Below are positions 1-48,165 of a DNA stretch of 48,165 bases, piece by piece. The position numbers were made by a program, and so were the translations under genes. Position 1 is the stretch's first letter, and the number at the start of each line of letters is the position of its first letter. The stretch covers positions 1-48,165 of the IMG/VR virus record IMGVR_UViG_3300021168_000045; one strand, given 5' to 3'. The stretch is from a virus. The notes below the pieces were generated by a model. That model was not told the DNA's origin. It made no database searches and was given only the letters and a program-made list of their open reading frames with translations.

Positions 1-67
1 TATATAAAAAAAAAAAAAAAAAAAAAATTAAATAAAACCTTCAGAATTGTTAACTTAGGCAGAAATA

Positions 68-93
68 GTTAGTTTAGTCAGATTAAAACTAAC
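68..93 (+). repeat. 8-bp inverted repeat (hairpin)
   Basis: GTTAGTTT (68-75) and AAACTAAC (86-93) are exact reverse complements around a 10-base loop. The TTAGTT core recurs in the divergent region near 46824-46903, so this may be a protein-binding motif and not an RNA hairpin. Confidence 0.5.
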
Positions 94-237
94 AATCCAG
101 CACCCACACCCCCCGTCAAGGATTGGTAGCAAAGATGTAGGGGGCGCATGTGTATGATTCGAGAGGGGATACAAGACATCGCATCCCCCGTATGGAACAC
201 CCGCTCGATGTTGTTCATTCTAAAGACCTTTCAGTGC

Positions 238-266
238 TTGACAACGGTCCCAGAGGGACCGATAAT
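238..266 (+). promoter_or_regulatory. promoter P1 with palindromic spacer
   Basis: TTGACA (238-243), 17 bases, then GATAAT (261-266), a near-consensus sigma70-type promoter. The spacer is almost entirely the palindrome CGGTCCC-AGA-GGGACCG (245-261), with a 7-bp arm and a 3-base centre. Expected transcription start is near 273, leaving about 40 nt before the ATG at 315. Because the palindrome lies upstream of the start it would act as DNA, most simply as an operator; that is inference. Compare 2262-2290 and 6499-6527. Confidence 0.8.
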
Positions 267-314
267 CACTAAGTCAGCACAGTCGCTACGTGACAATTGA
301 GAGAGGTTTTTACA

Positions 315-1016
315 ATGGACAAGGAACAACTTGAGGAGTTTATTAGAAAGCAGTGTAAAGGTAATAATATTAAACAAGTTCAAGATGCTTTGGTCAAGGC
401 GCAATTGATGATATTGGAATTAAAAGAACTTTCTGATGGAAGTTTTACAGCGAAGGTTAAGATTAAGACTTTTGTACTTTACGAAGCGAATCTTAAAAAG
501 AGATTAGTTGAACTTGATAGACGCTCAGTGCGTGCAGATTTAGCACGTGAACGGTATTATGTTCGTAGAAATATGAGTGAGAATAACACTCACGGTCGAG
601 CACGGAATGATCCGAATAACGGTATAATCTACCACGACAATGCATCACAGAAGGTTGTGGATTATATTCGTTCAGGTGGGAACTTAAAAGATTACATTCC
701 GCTTGAAACTGAAGAAGTTGGAGAGCTAGACTATTCAAAATTGCTCTCTCGATCACCAAGCGAAGTGCAACAAGAAACTAAAGTAGATATTGATAAATCT
801 AACCAAACTGAAGAATCGAGTGATATATTCGATTCAATCATGGATAAAACTGTCAAACAGATTGAGTTGGATAAGCCAACGTTTCCGAAGTTTGTACTTG
901 ATTTTACACCGGAAGTAATAACTAAACCAATTGAAGAATCAAAACCAAAACTTGACCTAACAGTCGAGAACATTCAAAAAGCATTGAGAGATGCGGGGTT
1001 GTTTAAAAATAAATAA
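315..1016 (+). CDS. hypothetical early protein, 233 aa
   Basis: I do not recognise this family. The ATG at 315 is preferred over an upstream TTG at 297 because GAGAGG (301-306) sits 8 bases before it and the promoter at 238-266 lies just upstream. The protein is hydrophilic and charged. Residues 1-85 look helical with many Lys, Glu and Arg, the middle holds an Asn/Gly-rich turn, residues 135-180 are acidic and probably disordered, and the last 20 residues look like an amphipathic helix. There is no signal peptide, membrane segment or cysteine cluster. As the first gene after a strong promoter it is probably expressed early and could act on host machinery, but nothing in the sequence shows how. 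Confidence 0.8.
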   Translation: MDKEQLEEFIRKQCKGNNIKQVQDALVKAQLMILELKELSDGSFTAKVKIKTFVLYEANLKKRLVELDRRSVRADLARERYYVRRNMSENNTHGRARNDPNNGIIYHDNASQKVVDYIRSGGNLKDYIPLETEEVGELDYSKLLSRSPSEVQQETKVDIDKSNQTEESSDIFDSIMDKTVKQIELDKPTFPKFVLDFTPEVITKPIEESKPKLDLTVENIQKALRDAGLFKNK

Positions 1017-1027
1017 CGGAGGTGATT

Positions 1028-1120
1028 ATGATAACAGGATGGGGAAAGCCCATCCACTTAACGCGCCTATGGCTAGTCCAAAGTCTAGCAGGAAGAAAGC
1101 GGATGGAGATTGGATATTAA
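1028..1120 (+). CDS. possible 30-aa peptide on a hairpin leader
   Basis: An ATG at 1028 follows GGAGGTGAT (1018-1026), a full complement of the 16S rRNA tail, and opens a 30-codon frame ending at TAA 1118. The first codons lie in a perfect 7-bp hairpin (GGATGGG 1037-1043, CCCATCC 1049-1055). The peptide is basic with Trp and Arg and matches nothing I know. The strong ribosome site argues for translation; the hairpin suggests a regulatory leader instead. Either is possible. Confidence 0.35.
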   Translation: MITGWGKPIHLTRLWLVQSLAGRKRMEIGY

Positions 1121-1121
1121 A

Positions 1122-1229
1122 ATGTTTCACACATTCATTCTGTTCATGTTCTTTGTTTACGGTCCAGTAGTTCATGTTTCAACTCAACCACATAACGACC
1201 ATCGTGGAGCGATTACATGGCATCGGTAA
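1122..1229 (+). CDS. possible 35-aa hydrophobic peptide
   Basis: An ATG at 1122, one base after the previous stop, opens a 35-codon frame that overlaps the next gene by 13 bases. The N-terminus (Met-Phe-His-Thr-Phe-Ile-Leu-Phe-Met-Phe-Phe-Val-Tyr) is strongly hydrophobic, so a membrane peptide is possible. There is no good ribosome-binding site, so expression would need coupling to the preceding frame. Weak call. Confidence 0.3.
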   Translation: MFHTFILFMFFVYGPVVHVSTQPHNDHRGAITWHR

Positions 1230-1441
1230 AGTGGGTCAACCATAATCACGTTGTTACGGGGAAGATTGGCGAAGGGGAGTGGATTCCAGATACGAGATTA
1301 AAATTCATTCCCGGTCGTTTTTCGAGTCCCAATTGTAAACACAAACATCATGTACAGTGTAGTGGAAGATTTCGCATAACGCATGTTGGATTCTTCCAGT
1401 GTACGTGTTCGTGTCATCGGGAGTTCAAAGATGAGAGCTAA
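1217..1441 (+). CDS. small Cys/His-rich protein, 74 aa
   Basis: The C-terminal half carries a metal-ligand pattern: Cys-Lys-His-Lys-His-His, then Cys-Ser-Gly, then Cys-Thr-Cys-Ser-Cys-His. This suggests a compact zinc site from about residue 39 to 68. No family is recognised. Its end overlaps the next gene by 11 bases, which suggests translational coupling. It is one of about ten small cysteine-rich proteins in the rightward arm. Confidence 0.65.
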   Translation: MASVKWVNHNHVVTGKIGEGEWIPDTRLKFIPGRFSSPNCKHKHHVQCSGRFRITHVGFFQCTCSCHREFKDES

Positions 1442-1733
1442 CTGTATTTCATGTGGACAGTTTTACAATCGAGACGAATCGAATGCAATTGATACTTCGC
1501 TCTATTGTACAGTCGATTGTGAAAAATTCGATATCAACCGTCTTGAAGAGGGATTCAAAATAATTGAATCCGCACAACTCAATCAGTATCCAAGTCCAAC
1601 ACTTCAACAACTACAAACTATCGCAACGGTTAGAGCGCAGGTTGTTCCTTCGGGAATTAAAACAACCATGACTACACCGTCAATCGAACGAGTGTTCAAA
1701 CCAATTGGGGATGATAATCAGTTTGAAGAGTAG
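1431..1733 (+). CDS. small zinc-finger-like protein, 100 aa
   Basis: The start is set at ATG 1431 because GGGAG (1419-1423) lies 7 bases upstream; a longer reading from 1383 would lie mostly inside the previous gene. The N-terminus has Cys-Ile-Ser-Cys at about residues 5-8 and Cys-Thr-Val-Asp-Cys around 27-31, which together could bind one zinc as a treble-clef-like finger. The remainder is polar and probably disordered, with Pro/Thr-rich stretches. It ends in TAG, so amber works as a stop here. Confidence 0.7.
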   Translation: MRANCISCGQFYNRDESNAIDTSLYCTVDCEKFDINRLEEGFKIIESAQLNQYPSPTLQQLQTIATVRAQVVPSGIKTTMTTPSIERVFKPIGDDNQFEE

Positions 1734-1793
1734 CGCGAGCGTAGCGAGCTATTGCACCTTAAAGTCTTGCAGTATCAATATTAACTTGTACCG

Positions 1794-1812
1794 CAGGTGC
1801 AGTAGGCACCTG
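1794..1812 (+). repeat. hairpin upstream of GTG-start gene
   Basis: CAGGTGC (1794-1800) and GCACCTG (1806-1812) form a perfect 7-bp stem with a 5-base loop. It ends 18 bases before the AGGAG site of the next gene, so it would lie in that gene's leader. No T tract follows, so it is not a classical terminator. Confidence 0.6.
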
Positions 1813-1841
1813 AAAGTAACACGCATTTACAGGAGTGACTT

Positions 1842-2042
1842 GTGTTGGTTAAAGTTTATAAGTGTGATCAATGTGGAGTTGAGGAGAAAGAGCCGAATGG
1901 GTGGTTTGTGGTGAGTAAAATCAGCTCCGAAAATAAGTTTGTAATCGAACCTTGGTTCGAGGATGAAATCTATTATCATCACGAACTTTGTGGTCTTCCA
2001 TGTGTTTTTAAGAAGATTAGCGAATTAAACACAGCGATTTAG
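1842..2042 (+). CDS. small CxxC protein, 66 aa
   Basis: It starts with GTG at 1842, set by AGGAG (1831-1835) six bases upstream. The pattern is Cys-Asp-Gln-Cys at residues 8-11, then a β-rich middle (Trp-Phe-Val-Val, Phe-Val-Ile-Glu-Pro-Trp), then His-His-Glu-Leu-Cys and Cys-Val-Phe. Four cysteines plus two histidines suggest a zinc-ribbon fold, as in many short phage proteins of unknown role. The gene is followed at once by the structured non-coding stretch 2047-2239. Confidence 0.75.
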   Translation: MLVKVYKCDQCGVEEKEPNGWFVVSKISSENKFVIEPWFEDEIYYHHELCGLPCVFKKISELNTAI

Positions 2043-2046
2043 GCTG

Positions 2047-2192
2047 TGTCAGTTACGCGAGTAGTTTACATGTGTGCAACGTAATCGATAATCGGGCAGT
2101 AGAATTAATGCACTCAGAGACAAGCGAGTACAAGGGCATGTACGTAATAAGCGAGTCGTTGAAGCCTAGTTATCAGCTTTGCGTAACTGACA
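2047..2192 (+). ncRNA. candidate structured RNA closed by a 12-bp helix
   Basis: TGTCAGTTACGC (2047-2058) and GCGTAACTGACA (2181-2192) are exact reverse complements and would close a 122-nt interior. Inside are GTAC pairs flanking AAGGGCAT and two AAGCGAGT copies. No open frame here looks coding. A 13-base part of the right arm, GTAACTGACAGAA (2183-2195), recurs at 2926-2938 just before the next terminator. It could be a free small RNA or a long 3' end structure; no promoter of its own is visible. Confidence 0.45.
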
Positions 2193-2239
2193 GAACTTAA
2201 ATAGCTAGCTAGCGATTTAGTTCTAGTGGCTTCGCCACT
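2193..2239 (+). repeat. two consecutive hairpins
   Basis: GAACTTAAAT (2193-2202) pairs with ATTTAGTTC (2215-2223) with one bulged base. Next to it AGTGGC (2225-2230) pairs with GCCACT (2234-2239) over a TTC loop. The second stem is followed by GAAAAAA, not by T, so neither is a standard rightward terminator. They lie between the structured element and promoter P2. Confidence 0.6.
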
Positions 2240-2261
2240 GAAAAAATGTACGAAAGTAACC

Positions 2262-2290
2262 TTGACAACTTTCGTTCGAAAGGTTACTCT
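2262..2290 (+). promoter_or_regulatory. promoter P2 with palindromic spacer
   Basis: A perfect TTGACA (2262-2267), a 17-base spacer and TACTCT (2285-2290). The spacer contains the inverted repeat CTTTCG-TT-CGAAAG (2269-2282), centred between the two boxes. Just upstream CGAAAGTAACC repeats part of the same motif. Expected start is near 2297, which makes an ATG at 2299 almost leaderless and favours the start at 2350 for the downstream gene. The -10 box is weak, so activation or repression by a spacer-binding protein is plausible. Confidence 0.7.
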
Positions 2291-2315
2291 CTTAATAGAT
2301 GTACGAACTTCAACC

Positions 2316-2330
2316 AAGGGCTACGCCCTT
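2316..2330 (+). promoter_or_regulatory. leader hairpin just before an SD
   Basis: AAGGGC (2316-2321) and GCCCTT (2325-2330) form a perfect 6-bp stem with a TAC loop, three bases before AGGAG (2333-2337). It lies in the predicted leader of the 2350 gene. Such a hairpin could stabilise the mRNA or keep the ribosome site open. Confidence 0.6.
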
Positions 2331-2349
2331 ACAGGAGCGCAACAATAAT

Positions 2350-2922
2350 ATGTCCACTTCAAGTGTTATCACTGATCTCGCAATCAAGCCGTATAACGAA
2401 GATTATCGCGTTTACGCAGTAATCGCCCAAGATGGTAAGATTGACGCGACCAAGACGAAGTTTACTACTGCTGGGAAGGATGGGAAGATTTGGGAAGGAT
2501 TGTCGAATGATCCCACGTACACGCAGGCAGTTGAAGTAACTGTTCGTGGGTATAAGGTTTCGTCCGAGGATGGTTTTGTTGAGCTTGTTCCCGACAAGGA
2601 TGAGCGAGTTAACATGATCAATCAAGCAATCGCAGCGAAGCTTAATCGTAAGCTCGGTGCGACTTTGAAGGAAGTTGATGATGCGGGTACAAATTTTGTA
2701 TTCGATCCCGCGACAGAAGCTTCTGATGGTATTTTTGATACACTTCCGCTTTTGCGTGAAGCAACCCAACGTCGTTCTTTGACGGAACAAGAAAAGCAAC
2801 TTCGTGCTTTGAAGGTTGCATTCCCGACAATGGACGAGTCCGTACTTCTTGCAACTTTGCAGGCTCTTATGAACTCGGGAGCTTTGCAGTCGCAGGTGGC
2901 GGAAGAGGTTGGGGCGGAGTAA
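2350..2922 (+). CDS. hypothetical early protein, solitary transcription unit, 190 aa
   Basis: No family is recognised. The start at 2350 follows AGGAG (2333-2337) at a long 12-base spacing; an ATG at 2299 is less likely because it falls at the predicted transcription start. Residues 10-80 look β-rich and suggest a small barrel or sandwich, with aromatic and Lys residues. Residues 140-190 are helical (a Leu-rich amphipathic run). The gene has its own promoter, leader hairpin and strong terminator, and its codons are richer in G and C than those of its neighbours. This is the arrangement expected of an abundant early protein, for example a DNA-binding protein, but the role is inference. Confidence 0.8.
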   Translation: MSTSSVITDLAIKPYNEDYRVYAVIAQDGKIDATKTKFTTAGKDGKIWEGLSNDPTYTQAVEVTVRGYKVSSEDGFVELVPDKDERVNMINQAIAAKLNRKLGATLKEVDDAGTNFVFDPATEASDGIFDTLPLLREATQRRSLTEQEKQLRALKVAFPTMDESVLLATLQALMNSGALQSQVAEEVGAE

Positions 2923-2935
2923 TTTGTAACTGACA

Positions 2936-2975
2936 GAAGCGGGTAGACCAACAAACTACCCGCTTCCTTTTCTTT
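2936..2975 (+). terminator. intrinsic terminator
   Basis: GAAGCGGGTAG (2936-2946) and CTACCCGCTTC (2956-2966) form an 11-bp GC-rich stem with a 9-base loop, followed by CTTTTCTTT. It lies 13 bases after the stop of the 190-aa gene and should end that transcript. The 13-base sequence before it repeats 2183-2195. Confidence 0.9.
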
Positions 2976-2983
2976 GTATATTG

Positions 2984-3063
2984 CTACCAACACTCAATAC
3001 GATTGGATAAGTCATATAAAACTAAGTATGACTATCGTAGCTAGTGGCGAGTGTTGGTAGGAG
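2984..3063 (+). promoter_or_regulatory. 77-nt long-hairpin leader touching the SD
   Basis: Three nested helices are exact. CTACCAACACTC (2984-2995) pairs with GAGTGTTGGTAG (3049-3060); TACGAT (2998-3003) pairs with ATCGTA (3034-3039); AGTCATA (3010-3016) pairs with TATGACT (3027-3033). That makes 25 base pairs in one irregular hairpin. The outer helix includes the first two bases of the AGGAG site (3059-3063) of the next gene. It could gate translation of the 3073-6357 cassette, or be a processed small RNA. A TATATT at 2977-2982 could be a -10 box, but no -35 is seen. Confidence 0.7.
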
Positions 3064-3072
3064 TATATTAAG

Positions 3073-3297
3073 ATGGCAAATTACGTAGAAGTTTATGTGT
3101 ATGATCCTAAATTGACAATGAGAGTTGATATTAGATGCACTGAAGTTATCGGTCCAAACACAAGTTGGTATAGTTGTGGTAACTGTGGAGCCAAGATTTA
3201 CCTAGGAATATCTACACAACAACTCTGTACTGGTTGTGGATTTGTGGTTTATGTAAAACACTACACTTCTAATGGACCAACTCAAACTGGTAGCTAG
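3073..3297 (+). CDS. zinc-ribbon protein, 74 aa
   Basis: Two CxxC knuckles (Cys-Gly-Asn-Cys about residues 36-39 and Cys-Thr-Gly-Cys about 54-57) with β-prone residues between them define a zinc ribbon. The N-terminal 30 residues form a likely β-hairpin. AGGAG (3059-3063) lies 9 bases before the ATG and partly inside the leader hairpin. It ends in TAG at 3295. The same frame then stays open for 45 codons and continues into the J-domain gene at 3433, so this may be the N-terminal part of a 310-codon frame with one internal amber codon. No enzymatic function is visible. Confidence 0.8.
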   Translation: MANYVEVYVYDPKLTMRVDIRCTEVIGPNTSWYSCGNCGAKIYLGISTQQLCTGCGFVVYVKHYTSNGPTQTGS

Positions 3298-3432
3298 TCA
3301 GCAAATATAACTGCTACTGGTGCAAATGCACAACGACAACAATTTTCACAGAAATTCTACAGTAATCCACAAGCTAATTCTTACAGCCAAGCAGTTTGGA
3401 ACGCCTATACCAACAAGAGTGGAGGTGATCGT

Positions 3433-4005
3433 TTGTACTTGCATTATGAACATGCAACAATCAACGGAAACTTGAACGTTACCGGAGTTCTCTTTTCCTC
3501 CGATCGTAACAAATACTACGCAACTTCTCGCGACTACGAAACCATCAAAACTTTCGTAGCCATGATCAAAACAACCATCCCTTCAACAAAACGTACATAC
3601 GATCCCACTACGAAGATTTGGATTATTCCAACAACGAGTTATGATGTATTAGCGAAGTTGTTTGAATCGAATGGTTCTAACTGTGTTGTTAAGCACGATA
3701 GTCTCGAAGATTGGTTAAAAGGCACGGAAGATTCTTCAACAAAGGAAATTCCCAAGAAACCCGAAGATTTCTTCTACAACACACAACAACCCACAACTAC
3801 AGCTTCAACGTGGACTCTCGATGATTTAGAAAAACAACTCGCAACGATGCTCCAGTTATCACTAGACGAGTTTAAACTTGCTGATCGTCGGGCAATAATG
3901 AAAAAAGCCTCCAAACTCCACCCCGACTTTAACAACGGTGACGGATCGAAGTTTTCGGAATTTACACAACGATACACAGAATATAAGAAATTAGTAGGAG
4001 CTTAA
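3433..4005 (+). CDS. protein with C-terminal J-domain-like HPD region, 190 aa
   Basis: The TTG at 3433 is chosen because GGAGGTGAT (3421-3429) is a full anti-16S match; the frame is also open upstream to the TAG at 3295. Residues 25-80 resemble a small α/β module seen in HARP-type proteins (Arg-x-Tyr-Asp-Pro, Trp-x-Ile-Pro, Tyr-Asp-x-Leu). Residues 128-190 look like the core of a J domain: a helix, then Lys-Leu-His-Pro-Asp with the HPD triad at 163-165, then a Lys/Phe-rich helix. J domains stimulate DnaK ATPase, so a link to host Hsp70 is the natural inference. A linker rich in Thr, Gln and Pro separates the parts. It is followed by a VWA protein and an FtsK-like motor. Confidence 0.75.
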   Translation: MYLHYEHATINGNLNVTGVLFSSDRNKYYATSRDYETIKTFVAMIKTTIPSTKRTYDPTTKIWIIPTTSYDVLAKLFESNGSNCVVKHDSLEDWLKGTEDSSTKEIPKKPEDFFYNTQQPTTTASTWTLDDLEKQLATMLQLSLDEFKLADRRAIMKKASKLHPDFNNGDGSKFSEFTQRYTEYKKLVGA

Positions 4006-4017
4006 GGAGTATTAAAA

Positions 4018-4791
4018 ATGGCCTTCACGCCAAAATCAAACCCAACATCTCTCGCTTCAATCTTGGCGAAAAATCGCCAGGAAAAACCGGATGCTCTCGC
4101 GCAAAGTGAATCCAAAATCGAAAAAGCACCCGTTGTCCTAAATCAAGACCCTGCTAAAGCGACTGAGCGGCTCAGAATTGTATTCGACGACTCAGGCTCA
4201 ATGCACGGACAGCAGATTGAAGACGCAAAAGCGGGTTGTATTGAGTTTATGCGTAATTGCATCCCGAATGAGACTGCGTGTGCTGTGCATCCGATGAGTG
4301 TTTATGATGATACTGGTTATTTTAATAAATCGATGGCACCAGCTATCATGACGGATTTAACTATCGATCTTCCAAGTTTGTCACAAGAAATAGCTAAAAT
4401 TACTGACACGGGTGGCACCCCGCTTTTTGCAACCTTGCGCGCTGCATTAACATGCCAGCCAAAACTAACTCGCGCAATAGTATTCTCCGACGGGAGTCCA
4501 AATGGAGATGATCTTCAATTGAAAGACCAAACTATAACTCAGGCACAGGAACAGAAGATTCCAGTGGATACAGTTTATATCACCCAGCACTATGTAAACA
4601 ACACCGACTACCCCGATCCCGCTTATCGTCTTTTGAAAGAAATCGCAGACAAAACTGGTGGTTACTGTCTTGTATTCGACAAGAACAAAGTTAACTTCAA
4701 AGATGCATTTAAGTGGCTTGCACCCAAACTTCGCTTGGCACTTTCAGACGGCAACGTCAGACAACAACTTCAGGATGGGAAACTAAAATGA
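4018..4791 (+). CDS. von Willebrand factor A domain protein, 257 aa
   Basis: A VWA domain with an intact metal-ion-dependent adhesion site. Asp-Asp-Ser-Gly-Ser (57-61) gives the DxSxS motif, Thr-Gly-Gly-Thr-Pro near 135 gives the conserved Thr, and Phe-Ser-Asp-Gly-Ser near 160 gives the second Asp. Residues 1-50 are a Lys/Ala/Gln-rich tail, probably disordered. The layout resembles cytoplasmic TerY-like VWA proteins more than secreted adhesins, as there is no signal peptide. AAGGAG precedes the ATG. The end overlaps the next gene (ATGA). Bacterial VWA proteins often work beside AAA+ ATPases as assembly or disassembly factors; here the partner could be the FtsK-like ATPase two genes on (inference). 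Confidence 0.9.
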   Translation: MAFTPKSNPTSLASILAKNRQEKPDALAQSESKIEKAPVVLNQDPAKATERLRIVFDDSGSMHGQQIEDAKAGCIEFMRNCIPNETACAVHPMSVYDDTGYFNKSMAPAIMTDLTIDLPSLSQEIAKITDTGGTPLFATLRAALTCQPKLTRAIVFSDGSPNGDDLQLKDQTITQAQEQKIPVDTVYITQHYVNNTDYPDPAYRLLKEIADKTGGYCLVFDKNKVNFKDAFKWLAPKLRLALSDGNVRQQLQDGKLK

Positions 4792-5207
4792 CCACTCCCA
4801 ACTTCAATGATTTCAAAAATCAACCCTTTGACTTTCAGAATAACCAATTCAACTTAACACAGGAAGAAATTACTAAACTACATAAAACCTATGTAGATAA
4901 AGTAATGTACTATCGCGAAATAAAAAAGAAACAATTCGCTGATGCTCAAGACAAACACGCTTGGGCTTTTTCAGCAGTAGTCAATGCAATCGTAAATCTC
5001 TGGACAGTTGGTGCGGATTATATTGATCCGGAAGCTAATAAATATGAACGTCCAGATGTTTCAATTTTGGCATGGGTACTACTATCAAACTCTACAAACA
5101 TGCTTCTTAATTTCGCGATAGATGCTTCTATTTTTGGCCTTTTCGCCAAGAAAGAAATCGAAAAGCAAAAAGAAGTTGAGGAATTGAATAAGATGGTACA
5201 GGAGTAA
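4788..5207 (+). CDS. hypothetical protein with two hydrophobic segments, 139 aa
   Basis: The start is the ATG at 4788 in an ATGA overlap with the VWA gene; a longer frame from 4713 lies inside that gene. Residues 1-60 are polar and helical. Hydrophobic stretches near 62-83 (rich in Ala, Val, Trp) and near 93-120 (Leu, Val, Ile, Phe) could be membrane-associated helices or a buried helical hairpin. A Lys/Glu-rich helix ends the protein. It lies tightly between VWA and FtsK-like genes. FtsK itself has membrane helices while the neighbour here lacks them, so this could supply a membrane anchor; speculative. Confidence 0.75.
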   Translation: MTTPNFNDFKNQPFDFQNNQFNLTQEEITKLHKTYVDKVMYYREIKKKQFADAQDKHAWAFSAVVNAIVNLWTVGADYIDPEANKYERPDVSILAWVLLSNSTNMLLNFAIDASIFGLFAKKEIEKQKEVEELNKMVQE

Positions 5208-5208
5208 C

Positions 5209-6357
5209 ATGGAGCTTTCACAACTTACTCCCGAACAACAATCAACAATAACAGCTCTTTCTCTTAAAATGGGATCACTCTCTTTCTACGCTAAATTCAC
5301 TCACGTCGAGACTGGTCCCATTATTACGCAATATTACTTTAAGCCAACTCCAACATCTCAGCTAAACAAGATTATGACTAAAACCGAAGACCTTGCCCTC
5401 TGCGTGGGTGTTGAATCCCTGATAATCCAAAGGCAACTAGATGAAATCTCAATTTCCGTACCCAATCGCGTTCGCACTACGATTAAATTCGATTCCTGTT
5501 TGCAGTGGTTATCAACTGATCCTTCGGCTAATTTGGCAAAACTTCCCTTACTCATGGGTCAAACACCCACAGGTAATAATTTCACTCTTGACTTGGCTAC
5601 ACAACCCCATATTCTTATCGCTGGGAGTACTGGCAGTGGGAAGTCTGTTTTTCTTTCCCAGCTCATCACAAGTTTGGCAGTACAACGAAGTCCCGACGAA
5701 TTAAAGTTAATCTTGGTGGACACGAAACAACTTGATCTCACACTGTTTTCTTCACTCGATCACGTAACAGAGATGGTCGATAAGATCGACCAACTTTACG
5801 ATGTAATGGATGCGCTATTGCGCGAAGTACGTAAACGAACAGAAACTATGAAAGGAATTTGTCGTAATATCGGTGAGTGGAACTCGATGGGGTATGGAAA
5901 GCAGTTTCCATATTATGTTCTTGTAATTGACGAACTCGCTGATGTTATTGGACAAGATAAGGAAAATGCCAAAACAGAAGATAAAGATAGTCGAAGAATC
6001 AGAATTAGCGATTCGATTAAATCTTTGGCACAAATCAGTAGAGCTTCAGGTATCCATATTATCGCGGCAACTCAAAGACCTTCAATCAAAGTTATCGATG
6101 GTGATATTAAAACAAACTTCCCAACAAGAATCAGTTTCAGGCTTCCCACAGGATTTGATTCACGAGTTATATTGGACGAAATCGGAGCTGAATCGTTGCT
6201 TGGAAAGGGTGATTACTTATACAGAACTGCTCAATCAAGTACCACTATCCGTGCCCACGGATCATTCGTAACGATGGAGGATATTGGGTTAGTTTTGAGT
6301 CAGCATGAATATATTAGGGAAAGTTTTAGATTTCAGAGAGAACAAATAAATAAGTGA
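5209..6357 (+). CDS. FtsK/SpoIIIE-type DNA translocase ATPase, 382 aa
   Basis: The α and β motor domains of FtsK are readable end to end. The α-like part is residues 1-110, with Val-Pro-Asn-Arg before the core. Walker A Gly-Ser-Thr-Gly-Ser-Gly-Lys-Ser is at 139-146, Walker B is Val-Leu-Val-Ile-Asp-Glu-Leu-Ala-Asp near 243-251, the Ala-Thr-Gln-Arg-Pro-Ser signature near 286, and Leu-Gly-Lys-Gly-Asp near 340. It lacks the N-terminal membrane helices and the C-terminal γ winged helix that reads KOPS, so it is a soluble minimal motor of about 380 residues. This family pumps double-stranded DNA as a hexamer. It is separate from the terminase, so a second role such as DNA entry, segregation or conflict with host DNA is open. 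Confidence 0.95.
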   Translation: MELSQLTPEQQSTITALSLKMGSLSFYAKFTHVETGPIITQYYFKPTPTSQLNKIMTKTEDLALCVGVESLIIQRQLDEISISVPNRVRTTIKFDSCLQWLSTDPSANLAKLPLLMGQTPTGNNFTLDLATQPHILIAGSTGSGKSVFLSQLITSLAVQRSPDELKLILVDTKQLDLTLFSSLDHVTEMVDKIDQLYDVMDALLREVRKRTETMKGICRNIGEWNSMGYGKQFPYYVLVIDELADVIGQDKENAKTEDKDSRRIRISDSIKSLAQISRASGIHIIAATQRPSIKVIDGDIKTNFPTRISFRLPTGFDSRVILDEIGAESLLGKGDYLYRTAQSSTTIRAHGSFVTMEDIGLVLSQHEYIRESFRFQREQINK

Positions 6358-6382
6358 ATTTTGGCCTTCAGCGCTTCGTAGG

Positions 6383-6442
6383 GTGTCTACAGCGCGTAGA
6401 CGCATTAGGAGCCATCCTCGCCCTATCGACCCGTCCTAGGGC
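6383..6442 (+). repeat. hairpin cluster after the FtsK-like gene
   Basis: In the 228-base gap 6358-6585, GTCTAC (6385-6390) pairs with GTAGAC (6396-6401), extendable by a G-T and a G-C pair, and GCCCTA (6420-6425) pairs with TAGGGC (6437-6442). CCTAGG-type palindromes follow. No T tract follows either stem, so termination is possible but not shown. The rest of the gap is the P3 promoter and leader. Confidence 0.55.
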
Positions 6443-6498
6443 ATCCTAGGCTCAGTGACGGGGGTATCTGATAGCAGAGAAAGACCTTACAAGACACT

Positions 6499-6527
6499 TG
6501 ACAAGGGGGTATACCCCCTGTACCCTA
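6499..6527 (+). promoter_or_regulatory. promoter P3 with perfect palindromic spacer
   Basis: TTGACA (6499-6504), 17 bases, TACCCT (6522-6527). The first 16 spacer bases are the perfect palindrome AGGGGGTATACCCCCT (6505-6520). The -10 box has the same TACyCT form as P2. Expected start is near 6534, about 50 nt before the ATG at 6586, and would transcribe the replication cluster. The symmetric spacer is the best operator candidate of the three promoters. Confidence 0.75.
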
Positions 6528-6585
6528 GGGAGAGTAGCACCCCCTGTCCCAACCGCTAACAAATTATCTAAGGACCAAGACTACC

Positions 6586-6795
6586 ATGTGGACAAAAGAA
6601 ATACCAAAAGAACCGGGGTTTTATTTCTTTAAGGAAGAAGGATATGCGCCTTCAATAGTACAGTTAGAGGCTTCACAATTTTCAAATACTTTAAAAGTAG
6701 TATTCATGGACAATACCCAAATAGAAAAATGGTCTGATTTAAACATTAAGTACTGGCTCCCCGCAATCGAATTCCCCGATAACCATGCCAAGTAA
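6586..6795 (+). CDS. small hypothetical protein, 69 aa
   Basis: The first gene after P3, with AGGA (6571-6574) 11 bases before the ATG. The pattern Trp-x3-Ile-Pro-x-Glu-Pro-Gly-Phe-Tyr near the N-terminus, a central β region and Tyr-Trp-Leu-Pro-Ala near the end resembles short phage proteins of the general DUF551-like style, which are predicted β folds of unknown role. There are no cysteines or membrane segments. It overlaps the next gene by 11 bases. Confidence 0.7.
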   Translation: MWTKEIPKEPGFYFFKEEGYAPSIVQLEASQFSNTLKVVFMDNTQIEKWSDLNIKYWLPAIEFPDNHAK

Positions 6796-6997
6796 AAAGA
6801 CCGACATTCTCTCAATTCGCATCAACGCATTCCATCGAATGATGCTACGAGTACATCCATACAAAGAAAACTCCGGTGTACTCGTAAGATTACTCTTGGA
6901 TGCTTTTTTCAAGGATGAACTTCCATTAGTCAAGATGAAGTTTATGCAAGAAGTTAATAGAAAGAACACAAATCTCAAACTAAAGAAAGGTGCGTAA
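6785..6997 (+). CDS. possible ribbon-helix-helix protein, 70 aa
   Basis: Residues 8-14 (Ile-Leu-Ser-Ile-Arg-Ile-Asn) could be the β-strand of a ribbon-helix-helix fold. Two helices around 15-24 and 30-43 and a basic tail (Lys-Lys-Gly-Ala) would follow. The size and charge suit a small DNA-binding regulator, and no other candidate transcription factor is obvious in the genome apart from the small terminase. The conserved turn is not clear, so this is a structural guess. If right, it could be one of the proteins that read the palindromic promoter spacers. Confidence 0.6.
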   Translation: MPSKKTDILSIRINAFHRMMLRVHPYKENSGVLVRLLLDAFFKDELPLVKMKFMQEVNRKNTNLKLKKGA

Positions 6998-6999
6998 AA

Positions 7000-7683
7000 G
7001 TGTCCGATGACATTAACATCAACGGATCGAAAGTTGTTAGCGAAGATAACAGCGGTACACTGGGCGAGGTGTCTCAGGCACCAAAAGAACAACGAAAATT
7101 ATGCGAAGTCTGTATTGAAGATAACCTTATTTCAAAAGTTGGCATCATTCGTTGTGAGAGATGCCATGAATCATTTTGTATACACTTCGCTTCTAGTATT
7201 GATCCTCAGTCTTGTTGCTTCTGCTTACATGATGTATCGGTGACGGTGGATACAATCCATAAAACTACTGAACACTACAACGAAGAAACTGATACAGTTA
7301 CAACGAAAACGAGAAAAGCTAAAAGCATAAAACTCGGTGGAATGCATTGGCTTTTTGTACAACGTAAAATTCGTGATCTCTCCGATGCCGAACTCGAAGT
7401 CGCAATCGAATACCACCACGCAATACACGATGGGATGATTCTTGAACGTGACCAGCGAAGAATCGAACACTTCCATCGTAACGCCGGGAAGAAATTCGTT
7501 CCACCAACTTCTGTTACTTCTGGAACTGAAACTACCGAGACGGTTATAACCAAAAAGACCCGTACAACCAAGATCAAAACTCCCAATGCACCAGAGATTA
7601 ACGCTACTGCGGTGTTGCAGTCGTTGTTGAAGAGTGGGATGAGTTTAGAGCAAATAGCTAAAATGATTGCGGGGAAGAAATGA
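7000..7683 (+). CDS. Cys-rich N-terminal zinc module protein, 227 aa
   Basis: GTG start at 7000, with AAAGAAAGG upstream. Residues 34-78 hold eight cysteines: Cys-Glu-Val-Cys, Cys-Glu-Arg-Cys-His, Phe-Cys-Ile-His, then Cys-Cys-Phe-Cys. This spacing fits a RING- or treble-clef-like two-zinc module. A Thr/Lys-rich linker follows (90-110), then a charged helix with His residues (115-160), a second Thr/Lys-rich linker, and a C-terminal helix (205-227). I recognise no family. The modular look suggests a nucleic-acid or protein adaptor. It overlaps the following small gene as ATGA. Confidence 0.8.
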   Translation: MSDDININGSKVVSEDNSGTLGEVSQAPKEQRKLCEVCIEDNLISKVGIIRCERCHESFCIHFASSIDPQSCCFCLHDVSVTVDTIHKTTEHYNEETDTVTTKTRKAKSIKLGGMHWLFVQRKIRDLSDAELEVAIEYHHAIHDGMILERDQRRIEHFHRNAGKKFVPPTSVTSGTETTETVITKKTRTTKIKTPNAPEINATAVLQSLLKSGMSLEQIAKMIAGKK

Positions 7684-7850
7684 GAAATCCTCGATTGACA
7701 AATGGTCTTGGTTATGATCTTTTTAAACTCCCCATCAACGAACTAACTCTCGAACAAAGAGTCCAAGTTCTAGAAATCCGAGTCGATACTTTAATGATCC
7801 TACTGGATGATCCTAATGTTCCGAAAGATAAACCAACAGACACCATTTAA
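7680..7850 (+). CDS. small coiled-coil-like protein, 56 aa
   Basis: The ATG at 7680 overlaps the previous stop (ATGA), and the frame runs 56 codons to TAA 7848. After a polar N-terminus, residues 20-45 form a Leu/Val/Ile heptad-like helix (Leu-Thr-Leu-Glu-Gln-Arg-Val-Gln-Val-Leu-Glu), so a short coiled coil is likely. No family recognised. The coupled start and clean frame support it. Confidence 0.6.
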   Translation: MRNPRLTNGLGYDLFKLPINELTLEQRVQVLEIRVDTLMILLDDPNVPKDKPTDTI

Positions 7851-7989
7851 ATGCGGGCATCAACGAACAGAAGAAAATACCTATACACAAACAGTACGAC
7901 GTTGCAAATGTTGTTGGAAAGAACATATGAAGTTAAAGATGCGAACCAGAAAGGCAAAAGATGAGAACAAAAGAAGAAATGATCTTTGA
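7807..7989 (+). CDS. HNH-associated zinc motif protein, 60 aa
   Basis: Residues 15-40 read Cys-Gly-His-x5-Glu-Asn-Thr-Tyr, then Cys-Lys-Cys-Cys, followed by a basic tail. This matches the C-terminal zinc motif of the HNH endonuclease at 13348-13797 (Gly-His-x4-Glu-Asn-Thr-Tyr, Cys-Lys-Ile-Cys), but the HNH catalytic part is absent. It may be a remnant of a homing endonuclease or a free DNA-binding zinc protein. It overlaps the previous frame by 44 bases and the nuclease gene by 29. The start could also be the ATG at 7816. Confidence 0.6.
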   Translation: MILMFRKINQQTPFKCGHQRTEENTYTQTVRRCKCCWKEHMKLKMRTRKAKDENKRRNDL

Positions 7990-8983
7990 TTGGGCTGAGA
8001 AATTACATTGGATTAAGCTCGACGCTAATGGAACACCGGAGTTCTATTTAGACAACCACATGATGCAAACTTTCCGCGCTTGTGAAGCTAAGTTCTGGCA
8101 TGAGTTCGTAGAAGGATGGAGTGGATCAGGGAGAGTCTGGTTCTTAGACTTTGGAATTATAACTCATAAATGCATCGAACAATATTACCTCGACCGAAAG
8201 AAACCCGGCTTTGATATCTTCCAATGGGCAGGTGCTTATGCACGTTCGGAGTGGGATAAACTCGACATGGATGGTGAGTACAGTACGCATCCTGATTATA
8301 CTAAACTGGGTGGTTTTGGTGGTTTTGCTGCAATGTTATGTCAATACGCACAACATTTCAACGCTGAGAATGAGCGGTTTCGAGTTATTGGCGCTGAGTT
8401 GTATTTCGGTAAGTCTAAAGAAGTCCCACTTCTCGACAATCATCTCGCTTTCGAGTTTGCTCCTTTTAGGCTGTATCTTAGTGGGAAGATTGATCTTTTG
8501 GTAGATGATGGACATTCCATAGGACCGATGGATCACAAAACAGCTCGTGATTTTAGAGGCGGTAATCCAATGGCCAGTTATGAAGTACAAGAAGGGATGA
8601 CTGGTTATGTTTTTGCGGCAAAGAAGATAATTGAAAATATCCAAGGAATCGATCGTAAACCTTGCAATAAAATTTGGATGAATTTTATCCAAGTTAAAGG
8701 CGAGAAAGTTCTTGGGGATCGCTTCAAGCGTATGCCTTTGTATAAGTCAGATGCAGAGTTGGAAGATTATCGACTAAGAATGATCTCGACAGTTTCGAGA
8801 ATCTACCAACTTTTAACTAATCCAGAACTCAAACCTAATTGGAACACGATGATGTGTAACAATTATATGCACAATACTTGCGCATTTCAAGCTGTACATC
8901 GACAGAAAGATGCACAATCACAGTTATTGGTGCTTCAAAGTCAGTTCGTGAAAAAAGAAATTTGGAATCCGGAGAAGATATAA
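7961..8983 (+). CDS. PD-(D/E)XK nuclease, RecB/Cas4-like, 340 aa
   Basis: RecB-family nuclease motifs in order: His69 in Ile-Thr-His-Lys, Asp178 in Gly-Lys-Ile-Asp, Asp191-His-Lys193 as the D-x-K pair, and Gln210-x5-Tyr216 as the QxxxY-type motif. An N-terminal Arg-Ala-Cys-Glu (39-42) and C-terminal cysteines occur, but not the clear four-cysteine iron-sulfur set of Cas4. Phages use such nucleases for end resection in recombination. It lies 570 bases before a Sak4-like ATPase, and together they could form a recombination pair. The stop overlaps the next start as TAATG. Confidence 0.9.
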   Translation: MRTKEEMIFDWAEKLHWIKLDANGTPEFYLDNHMMQTFRACEAKFWHEFVEGWSGSGRVWFLDFGIITHKCIEQYYLDRKKPGFDIFQWAGAYARSEWDKLDMDGEYSTHPDYTKLGGFGGFAAMLCQYAQHFNAENERFRVIGAELYFGKSKEVPLLDNHLAFEFAPFRLYLSGKIDLLVDDGHSIGPMDHKTARDFRGGNPMASYEVQEGMTGYVFAAKKIIENIQGIDRKPCNKIWMNFIQVKGEKVLGDRFKRMPLYKSDAELEDYRLRMISTVSRIYQLLTNPELKPNWNTMMCNNYMHNTCAFQAVHRQKDAQSQLLVLQSQFVKKEIWNPEKI

Positions 8984-9198
8984 TGACCACTTTTGACTTC
9001 CAATCCGTACTCCCCGATAACAATTTTAAATGTGACACAATGCTCCCAAACCAAATGCAATGTCCACGGAAGGTAACACGAATCCTAAACAATCAAACTC
9101 TTTGTGAGGGACATTTTCAGGTTCAACTACAAACCTATAACGAACAAGTAAGGTTAGAAGAAATTAAAACTGAAGTACCACCGGAGACGGTACAATGA
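8983..9198 (+). CDS. small zinc-binding protein, 71 aa
   Basis: Start ATG 8983 overlaps the nuclease stop (TAATG). Residues 17-43 hold Cys-Asp, Gln-Cys-Pro-Arg-Lys and Leu-Cys-Glu-Gly-His, a three-Cys one-His pattern for one zinc. The C-terminal half is a charged helix. A similar Cys-x2-His arrangement is seen in the 62-aa protein at 11580. No family recognised. Confidence 0.7.
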   Translation: MTTFDFQSVLPDNNFKCDTMLPNQMQCPRKVTRILNNQTLCEGHFQVQLQTYNEQVRLEEIKTEVPPETVQ

Positions 9199-9380
9199 CT
9201 TGTAAACTTCATGCAAATCTTGAAGAATGTACTAGAGCTGAACAAATACATCCAGGAATGGGTTGCGTTGGATGTGGTGCAAAGAGAAATTTTGCAGTTA
9301 TAGATTGTATTCATTATTTAGACGTTGTATGTTGTATTTGTGGTACAGTGAAGAGGTTAATGAAAGATGTTCATGCATGA
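9195..9380 (+). CDS. small Cys-rich protein, 61 aa
   Basis: Nine cysteines in 61 residues, including Cys-Val-Gly-Cys-Gly-Ala-Lys at 24-30 and Cys-Cys-Ile-Cys-Gly near 46-50, which together make a zinc ribbon. The early Cys-Lys-Leu-His could add a second site. It overlaps both neighbours through ATGA junctions. Likely a zinc-bound small adaptor; role unknown. Confidence 0.75.
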   Translation: MTCKLHANLEECTRAEQIHPGMGCVGCGAKRNFAVIDCIHYLDVVCCICGTVKRLMKDVHA

Positions 9381-9544
9381 AACGCTATCTAATCTATCGC
9401 AAAGCAGTTAAAGCTCTTAACGAAAACGAAGACATACTCATAACCAACAAATTCACCGAAAAAATCGCACAGGATTGGATTGACTCGCAGAAGAATCAGA
9501 TGTTTAAACCGGAGCAGTATTACATTAAGACAATCGAAATCTAA
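9377..9544 (+). CDS. small hypothetical protein, 55 aa
   Basis: The ATG at 9377 overlaps the previous TGA. The protein is basic and mostly helical (Tyr-Leu-Ile-Tyr-Arg-Lys-Ala-Val near the N-terminus), with a likely helix across residues 25-37. No motif recognised. A longer upstream reading would sit on the previous gene and is rejected. Confidence 0.65.
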   Translation: MKRYLIYRKAVKALNENEDILITNKFTEKIAQDWIDSQKNQMFKPEQYYIKTIEI

Positions 9545-9549
9545 ATCAA

Positions 9550-10374
9550 ATGACCGAATCTATAACTATAGCTAAAGAAGAAAATCCCTTCGCAGGCTTA
9601 AGTGGTAAGCCTGCATCGTCAATTCAAGCAACACAGCGATTGAAGATAGCGCTTGTTGGAAAGCAAAAATCAGGCAAATCATGGTTCGCGTGTACTGCTC
9701 CAGGGCGGATTCAATATTACGATTTCGATGATCGAGCAGAATCGATTGAAACACACGCAAACAAAGCTAACATCAATATCGTAACACTTCGTGATATTGA
9801 TCAAAGTAAGCCAACTTCGTTAAAAACCATAGAAAGCGATTTGAGTACGCTGAAATATGCTAAACAGAATGGTAAATCTATTCCTGATACTTTCGTGTTT
9901 GATTCTGTCACTTTTTTAAAGCAGTGTATGGAGAACGAGTTAATTTCCCAATCCCCAACATTGGGTCGTGGATTAAAACTTAGTCCAACAAGAACACTCA
10001 AGATTGGTGCTGGGTGGGATATTGTTAATGGAGTTGTGGGGTACTTACAGTATTTGATCTCAGAATTTAGTCAACTCGGTAACATAATTTTCGTATTCCA
10101 CGAACGCCCGGAGAAAGACTACACAGAATCCACACCAACTACAACGAAGTATACCGACCAGTATACCGTTGATCCGCAGTATCTTGCGAAGACTTTATCG
10201 GTTTTTAATGAAGTCTACAGGATTAAGATAGACGCTTCCAACAACTATGTTGTTACTTGCAAGGCTTGTTATGAATTTACGGCATCGACGACTTTAATGA
10301 TTGATGCAACGGAAAAACCGGATATTATGGCTTTGATAGCGAAACATAAACAAAGGACACAAAATCAAAAATGA
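9550..10374 (+). CDS. Sak4-like (AAA_24) RecA-type ATPase, 274 aa
   Basis: A RecA-fold nucleotide-binding protein of the phage AAA_24 type. Walker A Gly-Lys-Gln-Lys-Ser-Gly-Lys-Ser is at 37-44, a β-strand ends in Tyr-Tyr-Asp-Phe-Asp-Asp at 56-61 (the usual position of this family's second acidic motif), and the Walker B-like Phe-Val-Phe-Asp-Ser is near 118-122. Length matches the family. Sak4 proteins are single-strand annealing recombinases that work with a phage SSB. The candidate SSB lies one gene downstream, and a PD-(D/E)XK nuclease lies upstream. Confidence 0.85.
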   Translation: MTESITIAKEENPFAGLSGKPASSIQATQRLKIALVGKQKSGKSWFACTAPGRIQYYDFDDRAESIETHANKANINIVTLRDIDQSKPTSLKTIESDLSTLKYAKQNGKSIPDTFVFDSVTFLKQCMENELISQSPTLGRGLKLSPTRTLKIGAGWDIVNGVVGYLQYLISEFSQLGNIIFVFHERPEKDYTESTPTTTKYTDQYTVDPQYLAKTLSVFNEVYRIKIDASNNYVVTCKACYEFTASTTLMIDATEKPDIMALIAKHKQRTQNQK

Positions 10375-10709
10375 GAATGTATACGGTAAGGCTTAAGAAT
10401 GGAAATCAACATTATGTGAAAGCTGAAGGTCTTGATTCTTATCAAGGGTATAAATTTTATGCTTGGTCCGGAACGCAAGTAGTGGTTGCTGTATTTGGAA
10501 TAGAAATTGTTGATTTTGTTACTTCTGAAGAATGGATTGAACCTAAACCGTATCAACCTGAAGCATTGACACTTACTAGTCAGACATCTGAGAAGATGTT
10601 GAAAAATGATGTATATAAACTAACAGCAAAACCAAAGATAATTCCATGGGATAAAGTTAAGAAAACACCAACTAAAACAAAAACTGCAAAGAAAAGGACA
10701 ACTAAATAA
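10371..10709 (+). CDS. hypothetical protein with Lys-rich tail, 112 aa
   Basis: ATGA overlap with the Sak4-like gene. Residues 1-50 form a β-rich module (Tyr-Thr-Val-Arg-Leu-Lys-Asn-Gly, Val-Val-Val-Ala-Val-Phe). The last 25 residues are a Lys/Thr tail, which would bind nucleic acid non-specifically. Its position between the recombinase and the putative ssDNA-binding protein suggests an accessory role in recombination. Confidence 0.7.
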   Translation: MRMYTVRLKNGNQHYVKAEGLDSYQGYKFYAWSGTQVVVAVFGIEIVDFVTSEEWIEPKPYQPEALTLTSQTSEKMLKNDVYKLTAKPKIIPWDKVKKTPTKTKTAKKRTTK

Positions 10710-10710
10710 A

Positions 10711-11235
10711 ATGGCATTCAAAATGGGAGTATCCGCGGAACAGCTTGAAGGAATCCAACCAGTTTCTTCAGGCATTTACGAAGTATTGTTTCTCACATTT
10801 AACCCGAAACTAAGCAAAGAAGCGAATCAGATCACTGGGAATCACTCAATTAACCTAAACGCCAAAGTCAAGATCCTTGGTCATCCAGAATTTGAAACGG
10901 ATCGGTTTCTTTTCGCACCACTAAACGAAGGAGCGCGCTGGATTTGGAATGATTTTGTACATAGTTTTGGATTGGAAATGGACGATCAACTTGGTCCAGA
11001 ACCTTCGATTCCGGGGATTTTCGACGCTGATCCAACAATTTTCCGTCAAGATGATCCTACGACTTGGAGATATGCTGGCCCGCTAACGTCGAAGGTTGCA
11101 CAGTGGGAAGTTTCGGTTGGGGAGTATAAGAGTAAACCAAGTCAAGAACTGCGGCAGTTTATTTGTTCTGTTCCTGATTGTGCTACAAAGTTCCCGAAGA
11201 TCACACACTCGAAGGATATGAAGAGGAAGGGATAG
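10711..11235 (+). CDS. DUF669-like candidate ssDNA-binding protein, 174 aa
   Basis: The layout matches short phage proteins found beside Sak4/AAA_24 ATPases. An N-terminal Ile-Gln-Pro-Val-x3-Gly-Ile-Tyr turn leads into β-strands with Asn-Leu-Asn-Ala-Lys-Val, then His-Pro-Glu-Phe, then a Pro-rich middle, and a C-terminal Val-Gly-Glu-Tyr. It ends with Cys-Ser-Val-Pro-Asp-Cys. I recall this as a DUF669-type protein with an OB-like β core, a proposed ssDNA binder. The assignment rests on gene order and the β pattern, not on a catalytic motif. Confidence 0.65.
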   Translation: MAFKMGVSAEQLEGIQPVSSGIYEVLFLTFNPKLSKEANQITGNHSINLNAKVKILGHPEFETDRFLFAPLNEGARWIWNDFVHSFGLEMDDQLGPEPSIPGIFDADPTIFRQDDPTTWRYAGPLTSKVAQWEVSVGEYKSKPSQELRQFICSVPDCATKFPKITHSKDMKRKG

Positions 11236-11240
11236 ATTAG

Positions 11241-11576
11241 ATGCTTAAGCAAATTTTTCATTATGACGATCATCCAATCGATTCTCAACTTCCTGCGTGT
11301 CACGATATGGATAAAATCATTGTAACTCTTGAAGATGGAGAGTATATTTTTGAAAATTCAAGAATCTACTCTCTAATTAAAATCCAGACCAAGAAGAAAG
11401 ATACAGTCGATGAGTATCGAGATATTAATAAACTTGATATTGAAAAGGCTTATCTTGATTTTGGTAATGGTACACAAATTGCACCCGGAGTACAACTTTG
11501 TAAGTGTGAAATGGTAGAACTTGAAGGTTATGTAAAAGCTAGAGAAGAACATCTTGCAAAATCAATTGCTGAGTAA
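11241..11576 (+). CDS. hypothetical protein, 111 aa
   Basis: Starts five bases after the previous stop. It is an acidic protein with predicted β-strands around 25-50 (Ile-Ile-Val-Thr-Leu-Glu-Asp-Gly) and a C-terminal helix (90-111). A Cys-Lys-Cys pair occurs at about 87-89. Family not recognised; it sits in the replication and recombination operon. Confidence 0.7.
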   Translation: MLKQIFHYDDHPIDSQLPACHDMDKIIVTLEDGEYIFENSRIYSLIKIQTKKKDTVDEYRDINKLDIEKAYLDFGNGTQIAPGVQLCKCEMVELEGYVKAREEHLAKSIAE

Positions 11577-11579
11577 TTA

Positions 11580-11768
11580 ATGAACAGTTTGACTTGTAAC
11601 TTTACTAATTCAAACGGTAAGCGCTGCCAAGTTAACGCTCGGTGGCGCTTACATTTTTCTATCGATCATCCTTTTGATCATCATGATTGTTGTGAGGAGC
11701 ATATGAGTGAGTATCATGGGTATTGTTGGAAACAGGAGATTTATTGGGAAAGTGAGAGTGTAAAATGA
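11580..11768 (+). CDS. small Cys/His-rich protein, 62 aa
   Basis: Ligand pattern: Cys6, Cys16, His-Pro and His-His in the middle, Cys-Cys-Glu-Glu-His near 37-41 and Cys near 48. This probably makes one zinc site like that of the 71-aa protein at 8983. Trp-Arg-Leu-His-Phe gives a central β-strand. The stop overlaps the next ATG (ATGA). Confidence 0.7.
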   Translation: MNSLTCNFTNSNGKRCQVNARWRLHFSIDHPFDHHDCCEEHMSEYHGYCWKQEIYWESESVK

Positions 11769-12142
11769 GCGACGAGCAGAAGGGCGCGGGTCTCAAGTAT
11801 ATCTTTCCCACTGTGGGTGGCAGCGATGTGTTCGTATCGCACGAAGATTACGCCGCCCTCGAACAGTCCCTGCGCGAGCGGGATAAGACCATCGCGGAGT
11901 TCCAGCATATAGTTAGCGTTGTTCGTGAGCAACGCCGGATTCTTCAAGAAATGACTATGAAGAAGGTTACAGACTTGCAGGCCGAAAACCAGAAGCTGCG
12001 GGAGTTGGTGCAGCGGCAGCGTAACGCCATTGGCGAGATACGCAGCGGTTGGATTATACGGCAGCAGCTTGCTGAGTTTGACGAAGCATACGGCGAGCTG
12101 ATCCGCATCGCCGACGCACTGGAGAAGAAGGAGCCAAAATGA
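11765..12142 (+). CDS. coiled-coil protein, G+C-rich gene, 125 aa
   Basis: Residues 25-85 form a long charged helix with heptad-like Leu, Ile and Val spacing and many Glu, Arg and Gln; a second helix spans 95-120. No family recognised. The gene's codons favour G or C in the third position (GCC, CTC, CTG, CGC), unlike the A/T-ending codons of the genes on both sides. This suggests recent transfer from a G+C-richer source. The ATGA junctions at both ends show that it is fitted into the operon. Confidence 0.75.
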   Translation: MSDEQKGAGLKYIFPTVGGSDVFVSHEDYAALEQSLRERDKTIAEFQHIVSVVREQRRILQEMTMKKVTDLQAENQKLRELVQRQRNAIGEIRSGWIIRQQLAEFDEAYGELIRIADALEKKEPK

Positions 12143-12228
12143 ACGAACAACTAATGTTAAAACTAGCAGTAGGTACGATAGCGGGGTCGTTGTTGTTAAT
12201 TGTAATGATTTTAGTTATTTCAATCTAA
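12139..12228 (+). CDS. 29-aa single-helix membrane peptide
   Basis: An ATGA overlap starts a 29-codon frame ending at TAA 12226. After seven polar residues the chain is one uninterrupted hydrophobic helix (Leu-Ala-Val-Gly-Thr-Ile-Ala-Gly-Ser-Leu-Leu-Leu-Ile-Val-Met-Ile-Leu-Val). It fits a one-pass membrane peptide. Possible roles include a lysis regulator or an inhibitor of a host membrane protein; none is shown. Confidence 0.55.
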   Translation: MNEQLMLKLAVGTIAGSLLLIVMILVISI

Positions 12229-12232
12229 TCCT

Positions 12233-13360
12233 ATGGCCACTCCATCAATAGTCCATCAATCATCAATAAATCCAAAAGGAAGCCCAAGTGCTCCGGTTTG
12301 GGTAATCATAGAACAACCATACGAACAAGACAAAGACAAAGGCTACTGCTTCTCAGGTTCCTACGGTTTCATCTTTCACAAAATGATGCTTGAAGCAGGG
12401 CTGACTGATTATTACGTATGTTCTCGTCGCCCTGAATTGACTAATCGTTCAACGTTTGCAATTCTCGAAAACGACCTAAACTACTTTAAGCCCCCAATAA
12501 TCATAACCCTTGAAGAAGCTGGGAAGCATTTCTGTAAAGAACTCGAAAAGAAAGTAATCAAAGGCGCTAAAACTGATGAAGAACATACTTCAGATATTGA
12601 AAAAATAGCAGGATCACTTTTAATATCGCCTAAATTAAATTATTCACATTATATAATACCAACTTATTCTCCACATAATATAGCAAAAGATTGGAGTATG
12701 AGAGATATTATAGTGTCTCTAGACCTAGGCAAAGCTAAAAGTGAGCTTGATTATTTTAAAAGATATGGAAATCTAGAGGCGTTGCCCATTAGAAATTTAG
12801 AAATTGATTTTGACGATTATGATAAACTATTACAGTGTTTCAAAAGATTTGAACAAGCACAATATCTATCTACAGATATTGAAACTATTTATCCGAGTAA
12901 AAAATCAATATACTGGCCTCATCCAGGCGAAGTTGTTACTGTAGGTTTAGCAGATGGTCCAGATTTTGGAATTTCTTTTGAATTATATAGAAAAGATAAA
13001 ACCGAAACACTAGATATGTGGCAAAGATTAGATAAGCTTCTGCATGATAAATTAATTATAGGTCAAAATTTTTTTAATTTTGATTTATCGAGATTTGAAG
13101 CTTATGGTTTTGATATACCATTTGAGAATATCTATGATACTTTAATTCGTCACCATATTTTGTGGCCGGAACTGAAACATGCTTTACAATTCCAAACACG
13201 ACAATATACTCGACAACCTTACTATAAGGATGAAGCACATGGTTGGTCAATTAAGAATATGAAACAATTGAAGCATTATAACTGTTTAGATGTAACAGTT
13301 ACTTATGAAATCTTTTTAAAACAAGAGGAGGAGTTTAAAGATAGACCATGGTTAATTTAG
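12233..13360 (+). CDS. UDG-like plus 3'-5' exonuclease part of a split DNA polymerase, 375 aa
   Basis: Residues 20-165 look like a uracil-DNA-glycosylase-like domain of the type that leads some phage family A polymerases (Val-Trp-Val-Ile-Ile-Glu-Gln-Pro, then Gly-Ser-Tyr-Gly). Residues 205-365 are a DEDDy exonuclease: Asp215-Ile-Glu217, Gly-Gln-Asn-x3-Phe-Asp near 280-287, and Tyr-Asn-Cys-Leu-Asp near 350. The chain ends just where the polymerase domain should begin. That domain is encoded separately at 14150-15658, after an HNH gene that starts inside this gene's last codons. From about 12590 the codons turn much more A+T-rich (AGA, ATA, TTA), marking a mosaic join near the domain border. 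Confidence 0.85.
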   Translation: MATPSIVHQSSINPKGSPSAPVWVIIEQPYEQDKDKGYCFSGSYGFIFHKMMLEAGLTDYYVCSRRPELTNRSTFAILENDLNYFKPPIIITLEEAGKHFCKELEKKVIKGAKTDEEHTSDIEKIAGSLLISPKLNYSHYIIPTYSPHNIAKDWSMRDIIVSLDLGKAKSELDYFKRYGNLEALPIRNLEIDFDDYDKLLQCFKRFEQAQYLSTDIETIYPSKKSIYWPHPGEVVTVGLADGPDFGISFELYRKDKTETLDMWQRLDKLLHDKLIIGQNFFNFDLSRFEAYGFDIPFENIYDTLIRHHILWPELKHALQFQTRQYTRQPYYKDEAHGWSIKNMKQLKHYNCLDVTVTYEIFLKQEEEFKDRPWLI

Positions 13361-13797
13361 AAATTTATAAAGAAAGATTATTGAGTAAAAGATTAATTAA
13401 TAATAATTGTTGGTTATGGCAAGGATATATAAATAATAAAGGTTACGGTACAATTCATTTTGAAAATACTCATTGCGAGGTTCATCGATTAGCATTTAGA
13501 ATATTTAGATCTAAAGAATTTAAAGAATATCTTAATGTTTGTCATAGAAATGAATGTAAAAATAGACATTGTTTTAATCCTGAGCATTTATACGCTGGTA
13601 CTCAAAAAGATAACGTAAGAGACGATATTGAAGCAGGTACTCATATAAGTTTAATGTGGAAAAATAAAACTCATTGTCCACAAGGACATGAATATACTAT
13701 AGAAAATACTTACATTGCAAAGAAAACTGGATGCCGACAATGTAAGATATGTAGAAAAAATACTAATCGTTATAATAATTTATTGAGAAGTAAATGA
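13348..13797 (+). CDS. HNH homing-type endonuclease, 149 aa
   Basis: Shows the HNH_3-type pattern: Cys-Trp-Leu-Trp near 22-25, Tyr-Gly-x-Ile near 35, Val-His-Arg-Leu-Ala near 49-53, Val-Cys-His-Arg near 69-72 and Cys-Phe-Asn-Pro-Glu-His-Leu near 79-85 for the ββα-metal core. A C-terminal zinc motif (Gly-His-x4-Glu-Asn-Thr-Tyr, Cys-x2-Cys) follows. Its ATG overlaps the end of the exonuclease gene by 13 bases, and the composition is very A+T-rich. Such genes spread by cutting alleles that lack them; this one sits at the break between the exonuclease and polymerase domains. The next gene overlaps its stop. Confidence 0.9.
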   Translation: MVNLEIYKERLLSKRLINNNCWLWQGYINNKGYGTIHFENTHCEVHRLAFRIFRSKEFKEYLNVCHRNECKNRHCFNPEHLYAGTQKDNVRDDIEAGTHISLMWKNKTHCPQGHEYTIENTYIAKKTGCRQCKICRKNTNRYNNLLRSK

Positions 13798-14000
13798 ACA
13801 TCCAACAAAAACTAAACGCATATGCACTCATATGTTTTGGCCATTACTCTGTCTACAGAGTATATGACACCCACATCGAATACAACACACGGAGTTATAA
13901 TGACTGTATCAAACAATTCTGTCGAATCGGAGTCGAATCCGCAAAAGCAAGATGTTTTGTTACCGAAAGACTTGAAAGAAGAAAGAGGGAGATATTTTAG
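13794..14000 (+). CDS. possible small basic protein, 68 aa
   Basis: The ATG at 13794 overlaps the HNH stop (ATGA), giving a 68-residue basic protein with a Tyr-rich middle, four Cys and an Arg-rich end. Its last 101 bases overlap, in another frame, a gene at 13900 that has a better ribosome site. Only one may be expressed from the shared part. No family recognised. Confidence 0.4.
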   Translation: MNIQQKLNAYALICFGHYSVYRVYDTHIEYNTRSYNDCIKQFCRIGVESAKARCFVTERLERRKREIF

Positions 14001-14172
14001 GCAGATTCTTCTACAGTTGGATTACATATCGAACCAGCCGACAATTCAACTTCAGAATAACGTAACCTCAATGCTCCGATCCGCAGGTCAGAATCTTCTT
14101 AGTTATCACCAATTAACTGAACAAAGGTTGGAGGAGCTGGAAAAAGTGAATGGAAAGCAGAATAACAAATAG
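13900..14172 (+). CDS. hypothetical helical protein, 90 aa
   Basis: The ATG at 13900 follows GGAG (13891-13894) at five bases. The first 25 residues are polar and disordered (Ser/Asn/Glu/Gln), then two or three helices with Leu and Gln follow, ending in a Lys/Asn tail. No family recognised. It overlaps the polymerase start by 23 bases, so it is probably coupled to it, and it separates the HNH gene from the polymerase domain gene. Confidence 0.65.
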   Translation: MTVSNNSVESESNPQKQDVLLPKDLKEERGRYFRQILLQLDYISNQPTIQLQNNVTSMLRSAGQNLLSYHQLTEQRLEELEKVNGKQNNK

Positions 14173-15658
14173 TTATCTTCACAAACTCCAAGCCATCTAT
14201 CACAAGATAGATGCGCGAGGTATTTGTATTGATCCTGAAAGACATAAAGAAGCACGGATTTTTATCGATCAAGAAATAACACGGAATCTTAAAATTGCAT
14301 CAGACCAATGGGGTTGTCATGTGTTTATTGGTGCAGACAATAAAGATAACTCAGAAGGCGAAGTTAACCTAAACGCCACACAGGGAGAAAAACAGCTCCT
14401 CAAGAAGCTCCAAGATCTCGGTTACAAAGTCCCGAAAATCGCTAAAAAGAACGAAGAAGGTGATTATGAATCAAAATACTCAACTGGAGAGCTTGCGCTC
14501 CAAAAAATGCTTGTCGCAAACCAATTCAACTATAGCGGAGGCGATCCAGCAATACGAGCAATATTGCAAGTACGGGAACTTGGGAAACTTAAAAGCAGTT
14601 ATTTCAATTGTAGATTGTACCGAAATACTTCGGGCAATTTGCTCTATCTCTCTAATTATAACGCGGCAGGAACAACTTCTGGACGCCGTAGTTCAAGAAA
14701 ACATACATTCGGTTATGGGAATAATGCGCAGAACTTTCCTAAACATGGAAAACTCGCAAAAACATTTCGGAGATGTTTAGTTGCTAGACCAGGGAATATA
14801 TTTTTGATGGTAGATCAAAAAAGCGCGGAAGAGTGGCCCGTTAGTGCTCTTTCGGCTAATATGAGAGCTATTAATGAAATGCTACTCGGAGTTAACCGCC
14901 ATATTCGTAGAGCTAGTTCAATCTTCGGCATTCCAGAATCTTCCAGAACTGAGAAACAATGGAAAGATTCGCTTGAGTATTACCTCGGAAAGAAAACAGG
15001 GCACGCTAATAACTACGGTATGCGTGAACGGAGAATGTCGGATTCACTTGCGCAGGAAGGTCATTCAATAAAACCGGAAGTTTGTGCGGCATTGTTGGCG
15101 AAGTTAAATCTTCTTGAACCCGAAATTGATGGAGTGTTTCATAAATATGTTAAAGACCAAATCAACACATCGAGAATACTTAGAACTCCTTTTGGTCGCG
15201 AACGTCAGTTTCTCGGCTTACGTCCTAATGACTCTAACTATAAGATATTTAATGAAGCCTATGCCTATATTCCTCAGTCTGTCGTTGGGGATAATACCGG
15301 CTTCGCTATTAGTTGCTTGGAAATGGCTAACTGTCAGCAGGTTGTACAAGAAGGCCATGATTCAATCGTTCAAGACATCGTATTGGACCCTGCTAGCATT
15401 TGGGAAAATCTCTCACGTACAGTATTGGCTTTTGATCGAGAAATTAGATTCCATAATGGGATCGTAGTTAATATTCCGATTGAAGCTGAGTTGGGATTTG
15501 ATTTTAATGAGACTGTGAAGATTAAAGATCTGAGCTACGATGGCGTATTAGAAGCATACAAGAAAATCTTGCTGATAAGAGAAGAAGAAATCGAAAAAGA
15601 AAATGAAAAAAGACAGCAACAAACTCTTCAAGACTTAGCTTCGTCGATCGGGGCATAA
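14150..15658 (+). CDS. family A DNA polymerase, polymerase domain only, 502 aa
   Basis: Carries the palm and fingers of a PolI-type polymerase. Motif A is Asp222-Gln-Lys-Ser-Ala-Glu-Glu-Trp (the metal Asp in place of the usual DYSQIE), motif B is Lys281-Lys-Thr-Gly-x4-Tyr289-Gly290, and motif C is Gly402-His403-Asp404-Ser405, where family members often have HDE. Thr-Ser-Gly-Arg-Arg-Ser near 182-188 matches the pre-motif-A primer-grip segment. There is no exonuclease in the chain; it is encoded at 12233-13360. Two proteins would have to associate to act as a replicative polymerase with proofreading. The C-terminal 40 residues are a Glu/Lys/Gln-rich helix. Confidence 0.95.
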   Translation: MESRITNSYLHKLQAIYHKIDARGICIDPERHKEARIFIDQEITRNLKIASDQWGCHVFIGADNKDNSEGEVNLNATQGEKQLLKKLQDLGYKVPKIAKKNEEGDYESKYSTGELALQKMLVANQFNYSGGDPAIRAILQVRELGKLKSSYFNCRLYRNTSGNLLYLSNYNAAGTTSGRRSSRKHTFGYGNNAQNFPKHGKLAKTFRRCLVARPGNIFLMVDQKSAEEWPVSALSANMRAINEMLLGVNRHIRRASSIFGIPESSRTEKQWKDSLEYYLGKKTGHANNYGMRERRMSDSLAQEGHSIKPEVCAALLAKLNLLEPEIDGVFHKYVKDQINTSRILRTPFGRERQFLGLRPNDSNYKIFNEAYAYIPQSVVGDNTGFAISCLEMANCQQVVQEGHDSIVQDIVLDPASIWENLSRTVLAFDREIRFHNGIVVNIPIEAELGFDFNETVKIKDLSYDGVLEAYKKILLIREEEIEKENEKRQQQTLQDLASSIGA

Positions 15659-15660
15659 AT

Positions 15661-16929
15661 GTGGGCTCTACAAGAAAATGCAAAAAGAATTGGATATTAG
15701 AGTACTCGGAGGGATTCGATGCACATACTGAAGCTCCAAGACAGTACTGTATTTGGGCTGCGATCTCAGCGATTGGGGCGGTGCTCAAGAATAAGATTTA
15801 CCATAAACACGGAAGTTTTAAAATCTTTCCTAACCAGTACATTATCCTCACTGGACCACCAGGGATTGGAAAAGGAGAATCAATACACCCAGTTTACAAT
15901 ATCGTTCGAGAACTTGGACTTGCTAACGTTATCTCTGACAGAATTACAGCTCCAAAAATCCTCGAAAAAATGGCCGGAGGATTTCCAGTTGCGGGAAGTT
16001 CGATCAAAATTGGAACAAACGGGAATTTAACAGTAGCGAAGGATACATCAACCACTCTCTTTAGCATGGAGTTGCCAATCTTAATTGGTGGAAGTGATTG
16101 GATGCTTCCATTTCTATGTGAGATGTGGGATCGAGGGGAGTATGACTACGATACCAAAAATAACGGATCGGTCTTTGTCAAAGGTTTGTGCACATCTCTT
16201 ATTGCTGGATGCGTACCAGATTACATCAGAAAACTCAATAAAGATGCAACGGCAAGTATTAATGGAGGCTTTACAGCTCGCGCTATCTTTGTTTTCGCAG
16301 ATCAAAAATCGAAAAGTATAAGTTGGCCAAAAGAGTGGATTCCAGACCAAGCGTTAAAAGATGATCTCGTTACAATATCAAACCTCCAAGGAAAAGTAAC
16401 AATCGATCAAAATGCACGATACGAGTTCGAGAAGTTTTATCGCAACACTGTAATCGAAGACAACGATTCAGATGTAGTTGCACATTTTAAACGGCGTTAC
16501 CATGTACATGTTTTAAAGTTAGCTATGATTTTTAGTGCAGCTGAGCGTGACGACTTAGTTGTATCCGACATTCACATGATCAATGCTATAACTTGTTTGA
16601 GGCACGTACTTCAGAACCTTGACAAAGCATTTCGTGGAGTGGGGGATTCAAACTTAGCAGCGGTAACTGGAAAGATTCAGGATTATATTGAGCGGAAGGG
16701 AATGACAACAAGAAGCGAGATACTTGCGAATAATCATCGTCATTGTAGTCCGGATGATTTAGATCGGGTATTGTCGATTCTTAAGGATATTGGAGTGATG
16801 GAGTATACGAATATTGGGAATCGATATATGATTAAACATCGGAAGAGTTCATCGAAACCAACAGTATCAACAAGTGCGACGAGTTTGAATTTTAATCCAG
16901 TGAATGGAAATGGAAAGGTGATACCTTAA
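15661..16929 (+). CDS. DUF3987-like P-loop ATPase, 422 aa
   Basis: GTG start at 15661, three bases after the polymerase stop. Walker A Gly-Pro-Pro-Gly-Ile-Gly-Lys-Gly is at 65-72, in the Tyr-Ile-Ile-Leu-Thr strand typical of DUF3987-like phage ATPases. A Trp-Asp-Arg-Gly-Glu stretch (around 155) and a conserved Gly-Gly-Phe-Thr-Ala-Arg (around 200) follow, with a helical C-terminal region around 300-390 that may be winged-helix. Proteins of this type replace or accompany the replicative helicase in some phages, but function is not established. It is the only helicase-like gene seen here. Confidence 0.8.
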   Translation: MGSTRKCKKNWILEYSEGFDAHTEAPRQYCIWAAISAIGAVLKNKIYHKHGSFKIFPNQYIILTGPPGIGKGESIHPVYNIVRELGLANVISDRITAPKILEKMAGGFPVAGSSIKIGTNGNLTVAKDTSTTLFSMELPILIGGSDWMLPFLCEMWDRGEYDYDTKNNGSVFVKGLCTSLIAGCVPDYIRKLNKDATASINGGFTARAIFVFADQKSKSISWPKEWIPDQALKDDLVTISNLQGKVTIDQNARYEFEKFYRNTVIEDNDSDVVAHFKRRYHVHVLKLAMIFSAAERDDLVVSDIHMINAITCLRHVLQNLDKAFRGVGDSNLAAVTGKIQDYIERKGMTTRSEILANNHRHCSPDDLDRVLSILKDIGVMEYTNIGNRYMIKHRKSSSKPTVSTSATSLNFNPVNGNGKVIP

Positions 16930-17547
16930 ATGGAAGTCAACATCAACAATGTCAATGTCGTAGAATTAGTGAATCTCGATATATCACTAATGGCAATTGA
17001 GGATAAGATTATAGTCTTACATGATAACTATAAGAGTGGTTACGAATGTAAAGATTGTAACGAGACGGGGTTTGTTACTTGTACTTCTTGCGAAGGAACT
17101 GGAAAGAATAGATTTGACTCAAACTGTACAACTTGTGAAGGCAAAAAACAACTTGTGTGTCCCGTATGTAAGGGCCAAAAGTTAATTATAGAAATCCCGC
17201 AATCAGCGCGCACACTTCCAACTACAGGGGTTGTTGTTTCGATGGGACCACTTTGTCCTGCGATGCATATACAACGACAACTTGATTTCTATCAATTTGA
17301 ACCTACTAAAGATAGATATTTGACTGAAGTTGGACAGCAGGAAAAAATAAGACTAGAAGAAGAATTAACTAAAATTCCTATTCGTTTAGGAGCTAGAGTT
17401 ATATTCGGCCCCCACGTCGGTACTTTCCTCCCAATGAAAGGAAACGTTAAACTAAAAATAATGCGAGTGACAGAGCCACTCGCAGTTATTTTTGGTAAGG
17501 GATGTGAGTCGAAGGATTTTATTGATTTTGAATCAAATAACTACTAA
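16930..17547 (+). CDS. protein with DnaJ-type zinc cluster, 205 aa
   Basis: Residues 35-80 hold four CxxC knuckles with Gly spacing like the DnaJ cysteine-rich domain: Cys-Lys-Asp-Cys-x2-Thr-Gly, Cys-Thr-Ser-Cys-Glu-Gly-Thr-Gly, Cys-Thr-Thr-Cys-Glu-Gly and Cys-Pro-Val-Cys-Lys-Gly. There is no J domain in this chain; an HPD-containing J region is at 3433-4005. Residues 90-205 are a separate α/β domain. In DnaJ the cluster binds substrate proteins and zinc. The frame stays open after the stop, see 17590-17778. Confidence 0.8.
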   Translation: MEVNINNVNVVELVNLDISLMAIEDKIIVLHDNYKSGYECKDCNETGFVTCTSCEGTGKNRFDSNCTTCEGKKQLVCPVCKGQKLIIEIPQSARTLPTTGVVVSMGPLCPAMHIQRQLDFYQFEPTKDRYLTEVGQQEKIRLEEELTKIPIRLGARVIFGPHVGTFLPMKGNVKLKIMRVTEPLAVIFGKGCESKDFIDFESNNY

Positions 17548-17589
17548 AATTTATTTACGGCGCAACCGCGCAGGGGAGAAGGTGAAGCC

Positions 17590-17778
17590 ATTGACAAACC
17601 AATCGAGCAGAAGTCGGAAGGTATCACGACTGAATATGTACAAAATTTGGTTCGTGAGTGTGATGATAGCAGTTGGTCTATTGGTGAACTTGGAGAAGGC
17701 ATGTGCCCAAAAGTCATCACCAAGATTGCACATGGATTTATCGTCGAGCATCCTGACGCATTTCCACGCTCAGATTGA
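17590..17778 (+). CDS. ORF with no standard start codon, about 62 aa
   Basis: The same frame as the DnaJ-cluster gene stays open from its TAA (17545) to TGA 17776. From about 17590 it reads as a soluble acidic protein (Glu-Tyr-Val-Gln-Asn-Leu-Val-Arg-Glu-Cys-Asp-Asp), with codon use like genuine genes. No ATG, GTG or TTG lies near its beginning. AGGGGAG (17572-17578) and GAAGGTG (17578-17584) precede an ATT at 17590, which could be a rare start. Other options are readthrough, a frameshift, or a decayed gene. A different frame (TTG 17591 to 17815) gives a hydrophobic protein and is thought less likely. Confidence 0.4.
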   Translation: MDKPIEQKSEGITTEYVQNLVRECDDSSWSIGELGEGMCPKVITKIAHGFIVEHPDAFPRSD

Positions 17779-17829
17779 TCCGCGCTGCATAAGTCCAGTA
17801 TTGCAGGCGGCATGATTTCGCTGGACAAT

Positions 17830-17870
17830 GAAATACCCACCTAAAATAAAACTTAGGTGGGTATTTCTAT
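17830..17870. terminator. bidirectional terminator between convergent arms
   Basis: GAAATACCCACCTAA (17830-17844) and TTAGGTGGGTATTTC (17853-17867) form a perfect 15-bp stem with an 8-base loop. T-rich ends are present on both strands. It lies between the last rightward frame and the stop (17871) of the leftward spike gene, so it can end both transcripts. Confidence 0.9.
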
Positions 17871-20800
17871 TTACGGTACACAATTATAATCCACAGTAAT
17901 AGTAAGTCCGGTAACGGCCACTCCGGCGGTAATATTCATGCCAGTGGTCGTTGCCACACTATGTCCAATTCCTAAAAATCCCACTCCACCATTTTCACTA
18001 GTTGTACAAACTGGAGCAGCCGCAACTGCGGTCCAACTTAAAGTTGCGATAGTTCCAGTTGTTGCTGTTCCGCCTACGATTGTATAACTCCCTCGATTTG
18101 ATGTGCATGTAGCTGTAGCGCAGGTACAGGAAGTTACATTAGTTCCAGGTGTGCACGTTGCTGTTTGAGCGGGATAAAATGTACCCAAACTAACACAACT
18201 ATAAACTCCACTCCCATTATCGCTCCATGTTTGGTTAGCAGCGCAAGGTAAAGATGGGAGTGTAACTATTTGAGTGCCTTGTGCTGCGTTGGCTTTCAAT
18301 GTTACATTTGTCTTCGATGTTGAGCCTTGAAGTATATAACTATTAAACGGTCCCATATTAGGCAATGAACTATCTGCCTGAGTACAGTTACCGCTAGGAG
18401 TAATGCTGTTATTGTCCAAGTAGGTTAAGACATCCACTCCATTTATTGTGGTAATAAAACCTTCTGCACCAGTCGCACCTCTGCAAATAATATATTGTGT
18501 GGCCCCAGGAATACGGCTCCATGACCATAGGATTGAGTTGGTATTTAGTCCACTGCTGTCAGTGGTTATGCATGTTTCTGCACTAGCCACGCCACTACCA
18601 GCAGTATTTTTAGCATATACTCTAAAACATTCCTGAGTTGCATCAGGGAACGTTCCTCCTCCAATCATCTTTACTGGAGTCCCATTGACGGGAACTGTTA
18701 AGGCTAGGCCTTGGAAATTATCGCTAGCTGAAGTCTTACTTAGTGGACCATCTAAAATAGTATTAGAACCAAGTAAGCGAATGGCTCCACCACTCATAAC
18801 AATATTATTTGAATGCGGAGCATAGGTTAACGAAAAGTTACCACCATTACCCTGCGTGAAGATTTCACCAAATATATAGTTTGGATCGGCTTGTTGGGCA
18901 GCAGTAGTGAATGAATAGATAAGTGATCCTCCAGACGCGCTCGGACCTTCACTATGAACATATCCATACGAATACGGGCCCTGTTCGTTTAAAATATTAG
19001 CTGGGTTAACAGTGTTACCGCCTCCTCCAACATATGTGGTATCACCACCGCCTAGGGCATTAATCTTTACAAACGCATTAGAGGAAACTGAATTATTACC
19101 GCCAGTAAGACCATTGGCGGTAATAACAACTCCATTACCGAATGCCCAAGGATTATGATTTATTACAAATGTTGAAAAGCCAGTGAAGATTGCTGATTGA
19201 TGATTGGGCTGTTCAATGGTGTCACCATTGTGAACGACGAGCGTGTTGCTTGGGTTTGGGACTAGAGTTCCATCTACGCAAGGCGCAATCGTAGGCAGAA
19301 CACAATTTGAAGCACCCTGAATGTAATCTTGTACATCCCAAACATCGGCAGTGCCGTATATAGCAACATCGTTATTCCCAGGAGACGCCGTAGCCGTCGC
19401 AGCCGTGTGTGAACCGGTAAGCCCTGCAATAGTACATTGAAATTGTACGGGGCTAAGCCACACTCCGTTAGTGCAAGTGGTATTAAATGCTGAATCTGAA
19501 CTTCCGGATATTTTCCACGGACTCTTATTTCGAGAGATGGGAGCATTGAGCGTACTACCTGTAACTACATAAGTTGCATTTATCAAAGTGGGCGTCGCGG
19601 CTGAATTGGAAATATTGGAAAGGTTTATAAATTGATAATCCGGTGCACCATTCTTTGAAACCTGCGTTCCATTGCCAGCTAAAGAGACAACCTGAACTAT
19701 ATTTGCTGTGGTTGAACCGACAACATATTGAAGATATCTAAGGTTAGATGAGACTATACCCCTATAATCAGTAGCATCCCAAGCTAATCCAGCAGCCCCG
19801 CCCTGTTCAAAAACTGAACCTGTTCCGTGCGGCTTATGGATAGGCATAGTAATCGCCCATGTTGTACCGCTAACAAATGCCACCACGGTCGGGTAGGTGC
19901 ATTCATATGTAGTCCCGCCAATACAGGCGATTCCGGTAAGCGTGGACGCCACACCGACAACAGGAGTTCCGCTACTTATGTTTACATTGCATGTGATCGT
20001 CTGAGTGAAGGGGTAGACCGTAATAATTGGATTAGGCGCGCATTCACCTACTAATGACCCAATAGCGTTACTTATGGGGACTGTGAAGTCTACAGTAATA
20101 TTAGAGCATCCCCCACCGCAGCCGCTATTGTCGATGTTCGTGAAGTGTCCTGAATAAACTGGACCTGCGGTCGTGTCGATTATCGGCAGGCCGTCACCCA
20201 TAACTGCACCGTTCGCACCGATGGTAGTCTTAATCGTAGTTGGACTGGTCAGAGTCCCACCTGTGACAGCAGTTCCTAGATATGGAGTTGTTAATTCAGT
20301 TGTTCCATCAGCAAGCGCCTTGGCTCCCTCTCCAGAGGCGTCCACTTGTCCGCCGCGTCCGTACACGTTCGGGTAAATCGGCGCGTTATCCCCTTCACTG
20401 TATTTGGTCTGGACGAGACCGATCGACTCCGCGAGAGTCGCGCCGCGAATCGTGTGATTGATAAAAAGGGGGACTGGAACGTACCAGCCACCCTTCGGGG
20501 CTCCAGGTGGATTGCCGACGTTCCAGCCAGGGTTGTTGTCGGTGAAGATCAGAGAAACGCCATATTTAGACGTGGATTGAGCAGCAGGTTGCGTTGAAGG
20601 ATTCTGATCGACCAAAAACCCCAAATTGATTGCAGAAGAGCGTGGATCTCCGAATAGCGGTGTATCCAACCAGTTATGATAGTAATTTGTCCATCGCTGC
20701 TGTCTATAATCCTGAAAGTTGCAAAAATTACAAGGTAATGTTGACGGAGTATATTGTTCCGTAATCGCATAAGTTGGATCGGCTATACACGTTGAAGCGT

Positions 20801-21584
20801 TGTTAAAACATTGTAAAATACCATTCGTAGCACCATCTCCGAAGTGAGTTGCATATCCAATTCCACCAATAAATGGAGCTGTATAAGCTCCATTACTACC
20901 AGTCGCAATATCTTGAGTATGAGTAGTGGTATTAATTGTAATATTAGGATCACAATTCAAGGCACCGCTAGTACTAATCTGTACAGTGGTATTAGTGGCA
21001 CAAGGTGGACCACCACCCGGCCCAAGTGTTTGCCAAGTAGTTCCATTCCATTCACGGGTTACGTTAGAAACGACATTAAAATATCTCCCTCCCGGAAGGG
21101 GAGTGGGAAATACTTCAGTATCATTATAACCATAAGCTCCACTAACCGCTGCAAATCTAGGAGTAGTTACTAAAGAACTAAGTGTTGAACTTAGATTTTC
21201 AGTTGCTCCATTAACACTAATGTTTGAAATTACTGAACAAGGAGCAACTGTTTTAGCACAAAGTGTAAATGTATAAGACGATCCAGCAGGTTGAATTGCT
21301 GTGTTATCATATACAGTTACACTAAACGTCCCTGTTCCATCAGCAACTCCAGGATCGGGATTAGCAATGCTTCGATTAATTGGAGCGCCTGTAGATGCAA
21401 TTACGTAATTATTTAAATTTGGATAACTAGGATTGGGTACAAATGTAACACGCCACTTCATTCCAGACCATACTTGAGAATCACTATCAGTTATAGTTGC
21501 AGTAATAGTAGTAGTTTGCGCAGCTAAAGGTATAACTAAACCAACTACACCCAAAAATCCAATAAACCATTTTCTTAATTGCAT
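17871..21584 (-). CDS. tail spike/fibre 1 with signal peptide, 1237 aa
   Basis: The start is set at 21584 because GGAGG lies nine bases upstream; two earlier Met or alternative codons give up to 12 extra residues. Residues 1-23 form a Sec signal peptide (Arg-Lys, then a Leu/Val/Gly core, then Ala-Ala-Gln). Residues 24-160 match the N-terminus of the neighbouring spike, including Tyr-Gly-Tyr-x-Asp-Thr-Glu-Val and Trp-x-Gly-Thr-x-Trp-Gln. The rest is Gly/Thr/Ser/Asn-rich β-structure, typical of virion receptor-binding proteins, with Cys pairs near the C-terminus. The DNA around 20170-20560 is richer in G+C than the rest, so the gene is mosaic. It may be exported, which is odd for a phage tail protein. 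Confidence 0.8.
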   Translation of the reverse strand: MQLRKWFIGFLGVVGLVIPLAAQTTTITATITDSDSQVWSGMKWRVTFVPNPSYPNLNNYVIASTGAPINRSIANPDPGVADGTGTFSVTVYDNTAIQPAGSSYTFTLCAKTVAPCSVISNISVNGATENLSSTLSSLVTTPRFAAVSGAYGYNDTEVFPTPLPGGRYFNVVSNVTREWNGTTWQTLGPGGGPPCATNTTVQISTSGALNCDPNITINTTTHTQDIATGSNGAYTAPFIGGIGYATHFGDGATNGILQCFNNASTCIADPTYAITEQYTPSTLPCNFCNFQDYRQQRWTNYYHNWLDTPLFGDPRSSAINLGFLVDQNPSTQPAAQSTSKYGVSLIFTDNNPGWNVGNPPGAPKGGWYVPVPLFINHTIRGATLAESIGLVQTKYSEGDNAPIYPNVYGRGGQVDASGEGAKALADGTTELTTPYLGTAVTGGTLTSPTTIKTTIGANGAVMGDGLPIIDTTAGPVYSGHFTNIDNSGCGGGCSNITVDFTVPISNAIGSLVGECAPNPIITVYPFTQTITCNVNISSGTPVVGVASTLTGIACIGGTTYECTYPTVVAFVSGTTWAITMPIHKPHGTGSVFEQGGAAGLAWDATDYRGIVSSNLRYLQYVVGSTTANIVQVVSLAGNGTQVSKNGAPDYQFINLSNISNSAATPTLINATYVVTGSTLNAPISRNKSPWKISGSSDSAFNTTCTNGVWLSPVQFQCTIAGLTGSHTAATATASPGNNDVAIYGTADVWDVQDYIQGASNCVLPTIAPCVDGTLVPNPSNTLVVHNGDTIEQPNHQSAIFTGFSTFVINHNPWAFGNGVVITANGLTGGNNSVSSNAFVKINALGGGDTTYVGGGGNTVNPANILNEQGPYSYGYVHSEGPSASGGSLIYSFTTAAQQADPNYIFGEIFTQGNGGNFSLTYAPHSNNIVMSGGAIRLLGSNTILDGPLSKTSASDNFQGLALTVPVNGTPVKMIGGGTFPDATQECFRVYAKNTAGSGVASAETCITTDSSGLNTNSILWSWSRIPGATQYIICRGATGAEGFITTINGVDVLTYLDNNSITPSGNCTQADSSLPNMGPFNSYILQGSTSKTNVTLKANAAQGTQIVTLPSLPCAANQTWSDNGSGVYSCVSLGTFYPAQTATCTPGTNVTSCTCATATCTSNRGSYTIVGGTATTGTIATLSWTAVAAAPVCTTSENGGVGFLGIGHSVATTTGMNITAGVAVTGLTITVDYNCVP

Positions 21585-24166
21585 GTACATGCGCCTCCAG
21601 CGCCTACTACTGTAGAACAATAACCAATAACTATAGGTGGACCACTAGATTTAATACATGAAGCCTGCCCAACAGTGGGACTTCCTGTGACCGGAACACT
21701 ATTGCTACCAGAAATAATTGTACTTCTTATTGTAATATTATTCTCATCATTAGTTCCAAAAGCACTATTAGTACCTGGACCAGTAGGAAGATTGATAAGT
21801 CCTTGATTTCCCATTGCTCCTATTTGGAATATACCTGAATTAGCATCCCCACAAATAATATAAGGTTGTGTAGATGATCCCGTTGTTGAATAATTAGAAT
21901 TTATATTAGCAAAAGAAACTGCACCTTTCAATCTCACACCACAAAATCCACTAGTGATAGTTCCAGAATCTGCTGCGGCACTTACATTTCCATGTGTTAC
22001 TGCTGCGCTTGTTACCGAAAAACTACTGCCAGAAGCTACTGTAACAGTTAATGTTAAACCATTAAGAAATGAAAGATTAGTAAGTCCAGAGAATACAAGA
22101 TTCTCACCTACAAAATAAGTATTCGTTGCTGTAAAAGCACCAACATTAGATATCCATGAGTCGTTTGTAATCGTAGCAGCAGTCCATGAAGATCCATTAT
22201 TAAACATGAAGTTATTATTAATTGAAGTATTAGGAGGTGTACCTCCGCCAGTATCTAATTCAACTGCATCTCGGCCCATACCAATAAAGCTGTTATTATT
22301 AATTTGTGTTCCGCTTGCATTTTGGAATACATGAACTCCATACCAGGTGGTTGGAGTTCCCTGAAACATATTATTAGCAATTAAAACTGGTTCAAATTGT
22401 CCAGCACAATTAGTTATACAATGACTCTCAATTACAGATTCTCCAGTTCCTGCGCCACCTATTTGATAAAATACATTGTCAGATATGATAATATTAGCCG
22501 CTGACTCAACAAAACTAAAACCAAAACCATCACCGGTTCCTAGGCAAGTATTTCGACTATAGATAATTTGATTTGAATCTTGGCCATTCCCAGAACCATT
22601 GAAATCAAAACATTGTCCTGGATGATTAATAACTAAATCATGAAAATTAATATTATTTCCATAATCTCCCGTGGATACCGCTATATAGGGAATATTAGTT
22701 AATGTCCCTGAGTAAATCTCATCCCCAGTTGATGAAGGATCACCAACGGCTCCAGTATCAACGGCACTAGCAACATTTGCATGAGTAAAATTAGCTGTAA
22801 ATGTTGACGCAGGTACACCAGGAACTCCAGAAGTTACAGTTAATGGGATTCCATTAATGAATGGAAGATTAGTAGAACCAGTTACGATAACTGTCTGTCC
22901 TGGGAAAAATAGATTACTAGCTGTTATAGTTATAACATTACTAGTTAATGCCGAATTAGTAATCGTAGCCGTCGCAGATTCAACTCTTACTCCAAGTATT
23001 CCACTTATAGTAGGACTATAAGTAGTTGATAAAGTAAAATTATGTACACTAGCAGCGGTATCAGCAAATAAATGTATCATATTAACACCGATATTACTAA
23101 GTGTACCTGCTGCTATATTACATCCTGACATTTCAAAATTCGGTGAGTGTGATACATCTAAAGTTCCATATAAACCACTATCAGGATCTGTTCCTGGAGT
23201 CGTATAAGTTACTGTCAATGGTTGTGATGTATCACATCTTAGTTTAATTCCTGTTTTAAACCTTACTAAGATAGGTGTGCTTATTGTATATGCACTAGGA
23301 CTAGGTGGTACTACTATTGTACATGGTATAGAACAAGAAACTATCGCATTATTTATAGGAACCGCTACATCACCTGCAATAGCTTGAATAATTATTGAAT
23401 TATTCAATGTAGTTAAAGTATTAACTGCACCACTAAAATTTGCACCTGAAAGAAGTGCATATAGTGCATTTTGAGTATCTACATAGTGTTTAGTAGCTGC
23501 CTGTAATGAAGTTGTTGGATCACCATTTAAAGTTAACGGACCAAGTAAAGTACCACCACCGATTGGTAAATATGCTCCAGTACCTCCAATAATTGACTGC
23601 CAAATCGTACCTGTCCATTGTCTTGTAGTTGCAGTTATCACATTAAAATACTGACCACCAGGTACGGGAGTTGGACTTACTTCAGTATCACTATAACCAT
23701 AAGCATCAGCACTTCGTGATGCTGAAAATCGTGGTGCGATTGAGTTAGTACTTAGAAAGGAGCTAAGATTAACACTTGTACCACTTACTGCCAAACTATT
23801 ATAAACAGTAGCAGCAACTGAAGCATTTGGCTTAATTGTAAAACGCCAAGTTCCTCCAAATGGACTTGAAGCTACATTATCTAAAAGTGTAACAGAGAAA
23901 CTTCCAGTACCATCACAACTACCATTTTGTTGTAGATAACTATTATAAGTAGGTGATGTAAAACTTACTCCATTATAGTTATAAGTAGATGCATTTGGAT
24001 AAGCTGCGCTAGGAATAAATGTAACACTCCAACTACAATTAATCCATGCTTGTCCATCGGAATCAGTAACTGTTGCTGTAACCGTTGTAAATGGAGCAAC
24101 GCAATGAGCAAGTGGTAAGAAGCAAAAAGTTATAACCAATAGACAGATTATCCTAAATTTTAGCAT
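21575..24166 (-). CDS. tail spike 2, β-helix, with signal peptide, 863 aa
   Basis: Residues 1-22 form a Sec-type signal (Lys-Phe-Arg, Leu-Leu-Val-Ile core, Leu-Ala-His-Cys). Residues 23-175 are the module shared with spike 1. Residues 265-660 look like a right-handed parallel β-helix of pectate-lyase type (Asn-x-Ile-Ile-Ile-Ser-Asp-Asn-Val, Gln-Ile-Asn-Asn-Asn-Ser), as in polysaccharide-cleaving tailspikes. Two related β-domains rich in Asn, Thr and Val interrupt it near 400-470 and 675-740. It ends in Cys-Thr-Cys-Asn. Likely host-surface binding or degrading activity. It overlaps spike 1 by 10 bases. Confidence 0.8.
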   Translation of the reverse strand: MLKFRIICLLVITFCFLPLAHCVAPFTTVTATVTDSDGQAWINCSWSVTFIPSAAYPNASTYNYNGVSFTSPTYNSYLQQNGSCDGTGSFSVTLLDNVASSPFGGTWRFTIKPNASVAATVYNSLAVSGTSVNLSSFLSTNSIAPRFSASRSADAYGYSDTEVSPTPVPGGQYFNVITATTRQWTGTIWQSIIGGTGAYLPIGGGTLLGPLTLNGDPTTSLQAATKHYVDTQNALYALLSGANFSGAVNTLTTLNNSIIIQAIAGDVAVPINNAIVSCSIPCTIVVPPSPSAYTISTPILVRFKTGIKLRCDTSQPLTVTYTTPGTDPDSGLYGTLDVSHSPNFEMSGCNIAAGTLSNIGVNMIHLFADTAASVHNFTLSTTYSPTISGILGVRVESATATITNSALTSNVITITASNLFFPGQTVIVTGSTNLPFINGIPLTVTSGVPGVPASTFTANFTHANVASAVDTGAVGDPSSTGDEIYSGTLTNIPYIAVSTGDYGNNINFHDLVINHPGQCFDFNGSGNGQDSNQIIYSRNTCLGTGDGFGFSFVESAANIIISDNVFYQIGGAGTGESVIESHCITNCAGQFEPVLIANNMFQGTPTTWYGVHVFQNASGTQINNNSFIGMGRDAVELDTGGGTPPNTSINNNFMFNNGSSWTAATITNDSWISNVGAFTATNTYFVGENLVFSGLTNLSFLNGLTLTVTVASGSSFSVTSAAVTHGNVSAAADSGTITSGFCGVRLKGAVSFANINSNYSTTGSSTQPYIICGDANSGIFQIGAMGNQGLINLPTGPGTNSAFGTNDENNITIRSTIISGSNSVPVTGSPTVGQASCIKSSGPPIVIGYCSTVVGAGGACTCN

Positions 24167-24167
24167 T

Positions 24168-24254
24168 TTACACCCACCAGTAAGTAAAATCTAGCTCATC
24201 TTCGATAAAGTAATTAAGTTGGCAACCAATCAGTAATCTTTGATTTTTAGCCAT
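24168..24254 (-). CDS. possible 28-aa peptide
   Basis: An ATG at 24254 overlaps the stop of the ATP-grasp gene and runs 28 codons to a TAA one base before the spike 2 start codon. An AAGGA lies about 10 bases upstream. The peptide has a hydrophobic start, an acidic middle and an aromatic end (Thr-Tyr-Trp-Trp-Val). Coupled stops and starts on both sides favour it, but it is very short. Confidence 0.45.
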   Translation of the reverse strand: MAKNQRLLIGCQLNYFIEDELDFTYWWV

Positions 24255-25545
24255 TAGAAAACCATCCTTGTTCATCAAGTTTCATATAACGTTCCAGAGT
24301 TGATTTCTGAATATCCGACCGATATTGCATATCAGGGACTTGAATCTTTTTCACACGAGCTTTAAGTTTCTGGAAAGCCTCAGTCGAGGAGGAACCAGTT
24401 TCAATCGGGCACAAAAGTAAACCATTAACACCAGCGCATTCAAGATGGTCTTTTTTACTAACTTTCACATCGTACATATAAGTCTTGAGCATTTCTTCTG
24501 GATCATTCAAATCAATCCCTTCAATCGGTACTCCCTGTAACTTCGGTAATCTTATCTCTGTTGGATAAGGTGGGATAGTAATTCTAACCGACGCTCCAAA
24601 CTCAGCTTTCCATGACTGTTCAGGTACTTCACCTGATGCTGTTCTACGAAGTAACTCTCCATAATCACCACCATACATGCAAGCCAAGGTAGCAGAAGCA
24701 TCGTAGCCAAAGCGAGGAGTCCATTCAAGGCCATATAGTTGAGTCTCAGTTAGGATAGAGTTAAGATCAATCATTCCCTGAAAACCTATCGACGCTAGAA
24801 CATTCTTGCACTTTTCTAAACCTTCAACGAAGATACGTGCTTTTGATCCCAAAGTAAACACGAGATTACCACTACACCCAGTGTTGGGACCAATATTATC
24901 ACACATAAATTTCTTGTCTTCTATAGTGCAATTGAGACAATAAAAATCTTGACCATTAAACCAACCTTCAACACTACACTCAGTTCCTTCGATAAATTCT
25001 TGTAATACAAAGGGAGTACCTTTACTTGAGGCGAATACTTTATCAATAACTTGAAGTAAATCTTCAGCGCTCTTACTTACATATGTAGTCGCTGCATCTT
25101 GATCTTGACCACCATTTGGTTTATAGACATAGCGTTTATCTGTCTTCTTAATAAATGATTTCGCAGCATTTACATCCGCAAACTCTTCATATGGCGGAAC
25201 GTTTACATTAGCCGCTTCCATCATTTTAATTCCCTGCATACGATCATCTTCCATAATACAATGCCAAATACCATCACCAATTGTGGGACATTGTTTAAGA
25301 GAATGATTCGCTTGGAACTTACGACCAGTTAAATCAAATAAACTTAGATCATATTTCTTATATTCAGGAAACCCAACCTCATTCCTGCGATGATCCAACT
25401 TCACAATTTTAGGCGAAACTAGCCCTCCCAAGATATCCTGGTATTGAGGTAATGATAGATAATAGTCTACTTTATGTCCTTCAAGTTGAAGTCTTAAAGC
25501 AAACCACGCCCCATACCCGGAATAACTTGAGAGAGCTATTTTCAC
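24247..25545 (-). CDS. ATP-grasp ligase, PurD-like, 432 aa
   Basis: GTG start at 25545, immediately after the previous stop. An N-terminal α/β segment (1-100) precedes an ATP-grasp fold: Tyr-Val-Tyr-Lys-Pro-Asn-Gly-Gly (about 139-146) as the nucleotide Lys strand, Val-Leu-Gln-Glu-Phe-Ile-Glu-Gly (about 178-185) as the hinge, and Leu-Glu-Trp-Thr-Pro-Arg-Phe-Gly near 275 in place of the metal-binding Glu/Asn-Arg strand. The nearest family is phosphoribosylamine-glycine ligase (PurD), which joins glycine to phosphoribosylamine in purine synthesis. A phage copy among late virion genes could instead make an amide bond on a cell-wall, protein or nucleotide substrate. Substrate unknown. Confidence 0.8.
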   Translation of the reverse strand: MKIALSSYSGYGAWFALRLQLEGHKVDYYLSLPQYQDILGGLVSPKIVKLDHRRNEVGFPEYKKYDLSLFDLTGRKFQANHSLKQCPTIGDGIWHCIMEDDRMQGIKMMEAANVNVPPYEEFADVNAAKSFIKKTDKRYVYKPNGGQDQDAATTYVSKSAEDLLQVIDKVFASSKGTPFVLQEFIEGTECSVEGWFNGQDFYCLNCTIEDKKFMCDNIGPNTGCSGNLVFTLGSKARIFVEGLEKCKNVLASIGFQGMIDLNSILTETQLYGLEWTPRFGYDASATLACMYGGDYGELLRRTASGEVPEQSWKAEFGASVRITIPPYPTEIRLPKLQGVPIEGIDLNDPEEMLKTYMYDVKVSKKDHLECAGVNGLLLCPIETGSSSTEAFQKLKARVKKIQVPDMQYRSDIQKSTLERYMKLDEQGWFSNG

Positions 25546-25725
25546 TTAGTAACTACCTTTCTTGATTTTCGACATTCCATGACCATCGTGCTTAGTTCCA
25601 TGTGCGTTGTAATGATCATGACCATGAGGATCACTACCAGTCGCCCCACGTTCATCACAGTGTTCAACTTTCTTAATATCCGCTACAATTTCCTTCCGTG
25701 TTTTCATTGCTGATTGTCCGGCCAT
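25546..25725 (-). CDS. His-rich small protein, 59 aa
   Basis: The ATG at 25725 follows AAAGGAG at seven bases. The first 20 residues are a basic helix. The C-terminal half is rich in His, Gly, Asp and Lys (His-Gly-His-Asp-His, His-Gly-Thr-Lys-His-Asp-Gly-His-Gly) and should bind divalent metal. The stop is directly followed by the GTG of the ATP-grasp gene. Role unknown; the strong ribosome site indicates real expression. Confidence 0.75.
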   Translation of the reverse strand: MAGQSAMKTRKEIVADIKKVEHCDERGATGSDPHGHDHYNAHGTKHDGHGMSKIKKGSY

Positions 25726-25737
25726 TTTAAACTCCTT

Positions 25738-26148
25738 TTAAGATGCAGTTGGATCGAAAGTAATAGTTCCAAAGAATCGCTTACAATAACGAACTGACCC
25801 TTTGTAACCACCACATTTAACTTGGTAACCGTACCAAGTAATAGTCCCACCAGGAAAAGACCCTGTGTTAGTAGCTCCAATTTCAAAAGCTGGAGATTCA
25901 AATTCGGTTACATTGAGAGAGAATCCGTTTTGTCCTTGTGGATCATACTGCCACAAAGTAACAGCACCATCACTACCAAATTGAAGTGCTAACTGTTCGT
26001 AAAGATTACCTTGCCAGTCAGTTACATTAGTAGCAAGACAAGTTGTTCCATATTGAGTAGTACCACATGCACCACTAAAACCATATGTCTGTGCCTTTGC
26101 AACCGATACCGAAAGTACAAGAATCAAACCTAGAATAAATTTCTTCAT
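25738..26148 (-). CDS. secreted small protein, 136 aa
   Basis: Residues 1-19 are a textbook Sec signal peptide (Met-Lys-Lys-Phe, then an Ile/Leu/Val core, then Ala-Lys-Ala) with cleavage before Gln20. The mature 117 residues are β-rich, with Cys at about 28, 37, 111 and 121 that could form two disulfides, and many Gly, Thr and Tyr. No family recognised. A secreted protein made late in infection could alter the cell envelope, block superinfection or aid release. Confidence 0.8.
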   Translation of the reverse strand: MKKFILGLILVLSVSVAKAQTYGFSGACGTTQYGTTCLATNVTDWQGNLYEQLALQFGSDGAVTLWQYDPQGQNGFSLNVTEFESPAFEIGATNTGSFPGGTITWYGYQVKCGGYKGSVRYCKRFFGTITFDPTAS

Positions 26149-26166
26149 TGCGCTCCTCTTTCTATT

Positions 26167-27906
26167 TTAGTGAATCTGTTTTAAACCCTTACCACGTTTA
26201 AATGATTTCAACTTACCACTTGGGTGTCTTGACTTTTCTTCTTTCGTAGTAGGCAGTAATTGATGCACGATCATTTTTCCAAGATTATCATAACTTAATG
26301 GAGAGTCTTCTATTACATCCCGAGTTAATGGCTTCCAGGGATGAGTTTTACCAAAAGCTAATTTAGCTGAATCCTCTCCAACTCTGACTCCCATGTTACC
26401 AATGGGCCCGATTAGAGCACTAGCCAATTGTGTACGAGTTGCTCCCCGTACATAACTCGAAGCAACTCCCCAAGCTGCCATATGAGCATAACCATCGAGA
26501 AGAGTATATACTTGAGTCGGAACTCCTTCTTCACCACGTAACCTCTTCCAATCTTCATTTGCTTCTGGTTTAATTTCCTGAAACTGTCCTCGGCCAGCCA
26601 TTTCCATATACTTCAATCCGTGACCAACGAGTGGGAATACAACTCCCATCGTGGCTAAAGTTTGAGCGATTAAACTAATATCCCCGCCTTTAACTCCTAT
26701 TTGATACATCTTGACTAATTCATCCCTAAGAAACTGTCCTTGACGAGCAACATAAGAATGGAACATTAATCCCATTCTTGTATAAACATTCGCACGTGCG
26801 TAATAGGCACGGTTAAGTCTGTTATCAAGGAAGACTTTATTATCTACAAAGTGAAACACTGCCTTTTGTAATTGATCTTGAGTTAGTTGACCTTTCTGTT
26901 TAAGTACATCCGCACCTTTAATCCCCATTCTTTCAAGTTCCCAAATGGCTCTTTTGTTAGTACCACCACTATCATGTAACAATTGGGCCATATCTTCCGC
27001 AGTATGTTTCCCAGCGGCTGCGCCTAGTGCAACTGTCCAAGTTCTAAGCGCATTAAATCCAGGTTGGTGCGTTAGTTGACTAAAAACTGAACCAGTCTTA
27101 GCTCCAAAAGTCTGTCCTACAATACCTTGTTCACCTTCTGTAACAGTTCTAAAGGCATCCGCAGTTGTATTAGCGAATACTCCCGACTGTCTAAGTGTTT
27201 GTTTAATCTGCTGTACTCCACCCGGAGTTATTACTTCACTTAGACCTTTTGCTAAATCCATTAATGGTGTTGAAATTGCATAGTTAGCAAGTGTTCCAAT
27301 GTGTGGAATAGCAATTAGTGGTGCCATGATCTTATTAGCATAACCTTGTAACGAACGTTCCAGATTACTAGATGGAGTATAAGTCGCACTAGCATCAATC
27401 GGAACTGATTGTTCCTTACTCTTCAATACATTCATCTTAAAACTAGAAGCACCACGCTTACCATATTGACCTTGAACTGGTGTCCATTCTGGTTTCTTAA
27501 CTGTATCTTGTAAAAACATACTCAAGTGATCACTCAGATTCTGTGCTCTAGTTAGTCTCGTTAATGGATCACCACTAGTATATTCCGCTCTAATATGCCC
27601 AACCGCTACTGCATCATTCGATCCAAATGCGTATTGTCGAGCAGCGTTAGTCGCTTGATTATGAATCTCATGTGGGTCAAGTTGTTGATGTTTTGGAAGA
27701 GTTGCATTTACATCCAGTTTCTCTTGCAAGAATCTATGGTACGTAGGAATATAATCTTCCTTAATAACATTAACAAGAGACTTCCCAACAGCACTCTGCC
27801 CCGCCATGTTCTTTTCCATTGGACGTAGTGCTTTAGTCAATATCTCCGCACCATCTTCAGCAAGAGGTTTAGCTGCATTTGCTATCGCTGATACAAAACC
27901 ACCCAT
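26167..27906 (-). CDS. probable ejection/internal virion protein, 579 aa
   Basis: The protein is mainly helical. Gly/Ala-rich N-terminal residues 1-25 could be membrane-active, and hydrophobic helices near 410-430 (Val-Val-Phe-Pro-Leu-Val) and 470-490 could insert into a membrane. It is not homologous to anything I can name, but size, helix content, amphipathic start and position at the end of the head-tail genes suit an internal virion or DNA-ejection protein. Its start overlaps the last base of the previous gene's stop. Confidence 0.6.
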   Translation of the reverse strand: MGGFVSAIANAAKPLAEDGAEILTKALRPMEKNMAGQSAVGKSLVNVIKEDYIPTYHRFLQEKLDVNATLPKHQQLDPHEIHNQATNAARQYAFGSNDAVAVGHIRAEYTSGDPLTRLTRAQNLSDHLSMFLQDTVKKPEWTPVQGQYGKRGASSFKMNVLKSKEQSVPIDASATYTPSSNLERSLQGYANKIMAPLIAIPHIGTLANYAISTPLMDLAKGLSEVITPGGVQQIKQTLRQSGVFANTTADAFRTVTEGEQGIVGQTFGAKTGSVFSQLTHQPGFNALRTWTVALGAAAGKHTAEDMAQLLHDSGGTNKRAIWELERMGIKGADVLKQKGQLTQDQLQKAVFHFVDNKVFLDNRLNRAYYARANVYTRMGLMFHSYVARQGQFLRDELVKMYQIGVKGGDISLIAQTLATMGVVFPLVGHGLKYMEMAGRGQFQEIKPEANEDWKRLRGEEGVPTQVYTLLDGYAHMAAWGVASSYVRGATRTQLASALIGPIGNMGVRVGEDSAKLAFGKTHPWKPLTRDVIEDSPLSYDNLGKMIVHQLLPTTKEEKSRHPSGKLKSFKRGKGLKQIH

Positions 27907-30305
27907 TATTTACCACCTTTAATCAGTGATTTAATATCACCAGCGATAGAACGAATACTCTGTGTTCTAGTATCGTCAACTTCTGGACTTGGAGCAGTTC
28001 TACGATATTTTTGAAGTTCCTTCATCATATCCTGAGCGAGTTGATATTGCATTGGATAGTTTTTCTTATATGGTCCAAGCTGTTGCATCAACTCATCCAT
28101 TTCTTTCTTCTCAACTTCAGGATTAAGCTGTCTCTGCCATTGAGTTCTATTAGTCCAGTTGTCGAAATTAGAACTCCGAAACACATTACCTTCGGACCAT
28201 AATCTTCCAGTATCCGCAAGTTTATCAAGATGACGTTCCATGTTTTTAGCTTTTTGTTGCCAACTCGCAGCGGTACCAGTTGGGTCAGACCAGTTTAATT
28301 CCTCAATAATGCGATCATAAAATGGTTTAGGCATTTGATCTTTGAACTGAACTGCCCACGTCAAAAGATGTTCTGGGTTCTCGAAGAATGGCTGATCTCC
28401 AAGATGCGAACGAAGTTCAGAAATAAAATCATGCCGATCCATATCTTCGAGCCACTTGGAGTAATCGAACTTACTTTGCTTAGAAGGTGATGGATTTCTA
28501 AAATAAGCAATTGACTCTTCCTTTAACTGAGCAAACTTCCGCGGTTCCTCAAGCGCTGCTGTTACTTGAGATTCTTGTTTAGTTTTAGTCGTTTGTTCAA
28601 TCTGCTTTCCAACTTTATCCGTAGACCCCTGAGAACTCTTCTGTCCTGTTACTTCTGTAACGGCTTCTTGTTCTGACTCGAAAACTGCGCTCGATGCGTC
28701 AACTCCAAAGTTCTGCTTGAGTTCTTGTATCCTTCGAGCGAGATTAGGATTTTCTTTAATATCTTTCGCAAGCTGTTGGTCAATATTCGCTTTAGCCATT
28801 TCAGGTTGATGAAGTGGAAGTTCGCGAATAGTGTCATTGACTAAATTTCCACGTTCAGCTCGAATGGCGTTACGCTGCCGCTTACTTAACTGATTCCAAG
28901 GCTTTCCATGTTTCTGCATCGCGAGAGAACTAAGTGAAATCTTCTCGCCATCAACTAACTTCGCTTTAACTGGATCAGTTTCATGACCATTCTTTAAAGC
29001 CGCTAAAATATGCTCAGGCTCTTGCACTGGCATCCCATGTACTAATCCATTATCTAATTCATGAATAGCTTCATTTGTAACTGATTCCTGAAGTGGCCTT
29101 CCACCAGCAGCTAGTGTCTCGCTTGTAAATTTCTTAATCAAATTCCTTCCCGCAACTCCAACACCTTCAGCAATAGCACCAAATCCCATAAAAGCTAACA
29201 TCGATGCTTTCTTCTCTCCATCAGTCTGTCCTTGAAGTGTCGAGCCCACATAACCATCAAAAGCATCCCCAAGTCTCTTCGCGACAAAAGTACCAGTTTT
29301 TGATGCTTTAAGAATGTTGGTTAGATTATTAGCCTTCTGTACTTGTTCAAGCGACGCTAATCCTTTACCAACCAATAACTTGCGAGCGGCTCCAATTCCT
29401 TCATACAATGGGAGTTGCAGTATCTGTTCACCTACAAATGAATCCAGTTTATCCATCAACTTCTTAGATGGATAACTCTGTAAAAAGAAATTAGCGGAAT
29501 TAACCATATCATCGCTAATCTTATGTACTTGTTCACTAGCATATTTATGCGCTTGTTCAATCTGTTCACGCTGAGGCTTAAAACTAGACTCGTCAAGACT
29601 TTTGGCTCCACCACTAACAAATGGCGCTGTAAAAATTTCAGTTAATCCAAGTTGTGAAAGCGCTGCTTCTTTATGCAACCAAATTCCACTCTGACTAACA
29701 CCACTAAAAATCTCTCCAGCAGCTCTCTTAACTCCAGCATAAGTTCTTGCATACGTTAAAGTATCATGATCGGGATAGTAATCCTGTGCACTTATCTTCG
29801 ATTTTTGTATCTGTTGTACCCAAGTTTGTTTATCAGGAGGAGTAAATCCTGAATCCATGTAACTTGGGACTACGTATTTATCGTAGTAGTTATTAAGAAC
29901 TCCATCCTTATGTTCTGTTGGAAGCTGTTGAAACTTCGGATTATCCATAATCCGTTTAACCCGCGCCAACACCGCAGCATGTTGATCTTGCTTATCAGTA
30001 AAAGTAAGTGGATCTTTTACATCTGGATTATCAACTGCTTTAATACGCGCTACTAAAACATCTTGATCATGACTCTGTTGCAAACTCTTAGTACCAAAAA
30101 CTAAATCCCCAACCGTTCTCTGTTTATCAGAAATGATCCGGGTCGGAGTCTGAGACTGTCCCTGCGACTTTGACTGTTGACGTTGCGTTTGATCCGTCAT
30201 ACTGCCGGGCGCTCTTAATTGGCTTTGGGATTGTTGTATCAGCCGATGAAGATTGGGATCTACTTGTGGACTTTGAACTTGATCTACTGGAACTATCTCC
30301 GGCAT
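27906..30305 (-). CDS. large internal-virion-like protein, 799 aa
   Basis: The start is the ATG at 30305, with AGGTG six bases upstream; a GTG three codons earlier is possible. The first 65 residues are Gln/Ser/Pro-rich and probably disordered. Helices with Lys and Glu follow through most of the chain. Near residues 365-400 there is a Gly/Ala-rich stretch (Phe-Gly-Ala-Ile-Ala-Glu-Gly-Val-Gly) that could touch a membrane. No lysozyme or other enzyme motif is visible. It overlaps the upstream gene by 179 bases in a different frame, which is unusually long. Probably ejected with the DNA. Confidence 0.6.
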   Translation of the reverse strand: MPEIVPVDQVQSPQVDPNLHRLIQQSQSQLRAPGSMTDQTQRQQSKSQGQSQTPTRIISDKQRTVGDLVFGTKSLQQSHDQDVLVARIKAVDNPDVKDPLTFTDKQDQHAAVLARVKRIMDNPKFQQLPTEHKDGVLNNYYDKYVVPSYMDSGFTPPDKQTWVQQIQKSKISAQDYYPDHDTLTYARTYAGVKRAAGEIFSGVSQSGIWLHKEAALSQLGLTEIFTAPFVSGGAKSLDESSFKPQREQIEQAHKYASEQVHKISDDMVNSANFFLQSYPSKKLMDKLDSFVGEQILQLPLYEGIGAARKLLVGKGLASLEQVQKANNLTNILKASKTGTFVAKRLGDAFDGYVGSTLQGQTDGEKKASMLAFMGFGAIAEGVGVAGRNLIKKFTSETLAAGGRPLQESVTNEAIHELDNGLVHGMPVQEPEHILAALKNGHETDPVKAKLVDGEKISLSSLAMQKHGKPWNQLSKRQRNAIRAERGNLVNDTIRELPLHQPEMAKANIDQQLAKDIKENPNLARRIQELKQNFGVDASSAVFESEQEAVTEVTGQKSSQGSTDKVGKQIEQTTKTKQESQVTAALEEPRKFAQLKEESIAYFRNPSPSKQSKFDYSKWLEDMDRHDFISELRSHLGDQPFFENPEHLLTWAVQFKDQMPKPFYDRIIEELNWSDPTGTAASWQQKAKNMERHLDKLADTGRLWSEGNVFRSSNFDNWTNRTQWQRQLNPEVEKKEMDELMQQLGPYKKNYPMQYQLAQDMMKELQKYRRTAPSPEVDDTRTQSIRSIAGDIKSLIKGGK

Positions 30306-31524
30306 CGGTGTCACCTATTGAATCGGTCATTACTTTAATCTGTTCTTCAAGTTGCTGTTGCTCGTCTTGATTCTTCAGTTTTTCATCTTCAAGAGTCTGA
30401 ATATATTTATTATACTCTTCAACCTTTGCTGGGTTGGCATTTGTGCGGAGTTGCTCTGTTGTCGAAATCTCAGTATCAATTGCTTTCTGTTTTGATTGAT
30501 ACATCTTAACAACATTATTAAGAGCTTGAATCTTCTTAACTCCACCGCCACTAGTTTTGAAAACATGATCAATTGCGTCCATACGACCTTGAATCTGTCT
30601 ATCAGCAACTGCTAATCTAGAACTAGCTGCAATTGAAGCGGCCTTCAAACGAGTATCCGAGGACATTTTAGCCTTCTGCCAATCTTCTTGTAACTTAGCA
30701 GTAGCTAATGCTTGCTTATTAGCTTCGATCTTCTCGCGTGATTCAATAGTTTCTTTTGCTCTAGTATCTTTTCCTTGCTCAGCTTCTTGAAGATGTTTTA
30801 GATACTCTTGACGATAAATTTGAGTCTCAGTCGCCTGTACCATCTTATCAATTGCTTGTGCCTGCTGCGTTAACAACTGTACCTTCGCAACTGCCTGCGG
30901 GTCCGGTCCCATCTTCTGCGGTGTCTTAGCCTGCAACTGTTCCGCATAACTTTTAGTCGCATCTTGCATTGCTTTGTGTTCTGGTTTATCATTCTTAGAT
31001 GGGTCAACGAAATTGATATCGAATGCTTTACCAATTTGTTTCCTTCTCTTTGGATCACTTAGCATTGCGTTGATGATTTGGGCGTTCTTTTCGTAAGTTG
31101 CTTTGGCTTCAGCGTTATTGGGGTCTTGTTTCAGAACCTGCTGTGCTTGTCCGATTCCATCTTGTGCTTCCATAATTCTCTGAATATCAACTGACAGAAT
31201 CTTAACTTGATTCTCTTGATGCTTCTGTTCTGCCTTACCGATGATATTAGCGATACCCTTAACTGAATTAGATACTGATTGCCTATAACTCGCACCAGCA
31301 CCAATCTTCTCAGAATTATCCATCTGCGCCGGTTGAAATGGCGTTACAGTAGGTAAAGCACCTACTGGAGTACTTGATTGCGCTGTTTGTTTAAGCGCGG
31401 CTGGCAGTGCTTTGAGAAGTTCTTCATTGATCTGAGTACTTCTTTGTGTTAATCCAGTTAAGATATCTTGAGGATTAACCCCACCAGGAACTGAGCCCAT
31501 TGTTTCTTGAGAATCTAATGGCAT
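30127..31524 (-). CDS. helical virion protein, 465 aa
   Basis: A mostly coiled-coil protein: long charged helices from about residue 75 to 390, rich in Gln, Lys, Ala and Glu. A Ser/Arg/Asp-rich tail of about 60 residues (Ser-Ser-Arg-Ser-Ser-Ser) lies in the zone that overlaps the next gene's start. The N-terminal 60 residues are Pro/Thr/Gln-rich. Composition resembles internal core proteins of short-tailed phages. The stop codon of the upstream gene overlaps its start. Confidence 0.6.
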   Translation of the reverse strand: MPLDSQETMGSVPGGVNPQDILTGLTQRSTQINEELLKALPAALKQTAQSSTPVGALPTVTPFQPAQMDNSEKIGAGASYRQSVSNSVKGIANIIGKAEQKHQENQVKILSVDIQRIMEAQDGIGQAQQVLKQDPNNAEAKATYEKNAQIINAMLSDPKRRKQIGKAFDINFVDPSKNDKPEHKAMQDATKSYAEQLQAKTPQKMGPDPQAVAKVQLLTQQAQAIDKMVQATETQIYRQEYLKHLQEAEQGKDTRAKETIESREKIEANKQALATAKLQEDWQKAKMSSDTRLKAASIAASSRLAVADRQIQGRMDAIDHVFKTSGGGVKKIQALNNVVKMYQSKQKAIDTEISTTEQLRTNANPAKVEEYNKYIQTLEDEKLKNQDEQQQLEEQIKVMTDSIGDTDAGDSSSRSSSKSTSRSQSSSADTTIPKPIKSARQYDGSNATSTVKVAGTVSDSDPDHF

Positions 31525-32462
31525 TATAGCATCCCCGCCAAATAAGTATCCGCTGCACCACTTTGTGGCCCGCCTTGATTAGCATTAAATGGACTATCTC
31601 CACCACTTCCAAAACCAGGAACCGAACTAAACGCTTTGCCCGCCGCTATATCAAGTCCGGGAATTATTGATTCAATTCCGCCAATATCATTAATGATTTG
31701 TCCAAATACAGATTGATTAGCGTCAGATGTTTGCTTTGCTTCAGTTGGGAGGATTCCTTCTAAGATACTCGCTGACAAAGTGGCATCTTGCTTCTGCAAC
31801 TGAGCTTCCTGCAATCCTTCTTGAGCCGTGACGTTGGATTGAAAATCCGCATTTGCTATTGCTGCTGTTGAAGAATTAGCACTAACGCCACTATTTCCAA
31901 GAGTAGTATTAAGAGTAGCCAAATTCTCGGCATTCGGTCCAGCCATAGCTTTTTCATACGCTTGCATATATTGATCATTTTGTCCTCCTAGATTAGCCAT
32001 CGTTGAGAACAAAAGAGTACCAATTCCATTACCGTATGTATCTCTAAGCTGTTTTAGAGTTTCATTAATCTGCCCTTCATTCATCCCCGCAAACGGTCCA
32101 CTAGTAGTATCTACACTAACTGTGTTACTTCCACCAGTGCCAATACTAATAGTCCCACCGCTAGAACCAACTGGAGCACCACTGCCAGTATTACCACTAC
32201 CAAGAGTAGTTTGCCCACCGGGCACTCCTCCATTTGGGGTTAACAAAGTACCAGAAGTTAATGGATTTGGCCTTACTCCTTGTAACACTGGCGAAATTGG
32301 TGATTGTCCCGGAATAGTTGCACTAGCCCCCGGTACTGCACCAACGCTTGGTGTTTGAACTCCAGTTCTATTACCAATAGGCGGTAACCCAAGATTATTC
32401 ATCCCCGTTGATACCTTTCCCGTCTGTCCAGTCATCATGTTATTTAAAAGTTGATTATCCAT
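31524..32462 (-). CDS. Gly/Asn-rich virion protein, 312 aa
   Basis: Residues 1-120 are low complexity (Gly, Pro, Thr, Ser, Asn) and probably unfolded. Residues 125-235 form helices (Met-Asn-Glu-Gly-Gln-Ile-Asn, Leu-Lys-Gln-Leu-Arg) and 245-312 are Gly/Pro-rich with a hydrophobic stretch (Ile-Ile-Pro-Gly-Leu-Asp-Ile). Small ejection-type proteins of podoviruses have this general plan of helical core with flexible ends. No motif allows a firm name. Confidence 0.55.
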   Translation of the reverse strand: MDNQLLNNMMTGQTGKVSTGMNNLGLPPIGNRTGVQTPSVGAVPGASATIPGQSPISPVLQGVRPNPLTSGTLLTPNGGVPGGQTTLGSGNTGSGAPVGSSGGTISIGTGGSNTVSVDTTSGPFAGMNEGQINETLKQLRDTYGNGIGTLLFSTMANLGGQNDQYMQAYEKAMAGPNAENLATLNTTLGNSGVSANSSTAAIANADFQSNVTAQEGLQEAQLQKQDATLSASILEGILPTEAKQTSDANQSVFGQIINDIGGIESIIPGLDIAAGKAFSSVPGFGSGGDSPFNANQGGPQSGAADTYLAGML

Positions 32463-32463
32463 A

Positions 32464-33213
32464 CTACCTCATATAAGGACGCATCATTAAACGGAATGAA
32501 CGTTGAGTTGTCTGTTGGTCACGTTGGTATTGCTGAGTTCGACTAAAAATCAATCCTGGTGATCCTTCTGTACCACCTGTTGCTTGGAACTTTGGATCAC
32601 CATAAATTATATTATGAAACTTCGTCATCCGTTCATCGAGATTGTAGTCGGAAGCTAACCGCTCCGCAGTTGCATACTCAACAATATCTTGCCAGCTATC
32701 GGGAAGTAAAATTGGATCAGTACCCGCTGCTCCTGTTCCTGCATTTGGAAATGGATGTTGCTTCTGGTACCGTAAATAAACATAATACGGTAAATTTGGA
32801 GCCATTGCAAAGTAAATCTGATCATTAAATCTAGTCCAATTCGTTGTTACTCCTAAGTTCAGATTCATTAAAATTTCAAGAGTATCAATCGATTTGTACT
32901 TAAGTGGAAAACCAGGATTTGCTTGATTGATTACTGGAGCTACGCCACTACAGTAAATGAAAAAGCTGTCGAACATATTAACCGTAAGTCCCGCATCTCC
33001 AGCTTGGAGGAAAGTATTATATGCGTAAGGACCAGCTAGGTTAACTGTTAACGGAACTGTCGGACCAGTATTTTCAAGACCCTGAAACTTATAATTCTCA
33101 CTAAGTTCTAACACAGCTTTCCGTGTAGCTTCGTACGAATCCGTATTAAGAACATTACGTCCGGAGAATATCGATGGCATTCTGTTATAGATACTTTGTA
33201 CTGTATAAGCCAT
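32464..33213 (-). CDS. probable head-tail adaptor protein, 249 aa
   Basis: The N-terminus (Tyr-Thr-Val-Gln-Ser-Ile-Tyr-Asn-Arg-Met-Pro) and a helix-bundle pattern with a β-rich middle (around 60-150) resemble the head-to-tail connector or stabilising proteins that follow the tail hub in short-tailed phages. The acidic Ser-Trp-Gln-Asp-Ile-Val-Glu-Tyr-Ala-Thr-Ala-Glu-Arg segment near 175-188 is a typical helix of such adaptors. It lies between the hub-like gene cluster and the ejection proteins, which fits. Assignment rests on gene order and fold pattern. Confidence 0.55.
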   Translation of the reverse strand: MAYTVQSIYNRMPSIFSGRNVLNTDSYEATRKAVLELSENYKFQGLENTGPTVPLTVNLAGPYAYNTFLQAGDAGLTVNMFDSFFIYCSGVAPVINQANPGFPLKYKSIDTLEILMNLNLGVTTNWTRFNDQIYFAMAPNLPYYVYLRYQKQHPFPNAGTGAAGTDPILLPDSWQDIVEYATAERLASDYNLDERMTKFHNIIYGDPKFQATGGTEGSPGLIFSRTQQYQRDQQTTQRSFRLMMRPYMR

Positions 33214-33220
33214 ATATCTC

Positions 33221-33628
33221 CTAGAAAATAAAAACTATCGTGTTAACTGTATCGTCAGTAGTCGCGAGAGTAATGTTATTTACATCCGGTGTAGCAGTTG
33301 AGTACACATCAACAGTTTTATCCTTATAAGTAACTAAAAATCCAATCGGTTGACGATGTAGTCCATGATTTATCGCTTGACCTACATTAGTTGCTGCCCA
33401 AGTAATTGTCGCGCCCGAAGCATTAGCGCCGATGTAAAGCATCACGCCATCGAAGTTATCTTGTACAAACTTATTATAAACCCCGCCCGCTGCTTGTGCC
33501 GTCGGCGATGCAAAGGTTAAACCGGCGTTTAATGATTTAAAAACCGACTGTGCCCATCTAAGAACTCTATTACCTGTGTTGATCTTAGTAATTTTAAAAT
33601 CCTCGTTAGTTGGTTGAATCGGTATCAT
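33221..33628 (-). CDS. small β-rich virion protein, 135 aa
   Basis: Mostly β with Asn, Thr and Gly, including Ala-Asn-Ala-Ser-Gly-Ala-Thr-Ile-Thr-Trp and His-Gly-Leu-His-Arg-Gln-Pro. There are no cysteines or membrane segments. The start sits one base from the stop of the tail hub gene. A tail accessory or knob role is likely from position only. Confidence 0.6.
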   Translation of the reverse strand: MIPIQPTNEDFKITKINTGNRVLRWAQSVFKSLNAGLTFASPTAQAAGGVYNKFVQDNFDGVMLYIGANASGATITWAATNVGQAINHGLHRQPIGFLVTYKDKTVDVYSTATPDVNNITLATTDDTVNTIVFIF

Positions 33629-35244
33629 TAGAGCGACCTTTGACTGATATCAACTGTACCATATAAAACAACCTTACCAAGTTGGAAATCTCCACCAGCG
33701 TTTGAAACTATCGTAAGTTGGGGGGCTAATCCAGTATAACTATTAGCCGCGCCACTTGGTGTTGTTTTCAAGTAACTACGTCCCGCTGGAACTACTACTG
33801 CACCATAAGACTTACCATTGATTGAAAATGTAAGAGTACATCCCGAAATAGAATTAACATTAAATCCAATGCCATCAATCGAAATATCTTGCAAGAAAGC
33901 TACATCTTCGACTGGAAATACTAAAGTAGCAAAATTAGCATTAAGTGTAGTAGCACTCAGTGTAAAGAACACATTCTGAGTTGAAGTTATTATTTCGTAA
34001 ATAAATGCATCTGAAACTGGAAACCCAACACCTGTTGAAGCTAAACTCAGTGCCGCAAAGTTAATAAAAAGAGGTATAAAAGTTTCAGTTGCGTTAATAA
34101 AAAACCATTCCTTCAACTCGAAAACATATACAAAAAAGTTAAAGGGTGGTAATAGACTTGGATTACTTGGGCCAAGTATATATGCAGTCATCGTATTATT
34201 ATTGATAATAATCGGTCCAACTGTAGCTTTAACACTAATTGGTGGAAATGTAAAAGCTGATAAAACTAACGGCATCAATAATGTTTTGGCTTTTCCAGTA
34301 ATTGAATTTAATCCGTCATATCCCAAACTATAAATATCCGTCGAAGCTCCAAAAATTCCCATCGATCCAAACTGCGCTACCGTTCCAGGATTTATCGCAC
34401 CAATACCTTTATGCGAACTCCACATATGGTTAAAATCAAAAGGTTGAATCCCATTATTAAGTGGAGTTATTTCCGTAATACCTTGACGACGAAGAATAAA
34501 TCCTGTTGGTCCAGTAGTAAAGAATCCCGTGATCACATCCTCAACATCAGGCAAATCTTCAAATCCAGCTCCAGTTACCAATCCACCTACAAGTGGATTA
34601 AACTGACTGTAAGCCCCAAGTGCTGCACTCCATGCAACTCTAAACGGATAATTAGTGATTGTTGGACCCGCTGTTGTTTGTGTTATGTTGAAAATTAACA
34701 ACCGTCCATTTAACTCACCAATATATGCTCCACCAAGATATGATGTTAAAAGAGTAGCGGTGGTATTATTGTGTTGGAAAATAGAATCACAACCACCAAA
34801 GGTAAAATAACAGACGCCATTGATATTTTTATAAGCTAACGTTCCCGCTGATTCACCACCAATAGGTAAGTTAGCAGTTAATACGAATGTTCCAATTAGA
34901 ATTGGATTCGACCCAAGCCCATGGATTCCCTGATACGAATAAACTCTTAAAGTCGCTGGATTGCCACCATCGATATAAATCTCAAACGGAACTCCATTCA
35001 AATCCCCAATCCCAAGATTCACATCCGCTGGTCTTGGATTAGCAGCAATAAAATCACTAACCCTTCCTAACGAAACCGCTGTTACTGCTTTATCAACCAC
35101 AAGAGCATTAATAATCGAAGGAAAACTCCCCCCAGCAACATAAGCAGGTGGGGCGCTTGAATCCAAACCAACAAATGGTAACTCATGCCCACCGTACGTT
35201 ATGGTGAATGATTTACCATCCTGCGACATTTGAATAGCGCCCAC
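33628..35244 (-). CDS. tail hub protein, P22 gp10-like in layout, 538 aa
   Basis: GTG start at 35244; GGAGG is 12 bases upstream, and an ATG five codons in is the alternative. The chain is a succession of β-blades, with a region near 200-300 (Phe-Arg-Val-Ala-Trp-Ser, Gly-Ala-Tyr-Ser-Gln-Phe-Asn-Pro, Val-Ile-Thr-Gly-Phe, Ile-Leu-Arg-Arg-Gln-Gly-Ile-Thr-Glu) that I associate with packaged-DNA stabilisation and tail-hub proteins of short-tailed phages. No enzyme motif. It would close the portal channel after packaging. Confidence comes from this pattern plus gene order. Confidence 0.7.
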   Translation of the reverse strand: MGAIQMSQDGKSFTITYGGHELPFVGLDSSAPPAYVAGGSFPSIINALVVDKAVTAVSLGRVSDFIAANPRPADVNLGIGDLNGVPFEIYIDGGNPATLRVYSYQGIHGLGSNPILIGTFVLTANLPIGGESAGTLAYKNINGVCYFTFGGCDSIFQHNNTTATLLTSYLGGAYIGELNGRLLIFNITQTTAGPTITNYPFRVAWSAALGAYSQFNPLVGGLVTGAGFEDLPDVEDVITGFFTTGPTGFILRRQGITEITPLNNGIQPFDFNHMWSSHKGIGAINPGTVAQFGSMGIFGASTDIYSLGYDGLNSITGKAKTLLMPLVLSAFTFPPISVKATVGPIIINNNTMTAYILGPSNPSLLPPFNFFVYVFELKEWFFINATETFIPLFINFAALSLASTGVGFPVSDAFIYEIITSTQNVFFTLSATTLNANFATLVFPVEDVAFLQDISIDGIGFNVNSISGCTLTFSINGKSYGAVVVPAGRSYLKTTPSGAANSYTGLAPQLTIVSNAGGDFQLGKVVLYGTVDISQRSL

Positions 35245-35284
35245 TCGCTTTTCTATCCTCCCCCGATGATAGAACTTTTAAAAA

Positions 35285-35560
35285 CTATTTGCAACCAAGG
35301 ATCATATATACATTACCACTTGTAATAGCAGTAATAGTGATTGGACCCTCAAGCCAATCTAGCTTTCCGATTGGCTGTGCATAATTAGCTGCGTAAGCCT
35401 TAAACGTATAAGCCCGTCCAGCAGCATCGGTAAAACTAAACGTATCACCCGCAGTTACAATATCCTGCCAGAAGCATTCAACAACCTTCATATTACAAGG
35501 AATATTGATTACTCCAGTAGTATTGATTATGATTTGCCGACCCGTAAACGTATTTGCCAT
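35285..35560 (-). CDS. small virion-associated protein, 91 aa
   Basis: β-rich with an even spread of Thr, Ile and Ala, and three Cys (about residues 22, 29 and the penultimate 90). The middle Asp-Thr-Phe-Ser-Phe-Thr-Asp-Ala-Ala-Gly-Arg-Ala-Tyr looks like a β-hairpin. Probably a small capsid or tail ornament. No family recognised. Confidence 0.65.
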   Translation of the reverse strand: MANTFTGRQIIINTTGVINIPCNMKVVECFWQDIVTAGDTFSFTDAAGRAYTFKAYAANYAQPIGKLDWLEGPITITAITSGNVYMILGCK

Positions 35561-35572
35561 TGTCGGCTCCTA

Positions 35573-36259
35573 TTATGCCCAGTTAAAGGACATTCCTAAC
35601 ACGATACCGTAGAGTGAGGTTGTACCACCGGTACCGGCAGTGAGATTGAGATTGATTAAAACTTCTGTATCAGCTAAGTTAATAAACACCGGACTGACCA
35701 TCGTAATACGAAATACATAAGGATTCGCTCTGAAAGCAACTGGCAATCCATTAGCACCCAGTGTCAAGATGTTAGCTACAAGCGGTGCTACGTTATCGAC
35801 AAATTTGGTAGTTGTAATCCCAATAGTAGCAAGAGCGGCATTGACAGTTGCAACTGAGTAAATTACATCTACATAATCAACACGAAAACCCTTCTTCATG
35901 GCTCCAGTTAAAGGACCATAAACAGGATTCTGAGCATTCGTAAATGGAGGAAATCCCTGTTTACCAAGCGGTCCACTAGTATTAGCAACCGCACTAGGAC
36001 CAGGCTGTAAAGCCGCAGTTCCAAATTGTTCTTGTGATATTGCAGGCGTAGCTAACTGCCCAGTTCTAATCATCTGTCCAGGATCAGCAAAATAAACAGC
36101 AGCTACAGTTGAGGCTTGATTGTAGGTAAGAAGTCCTGGTCCAGTTGTACCAACGGTCACAGTTCCTGACTGAACCAAAATATCAGTCCCCGGACCTAAA
36201 AACACTTGACCATCAGTAAAAGGTGTATCTCCAGTCCATCTATTCTGCGTATGTGACAT
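35573..36259 (-). CDS. putative virion structural protein, 228 aa
   Basis: Thr/Gly/Val/Ala-rich β-protein with a disordered Pro/Gly stretch around 90-120. The C-terminal half repeats strand patterns (Val-Phe-Ile-Asn-Leu, Val-Leu-Ile-Asn-Leu-Asn-Leu). Cysteine is absent. Composition and position between the capsid and tail hub genes suggest a capsid decoration, fibre or tail accessory protein. Confidence 0.65.
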   Translation of the reverse strand: MSHTQNRWTGDTPFTDGQVFLGPGTDILVQSGTVTVGTTGPGLLTYNQASTVAAVYFADPGQMIRTGQLATPAISQEQFGTAALQPGPSAVANTSGPLGKQGFPPFTNAQNPVYGPLTGAMKKGFRVDYVDVIYSVATVNAALATIGITTTKFVDNVAPLVANILTLGANGLPVAFRANPYVFRITMVSPVFINLADTEVLINLNLTAGTGGTTSLYGIVLGMSFNWA

Positions 36260-36310
36260 ATTATCTCCTATTTACCGCTTCATTGACCCTTGACAGGCAA
36301 TCTTAGGAAC

Positions 36311-36568
36311 TTAAATAATTATATCACCCTCATCAAGTGTAGTAGTATCTGGTTCTCGTAACTTTGGAACCGGCGCTAGTTCCATCTTACCGTCACCTAA
36401 GACACGTGCAATTTCAACTTCACGTTGACCAAGCAAACGTTTATCAACGCAATGAGGACAAAGTAACAGTCCCCGTTGCCACGTCTGCTCATCAATATGC
36501 CATTTCTCATCACACCTAGCACAATACCGCCAAGCACCAACGAGAAATGAATGTTTACCATAATACAT
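36311..36568 (-). CDS. zinc-ribbon protein after the capsid gene, 85 aa
   Basis: Cys-Ala-Arg-Cys (about 16-19) and Cys-Pro-His-Cys (about 37-40) define a zinc ribbon, with Trp-His-Ile-Asp and a basic helix after it. The C-terminal third is acidic and disordered. Similar short zinc-ribbon proteins sit beside capsid genes of other phages; their function is unknown. It follows a hairpin (36586-36626). Confidence 0.75.
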   Translation of the reverse strand: MYYGKHSFLVGAWRYCARCDEKWHIDEQTWQRGLLLCPHCVDKRLLGQREVEIARVLGDGKMELAPVPKLREPDTTTLDEGDIII

Positions 36569-36585
36569 TTAAATTCTCCTAATTA

Positions 36586-36626
36586 AGAAGCGGGTCTAAA
36601 GGAGCGCGCCAAAAGACCCGCCTTCT
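36586..36626 (-). terminator. hairpin downstream of capsid gene
   Basis: AGAAGCGGGTCT (36586-36597) and AGACCCGCCTTCT (36614-36626) pair over 12 bp with one bulge. On the leftward transcript the stem follows the capsid stop and is followed by TTAATTAGGAG, weakly T-rich. It may partly end or protect capsid mRNA. The G-A-A-G-C-G-G-G-T core is shared with the terminator at 2936. Confidence 0.6.
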
Positions 36627-36640
36627 CGGCATATCCTAGT

Positions 36641-37597
36641 TTACGGTCCGTTGGACCCAAACGTGGACTGCCACCTTGGACAAAAAGCACTCATTCTCAT
36701 GCGTGTCTTTTGTTTAATTGCGTCCGTATCGAAATCATCATCGAAACGGGTAGAAGGAGCTTCGCGGTTAAATACAGTAAGACTGGTCTTCTTCTTATCC
36801 GCGAAACCAAACCACGCACTGCCAGAAGTAAGATAGTGTCCGACGATAAACTTCAACTCTTCAGCAAGTAGAGAGTTAATAGTGTTATCGGCCGTGTAAG
36901 GTTGACCGCTCGATCCAAGAATTTCACGAGCGATAAAAATCAACTCCGGCGGAATCAACAAATACTTCATCTGAATTGCAATTGGCATCCCTTGATTATC
37001 AACCATGCGATTAGCATAGTTAACCATCAACTGAATACCAGCAACAGACAGATCAATATCCGTCGGTGGACGATTAGGATAAGTCCCAGCGGCACTGATA
37101 ATATTCGCTAGTCCCGGTCCGATATTAGTCGCCTGCGATCCACCAAGAAGATAGTGTTGATTATTAAACAAAGACTGCCCATCAAACGTAGTAACGTTCG
37201 CTGAGAATCCCTGATTAATAATATTCCAAGCAATAACTTCTTGCGTAAATCTCGTAGAACGTGCAAGTGACATTGGACCTTTTTGAATCAGTCCGTACTT
37301 ATCATCATCCCACAATTCTTTGGAAGTTCTAATTCCAAGAGAATACGTAAGATGAATTGCACGCTTGGAACCACCTTGTATCATGTCATTATAAGCCGTC
37401 GAGCTATTCTCCGGCTTTTCCTGAAGTGGAGGAAGTCCAGCCATTTCCAAGTCCTGCTCATACTCAGAATCTGACTTAACTTCATTAAAAAGCATTGGGT
37501 ATTCCTTCTCCCTCTGCTCGTATTCCGTGGCGTCGTTGTAAATCTTCCTCAGCCCCGGAGCCATTAGTTGTGCAAATTCTTGTCTAACTTGTGTCAT
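36641..37597 (-). CDS. major capsid protein (HK97-fold type), 318 aa
   Basis: The N-terminus (Phe-Ala-Gln-Leu-Met-Ala-Pro-Gly-Leu-Arg-Lys-Ile-Tyr) and the run Tyr-Ser-Leu-Gly-Ile-Arg-Thr-Ser-Lys-Glu-Leu-Trp-Asp-Asp near 85-100 match the Mu gpT-like major head family. A C-terminal β-rich domain holds Phe-Asp-Thr-Asp. No long N-terminal scaffold domain is present; separate head-assembly genes lie upstream in transcription. It is followed by a strong hairpin, as expected for the most abundant virion protein. Confidence 0.85.
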   Translation of the reverse strand: MTQVRQEFAQLMAPGLRKIYNDATEYEQREKEYPMLFNEVKSDSEYEQDLEMAGLPPLQEKPENSSTAYNDMIQGGSKRAIHLTYSLGIRTSKELWDDDKYGLIQKGPMSLARSTRFTQEVIAWNIINQGFSANVTTFDGQSLFNNQHYLLGGSQATNIGPGLANIISAAGTYPNRPPTDIDLSVAGIQLMVNYANRMVDNQGMPIAIQMKYLLIPPELIFIAREILGSSGQPYTADNTINSLLAEELKFIVGHYLTSGSAWFGFADKKKTSLTVFNREAPSTRFDDDFDTDAIKQKTRMRMSAFCPRWQSTFGSNGP

Positions 37598-37633
37598 GTT
37601 TAATTGCTCCTAAGTAAAGCTAAGACAGACTTA

Positions 37634-38263
37634 CTACGCCGCTGCATAGAATTGCGGTGCTACAACTACAACCTGGGCGCGATTGTTTACGATCGCACCG
37701 TCAATTGGATTCAGTCGAACAACTTGAATTGCGGTATTTGTACCAACAGTCGTCTTACCACGATCCAAATACATCGTACCACCAGCATCAATCGTTACAC
37801 CAAACTGCTTACCCACATCCGATTGAACCAATGTATAATCCGCAGCTACCGATCCAGTAGAATTATCCGCCTGAATCTCAAAGATCGTATCTTGATTAGC
37901 CAGTAGCACAAGAGTACGACCATCGGTGATTGGAGTACCAAGTGCAATGTTAACTGCATTCGGCTGATTAGGAACCGATCCATAAGTAGCAATCGCTCCT
38001 GTACCACCAATCTGACCAAAGTTAGTTGGCGCTCCCGCACCATTTGAAGCAAGGTTAGAAGCAGGAATATTACTCACGCCAAGAATACCATTGACATAAG
38101 TCGTACCATCCCATTGCTGAACATACCCAGCATTGAGTTGTACAAAAACTCCCGCTTTGAAAGTTTGTGAAGCCTTTTCAGGAATCCCATCAGTATGTGG
38201 AGTATTTCCTGAATCCGTAATGATTGGAATGATCGGTACATGTACTGTGAGATTCGCTGCCAT
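37634..38263 (-). CDS. putative capsid decoration protein, 209 aa
   Basis: A β-rich protein with Gly, Thr, Asn and Val, immediately upstream of the major capsid gene in transcription. The segment Gly-Val-Phe-Val-Gln-Leu-Asn-Ala-Gly-Tyr-Val-Gln-Gln-Trp-Asp-Gly is a typical β-tulip-like motif of small head-fibre or decoration proteins. There are no cysteines. The role follows from gene order. Confidence 0.6.
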   Translation of the reverse strand: MAANLTVHVPIIPIITDSGNTPHTDGIPEKASQTFKAGVFVQLNAGYVQQWDGTTYVNGILGVSNIPASNLASNGAGAPTNFGQIGGTGAIATYGSVPNQPNAVNIALGTPITDGRTLVLLANQDTIFEIQADNSTGSVAADYTLVQSDVGKQFGVTIDAGGTMYLDRGKTTVGTNTAIQVVRLNPIDGAIVNNRAQVVVVAPQFYAAA

Positions 38264-38279
38264 TTAACTTTCACCTCTT

Positions 38280-39158
38280 TTAGATAGTAACTTCAGGACT
38301 GTAAATCTTCAACTTACCTGCATTAGAATAGCGTTGATAATCTCCGGCTCTCGTTTGATCATTTTCGACCGGATTGCCATCTTTAACAAATACTTGCCCA
38401 TTAATATTCTCAGCATTTCCCATGTCAGATTCAAGAATAGCCTTAGCCGCCAAGTGTGCATTCTTAGGATCAACCATTGCTAACGCCCTAAGATGATTAC
38501 GACGAAGTTGACCAAAGTATTTAACTTTCTCGCACTTCATCAAAACAGTATCCGCAAATCTATACTGCCCATTCTCATCGGTCGTAATTGCCAATGTAAG
38601 TGAATTCTCAATTTCATCCGGTTTTACAAAATCCCATCCATTTGCTTTCATTGGTCCAAGTCTACGTGGATCACGATTAACCCAACGTGGAACATAATTG
38701 GTATCTTTAAGATCAACTTTCAAATAATCCGGCATCGAATGATCAACTGCTTCGATGGGGATATTAAGATCGAATACATCTTTTTCAGAAAGTTTTGAAA
38801 AATCAAGTTTCGCTGGTTTCTTAGGTGCAGAACCGACTTTAACACCTGAAACTTGCCCAGCAATCAATTGTCGAAGCATATTCTCAAGTTCAGAAATACG
38901 CTCAGTTGTTACTGTTTCCGTTGTTTGATTCTTTAGTGGTGATGTAGTTTCCGTTGTGATTGTATTTTTGACCCCAACTTTAGGTTGGAATGTCTGACCA
39001 ACTTTCTTCGACTCTTCTGAATCCTTAACAGCACCTCCCACTTCGGAAGTAATAGATTCAAGAATCTGACCAAAGTTCTTCTGGATTCCGTCATTTTGTT
39101 TATTCTCGATAAGTCTTGAGCTAAGATCAACTTTCTTTGGTTCTTCCTGGTTAGACAT
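38280..39158 (-). CDS. head assembly/scaffold-like protein, 292 aa
   Basis: The ATG at 39158 overlaps the previous stop and has GAGGA upstream; a longer N-terminus of five residues is rejected. Residues 1-110 are charged and Thr/Glu/Lys-rich, with a helix (90-105) typical of a scaffold. The second half is more compact, with Trp-Val-Asn-Arg-Asp-Pro-Arg-Arg and many Asp. The layout suggests a scaffolding or head-maturation protein. No protease Ser-His motif is visible. Confidence 0.55.
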   Translation of the reverse strand: MSNQEEPKKVDLSSRLIENKQNDGIQKNFGQILESITSEVGGAVKDSEESKKVGQTFQPKVGVKNTITTETTSPLKNQTTETVTTERISELENMLRQLIAGQVSGVKVGSAPKKPAKLDFSKLSEKDVFDLNIPIEAVDHSMPDYLKVDLKDTNYVPRWVNRDPRRLGPMKANGWDFVKPDEIENSLTLAITTDENGQYRFADTVLMKCEKVKYFGQLRRNHLRALAMVDPKNAHLAAKAILESDMGNAENINGQVFVKDGNPVENDQTRAGDYQRYSNAGKLKIYSPEVTI

Positions 39159-39849
39159 AATTTTGTTCCTCACTCAAGAGCTTACCATAGGTCTTTTCAT
39201 CATAACCAAAAGCTCTCGCTGCTTTCTTCTGTGCGTCGGTTAGTACAATATCTTTTTCCTGGTTCGTATTAGTTGAAGACGTTGTTGACGTTGTTGAAGC
39301 CGCAGCGAACTTAGACTTCAATTTTCCATCCGCGATATCCTGCATGTGATCAGCTAGTACGATTTTGTAACAATTCTTAATCGTTGCCGGGTCAGCTCTC
39401 GCTGTAATCGGCAAGCCATCAATATAACTATCAACCTTCTTTGCAAACTCACCATGATAATACGGAAACTTCTCATCATCAAAAATCTGTTTACGTACTA
39501 CGAGAGAAGTTGTATTAATCTGCGAATTAATTAACGGCTGAATCTGCATCTCCATTGCCTTCTTTGGATCAGTAACCCAAAGTTCATCAAGTTCTTCACC
39601 GTTCTTTTCGACTTTCTCAGCAAGTTCTTTTGCTTTCGCTGCCCGCTTCGCGGCATCCTGCTCATCAAGATAAGAACTCATCCTATCAAGAACTGCTGTT
39701 TTAGTCTTAAGTTCAGTAATAGAAGTATCAAGAGAATCGATCTTATCGAGCTTCGCCTTCACATCTTTTGGCTTAAGTTCGATTTCATCGTCTTTCTTCT
39801 CTTCTAGCTTCTTCTCAGGATCAACTTCGCTACTTTTCCACCACGGCAT
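39151..39849 (-). CDS. scaffold-like helical protein, 232 aa
   Basis: A highly charged coiled-coil protein: residues 8-80 are almost all Lys, Glu, Asp and Ala, with Leu in heptads. A compact middle and a Thr/Ser-rich linker near 185-200 lead to a Lys-rich C-terminal helix that could bind the capsid shell. Composition and position are those of a scaffolding protein. The next gene overlaps its stop. Confidence 0.6.
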   Translation of the reverse strand: MPWWKSSEVDPEKKLEEKKDDEIELKPKDVKAKLDKIDSLDTSITELKTKTAVLDRMSSYLDEQDAAKRAAKAKELAEKVEKNGEELDELWVTDPKKAMEMQIQPLINSQINTTSLVVRKQIFDDEKFPYYHGEFAKKVDSYIDGLPITARADPATIKNCYKIVLADHMQDIADGKLKSKFAAASTTSTTSSTNTNQEKDIVLTDAQKKAARAFGYDEKTYGKLLSEEQNYV

Positions 39850-39868
39850 ATCGCGCTCCTTCTAGATT

Positions 39869-40258
39869 TTAGTCTTCCGCTTCAATTCCAATATGAGCAT
39901 CGCCCGTATATCGAGTTTGCCCCATTGCTACTGCTTGTGGTACACCATAACTTTGATTTGCAAATCTTGTTTTTTGTATTTTTTGTTTTTCTTCTTCTGT
40001 TGGAATTCTAAGTTTATTTAACTCACTTGGTAAATTTAAAAGTTCAGTTGATAATTCTATTACACCTCTACATCTTCCAAGTTCTTCCTGAGTTAAATCT
40101 TTCTTATGTAAAAGTACAGTTGTAAATTCGTCAATTTCATTATTGAGGTACTCCACCACCAGCATTCCCACTTCCGACCGGAACCATTCCTCCAGCTTGT
40201 GGCGATTGTTGTGAAGTTTGTAAAGAAGCTCCACCGTTGGGTTTTTGTCCTGTTCCAT
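39869..40258 (-). CDS. hypothetical head gene overlapping portal, 129 aa
   Basis: A helical protein with Leu/Glu-rich helices. Its first 40 codons overlap the 3' end of the portal gene in another frame (119 bases). The overlapped residues still look like a proper helix, so the long start at 40258 is kept; AGGAG lies about 11 bases upstream. A later Met near residue 32 is the alternative. Position between portal and scaffold-like genes suggests head assembly. Confidence 0.6.
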   Translation of the reverse strand: MEQDKNPTVELLYKLHNNRHKLEEWFRSEVGMLVVEYLNNEIDEFTTVLLHKKDLTQEELGRCRGVIELSTELLNLPSELNKLRIPTEEEKQKIQKTRFANQSYGVPQAVAMGQTRYTGDAHIGIEAED

Positions 40259-42101
40259 TTATCTGCGCGCTCCTCTGTGTTTGTTGCTTCATTAAATCTG
40301 GAATCGGTACAAGTGCATTATCATCGGCATGACCAAAATTACGAAGTAGGCGTTTCATCAAAGTGTTCTTAGCTCTGAATTGAGCTTTGATATAGTCTAC
40401 TAACTCTGGCGGCGCTCCTTGTTGCATTACCGCCTGCATAAGTTGCAAATCCCCGGCATAGAGTCTCTCAAGAGTCGAAGTAAGAAGAATGTCGTTTTGT
40501 TTCTCCATCTCCCTATTCTGACTCGCCGTTGCTGGTCTAATTACGAGTCCCAACTTTCTCGACTTATATGACTCAAGTGCTGTTTTAAGTAACTCAGACC
40601 TGTCTCCGTAGGATCGAAGTCTCTTAGCACTGACTCCGAAATATGAATACAACCGTAGCACCTTTCGTCCAATGCGAACGTGGGCACTTCGCATATCTGA
40701 CATACGCAAATTATTTCGATTGTTTTGCTGTTGCATAACGATTGAAGTTCCTTGCGCTGAATACACGCCGCGTTTAGGATTAACGATTCCGCCACCAGCA
40801 CCTCCAATCGCAGGATCAACTCCTGAACGTTCTTTAGCTAGGGAAAGAGTCAACATCTCATCTTCAGTACCATATTGTAAAGCCCCTGCTCCAAACTGAA
40901 GTGGTTCTATTTCTCCTTGATCAGCAGGTAAGAAGCACCCTGGGAACAGTTGGATGATACTCGATAACTTAGAGTTCTTGTTGATTCTTCCGACGCCTGT
41001 TGTTGCAAAATGGCGGTTATCGGTGCGCCAATTATGCGTGGTACTAACCTCTCGCTGGTAGGACTCCAGCATCTCACAGAAACCATAACCGAAGTATGTG
41101 TCATCGTCATAAGCTAATTTAGCGTCCTCAAAAGGACATTCGTTTTCGGGGTAAGGATTTAGAAAGATACCTAAGATAGTATTAGTATTAAGATGATAGT
41201 TAGCAACTAATCTAAAGTTATCTTCACCCTTACTATACTTAAACCAACACTCTTCAATATCATACATCTCACCGACTTTTACTGGTTGTGTTTCTACTTT
41301 CTTCTGAGCTTCTTGCTGTTGGTCGAACTCAGACTGTTGGTCCGGGTGGCCAAGCACTTTATCAATTGCTTCCATAGCGTAAATCTCTGGATATTGTTTG
41401 AGATTCTTAAGTTCTCTCGTCGAAAGATGTTTGGTGTGGTAAAAGAAATCTGCATCATCCAACTTCTTCCATCGAGGATCAATTCCAAAATCGCTCAACG
41501 GAACATTCATCGGACGTGGACCATCTCGACGAACTATTGGTGGCTGAGTATAAGTTAACTTACCACCATTCTCAGAACCGCCACCAAGATGTGCATATGA
41601 TCTCTCAGTTACGTATTCCCACGGAAATTTAAAAATCCCCGTTCCATAACGAATAGCTGAGCTAAAACCAGTTTCCTCGACGTGATAAAGATCAAGTTCA
41701 TCAGGTTCATAGGAAGCATCAGTTAAAAACTCCTCGATCATATCTTTCTGACGTTCGCCACTCATGTCTGAATCTTCATCAAAATTGCCGAGTAACTTAG
41801 CTTTGTATAAATCATCCTGTGCGTAAATTGCCATTACGCGCGAAAGAAGCTCGTCAGCGTGTGTGGCTGCAAGTTGTATAACTAAGTTAGATGCTCCTGG
41901 CCACGGCCAGCTACGAGTTTCCTCTGCTGGAACTCCACGATAAATTCGTACCCACTTCGGCATTAACTCTTCTCTAATACCACGAGTTTTTGCCTTCAAA
42001 AACTTAACCATCTCCTCTACATAGAGCAGTAATTCTCCATACTCGGCTGAACCGAATGTATCTTTATTGATTAACTTAGGAACTGGAAAATTACCACTCA
42101 T
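40140..42101 (-). CDS. portal protein, 653 aa
   Basis: Length, position just after the terminase block and readable helices fit a podovirus-type portal. The N-terminal region holds Trp-Pro-Trp-Pro-Gly-Ala-Ser-Asn-Leu, a pattern common in portals of this size. It is followed by an acidic stretch, a β-rich wing near 170-340, and an α-helical crown near 470-600. The last 50 residues are Gly/Gln/Ser-rich. It forms the dodecameric ring for DNA packaging and exit. Confidence 0.85.
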   Translation of the reverse strand: MSGNFPVPKLINKDTFGSAEYGELLLYVEEMVKFLKAKTRGIREELMPKWVRIYRGVPAEETRSWPWPGASNLVIQLAATHADELLSRVMAIYAQDDLYKAKLLGNFDEDSDMSGERQKDMIEEFLTDASYEPDELDLYHVEETGFSSAIRYGTGIFKFPWEYVTERSYAHLGGGSENGGKLTYTQPPIVRRDGPRPMNVPLSDFGIDPRWKKLDDADFFYHTKHLSTRELKNLKQYPEIYAMEAIDKVLGHPDQQSEFDQQQEAQKKVETQPVKVGEMYDIEECWFKYSKGEDNFRLVANYHLNTNTILGIFLNPYPENECPFEDAKLAYDDDTYFGYGFCEMLESYQREVSTTHNWRTDNRHFATTGVGRINKNSKLSSIIQLFPGCFLPADQGEIEPLQFGAGALQYGTEDEMLTLSLAKERSGVDPAIGGAGGGIVNPKRGVYSAQGTSIVMQQQNNRNNLRMSDMRSAHVRIGRKVLRLYSYFGVSAKRLRSYGDRSELLKTALESYKSRKLGLVIRPATASQNREMEKQNDILLTSTLERLYAGDLQLMQAVMQQGAPPELVDYIKAQFRAKNTLMKRLLRNFGHADDNALVPIPDLMKQQTQRSAQINGTGQKPNGGASLQTSQQSPQAGGMVPVGSGNAGGGVPQ

Positions 42102-42115
42102 TGTAGATTTTGTCC

Positions 42116-42508
42116 TTACTGTTGTAGTTCAGTGTTGACCACTGGTTCTGGAACTGGATTCAAATCCGCCGCAGCTACTTCCGGCGATTCAGGGTTGGTA
42201 TCTTGTTCAGGAAGTTTAACAAGCTGATCAAAAACAGAAACAAGACTTTCGAGTGTAGAAAGCGTTGCATGATCCTGACCAGGATTCGTTTTACGTTCTC
42301 CAACAGATGTAGCTGCATCATAAATTAGAGTTTTCGTAACTTGAAAAAGTTCTTCTGAATTCTGTACGCCTTGATCAAAGTATCCAGCTTGAATCTTTTC
42401 GTACAATTTCAAGTACGGATTTTTTGGCGCCTGCACTCCATCCGCATGTGGATGACCTTCGTTACCACTAACTGCCACAAACTCAACCTTAGAATCTTGA
42501 TTTGGCAT
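42116..42508 (-). CDS. hypothetical protein, 130 aa
   Basis: Acidic. The N-terminus holds Gly-Asn-Glu-Gly-His-Pro-His-Ala-Asp, followed by helices (residues 30-100) and a Pro/Glu-rich C-terminal tail. There are no cysteines. It lies two bases from the previous gene and just before the portal. Role unknown; a portal or scaffold helper would be a guess. Confidence 0.65.
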   Translation of the reverse strand: MPNQDSKVEFVAVSGNEGHPHADGVQAPKNPYLKLYEKIQAGYFDQGVQNSEELFQVTKTLIYDAATSVGERKTNPGQDHATLSTLESLVSVFDQLVKLPEQDTNPESPEVAAADLNPVPEPVVNTELQQ

Positions 42509-42510
42509 TT

Positions 42511-43101
42511 TTACCTCGATACCAAGATGTTACCAGTTTCCGTAACTGCGACGTTGGAGGTTGGATTAACTGGAGCTGGCTGAAGAGGCACTGAAGGTTC
42601 GGGAGTTGCGGTTAAACTACCAGTAATTCCAGAAGAAGCCGCTGCAAGAGTATGAGCACCTAAAGTTAGTGCCGGTGCAGGATTTACAATCGGAACTGGT
42701 TGTAGTGTGGTGATGTTACTTAGACCAATCTGTGTAAACGAAGTCGCACCAGTTACAAGTGCGCTCAATGCATTTTGCGTAGTTTCCAATCCCGCAGTCG
42801 CTAGAATCTTCGTGATCCCCAAACCTTGAAGCGCCAAAACCTGTGCAACTTTAGTCGCAAAAGGAGCAGAACTCGCCCCAATTGCTTGTTCCTGGGCTTC
42901 GATTTGAAGATAGGTTGTTAGTGCAACTTGCTCCGCTGCATCAATTGCCTGTGAAACATTTGCCGGTAGAAACCTATCGATTAAAGGCTTCTCCGCAACT
43001 GCTACGTTAATTTCCACATTAATTACCTTCTCGATAAACTTACCAATCCCAGTAAGAATATGTTCAAAAGTATTCTGCTTTACTACAGGGGGTGTTGACA
43101 T
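42511..43101 (-). CDS. hypothetical Ala/Thr-rich protein, 196 aa
   Basis: N-terminal helix (1-60, with Ile-Asn-Val-Ala-Val-Ala), then an Ala/Leu-rich helical part (60-135) and a Pro/Thr/Val-rich disordered tail (140-196). The central helices have mixed hydrophobic faces but no clear membrane span. No family recognised. It lies in the terminase-portal interval. Confidence 0.65.
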   Translation of the reverse strand: MSTPPVVKQNTFEHILTGIGKFIEKVINVEINVAVAEKPLIDRFLPANVSQAIDAAEQVALTTYLQIEAQEQAIGASSAPFATKVAQVLALQGLGITKILATAGLETTQNALSALVTGATSFTQIGLSNITTLQPVPIVNPAPALTLGAHTLAAASSGITGSLTATPEPSVPLQPAPVNPTSNVAVTETGNILVSR

Positions 43102-43112
43102 TTTCGCGCTCC

Positions 43113-43208
43113 TTATGCTGGTACAGGTTTATTAGGATCAGAACCTCTTGGATCAGGAGTATTTGGGTCTGGTCCACTTGGTTCAACTGGTTTATTCGGA
43201 TCGCCCAT
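43113..43208 (-). CDS. 31-aa proline-rich peptide
   Basis: The ATG at 43208 is adjacent to the previous stop and preceded by GAGGTGG. The 31 residues are built of Asp-Pro-Asn-Lys-Pro, Gly-Pro-Asp-Pro-Asn-Thr-Pro and Asp-Pro-Arg-Gly-Ser-Asp-Pro units, and Asp-Pro-Asn-Lys-Pro-Val occurs twice. A rigid extended linker-like peptide is expected. The very strong ribosome site supports expression. Confidence 0.65.
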   Translation of the reverse strand: MGDPNKPVEPSGPDPNTPDPRGSDPNKPVPA

Positions 43209-43529
43209 TTACCACCTCATTCCAGAATTAAAAGCTGCTTCAACTGCTGATTTCGTTGCGTGGAACATTGCGTGTCCATGAATCTTTTCCGTGAAATAAG
43301 CCACAACCAAAGCTATAACTCCACCTAAAAGTGCAATTGCTATTGCTTGCATTCGATCATCATATTTCTTTTTATCTTCTTCGCGCTTACTCCAGATTCC
43401 CATAAAGGTTGAGAATTTTTTATCCAATCCCGGATTATCATCACTTCCATCACCTTTTAAAATAACCTCCATCTCATCCACCTTGTCTCGTAATCTCGCT
43501 ACTTCAATATCGAGTTTGGTAATTACCAT
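43209..43529 (-). CDS. coiled-coil plus one-helix membrane protein, holin-like, 106 aa
   Basis: Residues 1-55 are a charged coiled coil (Leu-Asp-Ile-Glu-Val-Ala-Arg-Leu-Arg). A hydrophobic helix at about 62-80 (Ile-Ala-Ile-Ala-Leu-Leu-Gly-Gly-Val-Ile-Ala-Leu-Val-Val) follows, then a short tail with His. Such coiled-coil/one-span proteins are often called XhlA-like or holin-like. No endolysin is adjacent, so lysis is only a possibility. Confidence 0.55.
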   Translation of the reverse strand: MVITKLDIEVARLRDKVDEMEVILKGDGSDDNPGLDKKFSTFMGIWSKREEDKKKYDDRMQAIAIALLGGVIALVVAYFTEKIHGHAMFHATKSAVEAAFNSGMRW

Positions 43530-43583
43530 AAGGCTCTCCCAGAGAGATGAACAAGATCGCAGTAATAGGGAAAGTAATACAAT

Positions 43584-45419
43584 TTAAGCCCGTGCTTGTG
43601 CACGCATAAAACGTTGTTTTTGCATATTCATATATGCTTCAATTTCTACATCGTCAACTTCTTGAAATTTCCAAATCTGTGTACCATAACCTAGAGTATC
43701 GAGAATGTCTACTAGACCACCTTTGTTTCCATATTTCTCAATTTCTTCAAGAAGCTCAGCGCAGTCGTTAGTGTTAACGTAAAACTCTCGACGTTCTACA
43801 ATTGGAATGAAAGAATCTATTCGTTCGATTTTTGCATTCTCTGTATTGCTAGACTTCAAATCCGCAAATCTAATATACTCGATTCCTTCCCATTCTTTCT
43901 TTCCCTTGTTGACCGTGATAAAATATTCCAAGTGAAATTTAAGGTATTTCTGCGCGCCCACGGTTTCAATATGAATCGTAGTAATTTTAAAAGCGAGGGC
44001 GAGTTTAAAGATCGTACTAACAAACTCCTCAATAGCACAGGCTTTAGCCCATTGTTTAAGAAGATATACTCTTCTTCGATCTTGCCTGACTCCAGTAATC
44101 GTAATTGCGTGGCGACACCGACCTTTATTACCGGAATGGTTAGGATCAATAACCATATATCGTTGGAGGTTACGAGGGAAAATGTCTTCATCAACATCAC
44201 CTTGATTTACACGATGGCGGATTTTTTTGCGCGTGGGACGTTTTTCTTCGCGCTGGAAGATTGTATTGGATTCATCGTCAACATACTCGAAGTATTTTAA
44301 GTCGCCGGCGTTGAATTTGCACTTTTCGGGATTAACCGGGTAATTGAGAAATTGACAACTAAAAAGATAGGTACCTAACCTTCTTTGGTATCGTGCAAGT
44401 TTGAGAAGGTTGAAGGCTTCAGGAAAAATTGGTTCTCCATATTTGTGTAAGGCACAGCATCCACCAAGCGCAGAGTGGGTAATGAAATTGAAATCTGGTT
44501 CTTCAGCACGAATGTGGGAATTTAGGTCTTTGTAACTCCATCTATTTCCGACCACCAATTCATCGAAATCTCTACCTGCATCTTTGGAATCTGCATCCAT
44601 TGCACCTACAAGTAACTTATGATATTCGATCGTATCATTCATTACCGTTTCAGATTTAAGCGCATCCTTACCAACTAAATCATCTTCGATACAAAAATCG
44701 TAGTGTGTAGATTGAAGTGCTCCACCGACACCAATGAAGTCGTAAGTTCCTTCACCGTTTGCTCTTCCAGCAAGGGTTCTAAGTTGGTGAAGACTTTCGT
44801 TGGTCCACACGCAACTGGCATCTGGTAAGACTTCTTCAAACAAATTACGAAAGAACCCATTGTTTTCATAATGATTACGAACGCGCTTTCCTAGTTTCTG
44901 GGCATTCTTTGTAATTTCGGAACAGAGAAGAATACGAATATCACGTTGATGCGCACGCTTCATCCACATTATGTAGAGATCAGCGTTTTGTCCGCAGGCA
45001 GCATAAATCTTCCTGATGAACTCTTCATCCTCTTCACTAAACGGAAGTGCCCGCCACATTGGAAATGCTTCGCTATAGATTGTGGATTTGAAGTGATCAC
45101 GCGGAATCTCGATAACTTCTTTAAGGCCGTCTTTCATAACGGCCATGCACATTTGGAAGTGGAGATTTTTACGTGGGTCGGGGTTTAGTTGAAGTTTGTT
45201 CTTTTGAAGAACTTGAACGGCGAAGTAGAAGAGGTTGGCAAAAGAGTTAACGCGAAAGACTTTCTTCTTGAGCTTTGCATCGGTTATTGTATTTGTTGGA
45301 ATTAACTTCCATGAATTAATAACCGACCGTGGAACATAGTAACCCCCGAGAGAGTTTTGTTCTAACTCTTCCTCGCGCTGTATCGCGTCGTAGACTTGAT
45401 TCTCAACGGGGGTTAGCAT
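43584..45419 (-). CDS. terL: terminase large subunit, 611 aa
   Basis: ATPase and nuclease of DNA packaging. A Walker A-like Glu-Ile-Pro-Arg-Asp-His-Phe-Lys-Ser-Thr (104-113) has Arg107 and Lys111, as in terminases with a deviant P-loop. Walker B is Asp-Phe-Cys-Ile-Glu-Asp-Asp-Leu (241-248). An RNase H-like nuclease begins at Met-Val-Ile-Asp-Pro-Asn-His-Ser-Gly with Asp425. Length is normal. It works with the small terminase at 45748-46389 to pump DNA through the portal. The start codon abuts the previous stop. Confidence 0.95.
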   Translation of the reverse strand: MLTPVENQVYDAIQREEELEQNSLGGYYVPRSVINSWKLIPTNTITDAKLKKKVFRVNSFANLFYFAVQVLQKNKLQLNPDPRKNLHFQMCMAVMKDGLKEVIEIPRDHFKSTIYSEAFPMWRALPFSEEDEEFIRKIYAACGQNADLYIMWMKRAHQRDIRILLCSEITKNAQKLGKRVRNHYENNGFFRNLFEEVLPDASCVWTNESLHQLRTLAGRANGEGTYDFIGVGGALQSTHYDFCIEDDLVGKDALKSETVMNDTIEYHKLLVGAMDADSKDAGRDFDELVVGNRWSYKDLNSHIRAEEPDFNFITHSALGGCCALHKYGEPIFPEAFNLLKLARYQRRLGTYLFSCQFLNYPVNPEKCKFNAGDLKYFEYVDDESNTIFQREEKRPTRKKIRHRVNQGDVDEDIFPRNLQRYMVIDPNHSGNKGRCRHAITITGVRQDRRRVYLLKQWAKACAIEEFVSTIFKLALAFKITTIHIETVGAQKYLKFHLEYFITVNKGKKEWEGIEYIRFADLKSSNTENAKIERIDSFIPIVERREFYVNTNDCAELLEEIEKYGNKGGLVDILDTLGYGTQIWKFQEVDDVEIEAYMNMQKQRFMRAQARA

Positions 45420-45623
45420 TTAGTTTTGTTTTAGTCCTAGTTTTGAAATTTCCCACGTTCCTGAACATCCACTTCCATTACAACAATCATCAGTTTGAAT
45501 ATCACAACAAGTTGGACATTTCTGAGGTGGAAGTGGTGCTGGCATTCCAGGGCCAGCGAAAAGAGAATGAACACTAAAGATTAAACTTGAGATTAGTAAA
45601 ATCTTAACAATCATTCTTTTCAT
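45420..45623 (-). CDS. secreted Cys-rich small protein, 67 aa
   Basis: Residues 1-23 are a signal peptide (Met-Lys-Arg-Met, Ile-Val-Lys-Ile-Leu-Leu-Ile-Ser core, then Leu-Phe-Ala). The mature part has Pro-rich residues, then Cys-Pro-Thr-Cys-Cys and Cys-Cys-Asn-Gly-Ser-Gly-Cys, seven cysteines probably in disulfides. It sits directly before the large terminase. A secreted product from the terminase block is unusual. Confidence 0.75.
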   Translation of the reverse strand: MKRMIVKILLISSLIFSVHSLFAGPGMPAPLPPQKCPTCCDIQTDDCCNGSGCSGTWEISKLGLKQN

Positions 45624-45632
45624 GATTAATCC

Positions 45633-45734
45633 TCAGTAAGAATAATCATCGCAAGTACAACCAGTTCCACCGAACATCCAATCACACCAAACTTGCTCTG
45701 CGAACATCTGCATTGCCATCATTGCATCTACCAT
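45633..45734 (-). CDS. 33-aa Met/Cys-rich peptide
   Basis: AAGGAG is seven bases before the ATG at 45734. The peptide starts with a Met-rich helix (Met-Val-Asp-Ala-Met-Met-Ala-Met) and ends with Gly-Thr-Gly-Cys-Thr-Cys-Asp-Asp. It lies between the small terminase and the secreted Cys-rich gene. The consensus ribosome site supports it; function unknown. Confidence 0.65.
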   Translation of the reverse strand: MVDAMMAMQMFAEQVWCDWMFGGTGCTCDDYSY

Positions 45735-45747
45735 GATACGCTCCTTT

Positions 45748-46389
45748 TTATTGTACTGACTTTGGTCCTTGTGAGATTACAACACCTTTGATGAGTTCAA
45801 GTGATTCTTCAAGAAGTTTTTCAGTCTCTTTCGGATCACCTGGCGAGGTCGAAAACTCTTCAACGCCAATTGTTTGTGTAGCATGTTTGTTAGTATTAGC
45901 CTGCAAAGCTGCCAAGAGATCATCCTCGGCGGCGGAGTGTTGGGAGTAGTCGTAATCTTTCTTAACTTTAATTTCCGACTTGGAAACCTTGGCGAATGTT
46001 CCTTCACGATCGAGTAAATCTTGGGCGGCTTTTAAACGAAGCGCGGGCTGGGATCGATCGAGTAAAGTATCGCGAACAACTTGCAGAGCTTCAGGAAGCA
46101 TCTCCCGAATCATTCCGTGGTTCTCTTCAATCTCTTCGTACATCTCCCGATCAGCTTGTGCGATAACTCCCGTAGCGACTTGCATTCTAATTGCAATATA
46201 ATCAGGCGAGCGCTTTAACATACTTACGTATGTTTTAGAAATTCCCTGTGAAATTGCAATTTCGTCCTCGGTATAAAGACCAGTGAGTTCTAACCGAGCC
46301 ACTCGCTCCAGACGCATCGCGCGCTTCCAAGTTCTACCTGGGGATTTCTTCGTCGAGATATTACCGAGAGGAGTTGTCTGTGTGCTCAT
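45748..46389 (-). CDS. terminase small subunit, 213 aa
   Basis: A helix-turn-helix near residues 38-62 (Thr-Glu-Asp-Glu-Ile-Ala-Ile-Ser-Gln-Gly-Ile-Ser) follows a basic N-terminus. A helical oligomerisation region spans 70-150, and an acidic tail follows. Position just before the large terminase and this layout match small terminases that recognise packaging sites. It overlaps its neighbour as TAATG. Confidence 0.8.
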   Translation of the reverse strand: MSTQTTPLGNISTKKSPGRTWKRAMRLERVARLELTGLYTEDEIAISQGISKTYVSMLKRSPDYIAIRMQVATGVIAQADREMYEEIEENHGMIREMLPEALQVVRDTLLDRSQPALRLKAAQDLLDREGTFAKVSKSEIKVKKDYDYSQHSAAEDDLLAALQANTNKHATQTIGVEEFSTSPGDPKETEKLLEESLELIKGVVISQGPKSVQ

Positions 46390-46556
46390 TAAGAACTCTT
46401 TTTAAACAAAGAAGGATCGCGTGGACCCCACTCTTTGAAATATTCATCTAACGCGCGTAACGTTGGCGAATCGATCTTAGTTTGACACGGTACGATATCA
46501 TCGAAAATCTCAACTTCAAGATTCCGTCCAATTTGCTTCAGCTCCGGTTTGAACAT
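46389..46556 (-). CDS. first gene of the late operon, 55 aa
   Basis: The start is taken as ATG 46556 with GAGGA five bases upstream. A longer reading to 46607 would run through the promoter at 46576-46604. The protein is small and charged, with one Cys, a predicted β-strand (Leu-Glu-Val-Glu-Ile-Phe) and an acidic helix. No family recognised. Its leader would be only about 13 nt. Confidence 0.7.
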   Translation of the reverse strand: MFKPELKQIGRNLEVEIFDDIVPCQTKIDSPTLRALDEYFKEWGPRDPSLFKKSS

Positions 46557-46575
46557 ACAATCCTCACCTATGGGA

Positions 46576-46604
46576 AGTATGCTCCCTTCGGGCTGGCGTG
46601 TCAA
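46576..46604 (-). promoter_or_regulatory. late leftward promoter
   Basis: Read leftward: TTGACA (46604-46599), a 17-base spacer and CATACT (46581-46576), which has four of six -10 matches. It faces the whole structural operon. The spacer has only a 3-bp CCC-GAA-GGG inverted repeat, unlike the three rightward promoters. It is the only strong promoter-like site seen for leftward genes. Confidence 0.7.
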
Positions 46605-46851
46605 CATCCCATATATAAGGATACACCAAAATAAAACTGCACTTCGCGCGTGTATACCCCGTCCACCCGCTTTTAATTAATCTAATATCTAATACAACTA
46701 TAAATTTAAAACTAACAAGCTACTCGTGTATTTTTGTAGAAAATTTTTTAGGGAGTCCCCCGCTATTTCACGTGCTTTTCAATTTTTTAGAGGCTGGGAG
46801 TAAGTAACAGTGGGTGTTACGTTTTAGTTTAACTAGTGTTAGTTGTTAGGT

Positions 46852-46868
46852 GTTAACTATGGTTAACT
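46852..46868. repeat. paired GTTAACT boxes
   Basis: GTTAACT at 46852-46858 and again at 46862-46868, with ATG between, one helical turn apart. GTTAAC is itself palindromic. A further GTTAACT is at 49-55. Two such sites on one DNA face suit cooperative binding by a dimeric protein. Confidence 0.6.
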
Positions 46869-46980
46869 TTAGTAAAGCATCCCACTTTAGTTGTATTGTT
46901 AGGTTATACGTGTGTGGTAAGCTGTAGATGCGTCCAAGTGACGACACCGAGTTTTGGTTACTGGTCATTGACAATCGATA

Positions 46981-47022
46981 GTGCAATAGTACCGCAGCGG
47001 TGATAGCGCTGTTGTATTGCAC
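46981..47022. repeat. 8-bp inverted repeat enclosing a GC hairpin
   Basis: GTGCAATA (46981-46988) and TATTGCAC (47015-47022) are exact inverted repeats. Inside, CCGC-A-GCGG is a small hairpin. A TTGACA at 46968 precedes it, but no good -10 box follows at the right spacing. It may be an operator or an origin hairpin. Confidence 0.5.
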
Positions 47023-47102
47023 ACGTAACGAATGCGGTCATCGCATCCAAGTGTTACGTGTGGAGTACAATCCAACGGGCAAAGCCCAACTAGGACGGTA
47101 AT

Positions 47103-47504
47103 ATGAAACAGCAAAATGCAATCACAGTTCACGAAGACTTGTATGCAGTCCAAGTCTCCAAAGAAGATGCCGCAATCATCAACGAAGCCATTGCGAACGA
47201 AGGAATCACGCTCGAACAATGGATCACGAGCAAAGTTGAGAAATTGGCCGAGACGCAGAAGAAAGTGAACTTGGCCAGCAAGTTGCGCGCGCATCGTGGC
47301 GCGGTCAAGCATTTCGTACTCGATCAAAAGCTGATGAGTTTAGAGAAGTTCGTCACAATGGCGAATCTCGAAGAGCGCGTTAGCGAGTTCGGTGGATATG
47401 GAAAGCTTGTACAACTGTACGCTCAAGGCGGAGTTCACATCCCGGCGGAGTTGGTTCGCGAGACAGTTGGAGCTGTCAACGCCAACGGTGAGAAAGTTGG
47501 CTAG
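47103..47504 (+). CDS. hypothetical protein, 133 aa
   Basis: AGGA (47092-47095) is seven bases before the ATG. The protein is helical (residues 20-60 and 75-130), with Glu/Lys-rich surfaces and a short β start. No motif is recognised. It opens the rightward cluster that would continue into the left end on a circular map. It ends in TAG. Confidence 0.75.
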   Translation: MKQQNAITVHEDLYAVQVSKEDAAIINEAIANEGITLEQWITSKVEKLAETQKKVNLASKLRAHRGAVKHFVLDQKLMSLEKFVTMANLEERVSEFGGYGKLVQLYAQGGVHIPAELVRETVGAVNANGEKVG

Positions 47505-47506
47505 AC

Positions 47507-47671
47507 GTGTTTAACGACTGCGAACCAAACACCAATGGTCACACGGTTCGTCTGAGTGACGACGGTGATGGATTCTTTAGCGTGTTGTTTGAGCGCTTGG
47601 AATACGTTGCCGTTATCCCAGTCGGACAAAACGTCAAAGCGCTTGAGGGAGACATTGATTACTATGATTGA
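47507..47671 (+). CDS. small acidic protein, 54 aa
   Basis: A GTG at 47507, two bases after the previous stop, opens 54 codons ending at TGA 47669. The protein is acidic, with β-strands (Phe-Phe-Ser-Val-Leu-Phe, Tyr-Val-Ala-Val-Ile-Pro-Val), and ends Gly-Asp-Ile-Asp-Tyr-Tyr-Asp. There is only a weak ribosome site (GAGAAAG). Its eight-base overlap with the next gene suggests coupling. Confidence 0.6.
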   Translation: MFNDCEPNTNGHTVRLSDDGDGFFSVLFERLEYVAVIPVGQNVKALEGDIDYYD

Positions 47672-47984
47672 CCCTCAAGATTTTGAGCGCTTAACAAACG
47701 AGCAACAGGGAAGTTACTTGGCTTCCCTGTCAGCTTTAAAGTTCGTGCAGTTTAGCCGCGCTTTGGTAGCGCATAATGCTCGGATGTTGAAACAAGCTGA
47801 ACAGTTCACGGGACAAGTCAAAACTACTGACTTGGACCCCGATTTAAAGCGCTATAAGCGTAAACTTGGCAAGGGTGTTACTTTAGTGGATATAATCGCA
47901 GAATTTCCCGAATTGAAGACAAATTCCGCGTTAATGACGCTCGTGAGAGCGGATTTTGACCGGATTATTGGTAAGTTTAAGTGA
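47664..47984 (+). CDS. hypothetical protein, 106 aa
   Basis: The start is ATG 47664; an upstream Met reading (47556) lies inside the preceding gene in another frame. GGAG is 12 bases upstream, so coupling may set the start. The helical protein holds Phe-Glu-Arg-Leu-Thr-Asn-Glu-Gln-Gln-Gly-Ser-Tyr-Leu and a basic middle (Lys-Arg-Tyr-Lys-Arg-Lys-Leu). No family recognised. Confidence 0.7.
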   Translation: MIDPQDFERLTNEQQGSYLASLSALKFVQFSRALVAHNARMLKQAEQFTGQVKTTDLDPDLKRYKRKLGKGVTLVDIIAEFPELKTNSALMTLVRADFDRIIGKFK

Positions 47985-48165
47985 TTGGGGGAAGGGTTGG
48001 TCGAGAGATTGACGCCTGATTCTAGGCGTCTTCTCTATCCTTACCCCAGCCGCCAGGGCGAAAGTAGCTAACCCCTTTAAAACCACTCTCTTCGCTCCAA
48101 CTACTCCCTGCTACATGGTATTGACGGGGGGTACCGCTGTCCCTTAATGGTATTAAAAAAAAAAA
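47985..48165. other. non-coding right end with poly(A)
   Basis: Apart from the terminator-like stem, this holds C-rich and G-rich tracts, a TTGACG (48121-48126) with CTTAAT 16 bases later that might be a weak promoter, two ATGGTATT copies (48115 and 48147), and a terminal run of 11 A. No gene is seen. Confidence 0.6.
48011..48036 (+). terminator. intrinsic terminator
   Basis: GACGCCT (48011-48017) and AGGCGTC (48024-48030) form a 7-bp stem with a 6-base loop, followed by TTCTCT. It lies about 26 bases after the stop of the last gene and should end the 47103-47984 transcript. Confidence 0.8.

Follow-up and report, generated by a model that had tools for sequence, protein, structure and literature searches.

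An inverted repeat in the spacer of a promoter-like sequence as a candidate operator in an undescribed phage group

A perfect inverted repeat fills the spacer of a promoter-like sequence, here termed P1, near the left end of a virus record of 48,165 bases, raising the question of whether it is an operator, a hairpin or a product of base composition. The record, analysed over its full length and referred to as the window, encodes a portal, a terminase, an FtsK-like protein, an exonuclease, a split DNA polymerase and a primase; its source is an uncultured soil-type phage belonging to an undescribed phage group. A DNA-level search with window positions 1-8000 found no relative in the phage collection, where the closest terminase, at 25% identity or less, represents no close relative, and a search for a host in genome contigs found nothing. 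IMG/VR, by contrast with the phage collection, holds around 60 relatives of the FtsK-like protein. In the approximately 60 relatives fetched, promoters with TTGACA and a -10 box recur at the positions of P1 and of two further window promoters, P2 and P3, and the gene order is kept: the left part comprises P1 and the first gene, P2 and a gene of around 190 aa, a VWA-like gene and FtsK, while P3 is followed by a small gene, a putative zinc-ribbon gene, the exonuclease and the polymerase. The window features relevant to the question are:

222-230, plus strand: 9-mer AAAGACCTT, common to the region upstream of P3 (6480-6488)
238-243, plus strand: -35 box of P1, TTGACA, with the same box at the matching place in relatives L008, L010 and L012
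245-261, no strand assigned: P1 dyad CGGTCCC-AGA-GGGACCG, in the spacer; a putative private operator
261-266, plus strand: -10 box of P1, GATAAT, which is also found in L008 and L012
315-1016, plus strand: first rightward gene, an ORF starting 49 bp past the P1 -10 box and most likely driven by P1
2262-2290, plus strand: P2, TTGACA-ACTTTCGTTCGAAAGGT-TACTCT, with a different dyad; precedes the conserved gene at 2350-2922
6498-6526, plus strand: P3, TTGACA-AGGGGGTATACCCCCTG-TACCCT, with a dyad centred on GTATAC
6785-6997, plus strand: small gene downstream of P3 for a ribbon-helix-helix-like protein, which is a candidate autorepressor of that promoter and not of P1
48011-48030, plus strand: terminator-like hairpin GACGCCT-GATTCT-AGGCGTC, seen in the sequence, closing the rightward genes at the right end

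The anatomy given for P1 in the initial annotation matches the sequence exactly: TTGACA is separated from GATAAT by a spacer of 17 bp (244-260), and the dyad at 245-261 is a perfect 7-3-7 repeat, the last G of which doubles as the first base of the -10 box. TTGACA-N17-GATAAT, with one mismatch and a spacing within 16-18 bp, has the form of a sigma70-type promoter, and the dyad overlaps the polymerase contact region, as is characteristic of an operator within a spacer. An arm of at least 7 bp occurs in around 0.05% of shuffles of the P1 spacer (approximately 1 in 2000, a probability of about 0.0005), and the dyad as single-stranded DNA has a computed folding energy of -7.9 kcal/mol (z -4.5). 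Two further descriptions also proved accurate, namely that the -10 box of P1 is the strongest of the three (one mismatch in GATAAT, as opposed to three each in the TACTCT of P2 and the TACCCT of P3) and that the dyad centre is shifted by 1.5 bases, being 15 bases away from the first -35 base in P1 but 13.5 in both P2 and P3. A pattern search permitting up to three mismatches detected no other good copy of the P1 dyad in the 48,165-base window.

Ahead of the first rightward gene, TTGACA-N17/18-(GATAAT or TATACT) is also present in L008 (237), L012 (583) and L010 (L043:4808). Because the boxes are conserved at the equivalent place in these three relatives, P1 is likely to be a real promoter, and its earlier designation as the promoter of the first rightward genes gains support from the sequence comparison. 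The protein encoded by the first of these genes (315-1016) had no relative in IMG/VR by protein search, and a single weak, partial match to it was found, in G018. In L008 and L010, the P1-equivalent promoter lies around 200 bp past a poly-A tract. The poly-A that both starts and ends the window, approximately 200 bp upstream of P1, is probably internal to the genome, given the terminal repeat in G001 (the record of L008) and the reading of L010 across the tract. As the poly-A appears to be internal and the terminator-like hairpin at 48011-48030 ends the preceding genes, P1 probably opens a transcription unit. The tract itself, around 20-26 bases in length, is found at 1-40 and 48155-48165 of the window, at 4594-4620 of L043 (L010) and on the minus strand at 107-128 of L044 (L008); its position approximately 200 bp upstream of P1 is conserved between the window, L010 and L008, and contigs tend to break there.

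The dyad fares differently from the boxes. L010 keeps the P1 boxes with a dyad of at most 4 bp, L008 has ATCCCC-N9-GGGGAT, and the dyad of L012, GCGCC-TAAG-GGTGC, extends to only 5 bp, one of them a G.T pair. The P1 dyad sequence was found in none of the approximately 60 relatives fetched; it is a single copy, neither repeated in its own genome nor kept in L008, L010 or L012. In the initial annotation, a conserved dyad was taken to define P1, and the retention of the boxes with loss of the dyad was named as an outcome that would count against this. Such an arrangement is found in L010, and that part of the description is not supported, the expectation of a stable family trait being wrong for the P1 dyad. 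A candidate P1 operator core, CCC-N3-GGG, was also dropped: CCC-N3-6-GGG is present in 4 of 21 P1-type spacers, against 0.3 expected, a weak pattern picked after the fact.

When the promoter group is considered as a whole, spacer dyads are in excess. Arms of at least 6 bp are found in 6 of 31 orthologous promoter spacers where shuffling gives 0.2, and arms of at least 5 bp in 9 of the same 31 where it gives 1.3; in a test sliding along the DNA, this excess peaks solely when the frame is set exactly on the spacer. The spacers are GC-rich, with a mean of 59%, and 15 of 60 distinct spacers fold with a z below -2. A clear dyad is lacking from most of the group's spacers, and in some relatives the repeat instead extends across the -10 box, its loops measuring 8-28 nt. 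Selection on an RNA-level hairpin was rejected, as folding of the top and bottom strands did not differ (p 0.41) and there was no sign that read-through RNA is selected. Spacer hypervariability was likewise rejected as a general rule, being seen in the pairs L012/L014 and L026/L030 and absent across 46 flank-matched pairs.

P2 and P3 both have spacers of 17 bp, each containing a dyad unlike that of P1, and the earlier grouping of P1 with two further dyad-spacer promoters, here at 2262 and 6498, is supported. At P3, 12 of 29 spacers contain GTATAC (with up to one mismatch) where 0.9 would be expected, and all 41 upstream promoters of the P1 and P2 types lack it; over whole P3 regions it is found in 9 of 24, random windows having a mean of 0.8 and a maximum of 4. 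Counted from the -35 box, many of the sites in P3 regions lie near -22, -11, +10/11 and +20 to +22, approximately whole helical turns, those at +22 in L018 and L078 being in part the -10 box TATACT itself. In the close pair L012 and L014, a spacer half-site, GGTGTAC, is displaced by exactly 10 bp, while GTACACC, its partner, and the small gene alongside are both kept. A subgroup of P2 spacers, 6 of 26 against 0.04 expected, contains CGCC-N4-GG(C/T)G. Hence the same dyad sequence is kept in relatives in part for the P3 and P2 classes, unlike P1. The form CGCC-GNRA-GGC(T)G was observed in P2 spacers at L054 1066, L059 3589, L063 318, L064 6462 and L076 6238, the four-base loops being GAGA, GAAA, GCGA and GCAA, all of the GNRA form.

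These distributions bear on how many regulators are involved. That one dimeric regulator would be unlikely to serve all three promoters, as had been proposed, agrees with the restriction of the GTATAC-like core to P3 spacers, and a single shared regulator was rejected because promoters within one genome share hardly more than CTTGACA. The best reading is that the dyads are promoter-specific, with one putative operator type per promoter, the cores resembling operators. The boxes, the dyad, the conserved promoter positions, the surplus of dyads in spacers, the cores specific to each promoter and the gene beside P3 were all shown by computation; the activity of P1, its repression and the identity of its regulator, for which no good candidate emerged, are inferred. 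P1 is judged to be probably a sigma70-type early promoter with a spacer operator for such a repressor, each early promoter having an operator of its own. Host RNA polymerase of the sigma70 type would start the rightward gene set from P1, and a homodimeric DNA-binding protein on the dyad would keep the polymerase out by occupying the spacer together with the margin of the -10 box. As operator type differs between the promoters, the three could be shut off separately. Counting against the operator reading are the absence of the P1 dyad from L010, its alteration in L008 and L012 and its single copy, as well as the failure to find a regulator and the scarcity of clear dyads among the group's spacers.

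Two genes had been suggested to encode the P1 regulator, and neither is retained in that role. The small gene at 6785-6997 fits P3 instead, its orthologues following P3 in relatives as the first or second gene after it, and the gene at 7000-7683 is a conserved putative zinc-ribbon gene without a link to the dyads. The model of the 6785-6997 protein has helices at 15-21, 30-42 and 47-69; a ribbon-helix-helix fold was not confirmed with Pfam, NCBIfam or PDB, and a fold search returned no structural match. The best ribbon-helix-helix profile match, to Pfam RHH_1, was weak (E 0.05) and was obtained with the L078 orthologue. The P3 operator is probably read by this ribbon-helix-helix-like protein encoded just downstream, whose binding would result in autoregulation. 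Comparison of ten window proteins with Pfam revealed no cognate P1 repressor.

The arrangement itself, an early phage promoter whose spacer contains an operator, is a known one. In the lambda promoters pL and pR, the operators OL1 and OR1 lie in the spacer and reach the -10 box, and bound repressors block polymerase; P1 resembles these in being a putative strong sigma70 early promoter with a candidate spacer operator reaching the -10 box. It differs in that its dyad is a perfect 7-3-7 repeat, further upstream and in one copy, in that each window promoter has a dyad of its own, and in that no CI- or Cro-like protein was identified. P3 resembles the operators of autoregulated ribbon-helix-helix repressors of the CopG/Arc type, having a palindromic spacer core next to a small ribbon-helix-helix-like gene and some sites at approximately helical-turn spacing, although neither profile nor structure searches confirmed the fold of the P3-linked protein and the likeness is not applicable to P1. 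Promoters with spacer hairpins switched by supercoiling were reportedly selected in the laboratory by Horwitz and Loeb in 1988, and these share with P1-P3 a hairpin-capable inverted repeat between the -35 and -10 boxes. Those promoters are of laboratory origin, as is the engineered rrnB promoter with the N4 hairpin, whereas the cores at P2 and P3 here are conserved in sequence.

Two alternatives dispense with a repressor at P1. It is unlikely that the P1 dyad is functionless, GC-rich spacers yielding chance inverted repeats that template switching during replication then perfects. The mean GC content of the spacers and the many orthologues without a dyad are what this predicts; against it, shuffles keeping composition give 0.2 rather than the 6 observed, the excess has its centre in the spacer rather than in adjoining DNA, and the P3 cores are conserved in sequence. 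A hairpin switch gated by supercoiling, the main functional rival and rated as quite unlikely, would leave each dyad free in sequence, since only pairing matters. The promoter would be on while the DNA is relaxed and freshly injected, its spacer forming a normal helix; supercoiling of the genome by gyrase would then extrude the dyad as hairpins, displacing the -35 and -10 boxes and turning the promoter off. There is an engineered precedent: insertion of the N4 P1 hairpin between the two boxes of an rrnB promoter abolished activity, which was restored by gyrase inhibition (PMC4496689). Stems of 5-7 bp and loops of 3-6 are enough for spacer hairpins (PMC6060812, in which Horwitz and Loeb are cited). 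The three window promoters could form hairpins with stems and loops of 7/3, 5/4 and 6/4, and the arms differ between promoters. In L026 and L030, which share 99% identity around P2, the arms also change in concert: both arms of the dyad differ and the neighbouring genes do not, which is not expected of a sequence-specific operator. Yet P3 and P2 carry conserved sequence cores needless for pairing alone, many relatives have no spacer hairpin, elsewhere the repeat extends over the -10 box with its loops of 8-28 nt, and at P2 the hairpin is a weak one (-2.2 kcal/mol, z -0.3). A natural family of early promoters in phages, with supercoil-extruded spacer hairpins selected for pairing and not sequence, is considered distinctly improbable; were it real, the shift of the injected DNA from a relaxed to a supercoiled state would time the early genes, with no repressor involved.

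Two other known promoter types place a dyad or hairpin at such a site. In the MerR layout the dyad likewise sits between the -35 and -10 boxes, and the bound dimer realigns them, these promoters requiring a spacer of 19-20 bp. None of P1-P3 has such a spacer: theirs, at 17 bp, are already optimal, and those of relatives measure 16-18 bp in scans limited to 15-19. As none of the ten window proteins compared with Pfam was MerR-like either, activator dependence of this type is very improbable. A hairpin promoter for a virion RNA polymerase of the N4 type is scarcely credible: the 7 bp stem and 3 nt loop of P1 fit the N4 hairpin shape, but a polymerase of around 3500 aa is missing from the record, the largest ORF being 1249 aa with no Pfam match, loop and stem sequences are not the same in P1, P2 and P3, and the dyads lie between good sigma70 boxes.

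Should the operator reading of P1 be correct, three promoters under separate regulation, with fast-evolving operators in their spacers, would control the early genes of an undescribed lineage of soil-type phages. Orthologous promoters of near-identical phages would then provide ready pairs for studying changes in operator specificity, and could show directly whether spacer hairpin extrusion is used by any natural promoter.

Several further sequence features were observed. Within the 99% identical block, the P2 spacer and the matching downstream arm differ strongly between L030 (4121) and L026 (6432), both versions keeping an inverted repeat with perfect arms of 9-13 bp around the -10 box. Long inverted repeats at L010 1563-1675 and L016 7299-7340, with perfect arms of 17 and 16 bp respectively, have their first arm starting at the -10 box of P2 and the second within the P2 gene leader. 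Immediately upstream of the P2 gene, L008 2915-3020 contains a long inverted repeat (TCTCTTCACCCTATA-ATTC / GAATATAGGGTGAAGAGA) with another nested in it, which may form a structured leader. At the P3 position of L009 (1665-1720), a 14 bp inverted repeat, TTTGTGGATGTACG/CGTACATCCACAAA, precedes a small HNH-type endonuclease-like gene. On the minus strand of the window at 46604, a promoter-like sequence, TTGACA-CGCCAGCCCGAAGGGAG-CATACT, may drive leftward genes, and a similar site with CATACT and an upstream TATATATGG is found on the minus strand of L035 at 4057. The DNA polymerase is encoded by two separate ORFs, at 12233-13360 and 14150-15658 of the window, which are around 0.8 kb apart there, adjacent in L014 and at other distances in other relatives.

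Follow-up and report, generated by a model that had tools for sequence, protein, structure and literature searches.

Palindromic promoter spacers in a family of podovirus-like phages and a putative autorepressor operator at an early promoter

The phage P22 promoter Pant, which we checked in sequence, reads TTGACA-TGATAGAAGCACTCTAC-TATATT; the annotated Arc operator (14798-14818) lies inside it, and the arc gene begins directly downstream, at 14861. MerR-type promoters have spacers of 19-20 bp, the promoters used by the virion RNA polymerase of phage N4 contain short hairpin-forming repeats in early promoter regions, and an artificial E. coli promoter regulated by cruciform extrusion was reportedly described by Horwitz and Loeb in 1988 (cited in PMC6060812). 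Here we compare with these systems three promoters of early genes in an uncultivated phage, in each of which a palindrome occupies the space between the promoter boxes.

The window, by which we mean the whole stretch of 48,165 bases that was analysed (Table 1), has a podovirus-like gene content, with an SU10-type portal match, a large terminase, a family A DNA polymerase and a DUF3987 primase, and it also encodes a VWA protein and an FtsK-like ATPase. Early genes, at 1 to 17.5 kb, are oriented rightward; the late genes are oriented leftward. The DNA polymerase A (12233-15658) is divided over two ORFs, one for the exonuclease and one for the polymerase, and between them lies a small ORF that matches HNH weakly. 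The exonuclease ORF also has a uracil-DNA-glycosylase-like match at its N terminus. Both ends of the window carry A-runs (1-27 and 48155-48165), which may have arisen in assembly or may be a terminal feature. A megablast search of a public phage collection gave no matches to the first 20 kb. Relatives in IMG/VR were reached through the primase, the terminase and the FtsK-like protein; they were recovered by alignment-based scans, single-protein scans having recovered none, and their terminases are 51-73% identical to that of the window, one identical fragment excepted. When genome contigs were searched for a host, the one hit lay in a metagenome-assembled Sulfuriferula genome, on a contig that may simply be that of a phage.

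Table 1. Positions of promoter, repeat and gene features in the window
Feature	Position	Strand	Sequence	Basis or remark
IMG/VR record IMGVR_UViG_3300021168_000045	1-48,165			uncultivated phage contig, 48,165 bases
P1 promoter, N17 spacer	238..266	+	TTGACA-ACGGTCCCAGAGGGACC-GATAAT	sequence
P1 spacer dyad	245-261		CGGTCCC-AGA-GGGACCG	reaches one base into -10 box
P2 further half-site (2246), overlapping CGAAAG (2251)	2246..2256	+	ATGTACGAA	repeat search
P2 promoter, N17 spacer	2262..2290	+	TTGACA-ACTTTCGTTCGAAAGGT-TACTCT	sequence
P2 spacer dyad	2269-2282		CTTTCG-TT-CGAAAG	sequence
P3 upstream half-site	6460..6467	+	GGGGGTAT	GGGGGT/ACCCCC count
P3 -35 box	6498..6503	+	TTGACA	sequence
P3 spacer palindrome, perfect, 16 bp of 17-bp spacer; proposed operator	6504..6519	.	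AGGGGGTATACCCCCT	sequence
Core inside P3 palindrome	6509-6514		GTATAC	enriched in orthologous promoters
Base between P3 palindrome and -10 box	6520		G	sequence
Degraded second core, 11 bp after GTATAC of P3	6520-6525		GTACCC	overlaps -10 box
P3 -10 box	6521..6526	+	TACCCT	sequence
P3 downstream half-site copy	6539..6547	+	ACCCCCTGT	same 9-mer at 6513-6521
First ORF after P3, 69 aa	6586..6795	+		ORF list
70-aa ribbon-helix-helix-like protein, proposed autorepressor	6785..6997	+		family comparison
Candidate late-operon promoter	46576..46604	-	TTGACA-N17-CATACT	sequence
Sole other copy in window, intergenic, upstream of late (terminase) operon	46652..46660	+	GTATACCCC	motif search

Palindromes between the promoter boxes

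P1, P2 and P3 have the same layout, with a dyad between the -35 and -10 boxes and a spacer of 17 bp in every case. A sequence-only reading of this DNA had placed a palindrome between promoter boxes at 6499-6527 and the same architecture at 238-266 and 2262-2290; both descriptions are borne out, with the coordinates of the former each lowered by one. Dyads with arms of at least 6 bp accompany 3 of the 23 TTGACA hexamers on the two window strands, against 0.2 expected (0.8% of all window 18-mers hold such a dyad; binomial p ~1e-3), so chance can be excluded for the window layout. The three hexamers concerned are the promoter-like ones, and they lie upstream of early genes. Each palindrome is effectively unique within the window, and a single operator common to P1, P2 and P3 was rejected on that ground. 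A search for RNA families gave no match.

The excess of dyads characterises the phage family. The test set consisted of 87 non-redundant TTGACA-N16-18-TANNNT sites preceded by C, 82 of them in close relatives, and the control was column shuffles that keep position-specific composition. Scoring of spacer dyads in relatives against shuffled controls, which the sequence-only reading had proposed, does reveal an excess: arms of at least 5 bp are present in 17 sites against 3.8 in the shuffles, and arms of at least 6 bp in 9 against 0.7, and when the window's own sites are taken away the close family still counts 15 and 7, respectively. For the 82 family promoters by themselves, dyads with arms of 5 bp or more likewise number 17, about a fifth, against roughly 4 expected. 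The preceding-C filter was chosen after the C preference had been noticed in the same data, and the unfiltered 147 sites are also significant (20 with dyads, 5.1 expected). Since dyads occur in 22% of spacers and at a frequency of about 4.5% elsewhere within 150-200 bp, and since there is no dyad excess at sites lacking the preceding C and a background level of dyads at 914 TTGACA hexamers lacking a -10 box, the excess is tied to likely promoters and, within them, to the spacer. The family dyads are centred at mid-spacer. A hexamer search anchored on the dyads found exact TTGACA in slight excess at the -35 distance and no excess of one-mismatch hexamers. Spacers serving different genes are slightly more similar within a genome (4.17) than between genomes (3.95; p=0.027), and distant primase relatives have 4 dyad promoters against 2.1 expected. 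The control phages lambda, T4, SPO1 and P22 (T4 and SPO1 at ~50 kb each) contain too few TTGAC promoters, and the bacterial promoter controls contain too few true promoters for a background estimate.

Palindromes turn over fast in this family and differ between promoters, which form several orthologous sets when grouped by downstream gene. One such set, the cluster-4 promoters, serves an 86-aa protein family, and dyads of differing sequence are retained in 8 of its 10 orthologous promoters, three of them with GNNA loops. The set includes L117 (minus, 3081), L120, G022 (28828) and G027 (minus, 15967), and its GC-rich spacer dyads vary (CGCC-GAAA-GGCG, CCGGC-ATC-GCCGG, CGCGGC-AC-GCCGCG). A model of the small protein (pLDDT 82) found no match in the PDB. 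For P1, the evidence is the dyad by itself. At P2, three CGAAAG half-sites fall within 32 bp and ATGTACGAA recurs nearby, at 2299, repeats that suggest a protein site. The P1 and P2 palindromes are most likely separate operators of other dimeric proteins.

The P3 promoter and the small protein downstream

P3-type promoters of relatives lie downstream of the FtsK-like gene. Their common core, present in a subset of relatives, is GTATAC: with at most one mismatch it is found in 7 of 19 P3-type spacers and 7 of 136 other promoters (exact matches, 4 of 19 and 1 of 136), and among all 64 palindromic hexamers it is the best separator of P3-type spacers (p=2.8e-4, not corrected for the 64 tests). G026 and G006 each have two GTATAC 11 bp apart, of which the first is at mid-spacer and the other overlies the -10 box, and G005 has two GTATGC in the same placement. 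A clear dyad is absent from about half of the P3-type promoters. Around P3 itself, a stretch of 85 bp (6460-6544) holds four GGGGGT/ACCCCC sites, two of which make up the palindrome, and 200 Markov simulations never gave more than two such sites in 120 bp. In G019, where the flanks are similar to those of the window, both arms of the palindrome are one base shorter; this is one clear compensated change of the kind that the sequence-only reading had named as a check, and no others were seen. L233 and L235 are nearly identical in protein and flanking DNA; their spacers differ, yet both retain GGTGTAC/GTACACC motifs. The P3-type promoter of L235 (3300037357_000046), some 290 bases after the FtsK-like gene, also carries a perfect 10-bp inverted repeat, GGGTGTACTC-N8-GAGTACACCC, that covers the -10 box and the predicted transcription start.

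Orthologues of the 70-aa protein come after nearly all P3-type promoters in the relatives; in the window, the 69-aa ORF separates P3 from this gene. In relatives the ATG often stands six bases after the -10 box, and the mRNA is therefore probably leaderless; the same spacing is seen in many genes of the phage family (e.g., L236 near 11153 and L240 near 3035). An iterated profile collected 30 distinct members of the protein family, with a pattern of a T-x-R-[IV] strand followed by a helix with L-V-R-x-L-L. Because the database matches are sub-threshold (Pfam RHH_1, E=0.047; PHROG Arc-like, 0.064; CopG-like, 0.082), a profile comparison of the family with P22 Arc and Mnt (hhalign) was negative, and Foldseek gave no structural match for the AlphaFold monomer (pLDDT 73; helices at 15-21, 30-42 and 47-69, none in 1-14), membership in the ribbon-helix-helix (RHH) family is something that we infer from this pattern. 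One family member gave a weak match to a TetR-repressor model (0.0042).

With a probability of roughly 0.6, we propose that the P3 palindrome is the operator of the RHH-like autorepressor encoded downstream, and that P1 and P2 have separate operators for other binders. The palindrome would serve as an operator between the boxes of an early sigma-70-type promoter; the RHH-like protein probably binds it as dimers, and the bound protein would block RNA polymerase at P3 and would thereby limit its own expression. The GTATAC core, the half-sites, the compensated change in G019 and the motifs kept by L233 and L235 all point to a sequence-specific dimeric autorepressor, possibly one that also acts on the late operon. 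The suggestion in the sequence-only reading that a protein on the spacer exerts control agrees with the P22 Arc precedent, with binding and repression being what we infer at P3; that reading's notion of separately evolved operators gains support from the spacer-specific excess, the unique palindromes and the fact that P3 has a GTATAC core and a candidate repressor gene of its own.

Upstream of the late operon, the relatives have 19 GTATAC against 8.3 expected, and in G006 and G009 tandem cores stand 11-12 bp apart. Since several other hexamers, mostly GC-rich, exceed the enrichment of GTATAC in the same region, this excess should be treated as a lead. The RHH-like protein may join the early-to-late switch because of these related sites. 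If so, a group of uncharacterised environmental podovirus-like phages would gain a testable circuit, made up of an RHH-like protein, an operator that sits in the promoter of the protein's own gene, and matching late-operon sites. Moreover, with operator and repressor seemingly diverging fast, the numerous natural promoters of the family would be useful material for studies of repressor-operator co-evolution.

Other explanations for the symmetry

The spacers could have been selected for structure, such that supercoiled DNA extrudes a hairpin or cruciform and the promoter is thereby switched, or such that a protein reads the hairpin regardless of its sequence. Repression of E. coli transcription by a cruciform has been documented (PMC6060812). 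This explanation would suit palindromes that are unlike in sequence yet placed at mid-spacer, an enrichment for perfect dyads with none for one-mismatch dyads, the cluster-4 orthologues with their differing dyads (8/10) and three GNNA loops, and loops that lean toward purines on the top strand. However, a dyad is missing from many orthologous promoters serving the same genes, the P3-type spacers have a sequence core in common, and what L233 and L235 retain is the motif and not the same palindrome. In addition, arms of 4-6 bp are short for cruciform extrusion, and central gaps of 0-2 nt are common among the dyads. On balance, we consider selection for structure to be rather unlikely as an account of the spacers, and it is unlikely that self-complementarity as such is selected in the family spacers, with unrelated perfect palindromes acting as DNA-structure switches at many early and late promoters. 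Symmetry as such had been the other suggestion of the sequence-only reading, and it is not favoured at P3, where the dyad is kept in only some orthologues and palindromes are swapped with the motif retained. Selection for a hairpin or cruciform as such is the less supported reading; at promoter groups other than P3 it may apply, and for the palindromic spacers beyond P3 function by structure would be the more interesting possibility.

Alternatively, the dyad might merely overlap the promoter and act as an RNA hairpin in read-through transcripts from upstream genes, where it would insulate, weakly terminate or protect a 3' end. Top-strand GNRA-like tetraloops in three related cluster-4 promoters would fit, as would loops that are purine-rich overall, but there is no T-run after the dyad, G.T wobble pairs are not in excess among near-dyads, the dyad excess is found in the spacer alone and not in the surrounding intergenic DNA, and P1 has no close upstream gene in the contig, all of which leaves such a role very improbable. 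It is also quite unlikely that the dyads are host-regulator operators captured by the phage, given that each promoter has a different palindrome and that turnover between close relatives is quick, even if spacer operators are ordinary in bacteria and conserved dyad spacers such as GGGGC-GTTA-GCCCC are also found in the bacterial genomes searched. The latter two facts do lower the novelty of the spacer operators proposed here. In the bacterial genomes G038, G043 and G046, conserved CTTGACA promoters carry spacer dyads, for example GGGGC-GTTA-GCCCC and AGTGT...ACACT, which are probably host operators.

Comparison with described promoters

Like the MerR-family spacer operators, the dyads described here lie between the -35 and -10 boxes; the spacers are 16-18 bp in the phage family and 17 bp in the window, against 19-20 bp in MerR-type promoters. 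Short hairpin-forming repeats in early promoters are a likeness to phage N4, with the difference that ordinary -35 and -10 boxes flank the dyad here, and no gene for an RNA polymerase was noticed in the proteins scanned. With the artificial promoter of Horwitz and Loeb, P3 has in common an inverted repeat within the promoter and control of transcription at that place, which in P3 is predicted; in the former control reportedly comes from DNA extrusion, whereas at P3 sequence conservation points to a protein site. The closest likeness is to P22 Pant, Oarc and Arc, where a TTGACA-N17 promoter, a palindromic operator in the spacer and a small gene downstream have their counterparts at P3, the repressor role of the window protein being a putative one. 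The P22 Arc operator is an imperfect dyad unrelated in sequence to the P3 palindrome, no sequence similarity between the RHH-like protein and Arc is detectable, and, unlike the Arc operator, the window site is built on a GTATAC core with arms that turn over between relatives. By analogy, P3 is most likely a variant of the arrangement known from P22 Arc.

Follow-up and report, generated by a model that had tools for sequence, protein, structure and literature searches.

The late operon of the soil phage analysed here ends in two overlapping genes, designated spike A and spike B, whose products both begin with a predicted Sec-type signal peptide, a feature that recurs in nearly all proteins sharing their N-terminal module and in tail genes of cultured phages of Acidobacteriota. 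Tailed phages are understood to build and complete their particles within the cytoplasm. On balance, we favor the reading that A and B are receptor-binding spikes that are exported, cleaved, and folded with disulfides outside the cytoplasm, and that join the particle at or after lysis.

The window, i.e., the whole stretch of DNA analysed, is a 48,165-base virus record from IMG/VR in which early genes lie on the plus and late genes on the minus strand. PHROGs recognise a terminase, a portal, and a major capsid protein; the three genes share one strand, and the spikes lie within this late structural operon, which they close as an overlapping pair with B upstream and A downstream. The features considered below are as follows.

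17871-21584, minus strand: spike A, 1237 aa with ATG 21584 as start, 30 Cys in the mature chain
21519-21584, minus strand: predicted Sec signal peptide of spike A, 22 aa, ..PLAA/QTTT
21009-21518, minus strand: N-terminal module of spike A, beta-sandwich plus YFNV..WNGTTWQ motif, with a Cys109-Cys116 pair
21594-21598, minus strand: ribosome-binding site (GGAGG) of spike A, located within the end of the spike B gene
21575-24166, minus strand: spike B, 863 aa, with 16 Cys in the mature chain and 3 in the signal (19 in total)
24095-24166, minus strand: predicted signal peptide of spike B, about 20-24 aa, exact cleavage site uncertain
23591-24094, minus strand: N-terminal module of spike B, without the usual Cys pair and with Cys44 and Cys84 instead
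24247-25545, minus strand: ATP-grasp protein (PurD/GARS-like), directly upstream of spike B
25738-26148, minus strand: candidate exported accessory protein, 136 aa, signal peptide ..AKA/QTYG, 4 mature Cys

The listed open reading frame (ORF) of spike A opens at TTG 21620; the GGAGG at 21598-21594 lies 3 nt before ATG 21590 and 9 nt before ATG 21584, and because of the latter spacing we took ATG 21584 as the start. The two spike genes overlap by 10 nt. Neither spike had a significant match in Pfam, PHROGs, NCBIfam, or PDB sequences, the remainders of A and B beyond the module matched nothing at E 1e-3 except the window itself, and searches with spike B alone (against viral contigs) and with the rest of spike A were without yield. 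No other spike candidate was seen among the late genes of the window. Promoter and terminator scans of the window were at or below shuffled expectation, and no tRNA genes were found in it. A-rich runs occupy both record ends (1-60 and 48106-48165), and the record may be incomplete.

Both N-termini show the order of a Sec signal, with charged, then hydrophobic, then small residues, namely MQLRKWFIGFLGVVGLVIPLAA followed by QTTT in spike A and MLKFRIICLLVITFCFLPLAHCVA followed by PFTT in spike B. When the N-termini of 49 window genes were ranked by hydropathy, the top four belonged to spike B, the 136-aa gene at 25738-26148, spike A, and a 67-aa gene at 45420-45623. This last is a Cys-rich ORF with a hydrophobic N-terminus, which adjoins the large terminase gene. 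Cleavage of spike B after CVA would put a proline at +1, leaving its exact site uncertain; in a lipobox test, the LAHC of B only comes near a lipobox, and A and most relatives have Gln at +1. Signals were called with a rule of our own rather than SignalP, based on a positive n-region, an 8-residue hydrophobic core, and small residues at -1 and -3, and this rule was tested against the control phages described below.

A preliminary description of this region had proposed signal peptides on both spikes and a common N-terminal module with the motif Tyr-Gly-Tyr-x-Asp-Thr-Glu-Val, and had suggested looking for that module in other phages; the Sec-type N-termini and the alignment bear out both proposals. 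The two modules, with AYGYNDTEV and AYGYSDTEV as their motifs, are 44% identical over 198 aligned residues including the signal (E 8e-40), and beyond them A and B show no similarity, i.e., a conserved N-terminal part is followed by an unrelated remainder. Using HMMs built from the mature part of the module only, we obtained 112 matches in IMG/VR viral contigs, which reduced to 54 distinct ORFs by identical module keys, both window spikes included. A signal ending before the module was found in 51 of these 54 (50 by the rule, which in this final count required cleavage before the module, and the L068 ORF 3118 by eye), and in 44 of the 51 signal-bearing rows an [AGSC]Q lies no more than 5 residues ahead of the module. 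Whole-record searches added three further signal-bearing module copies. One L030 ORF (11700) was once flagged by the rule with the proposed cleavage inside the module, and is not counted as bearing a signal. In an earlier run, the rule also picked out 28 among 411 other ORFs from these loci, several of which are additional signal-bearing genes, large or small, next to the spikes.

These relatives carry the spike between or after structural genes. In a tree of the module, spike A groups with L015, L008, L009, and L013 (support 98/88) and without B. The duplication and divergence put forward in the preliminary description is therefore borne out only in part, as the two modules are not a recent within-genome duplication. 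Outside IMG/VR, the spike B module had no match in INPHARED phages, INPHARED searches with one full L057 spike and one L081 spike were without yield, and module and capsid profiles gave no confirmed match in contigs of 84,980 bacterial and archaeal species (genome_contigs). The YFN..WNGTxW motif at the module end recurs in the fibre-like proteins L005-L007, which carry no signal and have nothing but this motif in common with T7-type fibres; they were not counted as relatives. A plasmid match of L012 was likewise set aside as a short SGNH hydrolase stretch. Module exchange may have affected the spikes L002 and L075, whose best-matching module profiles differ although the two share 53% identity along some 1,330 residues.

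Exported and fully disulfide-bonded proteins are expected to hold an even number of cysteines once the signal is removed. This was the case for 47 of 51 complete signal-bearing module proteins, a count that excludes L003 and L055 (cut by contig ends) and L086 (a copy reaching a contig end) and keeps the three L030 ORFs apart; the four odd ones are L017, L021, the second L019 copy, and a 149-aa L059 ORF. Restricted to proteins with at least 3 Cys, the mature number was even in 45 of 49 module proteins vs 24 of 48 control proteins from these phages (p 5e-6 by Fisher's test, a value that ignores relatedness). With one random member taken from each of 36 clusters (40% identity, 60% coverage), p was still 1e-8 or lower; looser clustering (30% identity, 40% coverage) left only 2 clusters, at which the parity test is without power. 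In 15 proteins the signal itself holds an odd number of cysteines, and the mature count is even in 14 of them, so that parity appears only after cleavage. The same pattern extends to signal-bearing genes beside the spikes that have no module (mature Cys even in 13 of 14, and in 9 of 9 where the signal count is odd), which range in size up to a 1,690-aa protein. Within the module, the usual Cys pair was complete in 22 of 30 rows and wholly absent in 8, and no row had one cysteine only. A pairwise table of Cys gains and losses was left unused, as differences were not consistently paired (L002/L075, 7 vs 11). Taken together, signals and parity form the signature of exported, cleaved, and disulfide-bonded proteins, and we regard export as well supported on these sequence grounds.

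The 1,690-aa neighbour just mentioned (L036 5667-10754) follows a module-bearing spike, carries a signal and 50 mature Cys, and has a weak match to a chitobiase C-terminal domain. Small signal-bearing proteins also recur beside spikes (L090 3233-4016, which is Tunturi_5 gp339 and gp340; L004 3881-4252; L060 6975-7436), and may act as exported chaperones or as accessory subunits.

The three module proteins that lack a signal all come from one contig, 3300036846_000366 (L030), where they stand in tandem, and no signal was found upstream of the module in their reading frames. They occupy the same locus as their relatives, where the ATP-grasp gene precedes them and the same replication genes face them. 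In the tree they make up one clade (100/97) lying among rows that bear a signal, a placement that suggests one loss of the signal. Their cysteine content is low as well: 12 Cys in 1,879 residues (0.64%) vs 1.92% in signal-bearing spikes and 0.13% in homologues of window virion genes from these phages (25 Cys in 18,794 residues). Since the L030 counts are also even (2, 2, and 8), it is low content and not parity that separates the signal-less trio. The PurD/GARS-like ATP-grasp gene is found near the spikes of many relatives and of L030 too, and is therefore not tied to export.

A structural model of the module was of high quality (pLDDT 93.6), while the full-length model of spike B was unusable beyond the module (pLDDT 47). 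At Z 8.5-9.1, the module model resembles transthyretin-like domains of teneurin, carboxypeptidases, and a SusC N-terminal domain. At Z 7.0-7.8, it matches the starts of three phage chains, namely the neck fibre and the tail fibre of cyanophage A-1(L) and a tail-tip chain of lambda. Foldseek gave no PDB match to it at E 1e-3 or better, and a Pfam scan of 20 module sequences gave none above gathering score, carboxypeptidase regulatory-like and transthyretin-like domains included, L057 matching CarboxypepD_reg at E 0.0027, below the cutoff. In BFVD, similar folds were found in several annotated tail fibres and a depolymerase. One parallel is the N-domain of the A-1(L) neck fibre gp82, a beta-sandwich that likewise stands at the N-terminus of its chain (Z 7.8 across 91 residues); extracts of the structural report describe gp82 as docking the fibre on the neck, with residues 1-125 attaching it to gp5 (PMC10966104). 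Unlike the window spikes, however, gp82 starts at Met1 without a signal in that structure, and the match is near the level of a common arrangement. Fold matches at Z 7-8 may indeed represent no more than such an arrangement and are no proof of docking.

Gene order also bears on the question of a virion role. In Pf-WMP3, whose terminase weakly matches that of the window, two overlapping tail-fibre genes (ORF24 and ORF25) close the late operon in the same layout, which supports a virion role for A and B. The fibres of Pf-WMP3 and gp17 of T7 and of K1F resemble the spikes in being large proteins at a late-operon position, but differ in having no signal peptide in our tests; they hold 3 Cys (T7 gp17), 8 Cys (K1F gp17), and 3 and 1 Cys (Pf-WMP3).

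Cultured phages extend this picture. A family spike (L012) matches the tail fibre gp342 of Tunturiibacter phage Tunturi_5, isolated on an acidobacterium, and gp342 is homologous to the module-bearing spikes L079, L081, L021, and L012. We examined five cultured Acidobacteriota phages (Tunturi_1, 1-40 kb; Tunturi_2, 1-50 kb; Tunturi_3, whole; Tunturi_4, 1-50 and 72-88 kb; Tunturi_5, 276-307 kb), and in four of them (Tunturi 1, 2, 4, and 5) found signals on genes annotated as tail fibre, tail spike, tail protein, or virion structural protein. Signals are seen on gp12, gp13, gp14, gp16, and gp17 of Tunturi 1 and 2, gp113 and gp114 of Tunturi_4, and gp337 to gp342 of Tunturi_5. In addition, the frame of the tail fibre gp111 of Tunturi_4 (L100 8074-11172) opens upstream of the annotated start with a ribosome-binding site and a signal, and that start appears to be too far downstream. 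The Tunturi signals end mostly in [AG] followed by Q, and after their removal the number of cysteines is even in 15 of 16 proteins (two have 0 Cys), the exception being Tunturi_2 gp16 with one mature Cys. Tail proteins of these four phages (PMC11924767) thus resemble the window spikes in Sec-type signals and even mature cysteines, but differ in being without the window module, for which no HMM match was found in the Tunturi isolates; the shared trait is therefore export, and not one protein family. Nor is export obligatory, since Tunturi_3 infects an acidobacterium and none of its tail genes, across the whole genome, carries a signal.

No signal was called in the Tunturi terminase, portal, and major capsid genes tested, in any of 72 ORFs of at least 300 aa from the fetched regions of six control phage records (T7, K1F, B124-14, crAss001, Pf-WMP3, and a Manatee Spring phage), or in any of 22 tail or neighbouring late genes of these records at their annotated starts. 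Of the two approaches, the annotated-start test is the better one, the ORF scan being prone to undercounting (it returned 2 of the Tunturi_2 signals seen at annotated starts).

From these observations, a maturation route can be outlined. In the short-tailed window phage, whose host is most likely an acidobacterium, spikes A and B would be made as precursors, each led by a type I Sec signal peptide, and the host Sec machinery would export them; cleavage would fall typically just before a Gln. They would then fold outside the cytoplasm with all cysteines paired, and their transthyretin/carboxypeptidase-regulatory-like N-terminal module would be the part most likely to dock on the virion. Because spikes and particles would be made on opposite sides of the membrane, they could meet only when it fails at lysis, or just after release. 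Conserved signals, a cleavage motif, parity after cleavage, paired module cysteines, the joint loss in L030, and the Tunturi features were all obtained by computation, while the host, a place in the virion, the formation of disulfides, and joining at or after lysis are what we infer. Periplasmic disulfide folding and attachment outside the cytoplasm, which the preliminary description had listed among possible reasons for export, thus receive strong support from the signals and even cysteine counts of the relatives and from the cultured Acidobacteriota phages. A partial parallel exists in pIII of filamentous phages, a virion protein that binds the receptor, passes through Sec, and forms disulfides, as proposed here for the spikes; unlike the window phage, however, these viruses are assembled at the membrane and extruded, with no tail and no lysis.

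The same export signature would be expected if A and B were not virion parts at all, and instead secreted enzymes or adhesins that, for example, clear exopolysaccharide for the progeny or block superinfection. This possibility, which includes the secreted depolymerase of the preliminary description, gains from the enzyme-like or sugar-binding domains of some family spikes (a GDSL lipase in L021, a K1-lyase C-terminal domain in L081, and Laminin_G_3 in L057), from the annotation of Tunturi_2 gp14 as a pectin lyase, and from the fact that a phage encodes several such signal-bearing proteins, a number beyond the usual needs of a tail. However, the module family is also present without a signal at this locus in L030, the module fold resembles virion-docking domains at fibre N-termini, the tail fibres of Pf-WMP3 occupy the same place, and the late genes of the window offer no other spike candidate. 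We consequently consider a purely secreted role weakened and rather unlikely, albeit one to be kept in mind.

Two further explanations retain the spikes on the virion and dispense with cleavage or with export. In one, the N-terminus stays uncleaved and anchors the spikes in the inner membrane, from which, after periplasmic folding, they join particles as pIII of filamentous phages does; the N-termini are hydrophobic throughout, and the filamentous phages offer a precedent. Yet a small residue followed by Gln stands just before the first strand in the 44 of 51 rows noted above, and parity is restored only without the signal in 14 of 15 proteins, both pointing to cleavage, and we think such anchoring very improbable. 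In the other, the N-terminus is a mere hydrophobic docking segment that inserts into the tail within the cytoplasm, and spike N-termini do normally dock on the tail in known phages. This leaves aside the high and even cysteine content, the co-occurring Cys pair, the cleavage-type motif, and the small exported-type proteins nearby that carry the same signature, so that we find it scarcely credible. Spikes that are exported, cleaved, and later attached therefore remain our preferred explanation.

More broadly, many phages of Acidobacteriota, whether podo-, sipho-, or myoviruses, might finish their virions outside the cytoplasm by means of Sec-exported adhesins that acquire their disulfides periplasmically or at the cell surface and are attached during or after lysis, a two-compartment route that arose or spread with unrelated N-terminal modules; for this wider proposal, we see the case for and against as evenly balanced. 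The open-access PMC literature searched gave no account of tailed-phage spikes with signal peptides. In the main text of the Tunturi paper, the term “signal peptide” does not occur and proteomics is mentioned only as future work (PMC11924767), and, in the portion of a Bacteroides DGR paper that we draw on, the absence of signals is taken as support for a phage origin of DGR proteins (PMC6199706). The window spikes would then be a variant of tail spikes, with the assembly route itself possibly new. If they are exported, disulfide-bonded adhesins, the last step of tailed-phage assembly happens outside the cytoplasm, and a signal peptide is no ground to dismiss a protein as non-viral. Such a route could account for the production of stable adhesins for life in soil, and the cultured phage-host pairs allow it to be tested directly.
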